From positions 1 to 39,147 of the forward strand of contig JACROU010000041.1 of NCBI GenBank assembly GCA_016214265.1: a stretch of 39,147 nt of DNA, read 5' to 3'. The stretch's first letter is position 1. Each line of letters begins with the position of its first letter. Below, piece after piece: positions 1 to 39,147 of the stretch. The position numbers and the translations under genes are program-made. The notes under the pieces are model-generated. The model was not told the origin of the DNA. It searched no databases and saw nothing but the letters and a program-made list of their open reading frames with translations. This DNA is from Candidatus Omnitrophota bacterium. Lineage in GTDB: Bacteria > Omnitrophota > Omnitrophia > Omnitrophales > JACROU01.

Positions 1-3000
1 TCAAACTTATCCCGTTTACGTTGATCAACAATTTCCCGTTCAGCAGGCGTGAGCTGCGAGGCGCCGAGCGAACGGCCAATTATTTTCACGGCTTCTTCAC
101 GGGTGGGTGCGGCGGGAGCTAAATCACGAAAGGTTTCCATCACCTCCCGATTCTCAGATTTCTTGGCCTTATCAAATGCCGAAGGTCCCAGCGCTTCAGG
201 ATTTCTCTTTCCCAGAATCCGGACCAGTCCGGCCGACTGTTTTTTCTGCGCCTCGCCCTGAGCGAAAAGCCCTTTCATTGCCGTCATCAGGTTCGCTTCC
301 GTAATGAATTCCGGATGTTTTTCCCAAACAGGACTTTTCACCATTTTTTCGATGACTTCATTTATCTTCGCATCTTCAGACGGATAGAATGTCAAAAGAC
401 GCGACAGTCTTGTCTCCGTCGCAAATTTGGAATCGGAGGCTAAAAAAACTTCTTCCGCACGCAGAATGTCCAGGCGAACCGCCGCATGAGCTCCATGAAA
501 CTTTCGTTCCAGAGAATCCAGATGCCCTTCGTCGAACACTTTTTTATTCGCCCTTTCGAATTGCCAGAGTGCGCCGATTAGCTCCTCTCTTGTTTCGGAA
601 TCAGAATCTGTCATTAACGAAATGAGTTTCGATAAAAGTTCGGCAGGGACATAAGTAGCCCGATTTGCCAGCACAAATTTTCCGGCCATTCTCACCGCGG
701 CTCTTCGCACCTGGGGGCTGGAACTGGCTAAAGCATCCAGCGCCTTCTGCAAATCTTTCTCGTCGGCGGAAAAAGATCTGTCCGCTTCCACAAAATTTCC
801 GAGAGTCCATAACGCCTCGGCCTTCACCGGATCATCCCCTTTTTCCAGCAGGCCAAGCACTTTGTCAAAATTTGCCTCCGTCGCGTATTCTTTCCGGATT
901 CTCACCAGCCCGCCCAAAAATTGAAGAGACGCGACAGTCTCAGCAGATGATGTCCCGCCCGCAAGGCCCTGTTTCACAAGCTCCGGCGTGATTTCCTTCC
1001 GGTTTACTTCCTTAAACGTGCGAATCAACAACGGCTCCAATTCATACCTAAGATTCCGATCTGCCCGAGAAATACGGCGAATCACCTCCAGAAAAAGTTT
1101 GTCGGTAAAAACATTTTTGTTTGCTTCGGCGAAAAGATCGACCACATCCCGAAATGTTTCGCGCGTTTCTTTATCTGAATCAGACAATAACCGGATCAAT
1201 TCCAGCAGACTATCTTCGGTAACGATTGCGGTTTTTCCATTCCTCAATCTTCTTTCGATGATTTCGAAGAGGGCATGCCTTGCTCTCGGGCTGACATCTT
1301 CAAATATTTTTTCCTGAAGAATATTTCCTTCCGATTCTTCAATTACCCCAAAGACGCCCTCAACTACCCGAAACGCGTGAAGGCGTTCAGCCTCTTCCAA
1401 ACTCGAACAATTTTCTAGTAATTGTGAAAACAATTCGGGTTTTGACTTCGCGATTTGTTTCAACACATAAACGACTTTTCGCCTCACTTCGGCAGACAAA
1501 TCTGTTAACATTTCTAACACGGGCTTCAACATTTCCGGGGTAAGTTCCGGGTTTGACTTCGCGATGTGTTCTAACACATAAAGGACATTTCCCCTCACTC
1601 CGGGATCCCAATCCCTCAAGATTTCTAACATGGGCTTCAGCATTTCTGAAGCAAGTTCCGGGTTCCCCCCCGCCGCAATGTGCGCTAAAACTCGAACGGC
1701 GCTTCTCCTCACCCAGCGCTTCGCGTCCTTCAACATTTCTAATACGGGCTTCAGCATTTCTGGGGCAAGTTCCGGTTTCGACTTCGCGATTTGTTCTAAA
1801 ATCCCAACGGCGCTTTCTGGGGTAAGTTCCGGGTTTGACTTCGCGATTTGTTCTAAAATCCCAACGGCGCTTCCCCTCACGTCAGCATCCGAATCCTTCG
1901 ACATTTCTAATACGGGCTTCAGCATTTCTGGGGCAAGTTCCGGTTTTGACCTCGCGATTTGTCCCAAAACCCGAACGGCGCTTCCCCTCACCCGGCGCTT
2001 CGCGTCCTTCAACATTTCTAATACGGGCTTCAGCATTTCTGGGGCAAGTTCCGGTTTCGACTTCGCGATTTGTTCTAAAATCCCAACGGCGCTGCCCCTC
2101 ACGTCGGCATCCGAATCCTTCAATTTCTCAAACAATTCTTTTAATTCTTCCCTGCCTGCTTTGGAAATTTCGGGCGCTTTTTCGGCGGCGGGATGCGGAG
2201 CTACGCATCCGACTCCCGAAATTCCGCTGAGCGCGAGGGTGATCACCGCTGTTTTCAGCCATCGCGATTGCGGTGATATGCCGCCCAGCGACGCGCCCCT
2301 CACCGTTGGTTGGGTGGCGGAGGCTTCAGTCGTCTTGATGATCTTCATCAATTCAAACGCTTTTGAGACCATGTCAAAATCAAAAGGATCCACATCGGGA
2401 AATCCATTTTGGGCGAGATAATTTTTGAACGCGTCTCGACTAGCAAAATATTCATCGGTGTAGAAACGCGCGTTCCGCGATGTCCAAGAAGTCTTCTCTA
2501 AAAACTCTCCCAAAGCGACGGACTTGCGATAAACATCTTGATTTTCCTGAGAAGAATTCGAGCCTTTCAGAATCTCTGCCACCTGTGACATTTGATAGCC
2601 CTGTTGGCCCAGAAAATCACGCGAATAATGCTGAAGTCTTATCGTCGCACTGAATCGATACTCCGGGGAATGCTTAGAAGGAATGGAAAGATCGGGAGCC
2701 AAATAAAACAAATAGTCCCGAAGAAGCTGATTGGGAATGAGCGAGCCGACGCCGGTAGATCTCAAGATCACCGCGTCCGGCGCACGAGGCATCCCCTTCA
2801 AATTTTCGAAAAATCCATAAACCACGGACGCGGATTTACCCTCGCGCGCCATTTGGTCAGAAACATTGCGGAATGCTCGGCCGCCAAAGTCACCCGTCGC
2901 TACTTTCAATTTTCCTGCGAGAATAAAATCTCTGGCTTTTTGATACGCGGCTTCGGATGAAAGCGTTCCGCCCAATCGATCCACATTGGAATCGAAAGTT

Positions 3001-6000
3001 TCACGCAAGGAACCATTGTTTTGGCCGTAGGTAAGTTCAAAACGCTCGGGATAACGTGGAGGTTTCAGATCCAAGACAGATTGAGGGGTCTGCATCCGGT
3101 ACGCACGATCACCCCAAGGCCGCGGAATACCGACGTAGAAGAAACTGCTGACCATCGCCTCCAGATCATCGCGCACCGCTGGACTGACATACGGCTCGAG
3201 AAGCGCCGTGACGCGTTTGATATTTTGCCGGTACTTTTCCGGCGAAGTTTTCTTATTTTTCCACGCGTAATAGAAAATACCAGACACAGACTCATTAGCC
3301 AATTCGCGTTTCTCCTCGTCCGTCAATTCAACGCTCATCAAAGTGGAGAGAAAATCCAGCCGATCTTTGCTCTCGGCGAAGAGAATCATCTGAATCGGCC
3401 AAAGAATCTCGGTGACCAACGGATTGATATCGACGACATACGCCTCCTCGGCATTCGCGTGAAAGGCAAACTCCAAAATCGTGCCGCCGCCGGTTCCGAC
3501 GACAACGCCTCCTTTATTTTTAATCGCGGTCTTGGGTGAAGGCCCTTCAATATTTCCCGGCCATAATTCTTCGTTTCCGGGATAATAAACACTGAGATTC
3601 ACATTTCCTTCTTCTGGCACGGAGAGCTTCTTCAGATCCGCGAAATAAGAATCCAGAAGATCCGCGGGAGCAATTCCCAGCGACGCGCCGGCTACTTGTC
3701 CTTCGGCGGATAAGCTGTTGGATTGGTTCACAATTTCCACATCGCTCAATCTCAAGAGGTGGAGCTTGGCTTCTTGCGGCGTCTCACCCTGCCGGATAAA
3801 ACTTTCCGCGACGGAATTGAGAACCCTGCCGATTCTCTCGGTGTCATAAACTTGTTTTTGTTTTCCAAAAATCACCGGGACGATGAAATTTTTTTGATAA
3901 TCGTTCAGCTGCGCCAACCCCTCCGGAGTCAATGCGGACCCTTGCGCGTAACGGCCCAGATAATCGACGGCCAGGCGGAAAATTTCATCGTTCAGCGCTT
4001 CTTCGCTCATGGTCCCGGCTGTTCCAAGCGCCGCATCCGGGAAGAGGCGCGCGAACTCGGCTTCCATGTTGGAATCGCTGATCCATCCTAATCGCTTGGC
4101 CAAAAAGGTGTCTTCGATTTTATCCACGACCTCGTGCGCCGTGAGCACCCGCCGAGCCTCCTCCGTTTTGAGCGCGTTCCGGTCCCTGGAAGCCAGGGCC
4201 GCCGCTTCTTCTTTCAGATTTTGGAATTGAGTCTTCGATTGCGGATCAGAAATATCGTTCGCCATCAGATCCACAATGTCGCGTGTGTTGGCCGGCCGGC
4301 TAATGTCGATGGACGGAAACGCTTTTTGAATGGCCGCTCGCCCGTAATGAGAAAACGGGATTTCCCCGATTTCATACATCCGGCTGAAGAATTTTATTTT
4401 TTCGGGATCGACTTCGCTGGTTTGAGCGGCCACTGCCAGCGCGACCCGCTGAGCCCGCGTGAGATGCCGCATCCGCGAAAAGAAAACATCTTCCCCCGAA
4501 AACACCGGGGCAAAACCGGAAGCTTGCTCCAGCCGCTGATAAAAAGAAGACGCTTCGACGATCCTGTCCATCGCGCTGAAATTCGCGCCGAGGGAGCGGC
4601 CTTCTACCGTTTTTTTCAGGCTCGTCAGGTCTTTGATAATGGGCGAGACGATATGTTGTACGCGACGGTTCGAACCTTTTTTGGCGCGAAGGCTGGCGAT
4701 GACTTCACGGATGCGGCCGGAGGCATCCTGCCCCGGCAGGTTCTCGATACTTTGATTTTTCTCATCACCAAAATCAATCGCCGCAAATTTTTCTTTTCCC
4801 TCGGGCTGAATCACAGCCGGCAATCGATTCAGGATGTCACGAAAAACATTCGCCCGGTCGATGCTCGGAAGGCCAGGAATCAGTCCCAATTTTCTTAAAT
4901 TCGTGTAATTTAAATCCGGATTTTCTTCCGCCAACCCTGGGCGCAAATAAAAATACAAAATATGCCAGCGATCACCTTCCCGAACCGCAACCCGGCTCCC
5001 GTCCGGACTCCAGGATCCAATAGTTCCATTCATCGCCGAACCCAGCTCAAATTCGTTTCCGTACCAGCGCGCACGCGTTTCATTAATTCGCTTAAGCCAC
5101 GCAAGCGCGTGCCGGCGGCTTTCATCGCCTTGAGTTTGAAGCATTCCCCCTCGCGGCCACACGCCGTTCGGCAGGAAAAATACGCGCGCGATGGCCGTCA
5201 ATTCCTCCTCCGTCAGATTATCCGGAGGCGCGATCACCGTATGAGTTCTTTCACGAAACGCGGTGGTGAAATATTTGAGAAGCGTTTCAGGACTTCGCTC
5301 CGCCTCAAACCCGCGCCGCGTTGTCTCTACTTTTTCGTCGGGGCCGCCGAGCGACGCTGCTTTCGCCGGAACAGTCGGCGCGACTTCTGCCGGCTTTGCT
5401 CGTTCGAGGCGTTTGCGTTCGGACTGGACGAAGGCGCCGACTTTTTGTTTGGCGGCGGCGCTGGTTTCGGCGAGATAACGTTCCTTAAGTTCTTTCAGAA
5501 TTTGGCTGACGCGGCTCATGAGTGAACGGAATATTTTCTCGAGACGTTTGAGGAGCGGCATGGGATCGGCCATAGGATCACGGGCTTTTTCGGTGCGGAT
5601 AATCGTGTCGCGCCAGGAAAGTTTAACTTCGCCGAGACTTTTTCCGGCGGCCACTTCTTCCCGAACGGCAGCACGCGCGTAACTTGTGACAAATTGTTCT
5701 CCGTTCGGATCAAGGCCCATTGTTGGCTCCGGAGAGGCGATGGACGAGGCATACGACACACGGCCTTCCATCACGTCGAGATATTTGTTTTCTTTCGGCA
5801 TTTCGTGAATGCGCGGCGAGTAAATGGCGAATGAGATTCCGTCCCGCTTCAGCTTTTCGCGCAGGCCCTGAGTGTGGAATCCGCCGGCGACGATGATGGA
5901 GGTGGATTGTTTTTCTTTTTTCATGTCGCGGAGCAGGTTGTCGTAGAGCGCGGCGTCGCGTTTTACCGCGTCGGCGTAAAATTGAAGCGCGGGGGCGAGG

Positions 6001-7064
6001 TTGAGGTCGAGACCGGAAATCGAAAACTCATTTTGATGCCGGAGGTATTCTTCGTAATCGGCGCGGGTGATTTCAAGCGCTGCAAGGCTGCGGAGCACGC
6101 GGAGGTGTTGATATTCGGCAAGAAGTTCCCGCTCGCGGGCGACCACAGCTGGGGACACAGCAGTCCCTTTCGGGACGAGGGTCGCCCCTACAAACTGCTG
6201 TTCAATCGCTGCGGATAAACTTTTAATTTCCTCAAAAAGCACGCGGCCTTCTACTTTGGCGGCGGCTTCTTCGGCTTTTTTAGCTTCCTCGGCTTTCTTC
6301 CCAGCTTGCCGGGCTTTGGCGATGGCCTGGAAAATGGCGAGTACGCCCGGATATTGTTCGGAAAAATTGTAGCCGCCGAGTAATTCGATAAATTCCCAAA
6401 GCGGCATTTGGCCTTTCAGATATTTTTGTTCGGCTTTGTGAAACGCGAGGAGTTCCGGTGAGAATAGTTTGTCGCGCTGTTTGTCGAGTTTCTTTTCGAA
6501 CAAATCGATCGCGTGCAGATTGGCGTCTTTGAATCCTTGCGCTTTCAGGAACGAATTGCGGTTTTGGTAATACAAATCCGGATTTTCAAGTCCGTAAAAA
6601 ATACCGGGCTCGCGATTCAAAATCGCGGCGGCCTCGCCTCCCGAGAGTTCCGCGTGGCGCATGTACTCTCGAGCGATTTTTTGATTCACTTCGTGATCGG
6701 GAAATGTGCGCAACAGCGTGTGGTCCGATTTTCCGGCTCCGCCTTCCAACCCGACCAGTTTGAATCCGTATGAGTTCTGGAGTTCCTCGATCAGCGCGCG
6801 GATATTTTCCTGGGCGTCGAAAATGCCGTGCGCGTCTTGAATCGCAATAACGGTGCGGCCCCTGGGACCTTCAGGGCTAGTGAAACGCTCCTCAAGAGAG
6901 GCCACACCGCTATTGACGATAATTTTCGAGACATCGATGTTCGCTAAAGGAAGAGAGGTTTGAATGGGTTGGGCAGAAATCTTGCCCGGAGAAAACACAG
7001 ACGTCACAACAAATGCGATTGTGACAGTCGTAGCAATAACTTTTTTAAAGCCTGTATTAACCAT
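1..7064 (-). CDS. Giant secreted multidomain protein, ChaN/TIKI-like N-terminus plus HEAT repeats (partial, 3' end outside window)
   Basis: One frame stays open from the ATG at 7062-7064 to the left edge (at least 2,354 codons); I checked the phase at many points and found no stop or frameshift. The start is supported by a signal peptide (MVNTGFKK, then a hydrophobic stretch ending near Ala31) and an AAGGGG-like ribosome site about 10 bases upstream. Regions seen: residues about 70-400, a domain with IQDAH (75-79), a GLEGG motif and AGGFH (393-397), resembling the ChaN/TraB/TIKI superfamily; about 1180-1400, a Rossmann-like segment with VVVGTGGG, VVDINP and ATGDFGG, reminiscent of SAM methyltransferases; 1602-1620, an internal hydrophobic segment ending in Cys; about 1643-1881, near-identical HEAT repeats, then looser HEAT-like helices to about 2320. 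The pentapeptide [GA][KRA]SLG occurs six times (SLG at residues 476, 571, 824, 1128, 1592, 2332). It is paralogous at the N-terminus to the protein at 23016-26744. Function unknown. Confidence 0.85.
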   Translation of the reverse strand, partial: MVNTGFKKVIATTVTIAFVVTSVFSPGKISAQPIQTSLPLANIDVSKIIVNSGVASLEERFTSPEGPRGRTVIAIQDAHGIFDAQENIRALIEELQNSYGFKLVGLEGGAGKSDHTLLRTFPDHEVNQKIAREYMRHAELSGGEAAAILNREPGIFYGLENPDLYYQNRNSFLKAQGFKDANLHAIDLFEKKLDKQRDKLFSPELLAFHKAEQKYLKGQMPLWEFIELLGGYNFSEQYPGVLAIFQAIAKARQAGKKAEEAKKAEEAAAKVEGRVLFEEIKSLSAAIEQQFVGATLVPKGTAVSPAVVARERELLAEYQHLRVLRSLAALEITRADYEEYLRHQNEFSISGLDLNLAPALQFYADAVKRDAALYDNLLRDMKKEKQSTSIIVAGGFHTQGLREKLKRDGISFAIYSPRIHEMPKENKYLDVMEGRVSYASSIASPEPTMGLDPNGEQFVTSYARAAVREEVAAGKSLGEVKLSWRDTIIRTEKARDPMADPMPLLKRLEKIFRSLMSRVSQILKELKERYLAETSAAAKQKVGAFVQSERKRLERAKPAEVAPTVPAKAASLGGPDEKVETTRRGFEAERSPETLLKYFTTAFRERTHTVIAPPDNLTEEELTAIARVFFLPNGVWPRGGMLQTQGDESRRHALAWLKRINETRARWYGNEFELGSAMNGTIGSWSPDGSRVAVREGDRWHILYFYLRPGLAEENPDLNYTNLRKLGLIPGLPSIDRANVFRDILNRLPAVIQPEGKEKFAAIDFGDEKNQSIENLPGQDASGRIREVIASLRAKKGSNRRVQHIVSPIIKDLTSLKKTVEGRSLGANFSAMDRIVEASSFYQRLEQASGFAPVFSGEDVFFSRMRHLTRAQRVALAVAAQTSEVDPEKIKFFSRMYEIGEIPFSHYGRAAIQKAFPSIDISRPANTRDIVDLMANDISDPQSKTQFQNLKEEAAALASRDRNALKTEEARRVLTAHEVVDKIEDTFLAKRLGWISDSNMEAEFARLFPDAALGTAGTMSEEALNDEIFRLAVDYLGRYAQGSALTPEGLAQLNDYQKNFIVPVIFGKQKQVYDTERIGRVLNSVAESFIRQGETPQEAKLHLLRLSDVEIVNQSNSLSAEGQVAGASLGIAPADLLDSYFADLKKLSVPEEGNVNLSVYYPGNEELWPGNIEGPSPKTAIKNKGGVVVGTGGGTILEFAFHANAEEAYVVDINPLVTEILWPIQMILFAESKDRLDFLSTLMSVELTDEEKRELANESVSGIFYYAWKNKKTSPEKYRQNIKRVTALLEPYVSPAVRDDLEAMVSSFFYVGIPRPWGDRAYRMQTPQSVLDLKPPRYPERFELTYGQNNGSLRETFDSNVDRLGGTLSSEAAYQKARDFILAGKLKVATGDFGGRAFRNVSDQMAREGKSASVVYGFFENLKGMPRAPDAVILRSTGVGSLIPNQLLRDYLFYLAPDLSIPSKHSPEYRFSATIRLQHYSRDFLGQQGYQMSQVAEILKGSNSSQENQDVYRKSVALGEFLEKTSWTSRNARFYTDEYFASRDAFKNYLAQNGFPDVDPFDFDMVSKAFELMKIIKTTEASATQPTVRGASLGGISPQSRWLKTAVITLALSGISGVGCVAPHPAAEKAPEISKAGREELKELFEKLKDSDADVRGSAVGILEQIAKSKPELAPEMLKPVLEMLKDAKRRVRGSAVRVLGQIARSKPELAPEMLKPVLEMSKDSDADVRGSAVGILEQIAKSNPELTPESAVGILEQIAKSKPELAPEMLKPVLEMLKDAKRWVRRSAVRVLAHIAAGGNPELASEMLKPMLEILRDWDPGVRGNVLYVLEHIAKSNPELTPEMLKPVLEMLTDLSAEVRRKVVYVLKQIAKSKPELFSQLLENCSSLEEAERLHAFRVVEGVFGVIEESEGNILQEKIFEDVSPRARHALFEIIERRLRNGKTAIVTEDSLLELIRLLSDSDKETRETFRDVVDLFAEANKNVFTDKLFLEVIRRISRADRNLRYELEPLLIRTFKEVNRKEITPELVKQGLAGGTSSAETVASLQFLGGLVRIRKEYATEANFDKVLGLLEKGDDPVKAEALWTLGNFVEADRSFSADEKDLQKALDALASSSPQVRRAAVRMAGKFVLANRATYVPAELLSKLISLMTDSDSETREELIGALWQFERANKKVFDEGHLDSLERKFHGAHAAVRLDILRAEEVFLASDSKFATETRLSRLLTFYPSEDAKINEVIEKMVKSPVWEKHPEFITEANLMTAMKGLFAQGEAQKKQSAGLVRILGKRNPEALGPSAFDKAKKSENREVMETFRDLAPAAPTREEAVKIIGRSLGASQLTPAEREIVDQRKRDKF
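1422..2135 (-). repeat. Tandem HEAT-repeat coding array, 37-38-codon units, one truncated unit
   Basis: Inside the giant gene, about seven tandem units of 111-114 bases encode helices of the form MLKPVLEML-KD-VRGSAV-ILEQIAKSKPELAPE. Unit borders: about 2037-2135, 1926-2036, 1815-1925, a short unit 1758-1814, 1644-1757, 1533-1643 and 1422-1532. Several units are nearly identical at the DNA level, which points to recent duplication. The short unit at 1758-1814 is only 19 codons and keeps the frame; it repeats the second half of its neighbour. HEAT repeats usually form solenoid protein-binding surfaces. Confidence 0.85.
2205..2291 (-). other. Internal signal-peptide-like segment directly after an SLG motif
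   Basis: Within the giant gene the codons for GASLG (SLG at 2283-2291) are followed after nine residues by Arg-Trp-Leu-Lys and a hydrophobic run ending SGVGC (Cys codon 2205-2207), then a Pro/Ala/Glu-rich linker and the HEAT array. This looks like a signal peptide or weak lipobox (-3 is Gly, not the usual Leu/Val/Ile) in the middle of a protein. It may be a relic of gene fusion or mark a unit released by cleavage. Confidence 0.55.
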
Positions 7065-7111
7065 AGCTGAAGGCCCCTTGGAGCATGGTTTCACTACCCA
7101 CTATTACTTAA

Positions 7112-7140
7112 AAGATACCATGAAAACAGGGCTTGGGCAA
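7112..7140 (-). promoter_or_regulatory. Candidate sigma70-type promoter of the giant gene
   Basis: On the minus strand, TTGCCC (7135-7140) and TATCTT (7112-7117) are separated by exactly 17 bases, four of six matches to each consensus box. A start near 7105 would give a leader of about 40 bases including the AAGGGG-like ribosome site. The match is moderate and other promoters are possible. Confidence 0.35.
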
Positions 7141-7190
7141 AGGCAGGACAGAGTCAAACGGGCTGGTGTTTAGCTAACCATTTGATTTAA

Positions 7191-7211
7191 ATGAGGATAG
7201 GACTTCCTCAT
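7191..7211. terminator. Inverted repeat, possible terminator after the ferritin-like gene
   Basis: ATGAGGA (7191-7197) and TCCTCAT (7205-7211) form a 7-base stem with a 7-base loop in the 183-base gap between the ferritin-like gene and the giant gene. On the minus strand the T tract lies before, not after, the stem, so it is a weak candidate for intrinsic termination. Confidence 0.3.
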
Positions 7212-7247
7212 GACAAAAAAATCCTACACTTACAAAACAAAGGGTAT

Positions 7248-7673
7248 TTATTGTTTCTTATGCTCCAGATTCCTGAGCTCTTCCAGATGTTCTTGCTCGT
7301 CGGCGATGATTTCTTGGAGAGCCAAGTACAAAATAGCGTTTTCGGGCGAGACGGATTTTAGAATTTGGGTGTAGCTGTGAATCGCGCCCATCTCTTCGGC
7401 GATATTGACTTTCAGGATTTGATCGAGGGTCGCCGCAGGCTTCAGATCTTCGGCGCTCACCTGCATCGTGGGCACGCCACCCAGACCGGTGATGCGCTTG
7501 CGCAATTTTTCAGCGTGTTTCAATTCGTCTCCGGCAATTTCATTGAGCCGCTCCGCGATTTCTTCTGAAAACGGACCGGAAATAATATCCGCGTGCGTAG
7601 CGTAGCGTATGGTACAAGCGTATTCCTGCGACAGCATGTGATTGAGTAATTCGATTAATTTAATGTTGTCCAT
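7248..7673 (-). CDS. Ferritin-like / bacterioferritin-type di-iron protein
   Basis: The 141-residue protein has the four-helix ferritin-like pattern with a complete set of di-iron ligands: Glu17, Glu50-x-x-His53, Glu93 or Glu94, and Glu126-x-x-His129. Proteins of this family oxidise Fe(II) and store iron or protect against peroxide in the cytoplasm. It is slightly shorter than typical bacterioferritin (about 155-160 residues), and I do not see a clear axial Met for heme, so a Dps- or rubrerythrin-related ferritin is possible. Start ATG at 7671-7673 has a strong AGGAGG site 8 bases upstream. It is a stand-alone unit, with a perfect palindrome just upstream. Confidence 0.85.
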   Translation of the reverse strand: MDNIKLIELLNHMLSQEYACTIRYATHADIISGPFSEEIAERLNEIAGDELKHAEKLRKRITGLGGVPTMQVSAEDLKPAATLDQILKVNIAEEMGAIHSYTQILKSVSPENAILYLALQEIIADEQEHLEELRNLEHKKQ

Positions 7674-7705
7674 GATGACTCCTCCTTGAATTGTTGTCAG
7701 AAATT

Positions 7706-7733
7706 AGGTGCCAGGTTCATGAACCTGGCACCT
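7706..7733. repeat. Perfect 28-base palindrome (dispersed repeat copy 1)
   Basis: AGGTGCCAGGTTCA followed by its exact reverse complement. The same core (GGTGCCAGGTTC/GAACCTGGCACC) recurs at 14347-14382. It lies between the trmB stop (7760) and the ferritin-like start (7673), so it could serve as a transcription terminator for trmB or be a REP-like mobile palindrome. Confidence 0.85.
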
Positions 7734-7759
7734 GCCCCTCTCGAGAGGGAACTCCTTAA

Positions 7760-8377
7760 TTATCTCTCTAACTCAAAATAGTATAACACTCTGCCCTGCT
7801 CGGTATATTTCATTTCAAAAAGCGTTTTGACGACGGGATCCAGAAATCGTTCGTTCACTTGTTCGTGGGAAGCGCGCCACGGAAGCGCGGCTGCGGCAAT
7901 TTCGCTACGGATCGCAATTTGATAGTCAAAATTATCTGTCGCGATTTCAAGCCGTCCGCCTGGAATAAGGCGATCAAACATCATTTTTAGGAATCCCGCG
8001 CTGATGAGACGACGGCGAAGATGTTTTTTCTTAAACCACGGATCAGGAAAATAAACGTGAAAGATCAACACGCTTTCGAGTGGAATGGTTCTGACTACTT
8101 CGCGGGCGTCGGTGGCCACAAATTTTATATTCGTAAGATTCATCCGCTCGGCGCGCTTTGTGGAAAGCTCAACCAGTTTGGATTTCCACTCGACTCCGAA
8201 AAAATTGATCTCGGAATTGCGAACGGCTCGTTCGGACAGATAATTCCCGCGGCCGGAACCGATTTCGACTTCGACCGGATTGTCATTGCCAAAAAAATCC
8301 GCGAAGGATTGAAAACGGAGCGGGCTTAATCGTTTCGCCCGCGAATGCGGGGCGAGCGCCGCAAGCGTCGCGGTCAT
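7760..8377 (-). CDS. trmB: tRNA (guanine-N7-)-methyltransferase TrmB
   Basis: The 205-residue protein matches TrmB, which methylates G46 in the tRNA variable loop using S-adenosylmethionine. Visible motifs: the SAM-binding EIGSGRGNYL near residue 38, the acidic FFGVEW strand end, and the family signature FPDPWFKKKHLRRR near residue 110, followed by GGRLEIATDN. Length is usual for the family. The start overlaps the stop of the upstream Bax-inhibitor-like gene by ATGA (8374-8377), so the two are translationally coupled. Confidence 0.95.
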   Translation of the reverse strand: MTATLAALAPHSRAKRLSPLRFQSFADFFGNDNPVEVEIGSGRGNYLSERAVRNSEINFFGVEWKSKLVELSTKRAERMNLTNIKFVATDAREVVRTIPLESVLIFHVYFPDPWFKKKHLRRRLISAGFLKMMFDRLIPGGRLEIATDNFDYQIAIRSEIAAAALPWRASHEQVNERFLDPVVKTLFEMKYTEQGRVLYYFELER

Positions 8378-9129
8378 TTCCGGTTCAACTTGGAAAGAAG
8401 TCGGAGAATTTCAAGATACAGCCACACGAGCGTCACCATCAATCCGAACGCTCCGTACCATTCCATAAATTTGGGCGCGCCGGCTTCGGCTCCTCTTTCG
8501 ATAAAATCGAAGTCGAGCACCAAATTAAGCGAGGCAATGACGACGACAAACAGGCTGAATCCGATGCCAAGCCAACCGCCTTGATGAATCATCGGAATCC
8601 GGATATTGAAAAAACCCAGAATGATATCGATAACATAAACCAGGCAAATACCGCCGGTGGCCGCCACAATGCCGAGGCGGAAATTATCCGTTACTTTAAT
8701 GAGGCGGGATTGATACGCCAAGAGCAGCGCCGCAAGCGTGCCGAAGGTGAGCGAAATGGCTTGAATCACGATACCGGGATATTGTTTTTCGAAAATGCCG
8801 GAAATGCCGCCGAGAAATAATCCTTCCAGAAGCGCGTAAATCGGCGTCGTGATAGGGGCCCAAGACATTTTGAAAATCGTCACCATCGCCACGATAAATC
8901 CGCCGAAGAGGCCGAAGATCATGAGTCCGGTCGCGGCTTGCGGACTTGGGGATGAAAAAATTAAATTCCACGTCCACGACGCGGCGGCAATGCAAAGGAG
9001 CAATGCCAGCGCGGTTTTGTTCACGGTTCCGGAAATGGTCATACTGCCTGCTTGCGCGGCAGAAACCGGAGTCGCTTTAATGGCTTCAGTGAAAATTTTA
9101 TCGCTTAACGCGGGGTTTCCTGATCTCAT
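8374..9129 (-). CDS. Bax inhibitor-1 / YccA-type integral membrane protein
   Basis: A 251-residue protein starting MRSGNPALSDKIF, a start pattern typical of the YccA/Bax-inhibitor COG4760 branch, followed by seven hydrophobic segments between about residues 38 and 240. Family members are membrane proteins linked to calcium leak or protease control in other organisms; the role here is unknown. The start at 9127-9129 is preceded by GAGGAGG. It overlaps trmB by four bases and probably shares a transcript with the RNA methyltransferase gene 15 bases upstream. Confidence 0.88.
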   Translation of the reverse strand: MRSGNPALSDKIFTEAIKATPVSAAQAGSMTISGTVNKTALALLLCIAAASWTWNLIFSSPSPQAATGLMIFGLFGGFIVAMVTIFKMSWAPITTPIYALLEGLFLGGISGIFEKQYPGIVIQAISLTFGTLAALLLAYQSRLIKVTDNFRLGIVAATGGICLVYVIDIILGFFNIRIPMIHQGGWLGIGFSLFVVVIASLNLVLDFDFIERGAEAGAPKFMEWYGAFGLMVTLVWLYLEILRLLSKLNRK

Positions 9130-9144
9130 GTTGCCTCCTCTTTG

Positions 9145-10158
9145 TCATTTCGGTGTTAACCACACAAAAGTTTCCAGATGTTTTGTCTTCGGAAAAAAAT
9201 CGAAAGGCATCACTTTTTGAATTTTCCAGCCCTTCTTTTTAAACTGCGCCAGATCGCGGGCAAGCGCCTCGGGATTGCACGATAAATAAAGCAGCGCCTT
9301 CAGTTTCTTCGCTTTGACGAGCGCCTTGATCGCCGGCGCCGACAATCCCTTCCGCGGCGGATCGATCAGCGCGACAGAACCCGCGGCAAGAGAGCCTAAT
9401 AATTCTTCCACTTTTCCAGGGCGGATCTCGACATTCGTCAGCTTGTGATAATCGACATTAAAGCGCGCAAGTTTAAGCGACGGCACACTTTCTTCAATCA
9501 TCACCACGCGCTTCACCAGGTCGTGAAGGCTGATGCCAAACAGTCCGACGCCGGAGTACAGATCCAGAAACGTCGTCTTTTTATTCCACAACGGAAGCGC
9601 GCGAATCGTCTCGATGAGGGCCGGCAGAATGGACAAATTCGCCTGGAAAAAAGTATCGAGCGAGTAGAAAATCCGCCGGCCGCATACCTCGGTCCACAAA
9701 TAATCTTTTTCGGCGAGTTCCAGCGAGCGGCGTCCCATCCCGCCCCAAAACACGCGGCCGTCGTCTCCGGTTCTCACCACCAGATTGGCGATGTTGTATC
9801 CTTCGGGCAGACGGGCAATCGCTAGCTTTCGTAATTTTGGGATGAATTTTGAAATATCCTTTTTTGCGATCGCGCAGGAATCGATTTGAATCGTAAACCT
9901 TTTTCCCTCCGGCTTGAAACCCAGAATATATTCACCTTTTAATGTTTTTCGGAAGGAGATATCGAGGCGGTTCCGGTAATGATATTCCTCGCTCGAGCGG
10001 CGGACGGGTTCAAAAACTTTATCTTTGAGTTTTAGCGGAAGAAGAGTTTCGCGGAGCCATTTTTTTTTAGCGACAAGTTCTTTGGCGTACGAAATATTTT
10101 GATAGACACATCCACCGCATTCGCCGAAATAATTACAGCGTGCTGCGAGTTGTTTCAT
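9145..10158 (-). CDS. 23S rRNA/tRNA m5U methyltransferase, RumA/TrmA family, no TRAM domain
   Basis: The 337-residue enzyme carries an N-terminal iron-sulfur cysteine set (Cys8, Cys14, Cys17 in the CNYFGECGGC motif, with a fourth Cys in the QIDSCAIA stretch), the SAM motif FLDLYSGVGLFG, the LIDPPRKGL motif and the catalytic SCNPEALARDL with its nucleophilic Cys. Such enzymes make 5-methyluridine in 23S rRNA (RlmD/RlmC-like) or tRNA. It begins directly with the cluster domain, so the TRAM RNA-binding domain found in many relatives is absent. The start overlaps the end of dedA by 26 bases. The exact target base cannot be read from sequence. Confidence 0.92.
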   Translation of the reverse strand: MKQLAARCNYFGECGGCVYQNISYAKELVAKKKWLRETLLPLKLKDKVFEPVRRSSEEYHYRNRLDISFRKTLKGEYILGFKPEGKRFTIQIDSCAIAKKDISKFIPKLRKLAIARLPEGYNIANLVVRTGDDGRVFWGGMGRRSLELAEKDYLWTEVCGRRIFYSLDTFFQANLSILPALIETIRALPLWNKKTTFLDLYSGVGLFGISLHDLVKRVVMIEESVPSLKLARFNVDYHKLTNVEIRPGKVEELLGSLAAGSVALIDPPRKGLSAPAIKALVKAKKLKALLYLSCNPEALARDLAQFKKKGWKIQKVMPFDFFPKTKHLETFVWLTPK

Positions 10159-10789
10159 AACGGCGGGCGCGGAGAAATCCTATAACGGCAGGGATCAGAG
10201 AAACAGCGATAATCCCCAGAATCACGAGGGTAAAATTCTGTTTCACAACAGGAATGTTTCCAAAAAAATATCCGCTGAACAGGCAGATTGAAATCCATAA
10301 AATAATTCCCGCAATGTTAAACGCGAGAAAACGGGCGTAACTCATACTGCCGATACCGGCTACGAACGGCGCGAAGGTGCGGATAATCGGCATAAACTGC
10401 GCGATAACGATCGTTTTACCGCCGTGCTTTTCATAAAACCGGTGCGTCTGGTCGAGATATTTTTTGTTGAAAAACCGGGATCGTTCGTAATGAAACACTT
10501 TGGGGCCGACGAACCGGCCTATCCAGTAATTCGTGGAATTGCCGAGCGCCGCGGCGGCGGCCAGGAGAAAAAACAGATGGAGTGGGTCCAGCTGGCCAAT
10601 CGCGGCCAACGCCCCCGAGGCAAATAACAGCGAATCTCCGGGGAGTACCGGGGTCACCACCAGCCCCGTCTCGCAGAATACGATGAGGAAAAGAACGCCG
10701 TAACTCCAAGCACCGTAATCAGTAACGAGTTGGTTCAGGTATTTGTCGAGATGAAGAAAATAGTGAGAGAAATTCACAATCCAGTCCAT
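10133..10789 (-). CDS. dedA: DedA/VTT-family membrane protein
   Basis: The 218-residue membrane protein has the DedA hallmarks: a re-entrant loop with VTPVLPGDSLLFASG near residue 45 and the FMPIIRTFAPFVAG motif near residue 130, with further membrane helices to the C-terminus. DedA proteins move undecaprenyl phosphate or phospholipids across the inner membrane. The last 26 bases overlap the RNA methyltransferase start, suggesting an operon with it. No strong ribosome site is visible before the ATG at 10787-10789. Confidence 0.92.
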   Translation of the reverse strand: MDWIVNFSHYFLHLDKYLNQLVTDYGAWSYGVLFLIVFCETGLVVTPVLPGDSLLFASGALAAIGQLDPLHLFFLLAAAAALGNSTNYWIGRFVGPKVFHYERSRFFNKKYLDQTHRFYEKHGGKTIVIAQFMPIIRTFAPFVAGIGSMSYARFLAFNIAGIILWISICLFSGYFFGNIPVVKQNFTLVILGIIAVSLIPAVIGFLRARRYETTRSTL

Positions 10790-10839
10790 AGGCGAAGTCT
10801 AATCGAATTCAGCCGTCGTGCCAAGACAAAAAAACAAAA

Positions 10840-10854
10840 AGGTTCCTGGAACCT
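10840..10854. repeat. Short inverted repeat related to the dispersed palindromes
   Basis: AGGTTCC and GGAACCT around a single T, followed by AAGTGCCACGT. It lies between terC (stop 10874) and dedA, and shares the AGGTTC/GAACCT core with the palindromes at 7706 and 14347. It could be a decayed copy or chance. Confidence 0.35.
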
Positions 10855-10873
10855 AAGTGCCACGTTGCTTTGA

Positions 10874-11824
10874 TTAGGGTTCGACAAGATCGGAGGGGGC
10901 GTGGCCGGGCTTTTCTTTTTTCGGCCAGAGAATGGAAGCGATCACGGAAAGCGCCAGCACAATCACAATAAACGCAAGCGCGTAAATTTCCGGCATGTCA
11001 TACAAATCCTGAATCAATATTTTCACGCCGACAAAAGCCAGAATCAGCGCGATGCCGTAATGCAAATAATGAAAGAGCTGCATCATCCCATGCAAGGCGA
11101 AATAAAGCGACCGTAGACCCAGCACCGCAAAAATATTAGAACTGTACACAATCACGGGATCGAGCGTGATGGAAAAAATCGCCGGGATCGAGTCGGTCGC
11201 AAATACGATATCCATCACATCGATAAAAATCAGCACCACCAGAAGCGGTGTCGCAAACCATTTTCCGTGACTCTTGATAAAAAACTTTCCATCTTCGTAA
11301 TGATGCACCAGCGGAATCACTTTTTGCGTAATTTTAATGACCGGATTATTTTCAGGGTGAATCTCTTCGCCCTTGTGCACCAGCATTTTAATTCCGGTAA
11401 AAATCAGGAATGCTCCAAAAAGATACAAAATCCAATGGAACCGTTCGATGAGCGCAACACCCAGAATAATAAAAATAATACGAGAAACAACGGCACCGAG
11501 AATACCCCAGAACAGAACTTTATATTGATAATGATGCGGCACTCGGAAATAATTGAAGATAAGCAGAAAGACAAACAGATTATCGACCGAGAGCGAATAC
11601 TCGATCAAATAGCCGGTCGTAAATTCGAGTGCCTTGTGGGGGCCTTGAAAAAAATACACGCCCAGATTGAAAAGGGCCGCGAGCGTAATCCAAAACACCG
11701 TCCAGGCCAACGCTTCCCGGATCTTGATCGCATGATCTTTTTTGTGGAATACGAAGAGATCCAAAAAAAGCATCACGACAACGAACAAATTAAAAAATAT
11801 CCAAAAATACAGATGATTGGGCAT
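10874..11824 (-). CDS. TerC/Alx family membrane protein
   Basis: The 316-residue protein has about nine membrane helices and the TerC signatures: paired acidic membrane motifs (LDLFVF, SVDNLFVFLLIF) and FIDVMDIVFATDSIPAIFS with SNIFAVLGLRSLYFAL. TerC/Alx proteins act in metal-ion homeostasis; the Alx branch exports Mn(II). The length matches the Alx-type branch. It starts 31 bases beyond the stop of the SDR-DUF2867 gene on the same strand. Confidence 0.92.
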   Translation of the reverse strand: MPNHLYFWIFFNLFVVVMLFLDLFVFHKKDHAIKIREALAWTVFWITLAALFNLGVYFFQGPHKALEFTTGYLIEYSLSVDNLFVFLLIFNYFRVPHHYQYKVLFWGILGAVVSRIIFIILGVALIERFHWILYLFGAFLIFTGIKMLVHKGEEIHPENNPVIKITQKVIPLVHHYEDGKFFIKSHGKWFATPLLVVLIFIDVMDIVFATDSIPAIFSITLDPVIVYSSNIFAVLGLRSLYFALHGMMQLFHYLHYGIALILAFVGVKILIQDLYDMPEIYALAFIVIVLALSVIASILWPKKEKPGHAPSDLVEP

Positions 11825-11855
11825 GAGTAATTATAGCTTTTTAAGAAGGTACCTG

Positions 11856-13292
11856 CTACCCTCCCAATTGTTCCGCGCGTTTTTTGATGGCCTGCATGGT
11901 TCCCCTGAAAATAAGCATGTGAACCGGATAAAGCAAAAACCAGTACGCAAATCCCGCCAGACCGCGCGGATAAAACTTTGCCGTTTGAATCAACTGCGAG
12001 TGATTGTCATCCGCCGGCTCTACGCAAAACTCAAGCCAGGCCCTTCCCGGAACCTTCATTTCCGCCCGGAGCAATAATTTATGGCCCGGAACAAATTCCT
12101 CAACTCGCCAGAAATCAAGAGCATCGCCCACCTGAAGTTCATGGGGATGCCGACGTCCCCGCCGGAGCCCGACACCGCCAAGCTGCCGGTCGATAAAACC
12201 CCGAAGCCGCCAGAGCCAGTCATACTGATACCATCCCGTATTGCCGCCAATCGTTTGGATCAATTCGAATAATTTTTCGGCAGACCGGGCGACAAGAATT
12301 TCCCGGCGATCAATAAAAAGATGCGAAGGATCGATATCCTGACACTCCTCGTAATGGAATGTGGCGTCCGTCCATTTTGTTTCGACTGTTTGTTTTTCAA
12401 GTCGCGCCAGAGTCCGGCGCAAGGAATCTTCAAAACTCATAGGTTGGAAATCAAAAATGTGAAGCGCGTCATGATTTTCACAAACGGTTTCGCTCTGAAG
12501 CCCTTCGATCAATATGCGGGCCACGGTTTTTGGAAGCGGCGTAATAAAGTTCACCCAATAAGAGGAAAGAAGCGGCGTCAGTACCGGGACTGGAATCAAA
12601 ATGCGCTTGAGTCCAAGAGCGCGCGCGAGGCCGAGCATCATTTCACCGTAAGTCATAATATCGGGCCCGCCGATATCAAGCACACGGCCCGCTGATTCAG
12701 GCTTATCGAGACAATCCACCAGATAGCGCTGAACGTCCCGCATGGCAATTGGCTGGGTTTTCACATACACCCAGCGCGGACAAATCATAATTGGCAGGCG
12801 ATTCACCAGATGATGCATCATCTCGAAAGACACGCCACCAGAACCGATAATCACGGCCGCCCGGAATTCTGTGACGGGAACTTTTGATTCGCGAAGAATG
12901 TCTCCCACTTCGTGGCGGCTTTTGAGATGTGCGGATATTACCTCACCGCGCCGGCCCAGCCCGCCCAAATAAATAATACGTTTCACGCCCGCCGCTCGCG
13001 CGGCATCACCAACGTAACGGGCGGCTTGACGGTCACGTTCTTCAAAATGCTTTTCACCTGCCGACATCGAATGAACCAGATAATAAACGGCATCCATTCC
13101 CTGCATCGCCGGCACCAATGTCTCCGGCACAAGCACATCCCCCGCCATTACTTCCACGCCCAGCCATTTCCGGCCAAGCACTTTTCGAGGATCCCGTACC
13201 AGACAGCGAACTCTGTGCCCCTTTAGCACAAGCCTCGGCACAAGCCGGCCACCAATATACCCCGTTGAACCCAGCACCAGAATGTTTGCCAT
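11856..13292 (-). CDS. SDR NAD(P)-binding protein fused to a DUF2867 domain
   Basis: The first ~290 residues form an atypical short-chain dehydrogenase domain with the GSTGYIGG nucleotide-binding loop near the N-terminus, YYLVHSMS and KRIIYLGGLG. The remaining ~180 residues match the DUF2867 type (WLWRLRGFIDRQLGGVGLRRGRR), ending in a hydrophobic segment with FYPRGLAGFAYW. This two-domain form is widespread but its substrate is unknown. I chose the ATG at 13290-13292 (478 residues) because it follows a GGGAG site by 8 bases and begins the Rossmann fold; an upstream ATG would add 12 residues without support. The gene is divergent from the one at 13380. Confidence 0.88.
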   Translation of the reverse strand: MANILVLGSTGYIGGRLVPRLVLKGHRVRCLVRDPRKVLGRKWLGVEVMAGDVLVPETLVPAMQGMDAVYYLVHSMSAGEKHFEERDRQAARYVGDAARAAGVKRIIYLGGLGRRGEVISAHLKSRHEVGDILRESKVPVTEFRAAVIIGSGGVSFEMMHHLVNRLPIMICPRWVYVKTQPIAMRDVQRYLVDCLDKPESAGRVLDIGGPDIMTYGEMMLGLARALGLKRILIPVPVLTPLLSSYWVNFITPLPKTVARILIEGLQSETVCENHDALHIFDFQPMSFEDSLRRTLARLEKQTVETKWTDATFHYEECQDIDPSHLFIDRREILVARSAEKLFELIQTIGGNTGWYQYDWLWRLRGFIDRQLGGVGLRRGRRHPHELQVGDALDFWRVEEFVPGHKLLLRAEMKVPGRAWLEFCVEPADDNHSQLIQTAKFYPRGLAGFAYWFLLYPVHMLIFRGTMQAIKKRAEQLGG

Positions 13293-13379
13293 GAGAGAAC
13301 TCCCTTTCCCCAGTAGAAAATGTATCACAAAAAGAACGAAAATATATTATCCTTTTATGTTATGGAGATGAAGCTCGAG

Positions 13380-14333
13380 ATGATCCGAACCAAATTTTCA
13401 GTAATTACCCTCACCGGTTTAATCTTATTCGTTTGCCTGAATTCGCCGATTTATGCTCAAAAATTTGAAGCCATTTCCGACTCGGACACTCGCGATCGTT
13501 TTGAGGAAGCGCTCACTCAATCGATTGAACGGCTTCATATTCTCATCCAAAAAAATCCCACACGGCTTCGCGATATCAATAGCTCCATCAAAGAAACCAT
13601 TCAGGCGGCAGAACTTGCGGGCGAAGGGCGGAATTTGGCAAAAGCGCTTGCCCTGTGTCAATCTGCCGAGAAAAAATATTCGGACAATGTGCTGGCATAT
13701 CTCATCGCCAGTGATATTTACGATTCGATGGGCAACGTATTACAAGCCAATCAAGCTCGTCTTAATTTTCTGAAAAAATCTTCGCGCGCCCCCTGGATCG
13801 CGCGCGAGGCGATGTCGTGGGAAAACCGCGAGGCTTTTTTCGATTACGTAACCGGCAAATTAAAGCGGTACGGCATTGAAACTCCAAAGGCGGCAACGAG
13901 AATTCCGCTGATTGAAAAAATGATGTGGGAAAAAGGCAACAATTTGCGGGACGCAATTTCCGTCACGCTTCCTCTCATCGTCTTTGTCGGCCTGGCGCTC
14001 TTGCTATTTCGCGTCATGGGTGGCGGCGATATTTCGATTGAGCGGAAAAATCGCATCGTCGTTCAATTTTATCTGCTCTTCGTGGGATTGTATTTGCTAT
14101 GGATCTTGCACCTGTTCATGAATCTCGCACCAATCATCGATCCCGCGGAAATGGAAATTGTGATCGTCTTTTTTGCCGGCATCGCGCTGATCATTTTACT
14201 AAATCTCATTGGAGCGATGCTGGAACGTTGGAGAGAACTCTCGGACCCTCAAGCCATGGAATGCCCGCACTGTCGCGCCATCATCGCCAAGATCGTCGCC
14301 GAATGCCCGTATTGCGGGAAGAAGGTGGATTAA
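13380..14333 (+). CDS. Exported membrane protein with C-terminal zinc ribbon, unknown function
   Basis: I do not recognise a named family. The chosen start (13380) gives MIRTK and a signal peptide ending near IYAQ, then a roughly 190-residue helical region (TPR-like character in the LAKALALCQSAEKKY part), three membrane helices near residues 193-290, and a C-terminal double CxxC zinc ribbon (CPHC and CPYC) in the last 20 residues. In-frame ATGs at 13362 and 13368 are equally possible; a GGAG sits about 12 bases before 13380. It faces away from the SDR-DUF2867 gene and converges on the small zinc-ribbon gene, with a palindrome between. Confidence 0.75.
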   Translation: MIRTKFSVITLTGLILFVCLNSPIYAQKFEAISDSDTRDRFEEALTQSIERLHILIQKNPTRLRDINSSIKETIQAAELAGEGRNLAKALALCQSAEKKYSDNVLAYLIASDIYDSMGNVLQANQARLNFLKKSSRAPWIAREAMSWENREAFFDYVTGKLKRYGIETPKAATRIPLIEKMMWEKGNNLRDAISVTLPLIVFVGLALLLFRVMGGGDISIERKNRIVVQFYLLFVGLYLLWILHLFMNLAPIIDPAEMEIVIVFFAGIALIILLNLIGAMLERWRELSDPQAMECPHCRAIIAKIVAECPYCGKKVD

Positions 14334-14346
14334 GCAAATCCTAACG

Positions 14347-14382
14347 GTGGAGGTGCCAGGTTCACGAACCTGGCACCTCCAC
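14347..14382. repeat. 36-base inverted repeat (dispersed repeat copy 2)
   Basis: Left arm GTGGAGGTGCCAGGTTC (14347-14363), two-base loop, then the exact reverse complement (14366-14382). Its core is the same as in the palindrome at 7706-7733. It lies between two convergent genes and overlaps the last codons of the small zinc-ribbon gene, whose TGA stop (14362-14364) is inside it. It may terminate transcription from either side. Confidence 0.85.
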
Positions 14383-14541
14383 GTGCAGAAAAAAATTTCC
14401 GCAGGTGAGGCACTTATACCCCTGCCCCGCCCGCTTAACAGTATCTAAACCCATTTTGATCCCTGCCAATTCAATATTGCTGGAATGGCAATAGGGACAT
14501 TCCTTTTTATTGCTATATTTGGCTTCTTGTTTTTCTTTCAT
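14362..14541 (-). CDS. Small zinc-ribbon protein (59 aa) with palindrome-derived C-terminus
   Basis: The ATG at 14539-14541 follows an AAGGA site and lies 5 bases after the gdh stop, so it is read from the same transcript. Two cysteine pairs (CPYC near residue 13 and CLTC near residue 44) form a zinc ribbon. The final residues HVEVPGS and the stop codon are encoded by the inverted repeat at 14347-14382, so the original C-terminus was probably replaced when the repeat arrived. An upstream in-frame ATG at 14578-14580 is inside gdh and less likely. Function unknown. Confidence 0.65.
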   Translation of the reverse strand: MKEKQEAKYSNKKECPYCHSSNIELAGIKMGLDTVKRAGQGYKCLTCGNFFLHVEVPGS

Positions 14542-14545
14542 AATT

Positions 14546-15838
14546 TTATTCCTTCTCGCCGAAATATTCTTTGGTGCCACGGACGTTAATGGCTTCTTCG
14601 ATCCGACGCAGTGCGTGGATGTAGGCCGCGGTTCTCAAAGAAACATTTTTTGACTCGTGAATAGCCCAGATGCGCTGACTTTCTTCAGTCATTTTCTGAT
14701 GGAGACGTGAATTCACCTCTTCAAGCGTCCAGTAATAGCCGGCCCGGTTTTGAACCCACTCGAAATAGCTGACAGTCACGCCGCCGGCATTCACCAAAAT
14801 ATCGGGCACAACGCGGATTCCTTTTCTTTCAAGAATCTCATCGGCCTCGGGCGTCACCGGACCGTTCGCCACCTCGAAAATCAACCGGGCTTTGATGCGA
14901 CCGGCGTTATCGTCAGTGATCACATCTTCGATCGCTGCGGGAATCAGGAGGTCAACAGGAAGTTCGAGCATTTCCTCGTTCGTCAACACATCATGTTCCT
15001 GAAAACCGCAAACCGAGTTTTCACAGTACACAGCTTTCAGTCCCGACGTATCCTCTTTGAATTTTTTCACGCTCGGAATGTTAAGCCCCTGCTTCGCATA
15101 AATCGCCCCCTTCGAATCGCTGACTGCGACCACTTTGAATCCGGCGTTATATAGCATTTCAGCCAGCGGCGCCGCGGCATTGCCGAATCCTTGAATCGCC
15201 ACGGTTGTATTTTTGGGCGAACCGTTTAATTTTCCAAGAAGTGCCTGCATCACATCGTAAGCGCCCTGAGATGTCGCCGCTTCGCGCCCCAAACTTCCGC
15301 CCATCGCCACGGGCTTTCCCGTAATTACGGCGGGCACTTGCCTGCGCTGAATGACGGAATATTCGTGCATCATCCAGCCCATAATCATTTGATTGGTGTA
15401 CATGTCGGGCGCAGGAATATCGACATCCGGACCGATAAAATCGGCAATCGCATCGATGTAACGGCGCGATAAGTGTTCCAGTTCGAACCGGGAAAGTTTT
15501 TTGGCGTCAACCGTGATGCCGCCCTTCGCCCCGCCGAACGGAAGATTCAGCACCGCGCATTTAAACGTCATCCAGAATGCGAGTGTTTTGACTTCCTCCA
15601 GATTGACGGACGGATGATAGCGGATACCGCCTTTGGTGGGGCCGCGCATATCGTTGTAGCGCACGCGGTAACCTTGAAAAATTTTGAGTTCCCCGGAATC
15701 CATACGCACGGGGACGGATACGGTGAGACTGGCTTTCGGATATTTCAGACGCTCAATGGTATCTTCAGAAATCGTCACATGCTTTGCGGCTTCTTCAAGA
15801 CGCTGACTGGCTTCAGAGAAAATGGATGTTTGCGGCAT
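14546..15838 (-). CDS. gdhA: Glutamate dehydrogenase (Glu/Leu/Phe/Val dehydrogenase family)
   Basis: The 430-residue enzyme interconverts glutamate and 2-oxoglutarate plus ammonia. Visible: substrate-binding GGIRYHP, the catalytic-lysine motif PFGGAKGGI near residue 110, the DIPAPD segment, the nucleotide fold AIQGFGNAAA, and the ANGPVTPEAD motif with a VPDILVNAGGV loop. Length and motifs fit the hexameric class found in Bacillus and thermophiles. The start at 15836-15838 has a strong GGGAGGTG site; the longer frame beginning at 15871 has no such support. A small zinc-ribbon gene follows immediately. Confidence 0.95.
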   Translation of the reverse strand: MPQTSIFSEASQRLEEAAKHVTISEDTIERLKYPKASLTVSVPVRMDSGELKIFQGYRVRYNDMRGPTKGGIRYHPSVNLEEVKTLAFWMTFKCAVLNLPFGGAKGGITVDAKKLSRFELEHLSRRYIDAIADFIGPDVDIPAPDMYTNQMIMGWMMHEYSVIQRRQVPAVITGKPVAMGGSLGREAATSQGAYDVMQALLGKLNGSPKNTTVAIQGFGNAAAPLAEMLYNAGFKVVAVSDSKGAIYAKQGLNIPSVKKFKEDTSGLKAVYCENSVCGFQEHDVLTNEEMLELPVDLLIPAAIEDVITDDNAGRIKARLIFEVANGPVTPEADEILERKGIRVVPDILVNAGGVTVSYFEWVQNRAGYYWTLEEVNSRLHQKMTEESQRIWAIHESKNVSLRTAAYIHALRRIEEAINVRGTKEYFGEKE

Positions 15839-15894
15839 GGCACACCTCCCTGTATGAGAACATCTAAACAATCTCCTACATGAAGTCTACCATG

Positions 15895-15918
15895 CCAAAA
15901 AAAGGTGGCCGCCACCTT
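15895..15918 (-). terminator. Rho-independent terminator of the small membrane protein gene
   Basis: On the minus strand, AAGGTGGC and GCCACCTT pair around a single central base (in practice a 3-5 base loop) and are followed by seven Ts. It sits 13 bases after the stop of the gene at 15931-16137 and separates it from gdhA. Confidence 0.75.
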
Positions 15919-15930
15919 GTTTTTAACAGT

Positions 15931-16137
15931 TTACTTTTTAGGTGTCACCACATCCAAGATTCTGAGAATCAGATACAACGCGAGGGAGCAAAAAATGCCC
16001 TTGGCCAGAAAATACCAGCCAATGGCGTCGTTTTTAAATCGGCCCTGAAAAATTTCGTTGCCCAGAAGAAACGAGTAAACACAAATACCAAACACGACGA
16101 TAGCGGCCAAAATGACCACTTTTTTCAATAATTCCAT
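15931..16137 (-). CDS. Small membrane protein (68 aa), unknown
   Basis: The protein has two hydrophobic helices (residues about 8-27 and 44-62) separated by a short polar loop with GNEIFQGRFKNDAIGWYF, and ends VTPKK. The ATG at 16135-16137 is placed 6 bases after a perfect GGAGGG site; the upstream GTG would overlap that site. It probably ends the transcript of the two secreted-protein genes upstream, followed by a terminator. I recognise no family. Confidence 0.7.
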   Translation of the reverse strand: MELLKKVVILAAIVVFGICVYSFLLGNEIFQGRFKNDAIGWYFLAKGIFCSLALYLILRILDVVTPKK

Positions 16138-16155
16138 AAACACCCTCCTTTTGGG

Positions 16156-16941
16156 TTAATCCGGTAAATATCCGCCGGCGGATTGAACCGGAATTAAACT
16201 GTTGTCGCGCGTCACCCACACGGCAATACCGTAACGCACGGGACGGATTTTATTGTTTAATTTCAGATTAACAAATGCTTTGAAAGCGCCATCGATTTTC
16301 TGGAGTTGAACTTGTTCATAATCGAGCACCGCGAAATCATGCGTTAATTTTTTCCCGGCATTCTCACCCGCTGTCACCTCCGAGCTGATACCGAATCCCA
16401 GCAAAACAGCATGAACCAACCACTGACTGTGAACCCCACTCGGCGGCTGAAAACTTGCGGCAAACGCTCCATTTCCATACGCCTCAACGGATAGGATTCC
16501 GGCAGTCCGGGGCTCGAATTCGGGAATAACCGGATTTTCGAACCATTTTTTCCAGTCCCTTCCGTTCAGCACAAAACCGGGGGTAGCCAAAGATTTTTTG
16601 GAATGCCACAACCGGACATAATTTTTCTGCCGCTGAGTGTAAGTCGGAGAAGCAAGAGAATCCCGCCAGCCAAGATCATCCCAATATGTGACGTGAAAAC
16701 AGACCGGGACAAATTTGCTCCAAAGCCCGGGAGAGTTTTTTAACGAATTCATCCATTCATCAGCGGACGGACAGCTGGAGCATCCTTCAGAACTGTAAAG
16801 TTCGATCAACGCGGTTTGATTGGGACCACTATGAAAGGCGATCGACTGTTGAGAAACCGCTCGAAGTTCGTCGGCAGAAAAAGACATAAATACCACGCTA
16901 AGCAGGGCCACCCAAAATGCGTAACGTCCTGGAATGTTCAT
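16156..16941 (-). CDS. DUF1223 family secreted thioredoxin-like protein
   Basis: The 261-residue protein has an N-terminal signal peptide and the DUF1223 signature ALIELYSSEGCSSCPSAD near residue 45, with a CSSC pair, followed by HVTYWDDLGW and RQKNYVRLW and TPGFVLNGRDW. DUF1223 proteins have a thioredoxin-like fold and are predicted to be periplasmic; their reaction is not established. Its ATG overlaps the stop of the EEP-family gene by four bases (16938-16941), so they are coupled. Confidence 0.9.
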   Translation of the reverse strand: MNIPGRYAFWVALLSVVFMSFSADELRAVSQQSIAFHSGPNQTALIELYSSEGCSSCPSADEWMNSLKNSPGLWSKFVPVCFHVTYWDDLGWRDSLASPTYTQRQKNYVRLWHSKKSLATPGFVLNGRDWKKWFENPVIPEFEPRTAGILSVEAYGNGAFAASFQPPSGVHSQWLVHAVLLGFGISSEVTAGENAGKKLTHDFAVLDYEQVQLQKIDGAFKAFVNLKLNNKIRPVRYGIAVWVTRDNSLIPVQSAGGYLPD

Positions 16942-17855
16942 ATTTTAAAATCCACTGTCATTGGCAAATGGTCCGATCCGTTTTTTCGGCCTGTCGTTAC
17001 CTTTATTACTTGGATATCCGGACTCACCAAACATTGGTCAAGCGGAATTCTCATCCAATCCGGAGCAAAGGTCGGCCAGGTTTGAAGCACGCCAAAACCT
17101 TGCCGCACGTTAGCAAGCCGTGTCTGACGGATCAGCTTTCTATAATATGGCGACCACAAGCCCGTATTGAAATCTCCGGCAACAATAAGCGGAGCCGGAT
17201 GCACCTGTACCTGGCAGATCAATTCCTTGTAGCCAACTGTTCTACGGGCAAACCGCCAGAAAGAAGACGGCGGCTGAACATGAACCGCGATCAGCGTGAA
17301 ACTTTTTCCGTCCCGCGTGATTTTCATCATATGCGAATACACTTCACCATCTTCATGAGGCACAGGAGACTGGGCCTCAATCGGAAACCGGCTGAATATC
17401 GACATGCCAAAACAATCCAATCTTCCCCGAATTAACTGATATGGATATTTCTGTTTCAAACATTCAAACTGTTTTGCCCAATCAAGGCTCGTTTCAACCA
17501 AAACAGCGACATCGGCATTCGAAGCCAATACCTGTTTGATTACCGCCGGATAATTTTTGTTGTCCTTTTCAACATTCGACAAAAAGAGCCGGAAATTAGG
17601 TTTTTCCTGAACAGGAGCAGGGGCAATAAACCACGAGAAAATCAGCAGTCCGTTAACGGCAACGGGAATCACGGCAAGCGCCGCCCAGCGCCAGTCGCGC
17701 CGGATTACAAAATAAATCATAAGAGCGGAGGTGATTAAATAATATTGAAGGTGAAAATGGGATGTCAGATCGAGAAAAAAATTCCAACCTCCAAAAAACC
17801 CCGAGAAAGTAACAACAATAAAACCGATCAAAGCGGTTCTTAGCAGTGCATTCAT
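16938..17855 (-). CDS. Membrane-anchored endonuclease/exonuclease/phosphatase (EEP) family protein
   Basis: From the ATG at 17853-17855 the protein has 305 residues: three membrane helices in the first ~95 residues, then an EEP domain with the Asn of LFLSNVEK, the metal-binding Glu in LVETSLDW, VAGDFNTG and the terminal NGSDHLPMTVDF. The family cleaves phosphodiester or phosphoester bonds in nucleic acids or lipids; with a membrane anchor and a secreted partner gene, the active site probably faces the periplasm. The substrate is unknown. The longer frame to 17903 has no ribosome site and would add 16 polar residues. Confidence 0.85.
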   Translation of the reverse strand: MNALLRTALIGFIVVTFSGFFGGWNFFLDLTSHFHLQYYLITSALMIYFVIRRDWRWAALAVIPVAVNGLLIFSWFIAPAPVQEKPNFRLFLSNVEKDNKNYPAVIKQVLASNADVAVLVETSLDWAKQFECLKQKYPYQLIRGRLDCFGMSIFSRFPIEAQSPVPHEDGEVYSHMMKITRDGKSFTLIAVHVQPPSSFWRFARRTVGYKELICQVQVHPAPLIVAGDFNTGLWSPYYRKLIRQTRLANVRQGFGVLQTWPTFAPDWMRIPLDQCLVSPDIQVIKVTTGRKNGSDHLPMTVDFKI

Positions 17856-17924
17856 GGGCGAGAAGATATCACAGAAAAACGCCTTGCGCCACCCCGCCCT
17901 CATCGGGTATGATTCAAATAGTTA

Positions 17925-17945
17925 ATAGTTAGATAATTTAACTAT
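17925..17945. promoter_or_regulatory. Candidate MarR operator over a -10 box
   Basis: ATAGTTA (17925-17931) and TAACTAT (17939-17945) form a perfect 7-base inverted repeat with 7-base spacer, the size and AT-richness usual for MarR/SlyA operators. The spacer contains GATAAT (17932-17937), five of six matches to a -10 box, so a bound repressor would block transcription of marR-tolC-RND. The same repeat could also act on the divergent EEP gene. Confidence 0.55.
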
Positions 17946-17994
17946 CTATTGCTTTTTTATCTCTGTTAGTGTGAGGGCATGGGAGGAAGACAGC

Positions 17995-18447
17995 ATGAGT
18001 GAGAAAGAAGAATTCATACGGCAGTTCCGGGAAGTGAATCCCAAGTTCTCGCGGTTTTACGCGTGCTTCCTCACGCACACCAATCTCACCTTATCGCAAT
18101 ACGCTCTACTCAACCATTTGTCTAACTCGGGCGTCATTCCTATGACAGAACTTGCCGTGAAACTTCATATTTCAAAACCCGCAGTCACCCATCTGGTGGA
18201 TCAACTTGAAAAAAAGAAATACCTGAAACGCGCGGCCCATCCCAAAGACCGCCGCATCTCGCTCATTGAAGCTCTGCCAAAGGGTGAAAAAATTGTCCGC
18301 GATATGCAGTCGTATATCTTAAATTTTCTTCTTAAAACTTTGGATCAGTTTAGTTCTCAAGAAAAGAAAACCATCCGGGAATTTTACGCGCGGCTTTCCC
18401 GCACAATGGACATGGTGCTTGCCAGAGCTGGAGGAAAAAAGAAATGA
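17995..18447 (+). CDS. MarR family transcriptional regulator
   Basis: From the ATG at 17995, which follows GGGAGG by 9 bases, the protein has 150 residues. It has the MarR winged-helix core: LTLSQYALLNHL, then the recognition helix ELAVKLHISKPAVTHLVDQL, and the wing with HPKDRRISLI carrying the conserved DxR signature. It overlaps the tolC start by four bases (18444-18447), so it almost certainly controls the efflux genes behind it and itself, probably relieved by a small aromatic or toxic ligand. Confidence 0.93.
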   Translation: MSEKEEFIRQFREVNPKFSRFYACFLTHTNLTLSQYALLNHLSNSGVIPMTELAVKLHISKPAVTHLVDQLEKKKYLKRAAHPKDRRISLIEALPKGEKIVRDMQSYILNFLLKTLDQFSSQEKKTIREFYARLSRTMDMVLARAGGKKK

Positions 18448-19772
18448 AATTCACAGCCATTTTCATATCACTGCTTTTAGTCGCATCGAATGCTTTCGCT
18501 ACTGTGGATGTCAAAGCGTCTCCTAGTCAGGTCATTCAAATTGAACAGCAGGACAATTCCACGCTAACTTTAGAGGCCTGCTATCAACTGGCGCTAAAGC
18601 GCATGGAAACCGTCGCGATTACCAAAGAGCAAATCGAAGAGGCAAAAGCCCAATTTTTTAAAGCAACGGGCACTTTTATCGGAAGTGGTGATTTTATTTC
18701 TCAGGAAGAATTTCAGGACGGTTCAGGACCCGGCGGCGCGGGCGGCCAAACGAACGCGACGACAACATTTGCCGCAGAAAGACGCCGCACCCGGCAATTC
18801 ACATTTGAGCAGCCCGTATTTCAGGGATTTAAATCTCTTGGAGCTGTAACTGGCGCCGGCGCCTTAACGAATCAGAAAAAAAATGACTGGATTCGTTCGA
18901 AGCAAACTTTATTTCAAGATGTCTCGGGCACGTTTTATACCATTGCCGGTCTGAAAAAGGACATAGAAATCATTGAGGGAATACGCACCCTGTTTCAAGA
19001 ACGTATCAACGAATTGAACGAGCGGGAGCAAATTGGACGTTCGCGCGCGAGCGAAGTCGTGAATGCCGTCTCACGGTTGAAAGCCCTTGAGGCGGATCTG
19101 GCAAAATCGCGCGGAAATCTGCAAGTAGCCCGTGCCCTGATGGAATTTCTGACCGGCACAACGCTTGATACAACTAGATTTAAAGAAGAAAATCTGGAGC
19201 TTGATCTTGACCGTGATCCGAATGAGTATTTGGCAGCGGCTGACAAACGTCCGGATGTCATCGCCGCCAAACATGCCGTCACGGTGGCATGGGACGCGAT
19301 TATCGTGGCGCAAAGCGGATTATGGCCCACGTTTAATCTAACTACCGATCAATATCAAAGACGCGAGGGCTTCCAATCCGGAATTAACTGGGATGCGCTG
19401 GTTGTGTTTGATGTTCCCCTCTATCGGGGAGGCGAAACGCTGGGCGCAATAAAAGAAGCCATCAGCAAATGGAAACAGGCGAAACTCAAACATTCACAAA
19501 TTCAACGCCAGGCCGTACTCGAAATCAAACAGGCATACGAAGACTGGCATTCCACTTATGAACAATACAAATCATTCGATGAGGCCGTTCAATCAACGAC
19601 GGAAGACTTTAAATTGCAAAAACAAGATTACACCCGGAGTCTGGTCAGCAACCTAGATGTACTCGATGCCCTGGAACGTTTGAACTCGAATCAGCGCGAC
19701 GCAAACCGGGTGTATTACACAATGAAGCAGAATTATTGGAAGTTACGGGTAGCGATGGGAGAAACGCTTTAA
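18444..19772 (+). CDS. TolC family outer membrane efflux channel
   Basis: The 442-residue protein has a signal peptide (cleavage after AFA near residue 19) and the duplicated OEP/TolC pattern of long coiled-coil helices: LTLEACYQLALKRMETVAI, the FEQPVFQGFKSLGAV strand, RASEVVNAVSRLKALEADL, and in the second half DVPLYRGGETLGAIKEA and a final coiled coil ending MKQNYWKLRVAMGETL. TolC proteins form the outer membrane and periplasmic tunnel of efflux pumps. It is the second gene of the marR-tolC-RND unit. Confidence 0.92.
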   Translation: MKFTAIFISLLLVASNAFATVDVKASPSQVIQIEQQDNSTLTLEACYQLALKRMETVAITKEQIEEAKAQFFKATGTFIGSGDFISQEEFQDGSGPGGAGGQTNATTTFAAERRRTRQFTFEQPVFQGFKSLGAVTGAGALTNQKKNDWIRSKQTLFQDVSGTFYTIAGLKKDIEIIEGIRTLFQERINELNEREQIGRSRASEVVNAVSRLKALEADLAKSRGNLQVARALMEFLTGTTLDTTRFKEENLELDLDRDPNEYLAAADKRPDVIAAKHAVTVAWDAIIVAQSGLWPTFNLTTDQYQRREGFQSGINWDALVVFDVPLYRGGETLGAIKEAISKWKQAKLKHSQIQRQAVLEIKQAYEDWHSTYEQYKSFDEAVQSTTEDFKLQKQDYTRSLVSNLDVLDALERLNSNQRDANRVYYTMKQNYWKLRVAMGETL

Positions 19773-19776
19773 AGGC

Positions 19777-19848
19777 CGTACTTCGTCATTCGTACTTAGT
19801 GCTTCGAATGGGTTTTTGCGAAGTACTAAGTACGATGTACGAAGTACG
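19777..19848. repeat. 72-base hairpin repeat between tolC and the RND gene
   Basis: Two 30-base arms (19777-19806 and 19819-19848) match at 26 of 30 positions as inverted copies, with a 12-base loop. The arms are built from CGTACTTCGTAC-like short words. It ends 7 bases before the RND start codon. The structure looks like a REP or miniature mobile element; in RNA it would fold immediately before the RND ribosome site. Confidence 0.85.
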
Positions 19849-19855
19849 AAAAAAG

Positions 19856-22800
19856 ATGAATATTTCAGAAATCTCGATTAAGAATCCGGTCTTCGCCTGG
19901 ATGCTCATGTTTGCTCTCATGATTTTTGGGCTCTTGAGTTTCAAAGGCATGGGTGTGGGCCAAATGCCCGATGTCGACTTTCCCGTTTTGACAGTCACAG
20001 TGAATTGGGAAGGCGCCGCGCCGGAAGTTATAGAATCCGACGTCGTCGACGTCATCGAAGATGCCTGCATGGGTGTTCAGGGATTGAAAGATATTTCTTC
20101 CACGTCCCGCGACGGCATAGCCACCATTTCACTGGAATTTAATTTGGAACGGGATATCGACGTCGCGCTTCAGGAAGTTCAAAGCAAAATTTCGGAAGCT
20201 CAGCGCATGCTTCCCCGCGACATTGATCCTCCGGTCATCGTAAAAACCAATCCCGAAGACCAGCCGATCATGTGGCTGGCCGTCTCGGCGAAAGATCCCA
20301 AACGTCCGCTCCGCGATCTGATGGAATTTGTCGACACACAGGTAAAAGATAAATTTAAAACCGTTCCCGGAGTCGGCGAAATTTTCCTTGGTGGATTTGT
20401 GGACCGGAATCTGCGCGTTTGGGTAGATGTCAACAAACTGAACGCCCTGGAGCTGACGGTAGCCGACGTCGTGAACGCCATTCAGCGCGAGCATGTTGAA
20501 ATTCCCGCAGGCCGGCTGGAAACAGAAAAACGCGAGACCAATATCCGCGCCATGGGTGAGGCCAATTCCGTCGAGGAATTTGAAAAAATTTCAATTAATA
20601 CCCGCGGCGGCATGCCCATTTACAAACCCATCAAACTCAAAGAAGTCGCCTTGATTGAAGATGGACTGGCCGACATTCGCCGAATCTCGCGTGTCAACGG
20701 AAAAGCCGCCGTCGGTCTCGGCATTCGCAAACAACGCGGCGCCAACTCCGTAGCTGTTGCAAAAGGCGTCAAAAAGCTGCTGGAAAAAGTAAAGCAGGAA
20801 ATACCGAACACTTACGAAATCGGCATTAATTTTGACAGCACGCGCTTTATCGACGCCTCCGTCAACGAATTGATTTTTACGCTGATCCGCTCCGCCCTGC
20901 TGACATCCCTGGTATGCTGGCTTTTTCTGGGCTCGTGGAGCAGTACGTTCAACATTCTGCTGGCCATTCCCACGTCCATTCTTGGAACATTCATTGTCCT
21001 GAAATTTGCCAATTTCACATTGAACACGTTCACCCTGCTGGGACTGTCGCTGGCAATCGGCATCGTCGTCGATGACGCCATCATGGTGCTCGAAAATATT
21101 GTCCGCCACCGGGAAAACGGCGAAAGCCAGATGAATGCGGCGCTCGCCGGCTCGAAGGAAATCACCTTCGCCGCCATCGCCTCGACATTGGCCATCATCG
21201 CCATCTTTCTGCCCGTGGCTTACATGAAGGGAATTATCGGAAAATTTTTCTTTCAGTACGGCATCACCATTTCCGCCGCAGTGGCGCTGTCGCTTTTGGA
21301 AGCCTTGACCCTCGCGCCCATGCGTTGCTCACAAATTCTGAACGTGGGCCAGCGAAGAACATTTCTGGGCCGCATGTTTGAGAGTTCCATTACCGGTTTA
21401 ACGCACGGATATCAGCGCGTGTTAAAGGTTACGTTGAAATACAAAAAAACGGTGCTGCTGATCGCAATTATTATTTTTGTCGCATCATTGAGTTTGTTTC
21501 CGAAGCTCCGGAAAGAATTTGTTCCTGCTCAGGATCAAAGCATGTTCCTGGTGCGCCTGCAAACCCCGATAGGATCTTCGCTCGATTTCACAAATGCGCG
21601 ATTTAAAGAAGCGGAAGAAATTCTTCTAAAAGACCCCAATGTCGCACGGTATTACTGCGCGGTGGGCGGTTTTGGCGGCGGAGAAATTAATTCGGGCATG
21701 TTGTTTGTCACGTTAAAACAACCCAAAGACAGAGATATCGATCCAATTACCCACCGCCGATTGAATCAGCAAGACATCATGGCTCTTTATCGCCAGAAAT
21801 TTAACAAAATTCCTAATGTGAAGGCCATCATGCAGGATTTGTCCATGCGCGGTTTTGCCGCCCAGCGCGGATTTCCTGTGGAATTTACGGTACGTGGACC
21901 GGAGTGGAGTAAATTGGTCGAATATTCCGACGTGATAATGCAGGAAATGAAAAATACAGACCAATTTGAAGACGTGGACACCGATTATCTATCCGGCATG
22001 CCGGAACTCAGAATTTATCCCAACCGCGACAAAGCATTCGACCGCGGTGTCAGTGTGGACACAATCGCAAACACCATCAATGCCACGATCGGTGGACAGC
22101 GCATCGCCAAATACACCAAAGGCGGCAAGCGTTACGATGTCCGCGTACGGCTTGTAGCCGAACAACGTTCACGGCCGGAGGATATCAATAAACTCTACGT
22201 GTGGAATAATCGCGGTGAGTTGGTCATGCTCAGTGACGCCGTTGATTTGAAACAGCAAGCAAGCCTTCTCGCCATCACGCGCAAAGGACGTGAACGCGCC
22301 ATCGGTATTTTCGCAAACGTCGCGCGCGGAAAATCCCAGCAGGATGCGATCACGCAAGCTCAAATGATCGCGAAAAAAGTGCTGCCGGAAGGCTACCGGG
22401 TTGTGTTCTCAGGAACCAGCGAGACCTTCAAGGAATCGTTTCAGAGTCTTTTCTTCGCGCTCTGGCTGGGCATTCTGGTGGCCTACATGGTACTGGCCTC
22501 GCAATTCAATCACATCATTCACCCCTTCACCGTACTACTCGCCCTGCCCTTCAGTATTACAGGAGCCGTGCTGGCTCTATTTTTGACGAATGAATCGCTG
22601 AATATTTTTAGTTTGATTGGATTGATCTTGCTGCTGGGAATCGTGAAAAAAAATTCGATTCTGCTAGTGGACTTCACCAACAAAATGCGCGAACAAGGTT
22701 TAACGACTTTTGACGCGCTGGTGAAGGCTTGCCCGATTCGTCTGCGGCCCATTATCATGACTTCGGTCGCAACGATTGTCGCGGCCATTCCGCCCGCGAT

Positions 22801-23002
22801 GGCGCTCGGCCCCGGCGCTGAAATCATCCGTCCGATGGCGATTGCCGTCATCGGAGGCGTCACTGTGTCCACATTCTTGACACTTTTCGTCGTTCCGTCG
22901 GCTTATTTGCTGCTCACCCACCTTGAAAAACATGAGCTCGCCATCAACATCCACAAAGCGATGGATGGCTTGCGAAAACTTTTCTCGATTAAACGTTCGT
23001 AA
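19856..23002 (+). CDS. RND family efflux pump permease (HAE1 type)
   Basis: From the ATG at 19856 the protein has 1,048 residues, normal for AcrB/MexB-like pumps, with 12 membrane helices and two large periplasmic domains. Helix 1 begins ISIKNPVFAWML; the proton-relay helix 4 reads GIVVDDAIMVLEN with the paired Asp; helix 10 has IVKKNSILLVDF with the conserved Lys. It exports drugs or toxic compounds using the proton gradient, normally with a membrane fusion protein and TolC. An in-frame extension to 19736 would overlap tolC and run through the hairpin repeat, so it is rejected. No fusion protein gene is in this operon. Confidence 0.95.
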   Translation: MNISEISIKNPVFAWMLMFALMIFGLLSFKGMGVGQMPDVDFPVLTVTVNWEGAAPEVIESDVVDVIEDACMGVQGLKDISSTSRDGIATISLEFNLERDIDVALQEVQSKISEAQRMLPRDIDPPVIVKTNPEDQPIMWLAVSAKDPKRPLRDLMEFVDTQVKDKFKTVPGVGEIFLGGFVDRNLRVWVDVNKLNALELTVADVVNAIQREHVEIPAGRLETEKRETNIRAMGEANSVEEFEKISINTRGGMPIYKPIKLKEVALIEDGLADIRRISRVNGKAAVGLGIRKQRGANSVAVAKGVKKLLEKVKQEIPNTYEIGINFDSTRFIDASVNELIFTLIRSALLTSLVCWLFLGSWSSTFNILLAIPTSILGTFIVLKFANFTLNTFTLLGLSLAIGIVVDDAIMVLENIVRHRENGESQMNAALAGSKEITFAAIASTLAIIAIFLPVAYMKGIIGKFFFQYGITISAAVALSLLEALTLAPMRCSQILNVGQRRTFLGRMFESSITGLTHGYQRVLKVTLKYKKTVLLIAIIIFVASLSLFPKLRKEFVPAQDQSMFLVRLQTPIGSSLDFTNARFKEAEEILLKDPNVARYYCAVGGFGGGEINSGMLFVTLKQPKDRDIDPITHRRLNQQDIMALYRQKFNKIPNVKAIMQDLSMRGFAAQRGFPVEFTVRGPEWSKLVEYSDVIMQEMKNTDQFEDVDTDYLSGMPELRIYPNRDKAFDRGVSVDTIANTINATIGGQRIAKYTKGGKRYDVRVRLVAEQRSRPEDINKLYVWNNRGELVMLSDAVDLKQQASLLAITRKGRERAIGIFANVARGKSQQDAITQAQMIAKKVLPEGYRVVFSGTSETFKESFQSLFFALWLGILVAYMVLASQFNHIIHPFTVLLALPFSITGAVLALFLTNESLNIFSLIGLILLLGIVKKNSILLVDFTNKMREQGLTTFDALVKACPIRLRPIIMTSVATIVAAIPPAMALGPGAEIIRPMAIAVIGGVTVSTFLTLFVVPSAYLLLTHLEKHELAINIHKAMDGLRKLFSIKRS

Positions 23003-23015
23003 TTAAATTATTCAC

Positions 23016-26000
23016 TTAAGCAGCAGCGGCAAGATATTGAGCGGCTCGAAATTTCATCCATAAATCAGCATTGATCGAAAAAATTCCGCCAGAAAAATTA
23101 AAAAGTCCCAGCGCTCTTCCCTGATTCAAGAATCGGTTTCTCACTTCCCGGCTCAATTTGGCAAATTCAGAGAGTTCCCCAAACAGAGCGGCACCCGCAT
23201 CCTCCCCTTCAGAACCTGTAACGCTAAGAGGATCAAATTGAAACACTACTCCCAAACTTTCGAGGTTTTCACGATCATCGCCCGCCAAAATATCCCGGTT
23301 TGTGAAAAGAAATCCTGCATTTTCCGGATTAATTCCAAATTTTTTTACACTGCGATCCAGTTCAGCTTTTAAACCCTGGGCACTCAAGGTGCGATCATAA
23401 GATTTGCGAAGGTAATGAATGAATGGAAATTGGCGCATTAGAGGACTCAGCTTGTCTCCAAATCCGCGATCGTGAGCATCCTGATAAGCAATTACCACAC
23501 TCCCCCGCGCAAGACGGACAATCCGGGCGCGGACACTTTCAATATCGCAGGAATCAAAAGCCTTCACATCAACTTGAAGAATAACGGGATTTTCTGAAAA
23601 ATTCTTCCTAGCCGGAACATCAATCAAAGCACCGTCCACAGAAACATCCCCTAAAGACTTGGCCGCGGAAGATAACTTTTCGGGACCCCCTTCATTTCCA
23701 TTAACATCGGACAACTTCATAAGCTCGGAAGCCCAAGCAGTCATCGGCTTTGCAATTCGTTCCGCGGGAGTTGTTGGGATTTTTAAACCCAAATATGACA
23801 TTTCCTTCGACCAGTAAAAGCCCGCAAAACGTTCATATAACGCCTTACCGACGTTGGGATTTCTCATACTAATTTGTTGGATTTCCAGCCGCAGCCAATC
23901 TTCCCACTGCTCGGCATATCCATCAGCACTAAAAATATTGACACCTCCGAATATATCCCTCAAATGGCTGATATCAAATCCCATAAAACCATTTTCGTTT
24001 CCTTTGATATTCACAAAACATTTATTGAAATCAATATCAAACACACCGGCGGCAATCATGTGAGCCAAATGCTTGATCCGCTCCTCAAAAACTTTGACAA
24101 CCTTTTCAGGATCTACATCGGGATCTTTTAGCAGCTCATCAACCATATCGTCCGCAGATTTGCCTTCAACTATTTTCTGAACCAGATAATGCGGGAGAGC
24201 ATCAGGACGAACCGGAACAATTTGAGCGTTCTCATCAATATCAACGCCCTGTGTGGGCGTCACCAAGCCACCCAGGTACTCTTGAGCAGCTTTTAGTCCA
24301 GTATCAAAATACAATTCCCACTTATAACCACGTGTGCCATTAGCTCCGGCTTCAAACCTAAAATATTTAAGCACTTCACCAGTCTCAGGAATGCGGAATA
24401 CATAAAAAAAGTTACCGTTTGTATCAACATCATAGGTATATCCATGAACTGCCGCGATTTTGGCAACAGCAGCGTGAGCCCGGTAAATATAGCTGAGTTT
24501 CTCGACATCGTCGGCTTCCGGAGTAATTTGCGCATAACTTGAAATCAGCGCCTGCTTCAGATCTGGCCGGTTGTAATCATCCCTGTGCTCAAACAGCGCC
24601 ATGCCACTTGCTTCAATGACACCGAAAAATTTATTCGGAAAAGCCTTTGTATTTTCGCGTTCTCCGCTTCTTAGCTCAACGAACACCCGCACCAGACCGT
24701 CATTTCTTCGTGTCAAAAATAAATTAAAAGGAACTCTCAGCATATCCAGCATATTTTCCACACGCGTCAACTCATCGGCTAAACGCTCAAATCCGGCGGA
24801 TTCGATCAGAATCGCCTGAACCGGAAAATCATCCACAATGCTGATCTGCATTCCGTCGTAGGAAAGAAATGGCTTGAGCGGCGTTTTTTCAATGGGCATT
24901 TCCTGACGGAAGATCTTGAACGATTGGTGTTCGATTTTCCGCCCGGCACCTTTGTGATTGTAGCCAATGCGAAAACCCAAAGGACCCAATTCGTAAAGAA
25001 ACTGCAGCATCGTCTCAATCAAATCACGGTTGATTTGTGGACTGCGATGTTCCAGCTGAACCACAGTAGCCGTATCATCGAAATAAGGAAATTTCTCTGG
25101 CACAATACAAAAACCTTTTCCCACATCCATCAAACGACTGATTTCTTCTTTAATCTCCGCACAAAGCGGACAGCTGTTCTGATCCGTAACCGTCTTTAAA
25201 GCACTGAAACGCAGCGCGCGATTTTCATGCAATACTGCCACGACAGGAAAATCCTGAAACGATTTCATTTTAATTTCATCCCGGTCCACACGGCCCAGAA
25301 GAGCCTTAAACTCATTCTTCATTAAAATACCTCCACCCAATTCCTCCTCGGTCACATAACGTTTCGAGGGAATAAACGGGCGGATTTTGGGACGAAAGCT
25401 TCTGGAACCATCTGCATTGAATTTGATCCGATCCGATTTCCCGGAAGAGCTTGAGCGCGATCCGGCACCCAGACTTTTAGCATCGGCTTGGGCAAGAAAG
25501 GAATTCCGATCTCGAAAATAAGGCGCTTTCTGATCTGGAGCCGTCACATTCATGGACTTCCAAGCATCTTCTACCGAAATTCGCTCTGATTCGAGATAAC
25601 TCGCATCCCCAACTTTCCTGAAAATTTCCCGGGCCGGTTCCGAAAATTCTGGTTTCTCAAGATGGGCCGTACGAAGCATCACTTCATGATACAGTGAATC
25701 TCCGATTCCTCCCGAAAAATGGGGCTCCATTCCCAAATAAGCAAAACCGTGCGCCAGAAGAATCTCCGACATTCCCTGTGCATGGAACCCGCCGGTAACA
25801 AGAATGGCCTTCGTCGCACCGCGTAACGCCATCTCGCTTTTCATAAGCCCCACAAAAGCCGATTCTCTTTTTTCACTCAAACGGTAAAACTCAAGGGCCG
25901 TTTGAATTTCGGGACATTCGTAAGATATCTGAAACAGTTGATTCAACAAAAAATTATCCGATGTGATTTGTTTCCATTCACCGCGGGCAAGCTCCATGGA

Positions 26001-26744
26001 AAGCAATTTTCGAAGCAACACAAGCTCGCGATATTCACGCAGCAATTTTTTCTCATTTTGATTTTTGGCCTCGCGATCCACAAGCCGATCGAAAAGTTTT
26101 TTCATCTCGTCAATAAGGCCGAGATTAAGCTTTTCAGTTCCAACTTTTAACCCCGCCTTATTTTGAAGGAATTTAACCGATGTAAACAAATCACGCTGGT
26201 CCGAATTAAATTTTTTCCACTCCTCAACTAATTTGCGGAGCTTGGGAGAGAAAATGCAAGCGGCACGATGATCCAGATTTGCTTCTTTCCGTTTCAAAAA
26301 TTCTTTAATTTGCGAAGCACGGCCAAACATTAGCTTTAAATCCTGATAGGCCTCCCGATACAAATCCGGATTTTCAATGCCAAGCGCTGTCAAACTTCTG
26401 TTTTCCGAAAGTGCCAAATCCACACCGGTTAGTTCTCCCTTTCGGGCCAATGCATCCAGCATTTTCGTGTTTAGCTGTTTCTGCGAAAAAAAATCGAGGA
26501 AGGAAGGTTCCAGTTTTCCACTGGCGCCCTCTACAAATATGAGGTTTATGCCCTGGCGTTTTTGAATATCTTTGATCATTTCTTTGACCCTGACGGCGTC
26601 CTCAAAATGCCCGTGCGCCACCTGAATGTGCACGATCGAAGGCGCGGGCAGAGACGTGTTGGCCCAGGCCCCGGGGACATGCGGCCAAGTGAAGAATAAC
26701 AGCAGGAAAATGGAAATGATTTTTTTAAATTTGAATTGAGCCAT
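23016..26744 (-). CDS. Second giant secreted multidomain protein, ChaN/TIKI-like N-terminus, GalT/HIT-like centre
   Basis: This 1,242-residue protein has a signal peptide (cleavage near WANT, residue 29). Residues about 35-330 parallel the N-terminus of the giant protein at 1-7064: IQVAHG (40-45), IFVEGASGK (about 68-76) and VTGGFHAQG (His321). After AKSLG (SLG 424-426) comes a Ser/Gly linker, then about 470-640 with CPLC and GYNHKGAGRKIEHQSFKIF, which resembles GDP-galactose phosphorylase/GalT proteins but has His606 followed by Gln-Ser instead of the HxH pair. Residues about 750-1000 contain FDIDFNKCFVNI and MGFDISH, faintly kinase-like. A second AKSLG (1030-1032) precedes the C-terminal domain with VVIAYQDAHDRGFGD. 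It converges with the RND gene. No strong ribosome site is seen. Function unknown. Confidence 0.85.
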   Translation of the reverse strand: MAQFKFKKIISIFLLLFFTWPHVPGAWANTSLPAPSIVHIQVAHGHFEDAVRVKEMIKDIQKRQGINLIFVEGASGKLEPSFLDFFSQKQLNTKMLDALARKGELTGVDLALSENRSLTALGIENPDLYREAYQDLKLMFGRASQIKEFLKRKEANLDHRAACIFSPKLRKLVEEWKKFNSDQRDLFTSVKFLQNKAGLKVGTEKLNLGLIDEMKKLFDRLVDREAKNQNEKKLLREYRELVLLRKLLSMELARGEWKQITSDNFLLNQLFQISYECPEIQTALEFYRLSEKRESAFVGLMKSEMALRGATKAILVTGGFHAQGMSEILLAHGFAYLGMEPHFSGGIGDSLYHEVMLRTAHLEKPEFSEPAREIFRKVGDASYLESERISVEDAWKSMNVTAPDQKAPYFRDRNSFLAQADAKSLGAGSRSSSSGKSDRIKFNADGSRSFRPKIRPFIPSKRYVTEEELGGGILMKNEFKALLGRVDRDEIKMKSFQDFPVVAVLHENRALRFSALKTVTDQNSCPLCAEIKEEISRLMDVGKGFCIVPEKFPYFDDTATVVQLEHRSPQINRDLIETMLQFLYELGPLGFRIGYNHKGAGRKIEHQSFKIFRQEMPIEKTPLKPFLSYDGMQISIVDDFPVQAILIESAGFERLADELTRVENMLDMLRVPFNLFLTRRNDGLVRVFVELRSGERENTKAFPNKFFGVIEASGMALFEHRDDYNRPDLKQALISSYAQITPEADDVEKLSYIYRAHAAVAKIAAVHGYTYDVDTNGNFFYVFRIPETGEVLKYFRFEAGANGTRGYKWELYFDTGLKAAQEYLGGLVTPTQGVDIDENAQIVPVRPDALPHYLVQKIVEGKSADDMVDELLKDPDVDPEKVVKVFEERIKHLAHMIAAGVFDIDFNKCFVNIKGNENGFMGFDISHLRDIFGGVNIFSADGYAEQWEDWLRLEIQQISMRNPNVGKALYERFAGFYWSKEMSYLGLKIPTTPAERIAKPMTAWASELMKLSDVNGNEGGPEKLSSAAKSLGDVSVDGALIDVPARKNFSENPVILQVDVKAFDSCDIESVRARIVRLARGSVVIAYQDAHDRGFGDKLSPLMRQFPFIHYLRKSYDRTLSAQGLKAELDRSVKKFGINPENAGFLFTNRDILAGDDRENLESLGVVFQFDPLSVTGSEGEDAGAALFGELSEFAKLSREVRNRFLNQGRALGLFNFSGGIFSINADLWMKFRAAQYLAAAA

Positions 26745-26880
26745 AGTATAAATACGCCATGCCTTACGAAAATCCTAAAGCTTGGCAACCGATTAAAGGT
26801 AACACAGAGATTATGGCGTGACAAGAGACGGGGAGATATTTTTGATACGATCTAACTCATTTATAATAAACAGGTTAGGT

Positions 26881-27792
26881 TCATTTTATGATTTGATGTA
26901 AGGCTTCGTCTAATTGGGGGTGTGAAAATTGGTAACCTGACTCCACGAGTTTTCGGGGAATTGCTTTTTGACCAGTGAGGAACATTTCGGACATTTCGCC
27001 CAACAGCACCTTCAGAATGAAGGCTGGAACCGGCGCCCAGGAGGGACGGTTCAACGATTTTCCGAGCACTGCACAAAATTGTTTCATCGTCACGGCCTCC
27101 GGCGCCGTCATGTTGATCGGCCCCGACAATTTCTGATTTTTGAGCGCAAAACAAATCGCTCTAGAAACATCATCGCGGTGCACCCACGGAAACCACTGCA
27201 TTCCCGATCCCAGCGGACCGCCGATAAATAGTTTAAACGACGGAATCATTTTCGCGAGCGCGCCACCGCCCTCACCCAGTACAACGCCTAAACGAAACAT
27301 CACCACTCGCACACCCAACGATTCAGCAGCTCGGGCTTCGTTTTCCCATGCTTCACAAACATCCGCGAGAAATCCTGATCCTTTTGTGTTTGATTCGATG
27401 ACATCACCATTTTCAACATTTCCATAATATCCCACCGCCGACGCATTCATGAAAACAGGAGGTTTTTTACCGGCACTGCGAATCGCGTCAACAATCGCCC
27501 GCGTCGCGTTGATACGGCTTTCGAGAATTTTCTTTTTTTGCGGCTGACTCCACCGCTTCGCGGCGATTGATTCTCCCGATAAATTAATTACGGCGTCGGC
27601 ACTATCAACATATTTTGCCCACTCGTCCACACACTTCCCGTCCCACGCAACCGCGGTCACAAAGTTTTTGTTCAGCCACTTTAATTTTTCCGGATTCCGG
27701 GTTAATAGTATAATTTTATACCCCTCCTCAACCAGCTTGATCACGAGCGCTTTGCCCACAAATCCCGAACCTCCCGCGAGTACAATGTTCAT
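26881..27792 (-). CDS. TIGR01777/YfcH-type SDR epimerase-like protein
   Basis: The 303-residue protein has the N-terminal GGSGFVG nucleotide-binding loop and the TIGR01777 signatures AVINLSGESIAAKRW, SAVGYYGN and WFPWVHRDDV, ending in the small C-terminal domain with GPINMTAPEAVTM and SPW-like RPSWAPVPAF. The family is an NAD(P)-binding branch of the sugar-epimerase superfamily with no established substrate. Its ATG overlaps the stop of the next SDR gene by four bases and follows AAGGAGGGG. About 136 non-coding bases follow before the giant gene; I see no clear terminator there. Confidence 0.92.
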   Translation of the reverse strand: MNIVLAGGSGFVGKALVIKLVEEGYKIILLTRNPEKLKWLNKNFVTAVAWDGKCVDEWAKYVDSADAVINLSGESIAAKRWSQPQKKKILESRINATRAIVDAIRSAGKKPPVFMNASAVGYYGNVENGDVIESNTKGSGFLADVCEAWENEARAAESLGVRVVMFRLGVVLGEGGGALAKMIPSFKLFIGGPLGSGMQWFPWVHRDDVSRAICFALKNQKLSGPINMTAPEAVTMKQFCAVLGKSLNRPSWAPVPAFILKVLLGEMSEMFLTGQKAIPRKLVESGYQFSHPQLDEALHQIIK

Positions 27793-28598
27793 AACCCCTC
27801 CTTGAGCGACTGATAACCTTCCCGAAACGTCGGATATTTGAATGAAAACCCGAGACTTTTAAGTTTGTGATTACGGCATCGCTTGCCCGATAGATGATGA
27901 TCTTGTGACAGAGAATCTGTTTTCGCTCCCAACCAGCGATAAAAATCAGACCGAAGCACCGGCTCATCATCACTGCCTAAATAAATGTCACCCAGTTTGC
28001 CTTCCTCGAACAAAAGCGCCATAATACGGACAATATCTTCCAGATGAATCATATTGATATAACGCTCAGATATATTTTGCCGGGAATTCAGCCATCGATT
28101 GCGGCCTGGACCGTAAATGCCTGAGAGCCTCAAAATAATTGAAGGAAGTCCCGAGGCCAGCACTTGATGTTCCGCTTCGAGAAGAATTTTACCGAGCGGA
28201 TTATCCGGAGCCGGCGATGTGGCTTCATCGACCCAACCTCCTTTCTGGTCACCATAAACGCCGGTGCTGGAGATATAAAGAACACGATCCTGGCGCGATA
28301 CATCGCGGAGAGTTTCAAGAATATTGCCGGCACCCTCCACGTAAACTTTCCGATAACTGGAGGCATCTCTTACGGCGGGAGAAACAGCGATTAAAATATT
28401 TTTTGCCGGGGGTATTTTTTTTAATGTTTCGGACTCGGTTATATCACCTAAAACTGTGGCAATACCTTGATTTTCAAAAATTATTTTATTGGCCGGAGAA
28501 TGAATCAGCACAGCCACATTTTTATTTCGAAGCCGGAAATTCCGGGCAAGCGCCCCGCCCACGTAGCCGGCACCGATGACGAGAAGATCGTATTTCAT
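27789..28598 (-). CDS. SDR-family NAD-dependent epimerase-like protein (YeeZ-like)
   Basis: The 269-residue protein begins with VIGAGYVGGALA, a dinucleotide-binding loop, and contains LYISSTGVYGD with the catalytic-type YG pair, RLSGIYGPGRN and NMIHLEDIVRI. It is compact and lacks the usual YxxxK in clear form, as in the YeeZ-like branch. The substrate is unknown. It is coupled to the downstream TIGR01777 gene by an ATGA overlap and starts 4 bases after the stop of the MBL nuclease gene. Confidence 0.85.
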   Translation of the reverse strand: MKYDLLVIGAGYVGGALARNFRLRNKNVAVLIHSPANKIIFENQGIATVLGDITESETLKKIPPAKNILIAVSPAVRDASSYRKVYVEGAGNILETLRDVSRQDRVLYISSTGVYGDQKGGWVDEATSPAPDNPLGKILLEAEHQVLASGLPSIILRLSGIYGPGRNRWLNSRQNISERYINMIHLEDIVRIMALLFEEGKLGDIYLGSDDEPVLRSDFYRWLGAKTDSLSQDHHLSGKRCRNHKLKSLGFSFKYPTFREGYQSLKEGL

Positions 28599-28601
28599 AT
28601 T

Positions 28602-29996
28602 TTATAGTTTCAAATCCACGGTTTCACCATCGACAGCGGGCCGGACATTCCACTGAAAATGTTTGCGGATGGTTTGCGTCAAACTTTCCGCCGCCTCGGG
28701 CTCACCATGAACCACAAAAGTCTGCCGCGGGGGCTTTTTGAATCCGGAAAGCCATTTCAGAATTTCATTTTCGTCCGCATGCGCAGAAAGCCCGTCCAGC
28801 ATTTCCACTTTCGCCCGCACCGGAATATTCTCGCCGTACATGCGGATAGTTCTAGCACCGTCCTGAAGCGACCGGCCGCGCGTGCCGGCTGCCTGATAGC
28901 CGACAAGAAGAATCGTGGTCCGCGAATCCGATATTCTCAATTTGAGATGATGCAAAATACGGCCGCCAGTAGCCATGCCGCTTGAAGAAATAATGATTAC
29001 CGCGCCCGAAATCCGATTGAGTGATTTGGATTCATCAATCGATTTCATCGGATGAAATTGTTTAGTGGAGAACGGCCCGCCCTCTTTATTCATCAGCTTT
29101 TTCATATCAAGATCGTATTCTTCGGGATGACGGCAGTAAATATCCGTAACATTGGCGGCCATGGGACTATCCACAAAAACAGGGAGCGACGGAATCTCGC
29201 CTTTCAATTCCAGTTCGCGCAACATGTAAAGCAAAAGTTGAGTTCTCCCTACTGCAAACGCCGGTATCAAAAGCGCGCCGCCGCGAGCCGCGGATTCGCG
29301 GACAATCCGGGCAAGTTCTTTGGCCGGATCGACGGGATGAACACGATTTCCGTACGTCGATTCGATCAACAAAATATCCGCTTCCGGAACCAATTCCGGA
29401 TCGCGAAGAATCGGCTGATTCCAACGGCCAAGATCACCTGAAAAAACAAGCCGGAGCGGTTTCTCGGAATCACTGATTTCCAGCTCCACCGTAGCCGAAC
29501 CCAAAATATGTCCCGCTCGTCGGAACAAGGCTTTCACCTGATCGGTGACATGAAACCGATTGTTGTAGGGACGGGAGTGAACCTGTTTAAGGGCCTTTTC
29601 AGCATCCTCTGTCGTGTAGAGGGGCAAAGCAGGTCGGTGTTTGGAATAACCCATTTTGTTGGCATGCGCCGCTTCTTCCTCCTGCAATCCCGCCGAATCC
29701 AGAAGCATGACATGCAAAAGATCCGCGGTCGCGGATGTGCAGAGAATATCGCCCTTAAACTGTTCGCGGACCAATCGCGGCAAAAAGCCGCTGTGGTCAA
29801 TATGGGCGTGACTCAAGACAACGGCATCCAGCGCGGCCGGACTAAATGGCGGATTGGCCCAGTTTCTAAGACGCAATTCCTTGAGTCCCTGAAACAAACC
29901 GGCATCAAGCAACACCTGACGGTTCTTCACCCGAAGCAAATACTTCGATCCAGTCACTGTTCCCGCGCCGCCAAAAAAACTTAACATCGGTGTCAT
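28602..29996 (-). CDS. MBL-fold/beta-CASP RNA-processing exonuclease family protein
   Basis: From the ATG at 29994-29996 (after a run of six Gs) the protein has 464 residues. Metallo-beta-lactamase motifs: SHAHIDHSG near residue 55, AGHILGSATVEL and FSGDLGRW; beta-CASP motifs: IESTYGNR, SSSGMATGGR and FVVHGE near the C-terminus. This is the CPSF73/COG1236 type, zinc-dependent nucleases acting on RNA. The last motif and length are complete. It heads an apparent three-gene transcript with the two SDR genes and is separated from the small secreted protein gene by a strong terminator. Confidence 0.93.
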   Translation of the reverse strand: MTPMLSFFGGAGTVTGSKYLLRVKNRQVLLDAGLFQGLKELRLRNWANPPFSPAALDAVVLSHAHIDHSGFLPRLVREQFKGDILCTSATADLLHVMLLDSAGLQEEEAAHANKMGYSKHRPALPLYTTEDAEKALKQVHSRPYNNRFHVTDQVKALFRRAGHILGSATVELEISDSEKPLRLVFSGDLGRWNQPILRDPELVPEADILLIESTYGNRVHPVDPAKELARIVRESAARGGALLIPAFAVGRTQLLLYMLRELELKGEIPSLPVFVDSPMAANVTDIYCRHPEEYDLDMKKLMNKEGGPFSTKQFHPMKSIDESKSLNRISGAVIIISSSGMATGGRILHHLKLRISDSRTTILLVGYQAAGTRGRSLQDGARTIRMYGENIPVRAKVEMLDGLSAHADENEILKWLSGFKKPPRQTFVVHGEPEAAESLTQTIRKHFQWNVRPAVDGETVDLKL

Positions 29997-30009
29997 AATC
30001 CCCCCCGAA

Positions 30010-30028
30010 GAAGGTGTCTGATACCTTC
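30010..30028. repeat. Short imperfect inverted repeat before the MBL gene
   Basis: GAAGGTGTC (30010-30018), one base, GATACCTTC (30020-30028); the single mismatch is a possible G-U pair in RNA. It lies in the leader of the MBL gene, next to its ribosome site, and may affect its translation, or be a decayed copy of a dispersed palindrome. Confidence 0.45.
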
Positions 30029-30040
30029 CCTTCACCAAGC

Positions 30041-30070
30041 AAAAAGGGCATAGTTGCCTATGCCCTTTTT
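30041..30070. terminator. Strong bidirectional rho-independent terminator
   Basis: AAAAAGGGCATAG (30041-30053), loop TTGC, CTATGCCCTTTTT (30058-30070): a perfect 13-base stem with an A/T tract at each end. On the minus strand it ends the transcript of the small secreted protein gene 27 bases after its stop, and so the respiratory block. Confidence 0.92.
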
Positions 30071-30097
30071 ATCATCATCTAGTTATCTATTGAAACG

Positions 30098-30340
30098 TTA
30101 TTTTTTTATATTCAAAGTATTCAAGGTATTCTGAAACCACCGCTGGCCTTGTTTGTTGACCGAACTGACCTGATCTGGATTATATTGTGACGTTGCCTCA
30201 TGTCCCTTCGGATATGTTGTGATATTCCCCTGGCTCATCCCCCACGACGGTGTACTGTTCTTATCGGGTGCTGCTAACAATCCACTGGCTGAAACTGCCA
30301 ATATCATGATTAATCCTGCTGCAACTTTCAATGTATTCAT
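30098..30340 (-). CDS. Small secreted protein (80 aa), unknown
   Basis: A signal peptide of about 23 residues (cleavage after GLLAA) precedes a 57-residue mature region rich in Ser, Asn, Gln and Thr with SQYNPDQVSSVNKQGQRW. There are no cysteines or heme motifs. The AGGAGG ribosome site is 9 bases before the ATG. It lies 67 bases downstream of norZ and directly before the strong terminator, so it may be the last gene of the nnrS-norZ transcript. I recognise no family. Confidence 0.7.
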   Translation of the reverse strand: MNTLKVAAGLIMILAVSASGLLAAPDKNSTPSWGMSQGNITTYPKGHEATSQYNPDQVSSVNKQGQRWFQNTLNTLNIKK

Positions 30341-30407
30341 GGCCTCTCGCCTCCTTTTTCTGTTGTACTAATAAAACGCTCGAGGCGGATGAATCCCCCC
30401 AGGTATT

Positions 30408-32678
30408 TTATCGGCCTGCGTTTTGATAGTTTTTCACAGGACGCATCGAAAACCAGCGAGTAACCATAAAATAGGCGATTGGGACGGTTCCGCCGAGCAC
30501 AAAAACCACATCCCCGAGCACTCGCGCCCAGGTAAATACTTGGAAAAATTGTGCATTGATGGTAGCTGAGCTGCGGGCAAACCAAAATCCGTGCAAATAG
30601 CTTTGAATCATCTGAAAAATGCCCACCGGAAAAATGCTGAAAACGAGCATGAACAAAAGCCCCAGGTTGATGGACCAGAATGAAATAGCCCACAACCGGT
30701 CATTCCATTTTTGGGGATCCACGATATACCGCGAGCAAAATGCTAGCGCAGCAATGGCCAGATTTCCGTAAACGCCCATCAGCGCCCCATGCCCGTGATT
30801 CGAAGTCAAATAAGTGGCGTGCTCATAATAGCTCACGATCGGAAGATTGATCAGGAATCCAAATACCCCGGCTCCCAAAAAATTCCAGAAACCGACGGCC
30901 ATCAGAAACATCACCGTCCATTTGTGCGGAAATTCTTTCGGGTCAACACCCAAAACACTTTTATCCTGATGCAGACGGATAAAATCCCACGCCTCTAGCG
31001 TCAGCAAAAACAGCGGGACCACTTCCATCGCCGAGAAAAACGATCCGAGCGCCAGATTGATGGCGGGCTGAGCGGTCCAATAATAATGATGTGCAGTACC
31101 GATCATACCGCTTCCCAGATAAAGCAGAATGTCGAGATACACAACGCGAAGCGCCGATCGGGATGTCACCAGTCCCAAAATCACGAAAAAATTCGCGACC
31201 ACAATCGTGGTGAACAGCTCAAAAAATCCCTCCACCCAAAGATGCACAATCCACCAGCGCCAGAAATCCGCGATAACGAAATTCGTACTCGGTTTGTACA
31301 TCATGCCGAACGAATACATCAGCGGAATAGCGATAATCGAGTAAAGCAACAAATACGGCATACTGCCCGGATCCTGGTTTTTGAGCGTCGGACGAATCGC
31401 GCGAAAGACGATAAACGCCCAAATCGCCATGCCGGCGGTCAGAAGAATTTGCCAGAGACGGCCGAGTTCCAGATATTCCCATCCCTGATGTCCGAGCCAG
31501 AACCAGAGATTGCCGAGCATGTTCTTTATGCCAAGCCATTCGCCGAAAATACTGCCCACCGCGACAATGACCACCGCCGTAAAAAGCACATTTACCAAGA
31601 GCGACTGCCATTTCGGTTCTTTTTCGGAAAGCATCGGCCCCACAAAAATTCCCGTCGCCAGCCAAGCCGTCGCAATCCAGAAAATCGAGAGCTGCAAATG
31701 CCAGCTGCGCGTAATGGTGGTTGGGAAAATACTGCGAATGTCGATTCCGTAAAATCCGGCGCCTTCCACAAAATAATGCGCCGTCACCACACCCATGAAT
31801 GTTTGAAACAAAAACAAAAGACTAACAACGACAAAAAATTTGTATGTCGCCTTCTGACTGGCCGTTAGTGGCCATCCGCCGATCGGCGGAAGCTTGATCT
31901 CGCTCACCTTGCCATGGCCCCAGCCCAGATAATCGAAGCGGCCAAAAAACATCAACACCAACCCCAGCGCGCCGAAGAGCGAAATAATGCTAAGCGCGCT
32001 CCACAAAAATACGGCGACCGAAGGGCGGTTGCCGGCATCTTTATCCGGCGGCCAGTTATTGGTGTAAGAATAATCTTTTCCGGGACGCGGTGTTGAGGCC
32101 GCCCATGCTGTCCACGCAAAAAAAGCCGTAAGACTGCGAATATCATTCACATCCGCGATATAATTTTTTGGAAGCGGCGCATCAGCCCCGGGATTTGTGA
32201 AGAAATCCTGATAATGCAATACCAATTTACTGAACGACTCGACTTCCACTTGTGAGGCGTGCAGTACTCCGGAAGCCGCGTCGTAACGGTTCGTTTTAAT
32301 TTCCGAGGTAACACGCTGATCGATCTCAGCTTTCTGTTCCGGATCGAGCGCCTCATAATTTTTATTAAAGCCTTTGATGGCGTATGTGTCCCGCGCCAGC
32401 ATGCTGGAGCGATGCAAATAGTCAGCGGTAAAATCCGGTCCACGGTAAGCTCCGTGTCCAAACACACTGCCGTAATCCATCAAACCGTAGCGCTGAAACA
32501 CTGCCTGACCAGCCAGAATATCTTTGCCGGTGTAAATAACGCGCCCGGCTGAATCTTCGACCTGTTTAAAAATCGGCGGCGCGTTGTTATACGTCTGACG
32601 CCCCATGAACATCAGCCCCGTAATTCCGATGATAATTGTGATAATGGCGCCATGACGCCACCAAGCATTAATTTCCAT
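30408..32678 (-). CDS. norZ: Quinol-dependent nitric oxide reductase (qNOR)
   Basis: The 756-residue protein reduces two NO to N2O with electrons from quinol in the inner membrane. The N-terminal part is the fused NorC-like domain; the rest is a heme-copper-superfamily core. Ligands seen: WHLQLSIFW, the FeB set VHLWVEG (His and the catalytic-site Glu) and GTAHHYYW, and the heme ligands in LTSNHGHGALMG. The AHYFVEG motif retains the His and Glu known from the quinol site of qNOR. All three FeB histidines are present, so this is a reductase and not an NO dismutase. AGGAG precedes the start by 6 bases. It follows nnrS by 29 bases. Confidence 0.96.
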   Translation of the reverse strand: MEINAWWRHGAIITIIIGITGLMFMGRQTYNNAPPIFKQVEDSAGRVIYTGKDILAGQAVFQRYGLMDYGSVFGHGAYRGPDFTADYLHRSSMLARDTYAIKGFNKNYEALDPEQKAEIDQRVTSEIKTNRYDAASGVLHASQVEVESFSKLVLHYQDFFTNPGADAPLPKNYIADVNDIRSLTAFFAWTAWAASTPRPGKDYSYTNNWPPDKDAGNRPSVAVFLWSALSIISLFGALGLVLMFFGRFDYLGWGHGKVSEIKLPPIGGWPLTASQKATYKFFVVVSLLFLFQTFMGVVTAHYFVEGAGFYGIDIRSIFPTTITRSWHLQLSIFWIATAWLATGIFVGPMLSEKEPKWQSLLVNVLFTAVVIVAVGSIFGEWLGIKNMLGNLWFWLGHQGWEYLELGRLWQILLTAGMAIWAFIVFRAIRPTLKNQDPGSMPYLLLYSIIAIPLMYSFGMMYKPSTNFVIADFWRWWIVHLWVEGFFELFTTIVVANFFVILGLVTSRSALRVVYLDILLYLGSGMIGTAHHYYWTAQPAINLALGSFFSAMEVVPLFLLTLEAWDFIRLHQDKSVLGVDPKEFPHKWTVMFLMAVGFWNFLGAGVFGFLINLPIVSYYEHATYLTSNHGHGALMGVYGNLAIAALAFCSRYIVDPQKWNDRLWAISFWSINLGLLFMLVFSIFPVGIFQMIQSYLHGFWFARSSATINAQFFQVFTWARVLGDVVFVLGGTVPIAYFMVTRWFSMRPVKNYQNAGR

Positions 32679-32707
32679 AACTGACTCCTATTTTAAATTA
32701 CGAATTA

Positions 32708-33982
32708 TTACTTTTTCTTTACTGATTCATGCTCGCGGTCAAAAGTTCCCGGCTCGGGCGAACGAAACACTTTTGGCAAGACAAAAAAGAACCAGGAAAG
32801 TGCGCCCGTAAGCCAAATCGCCGCAGCTGTCCCCAAAAAAGTGAAATAATTAATCGGAAAAAAATCGGCGGAAAAGCGGATCACAAGCGCCATCAAAACG
32901 CCGGCCCCAACGATCCACAGCACCGGCAAACGGCCGTATAGTATTGGCATCTCGCCCGCGTGACTCAAAATCACTACCGTTCCCACCGAAAAAGTCATCA
33001 AACTGAATCCGCCAAGAAAAACAAGGTGGAGCATAATCACCCGATAGTTTGGAAATAAAAATTCGCCCCAACTGCCAAGCGCGACCATCCAAAACGACAG
33101 CCACAACAACCAGGCGAAAACAGCCTTAACCCGGGGCGGTGTCGGCAAAGCACCGGTGAACAAAAATTCCGCGGTAACAATCAACGCTCTCAAACCGTAA
33201 GCTAAATATTTTTGATCAAATCCCTCGAGCCAAAAAGTCGCGAAAAGCAGAAAGCCCGCAGACACATGAATCATCATCCGCTCTTTGCGAATTTTCTCAA
33301 GCGATGATGGAGCGCAGGACGCCTCTTTATTCCTCAGATTTTCTGGATTAATCAGCTGTTGAACCCCCATCAATCGCGGCCCCAAAAATCCGCCGATACC
33401 CAGAACAATCGAAAACAGAAATCCCTGAAGCAGCATGGGCTTGCCAACATTCACTGTCCACATCGATGCAGAACTCAACATCCCAATCATCATGATGATA
33501 CTGCCGACAAGGCCGTGAAAAATACCGATGGGAATCCAGACAAATTCCGTGGGCGGATACACTTTCCGGTCACGGCGTCCCAACACACGAGAGAGTGCAA
33601 AACGCATAATCGCCAGAAGCCACAGGACGAAACAAGCGTAGGCTGCGACATACCACGCCAGTGTGAGAAATACAGTAATGCCCAACGTTAACGTTAAAAA
33701 AGAGAAGAGCTCCCCTTTCGTAGCATGAGGCGCAGCGGCAAATCGCGGCATAGCAGTCATGAGGAAACCGATAATGAAACAGCTCATGTACCCCTGCATT
33801 TGAATGGATGCGTGAAAAATTCCGGAACAGCTTTTGGTCACACCCAGCGCGAAAAAGAGCCAGTGACTGACACCAAACATGCCAATCACAATGCCCAGCG
33901 GAAAAAACAGCCGGTACGGCTCCTCGCAAAACAGATTGATCAGACGTGAAAAATTTGATTGAGCATTCATATTAGTAGACAT
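32708..33982 (-). CDS. nnrS: NnrS family heme-copper membrane protein
   Basis: The 424-residue protein has about 12 membrane helices and the NnrS pattern: RLFFPLG-like start (YRLFFPLGIVIGMFGVSHW), HASIQMQGYMSCFIIGFLMTAMPRF near residue 55, and MLHLVFLGGFSLMTFSVGTVVILSHAG near residue 330. NnrS is a heme- and copper-containing protein that protects against NO and iron-nitrosyl stress. The ATG at 33980-33982 is only about 5 bases from the predicted transcription start, so the ATG at 33968-33970, four codons in, may be the true start. It is co-transcribed with norZ. Confidence 0.93.
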   Translation of the reverse strand: MSTNMNAQSNFSRLINLFCEEPYRLFFPLGIVIGMFGVSHWLFFALGVTKSCSGIFHASIQMQGYMSCFIIGFLMTAMPRFAAAPHATKGELFSFLTLTLGITVFLTLAWYVAAYACFVLWLLAIMRFALSRVLGRRDRKVYPPTEFVWIPIGIFHGLVGSIIMMIGMLSSASMWTVNVGKPMLLQGFLFSIVLGIGGFLGPRLMGVQQLINPENLRNKEASCAPSSLEKIRKERMMIHVSAGFLLFATFWLEGFDQKYLAYGLRALIVTAEFLFTGALPTPPRVKAVFAWLLWLSFWMVALGSWGEFLFPNYRVIMLHLVFLGGFSLMTFSVGTVVILSHAGEMPILYGRLPVLWIVGAGVLMALVIRFSADFFPINYFTFLGTAAAIWLTGALSWFFFVLPKVFRSPEPGTFDREHESVKKK

Positions 33983-33993
33983 CCATGTCCATA

Positions 33994-34035
33994 ATTATAC
34001 GGCCTTACCACCTTAAATCTGTGATGCTCGTCACA
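33994..34035 (-). promoter_or_regulatory. nnrS-norZ promoter with CRP/FNR-family activator box
   Basis: Minus strand: a perfect TATAAT (complement at 33994-33999) and the exact palindrome TGTGA-N6-TCACA at 34020-34035. If transcription begins about 7 bases after the -10 box (near 33987), the palindrome centre falls at about -41, the standard class II activator position; no -35 box is needed. CRP-like half-sites of this kind are bound by CRP and by NO-responsive CRP/FNR relatives of the HcpR group. The regulator is not in the window. Confidence 0.75.
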
Positions 34036-34050
34036 GGAAAAAGCTGCCTC

Positions 34051-34743
34051 TTAATGCCTTACGGAAATCAGAAAGGTGATAATTCCCAGCACAATCAAGA
34101 AACAGCCGGCCAAAATGCCACTCCAGCGGCGGATATCGAATTTAATCATCGTTCCGACAACGGCACTGGAAAGAATCGCGGGAAACGTTCCCGCACCAAA
34201 CGCGAGCATCATAAAAAATCCACGGAGCGCCCCTTCTACCCCGCCAAATCCACCGGACACTGCCGCGGAGAGTGCCGGCACAAGCACCATCGGGCACGGC
34301 AAAAGCCCCCAAACCATTCCGGTTAAAAAGGCGGCCTGCGATTTGTGGGAAGGCATGTGACTGCGAAATAATGAAAATAACCATCCTTCAGATTTTTTAA
34401 ACTGCATTTCAATTTTTGGGAGAAAACCAAAAAAGGACAGGCCGAGAATAATCAATAACACACTAAAAATAACCGGCAAGGTATGCGACAACTTCATCCA
34501 TCGGGACCAGGTGGCCAACAAACTTCCCGCGAAACCAAAAATGAGCCCGATGAGCGCGTAGGTAAAAGTTTTTCCGGCGGACAGCAGCACTTGAAAAAAA
34601 ATCCGGCGGCCGAGAGAGGCGTTTTGATCGCCAAACCGCGTACCCAGAAAAATTGCAAGCGGACCGCACATTCCAAGACAATGTCCGGCAGACAAAAGGC
34701 CGAGGATAAAACCACCGCTAATCCAAATCCAGATTTGATTCAT
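34051..34743 (-). CDS. SafE/DsbD-like membrane protein of the cbb3 cluster
   Basis: The 230-residue protein has six membrane helices and the GHCLGMCGPLA motif near residue 20 with two cysteines, plus GLLPCPMVLVPAL in the second half. This is the COG2836 'sulfite exporter TauE/SafE family' type often found beside ccoI and ccoS; its cysteines and position suggest copper transfer for oxidase assembly. It starts 4 bases after the stop of the copper ATPase. The CRP-type promoter of nnrS lies directly after its stop. Confidence 0.88.
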   Translation of the reverse strand: MNQIWIWISGGFILGLLSAGHCLGMCGPLAIFLGTRFGDQNASLGRRIFFQVLLSAGKTFTYALIGLIFGFAGSLLATWSRWMKLSHTLPVIFSVLLIILGLSFFGFLPKIEMQFKKSEGWLFSLFRSHMPSHKSQAAFLTGMVWGLLPCPMVLVPALSAAVSGGFGGVEGALRGFFMMLAFGAGTFPAILSSAVVGTMIKFDIRRWSGILAGCFLIVLGIITFLISVRH

Positions 34744-34746
34744 TAC

Positions 34747-36870
34747 TTATTTCTTTCCGCCAGCCGCAAGCGAGTTGGTGATGACAAAAAAACTGCTGAG
34801 CACCATCGCCGCACCCGCGATCATGGGATTGACAATACCTAGCACGGCAAGCGGAATTGCCACTGAGTTGTAAATTAGCGCCCAAAATAAATTTTGTTTG
34901 ATTTTCGACATCGTTTTTCGGGCCGTTTCAATCAGCCAGGGGATTTTTCTTAAGTCATCGTCCTGAAGTACGAAATCTGCTGCGGCGCGGGTTCGGTCCA
35001 GCCCTGACCCCATCGCCAAACTCACACTGCCGCGCGACAAAAGCGGCGCATCATTCAGCCCCTCACCCACTACCAGGGCCGGCCCATGCTTCGCCTCCCA
35101 GTTTGCGATCCAATCCATTTTATTTTCCGGTGACAAACCTTTCACCACTTCAATTGGGAGTGAATAAAAATAATAGCTGGCGGATTCACCGCCCGCGCCG
35201 GTTAAAATTCCCACTTCCAGACGCTCATCCAACAACTGCTTCAAAACATTTTCTGCGTGGAGCCGCAAATTTTCTTTGAATGAAACGAGTGCGCGCAATT
35301 TGCCGCTCCAACCCACAAGCAAATGCGGCTCCCCTTCCTTTGTATAGCGCTTCAGAATAGCCAGTTCATTCCATGTGCACGCGATACCATGAGATTCAAA
35401 ATAACGGACATTGCCGATAAAAACGCTGCCCACATCCGGCAAAACGGCGGACATACCTTCTCCCGCTTTTGTTTTCACATTTTCTGCCATAACCAGCTTG
35501 ATATCTCTCGCTGCCGCTTCTTTCGTGAGAGCCCTCGAAAGTGGATGCTCGGAAACTGAAGCCAGTGAACCGGCAATTCGAATAATTTCATTATCAGGCT
35601 CTGCAGTCCATCTCCGGATAAAATTAAACGCCAGGCCGCTCTCCGTAAGCGTTCCGGTTTTATCAAAAAATACGCCTCGCACATTGGCCAGCGTCTCAAG
35701 CCGGGATAAATCCTTAAAAAGAATCCCGCGACGTGTAATGTGCTCAAACACCCTCCAAAATGCAAGCGGCGTCGCCACACCTAGCGCGCACGGACAGGAA
35801 ATCATCAGCACTGAAAGCCCGCGCAAAATTGCCGCTTGAAATCCGCCATTTAGCCAACCCAACACAAACGCTGAGACGGCCGCGAAAACAGAAAGCCACG
35901 TAAAAAATAACGCCAGTTGGTCCGCCAGTTTTTCGATCGGAGCCTTCGATTGTTTGGCTTCTTCAATCGTTCGCTCAAGCCGATGAAGCCAGGATTCAGA
36001 TTCTTTCTGTGTAACGCGTATTTTTAAATATCCCTCCACCAATGTCATGCCCGCAATTACGGCATCCGATTTCTTTTTAATTGATGGGATTATTTCGCCA
36101 TCCAGCGACGAGGTTTCCACCAGCCCGTCCCCTGCCACAATCACACCATCAACCGGAATTTTTGTTCCGGCGCAAACCAGAATCTCGTCCCCGATCTCCA
36201 AAATTTCAGGACTCACCGCCACTTCACGCGCCTTATCGATCCGGATAACCGGTTTTTTATCCTCACGGAAAAGCTCCTTGAGGGACTGCGTGGTTTTAAA
36301 ACGAAACCGGGCTTCCAAATACCGGCCGAGCGTCAAAAACACCAGCACCATCACGCTAACGTCATAATAAAGCGGCCCCGCACCGCGAAACGTTGAAATA
36401 AGCGAATAGATAAAGGATGCCGCAACGCCGACACCAATAAAACCGTCGACGCTCCAGCGACGCTCGCGCACTTCATGAATAATATTTTCAAAAAGCGGCG
36501 CGCCAAGAAGGAACAACACTGGCACGGAAAGAAATAAAAGCAGATAACGCATCATTTCATCCAGAACTTTTCCCATCGTGGAAATATGACTGAAAAAATC
36601 AGGATAGATGGAAGAGGAATGAAGTGCGAGACTGAATCCCATCACGTTCATAGCGAAAAAAGCGGAAATGCCGAGCCTGACCATAATCCAGTTTACAGGT
36701 TTGGCAGCTCCGTCTTTCGCGCCAATAATTTGATAGGCAAATGCGCATCCGTAACAGCAGAATTCGGAACTTTTATTTTTTTTTACTTTTACAGGCAAAC
36801 CGCAATGGCGGCATAAGTGAGAAGAAAGACGGGGTGGAACAGCTTCGGCAGTTTCAGAACCAGAAGTCAT
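34747..36870 (-). CDS. ccoI: Copper-translocating P-type ATPase for cbb3 oxidase (CcoI/FixI type)
   Basis: The 707-residue pump has the CcoI/FixI N-terminus (CRHCG near residue 20 and FCCYGCAFAY near 37) in place of a standard GMxCxxC domain, eight predicted helices, the membrane metal site SCPCALG, the phosphorylation motif DKTGTLT near residue 403, SEHPLSRAL and GEGLNDAP. The actuator loop reads SLDGEIIP where most relatives have TGE, so the first residue is Asp. It supplies copper to the CuB site during cbb3 assembly. GGGAGAG precedes the ATG. The previous gene ends 22 bases upstream. Confidence 0.93.
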   Translation of the reverse strand: MTSGSETAEAVPPRLSSHLCRHCGLPVKVKKNKSSEFCCYGCAFAYQIIGAKDGAAKPVNWIMVRLGISAFFAMNVMGFSLALHSSSIYPDFFSHISTMGKVLDEMMRYLLLFLSVPVLFLLGAPLFENIIHEVRERRWSVDGFIGVGVAASFIYSLISTFRGAGPLYYDVSVMVLVFLTLGRYLEARFRFKTTQSLKELFREDKKPVIRIDKAREVAVSPEILEIGDEILVCAGTKIPVDGVIVAGDGLVETSSLDGEIIPSIKKKSDAVIAGMTLVEGYLKIRVTQKESESWLHRLERTIEEAKQSKAPIEKLADQLALFFTWLSVFAAVSAFVLGWLNGGFQAAILRGLSVLMISCPCALGVATPLAFWRVFEHITRRGILFKDLSRLETLANVRGVFFDKTGTLTESGLAFNFIRRWTAEPDNEIIRIAGSLASVSEHPLSRALTKEAAARDIKLVMAENVKTKAGEGMSAVLPDVGSVFIGNVRYFESHGIACTWNELAILKRYTKEGEPHLLVGWSGKLRALVSFKENLRLHAENVLKQLLDERLEVGILTGAGGESASYYFYSLPIEVVKGLSPENKMDWIANWEAKHGPALVVGEGLNDAPLLSRGSVSLAMGSGLDRTRAAADFVLQDDDLRKIPWLIETARKTMSKIKQNLFWALIYNSVAIPLAVLGIVNPMIAGAAMVLSSFFVITNSLAAGGKK

Positions 36871-36892
36871 GAACTCTCCCTATCCGGGAAAA

Positions 36893-37081
36893 TTACCACC
36901 AGCGGACAAAATCTTTGAGGGCGAAAACGAGGAGGTAAAAAACAGCCCATACGGCAAAAATAAGCCACATGAGGATGATCCACCAGGGAATCCGGTTAGT
37001 TTGATAGGAAATATGATTTTCTCCAGAAGTCTCGGGTGGCTTATTGCTGGACTCAGAACTTTTACTTTTTTCAGGATCCAT
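36893..37081 (-). CDS. Small single-helix membrane protein of the cbb3 cluster
   Basis: The 62-residue protein begins MDPEKSKSSE, has a charged, Pro-rich N-terminal half and one membrane helix (about residues 31-55, WWIILMWLIFAVWAVFYLL) followed by KDFVRWW. The ATG at 37079-37081 lies inside the end of the preceding CcoS-like gene and follows a GGAGAG site, so it is translationally coupled. Small helices of this kind occur as accessory subunits or assembly factors of cbb3 oxidases (CcoQ- or CcoH-like role possible), but I cannot assign a family. Confidence 0.7.
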   Translation of the reverse strand: MDPEKSKSSESSNKPPETSGENHISYQTNRIPWWIILMWLIFAVWAVFYLLVFALKDFVRWW

Positions 37082-37379
37082 GAGCTTTACTCTCCATCTC
37101 ATCCAATTCTTGTTCCCGCTCAAGCATGCGATACTTGGGACCCTCGATATCGGAAAGCATCCCTTTCATCATGCCCCAAATAAAAATGGAAAGAAATCCG
37201 GCGCTGACAAGCAAATAAGTCGCAATCGGAACCAGAGCGAAACGCCCTTCACGATTAGAAGCAAGCACATAAAAAAACTGAATTAATTTATCTCCGAATC
37301 CCAGCGCACCGGGAATCAAGATTAAAACCGCCATCACGCTGACGGTAATTTTTTTGGCCAAAGACGTTTTTGGGTTCAT
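37071..37379 (-). CDS. CcoS-like cbb3 oxidase assembly protein
   Basis: The 102-residue protein has two membrane helices (about residues 9-30 and 52-72) and then WGMMKGMLSDIEGPKYRMLERE, which corresponds to the CcoS tail pattern (W-x-x-x-x-G-x-x-D-x-E-x-P-x-x-R). CcoS is needed for copper and heme insertion into cbb3 oxidase. It is longer than ordinary CcoS (about 50-60 residues) because of an additional N-terminal helix. It starts 2 bases after the ccoO stop. Confidence 0.7.
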   Translation of the reverse strand: MNPKTSLAKKITVSVMAVLILIPGALGFGDKLIQFFYVLASNREGRFALVPIATYLLVSAGFLSIFIWGMMKGMLSDIEGPKYRMLEREQELDEMESKAHGS

Positions 37380-37381
37380 CG

Positions 37382-37996
37382 CTATTTCGCCTTCCCACCT
37401 TTAATCATATCTTCATTCCAGCTTCCCAGCCACTGCACGTACGCAATAATGGCCAACCCTTTCTTGTTGGGCTGATCATTCTTATCAAAAAACCACGTGT
37501 ATCTGGGCATCACACTGGTGGGAGCTACATCGCGCGGATTGAAAAAATGAGCGGCATGCCAGTCATTACTGTGCTTGCCCCACTCCCGGATCAGATCCGG
37601 ACCCACGCGCCGCGTGCCAAACATTTGCGGCATTTGAAGTTCATTCTGATATTCCAGCGCTTCGGACACCACTCCAAACCGGATATCCTCGTTAGATACG
37701 GGACGGACAAACTGACTGTGACAATGCCAGCACGCTTCGCTGATATAAATGTCACGTCCGGATTTGAGCGCGCGGCCGTACGACTCTGAGCTGGGAGTGC
37801 CATAATATTTTTTAAAATTTTCGGGATAACGCACGGACAGATCGACGAATTCTTTGGTCAGCTGCTGCGAAAGCTCGGAAACTGTTTTAACCGACTGATT
37901 GCGGAATGAAAGCCAGGGTAAAAACGCCATCACAAGAATGGAGAACGAAAAGAATAAAAGTCCGGCCACCAAAAATACTGTCTTAAACCGTTCCAT
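37382..37996 (-). CDS. ccoO: cbb3-type cytochrome c oxidase subunit II, monoheme cytochrome c
   Basis: The 204-residue protein has one N-terminal membrane anchor and a heme c site CWHCH (89-93), followed by RPVSNEDIRFG, the QMFGTRRVGPDL segment and TSVMPRYTWFF with the axial Met. CcoO passes electrons to the CcoN heme in the periplasm. The length is typical. It begins 3 bases after the ccoN stop. No ccoP diheme subunit follows it here. Confidence 0.95.
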   Translation of the reverse strand: MERFKTVFLVAGLLFFSFSILVMAFLPWLSFRNQSVKTVSELSQQLTKEFVDLSVRYPENFKKYYGTPSSESYGRALKSGRDIYISEACWHCHSQFVRPVSNEDIRFGVVSEALEYQNELQMPQMFGTRRVGPDLIREWGKHSNDWHAAHFFNPRDVAPTSVMPRYTWFFDKNDQPNKKGLAIIAYVQWLGSWNEDMIKGGKAK

Positions 37997-37999
37997 AAA

Positions 38000-39147
38000 T
38001 TAAGCCGCCTCTTGAGAAGTCAATGCGGGAGAATCTTTTCGCACCGCTGTTTTCCACATATTGTAAACTAGGAGAATCTGCGCCACGAGAAGCGCCACGC
38101 CCGTTACCTCGCGCAGCCACCAGAATGGCATTGAGGCCACCACCGACTGCTCCCACGGAGCCAGGTTCTTCCATAAAAACCCTTGGACCAAACCGGCAAC
38201 CAAAAGATCCAGGAACATTACTAAAGTTCCGAGCATGGTCAACCAATAATGCCACTCGTTTAATTTTTCCGAATACCAGGCTTTACCAGTCAACCGGGGC
38301 CAAAGGTAATTGTTCATGCCTAAAATCCAGAATCCAAAAACGCCGAGCATCACCAAATGGCCGTGTCCCACAACCCAGTCGGAGAAATGAATAATTTTCT
38401 GGAACGTCAGTGTCGTCTGAAAGGAACATTGCAGGCAGGTCAGAAAATAAAAAACCATTCCGGTAAAAAACCAGCGGATGGGAAGATTATTTCGAAACGC
38501 CCCTTGAACGCTAGACACTGTCGCAAAGAAGTTGACGATAACCGTCGTCACCACCAGTTCAACGGCAATGGTGGCCACAATTGCGCCGTATTGCAAATAC
38601 ATCGGAATCGGACTATAGAGAAAATGATGAATTCCGTTTAGCGGATAAAAAAACGCCAGCCCCCAAAATCCGACTAGCGAAAGTCCATGGCTCCAGACAG
38701 GTTTCTTTAAAATGATGGGAACAAAGTAATACATCAATCCCCAGCCGATTGGCGTCACAAAAAGTCCCACAAGATCATGAATGAAAAGCCCGCCAAGCGC
38801 GGCGCCCGCTGAACCCGCCACAAAAAACTGCGGAAAATAATTTCCCATAATGTAAACCAAAATGGTCCAGATAAGCGCCACGGTGAAATACCACAGGGAA
38901 ACGTACAGATTCTGCTCTCCAGTCCGGATAATCGGCGCCAAAAAATTAATGGCGACCAGAATTAATCCGACCACAATTAGCGGATCGATAAAAATGGGTG
39001 TCTCCGCCCATTCAACACCCTGCCCGTAGCCAAGCAGCATTCCAACAATCGTGGCCGTCATCGCAAACTGCCACGCCCAAAAGATAAACCATCCCAGAAA
39101 TTTATTGAATGTCGGCTTTCCAGTCAAACGCGGTATCGCCCAATTAA
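38000..39147 (-). CDS. ccoN: cbb3-type cytochrome c oxidase subunit I (partial, N-terminus outside window)
   Basis: The frame is open to the right edge (upstream residues read NWAIPRL before TGKPTF), so about 381 C-terminal residues of a protein usually near 480 are seen. The CuB ligands are visible as IHDLVGLFVTPIGWG and NGIHHFLYSPIPMYLQYGA, and the heme ligands as VVGHGHLVMLGVFGF. CcoN is the catalytic subunit that reduces oxygen at high affinity. It is followed by ccoO, the CcoS-like gene, a small membrane protein, ccoI and the SafE-type gene, a conventional cbb3 order except for the missing ccoP. Confidence 0.95.
   Translation of the reverse strand, partial: NWAIPRLTGKPTFNKFLGWFIFWAWQFAMTATIVGMLLGYGQGVEWAETPIFIDPLIVVGLILVAINFLAPIIRTGEQNLYVSLWYFTVALIWTILVYIMGNYFPQFFVAGSAGAALGGLFIHDLVGLFVTPIGWGLMYYFVPIILKKPVWSHGLSLVGFWGLAFFYPLNGIHHFLYSPIPMYLQYGAIVATIAVELVVTTVIVNFFATVSSVQGAFRNNLPIRWFFTGMVFYFLTCLQCSFQTTLTFQKIIHFSDWVVGHGHLVMLGVFGFWILGMNNYLWPRLTGKAWYSEKLNEWHYWLTMLGTLVMFLDLLVAGLVQGFLWKNLAPWEQSVVASMPFWWLREVTGVALLVAQILLVYNMWKTAVRKDSPALTSQEAA

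Follow-up and report, generated by a model that had tools for sequence, protein, structure and literature searches.

A probable class II Crp-type promoter before nnrS-norZ in an Omnitrophota genome, likely read by a four-cysteine Crp/Fnr regulator

The window analysed here, that is, the whole stretch of 39,147 nucleotides, is contig C24 of a 2.3-Mb metagenome-assembled genome of Candidatus Omnitrophota (G000), an uncultured groundwater bacterium. A Crp-type operator and a perfect -10 hexamer lie between a block of cbb3 and CopA genes and the nnrS-norZ pair, with the following features:

34747..39127, minus strand: upstream same-strand block encoding a CopA-like P-type ATPase, a FixS-like protein, FixO (CcoO) and CcoN
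34051..34743, minus strand: upstream neighbour encoding a DsbD_2/SafE-like membrane protein, at the end of the cbb3/CopA block
34035-34020, minus strand: Crp-type operator TGTGACGAGCATCACA, centred at 34027.5 and reading TGTGATGCTCGTCACA on the plus strand
34018..34019, minus strand: GA directly 3' of the box, a conserved asymmetric extension
Between GA and TATAAT, minus strand: 18-bp stretch
33999-33994, minus strand: -10 hexamer TATAAT, perfect, its first T at centre+28.5
33986..33988, minus strand: expected transcription start, as predicted from the -10 hexamer
32708..33982, minus strand: nnrS (NnrS, PF05940, by Pfam), lead gene of the controlled unit
33970, minus strand: alternative in-frame start ATG of nnrS
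30408..32678, minus strand: norZ-type quinol NO reductase gene, separated from nnrS by 29 bp and encoding a NorB cytochrome-c-like domain (PF22085) together with COX1

Domain searches (Pfam/NCBIfam) confirmed the CopA-like, FixS, FixO and CcoN identities. CcoN is truncated at the contig end, and the start and promoter of the cbb3 operon lie outside the contig. Directly 3' of norZ, the minus strand also carries a gene for a predicted secreted 80-aa protein of no known family (window 30098-30340), which may share the norZ transcript.

In class II Crp-type promoters, the operator is centred about 41.5 bp before the transcription start, overlapping the -35 region, and is combined with a -10 element. 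A start 6-7 nt after the -10 hexamer would lie ~40-42 bp from the palindrome centre, and on this geometry, with a predicted start, the nnrS site has the layout of a class II promoter. An earlier note on this DNA had described the box and TATAAT as both perfect, with the palindrome centre about 41 bases before the expected start; our analysis confirmed the letters and coordinates and gave a spacing of 28.5 bp from the palindrome centre to the first T of TATAAT. Its placement of the site in a 68-base gap within a same-strand gene block is likewise correct, the gap running from the stop of the upstream gene at 34051 to the nnrS ATG at 33982 and containing both the operator and the -10 hexamer. 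With the predicted start, a leader ending at ATG 33982 would comprise only ~4-6 nt, a nearly leaderless and awkward arrangement, and ATG 33970 would give a more usual length. Homologs of nnrS mostly align from about residue 14 onward, and translation may possibly begin at either ATG. An Rfam search of the promoter returned no RNA element.

Chance alone would give only 0.01 perfect TGTGA-N6-TCACA boxes in the window, and the composite of box and -10 (TAnnnT) occurs once there and in none of 100 shuffles. The 2.3-Mb genome holds four perfect boxes, compared with none for a reversed control pattern; we discounted the fourth (C34), which falls inside a coding sequence, as probably a chance match. 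Using a promoter model trained on 35 sites behind regulator genes, all from other genomes, we observed a sole strong match in the 39-kb window, namely the nnrS site on the gene strand (21.5 bits). The same palindrome in the opposite orientation scored 10.0 bits, and the best unrelated position 4.6 bits; since the two orientations are scored unequally, the model also selects the direction of nnrS. The site is thus intergenic, at a proper distance from a gene, and the correctly oriented top match of an independently trained model, which, together with the chance counts, makes it very improbable that palindrome and TATAAT are both fortuitous, even though no orthologous nnrS carries the box directly upstream. 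Very probably, the site is a real on-switch for nnrS-norZ.

Just two cNMP-binding proteins were found in the genome, of which one is the only stand-alone Crp/Fnr regulator:

Contig C13:54233-54904: P0012, 224 aa

P0012 belongs to the Crp/Fnr superfamily, with PF00027, PF13545 and PF00325 above cut-off, and no named NCBIfam subfamily reached its cut-off. Orthologs were located by an alignment-based scan, a single-sequence scan having returned none, and they define 26 of the 58 genomes searched, our own included, as regulator-positive (at least 47% identity, plus one ortholog cut by a contig end). The named relatives among them are metagenome assemblies of Candidatus Omnitrophota, recovered mainly from groundwater. 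In 36 of 41 ortholog loci, the regulator stop codon is followed, at a distance of 1-345 nt, by a box with no more than one mismatch, which usually precedes a hemerythrin gene. The sites behind the regulator share the consensus TGTGAC-N4-GTCACA-GAc, with G at the first position of the extension in 35/36 of them and A at the second in 26/36. When TAnnnT is placed at centre+29.5, the mean match to TATAAT is 3.39 of 6, against ~1.3-2.7 at nearly all other offsets; the window spacing (centre+28.5) is 1 bp shorter than this family mode. Class II geometry is thus conserved at orthologous sites across the phylum. The same geometry bears on whether the site instead represses, or merely fine-tunes, read-through from the upstream cbb3/CopA genes. 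The same-strand block and the 68-bp gap, inside which no terminator-like site was found, would suit such a role, which the conservation of an activator-type arrangement renders rather unlikely.

We defined the composite promoter as GTGAYNNNNRTCACWG-N18-21-TANNNT and scanned for the regulon by pattern searches. The composite was present in 25/26 regulator genomes versus 2/32 without the regulator (Fisher p=5e-13, with phylogeny ignored and some genomes incomplete). Over 193 genomes, 104 composite sites fell in 29 regulator genomes, G009 being counted among these on a partial match, and 6 in the 164 others; the reversed control pattern yielded 7 in all, and the 6 sites in regulator-less genomes equal this control rate. 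Sites other than those behind crp provide the fairer test, because the crp-downstream sites defined the pattern.

The six composite sites of this genome precede DUF2934-like/radical-SAM genes behind crp, a hemerythrin gene, Rrf2-nosZ, cytochrome c554 plus hemerythrin genes, nnrS-norZ and an outer-membrane protein gene; the NosZ assignment was confirmed (854 bits). Rrf2-nosZ or nosZ stands behind the box in G000, G002, G016, G020 and G022, and an Rrf2 gene also in G012. Other first genes encode hemerythrins, c-type multihaem cytochromes, MoaA (five genomes), FeoB (two), FTR1 permease (two), anaerobic ribonucleotide reductase (NrdD; one) and a cytochrome oxidase operon (one). Representatives were labelled by Pfam and the remainder by sequence likeness to them; some first genes carry no label, and part of the composite sites may be due to chance. 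Overall, this computed regulon looks like a set for anaerobic and N-oxide respiration, wider than NO defence. Taken by itself, neither the presence of nosZ (p=0.08) nor that of norZ (p=0.65) correlated significantly with the regulator.

The nosZ of this genome is of clade II (Sec-dependent) and lies behind the Rrf2-family gene, with the same box upstream (L031 8981-11456, G000:C13:56980-59455). This Rrf2-family regulator has three cysteines at the spacing expected of an Fe-S cluster, and a two-step regulatory cascade is possible. Behind the box-led cytochrome c554 gene lies a gene for a large protein whose N-terminal half is rich in cysteines and which carries a hemerythrin domain at its C-terminus (L032 6438-7487, G000:C13). 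In G008 (L161 231-6926, G008:C4), a box behind nnrS leads an operon encoding cytochrome oxidase subunits; a porin-like gene and a multihaem (octahaem-like) cytochrome gene come next.

The recognition helix of P0012 has the CRP-type pattern R-E-T-x-x-R, and R188, E189, T190 and R193 are invariant among the 25 aligned orthologs. Arg and Glu at these helix positions predict G3 and A6 of the site, i.e. TGTGA (Rodionov et al, 2005; PMC1274295). Given this published rule and the invariance of R188 and E189, regulator and box match each other. TTGAT-type specificity goes with the lack of Arg at position 180, and in the P0012 family the equivalent residue of CRP R180 is the invariant R188. The earlier view of a class II promoter before nnrS-norZ, served by a Crp/Fnr-family activator of CRP-type rather than FNR/DNR-type specificity, is supported.

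The sensor domain bears on the signal. P0012 matched PDB profiles with E=4e-28, and its closest solved folds, also by Foldseek, are cAMP-binding CRPs; its structure model is of modest confidence (pTM 0.58). With these folds, a CRP-like recognition helix and a box identical to the E. coli CRP consensus, the site might be taken for a cAMP-CRP site serving carbon control. In the alignment to M. tuberculosis CRP, however, C80 takes the place of the Glu and C89 that of the Thr in the cAMP cassette, and P0012 thus departs from the Glu and Arg-Ser/Thr signature of the phosphate-binding cassette that marks cAMP-dependent CRPs. Cysteines at these positions make cAMP control unlikely; as the targets are also respiratory and anaerobic, not catabolic, we regard a carbon-control site as very improbable. 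C44, C78, C80 and C89 are invariant among the 25 orthologs, and no histidine is invariant in that alignment. Judged by its sequence, P0012 belongs to a Crp/Fnr subfamily, found to date in Omnitrophota, that combines CRP-type DNA specificity with four invariant cysteines of the sensor barrel. We propose that these cysteines most likely hold a metal or Fe-S centre reporting O2 and/or NO, because all four are invariant, the N-terminal cysteines of FNR and an invariant His are absent, and the cAMP cassette is altered. NO is a possible signal for P0012. More tentatively, the family could represent a gas/redox sensor class of its own: Crp-type activators in which a four-cysteine metal/Fe-S site has replaced the cAMP pocket and which, acting on CRP-type boxes, would serve Omnitrophota as their counterpart of FNR. 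We also compared RedB (PMC9603854) and rejected it as a match, since the paper says nothing of cysteines and its motif is different and asymmetric.

The earlier note had favoured HcpR as the regulator. Desulfovibrio HcpR1 binds the same TGTGA-N6-TCACA box (PMC5701242), genes for hemerythrin and cytochrome c are frequent members of predicted HcpR regulons (PMC1274295, PMC5701242), and the targets here comprise NnrS, NorZ and NosZ, all of which would agree with an HcpR-type, strictly NO-sensing and haem-dependent P0012. Against this, the defining target hcp (PF03063) is absent from this genome, and hcp and the four-cysteine regulator are mutually exclusive: hcp occurs in 0/26 regulator genomes versus 18/32 others, with zero overlap in the 58 genomes (p=1e-6). 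Four invariant cysteines in place of an invariant histidine, and a regulon with the general anaerobic functions NrdD, MoaA and FeoB, also speak against HcpR, and we consider this assignment unlikely.

We found nnrS in 12 genomes, all with the regulator (12/12); the two same-family genomes lack nnrS. The box stands directly before nnrS in 0/10 relatives with usable flanks, contrary to what the earlier note had expected of orthologous nnrS genes, and the nnrS promoter arrangement is for this reason beyond phylogenetic footprinting. The outcome for the refuting condition of the note is mixed, since the box heads an unbroken same-strand run ending in nnrS in two relatives: in G020 the run is box-Rrf2-nosZ-...-nnrS, and in G008 its first element is the crp-downstream box. 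In G025, the crp-downstream box is followed at 6 kb by nnrS-norZ in the same orientation. The wiring of nnrS appears to have shifted while its link to the regulator stayed. A second, distant Crp/Fnr gene (25-28% identity) adjoins nnrS in G013 (L162, G013:C52, 3965-4597) and shares a contig with nnrS in G003 (G003:C49:6383-7009); it possibly encodes a DNR/NnrR-type regulator.

Taken together, we consider it likely that the nnrS-norZ site is a class II activator promoter read by P0012, a putative metal/Fe-S sensor of O2 and/or NO governing a small anaerobic/N-oxide regulon. The site, its promoter geometry, the association of regulator with box and the make-up of the regulon are computed results; binding, activation, cofactor and signal are what we infer from sequence. 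A P0012 dimer would bind TGTGAC-N4-RTCACA-GA centred ~41 bp before the start, cover the -35 region and recruit RNA polymerase to TATAAT. When O2 is lost or NO appears, the regulon would then be turned on: hemerythrin, Rrf2-nosZ and cytochromes c, joined in this species by nnrS-norZ.

Our searches of the open literature returned no regulon described for Omnitrophota, a large phylum that is known chiefly through metagenomes. The present analysis ties one regulator to one promoter type over 29 genomes, suggests how the genes for NO and N2O reduction are turned on in this phylum, and points to a candidate sensor with four invariant cysteines, located in part at what was the cAMP site.

Among known systems, HcpR1 of Desulfovibrio resembles P0012 in its box, its R180/E181-type recognition helix and its N-oxide targets, among them genes for hemerythrin and cytochrome c (PMC1274295, PMC5701242); it differs in its reported binding of haem b, whereas the P0012 family has four invariant cysteines and neither an hcp gene nor an hcp target. 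DNR and NnrR likewise control nnrS, nor and nos genes, but through TTG-type boxes and with other sensor residues. With FNR and FnrP, P0012 has in common the class II promoters and a regulon of anaerobic genes (NrdD, FeoB, respiratory genes), and the four cysteines of P0012 could hold a cluster. Whereas FNR combines an N-terminal cluster of cysteines with a single barrel cysteine and a TTGAT box, P0012 has its first invariant cysteine at C44, all four in the barrel, and is associated with TGTGA. The CRPs of E. coli and M. tuberculosis are alike in fold, recognition helix, box and class II geometry, and P0012 departs from them in having cysteines at cAMP-contacting positions and a respiratory regulon.
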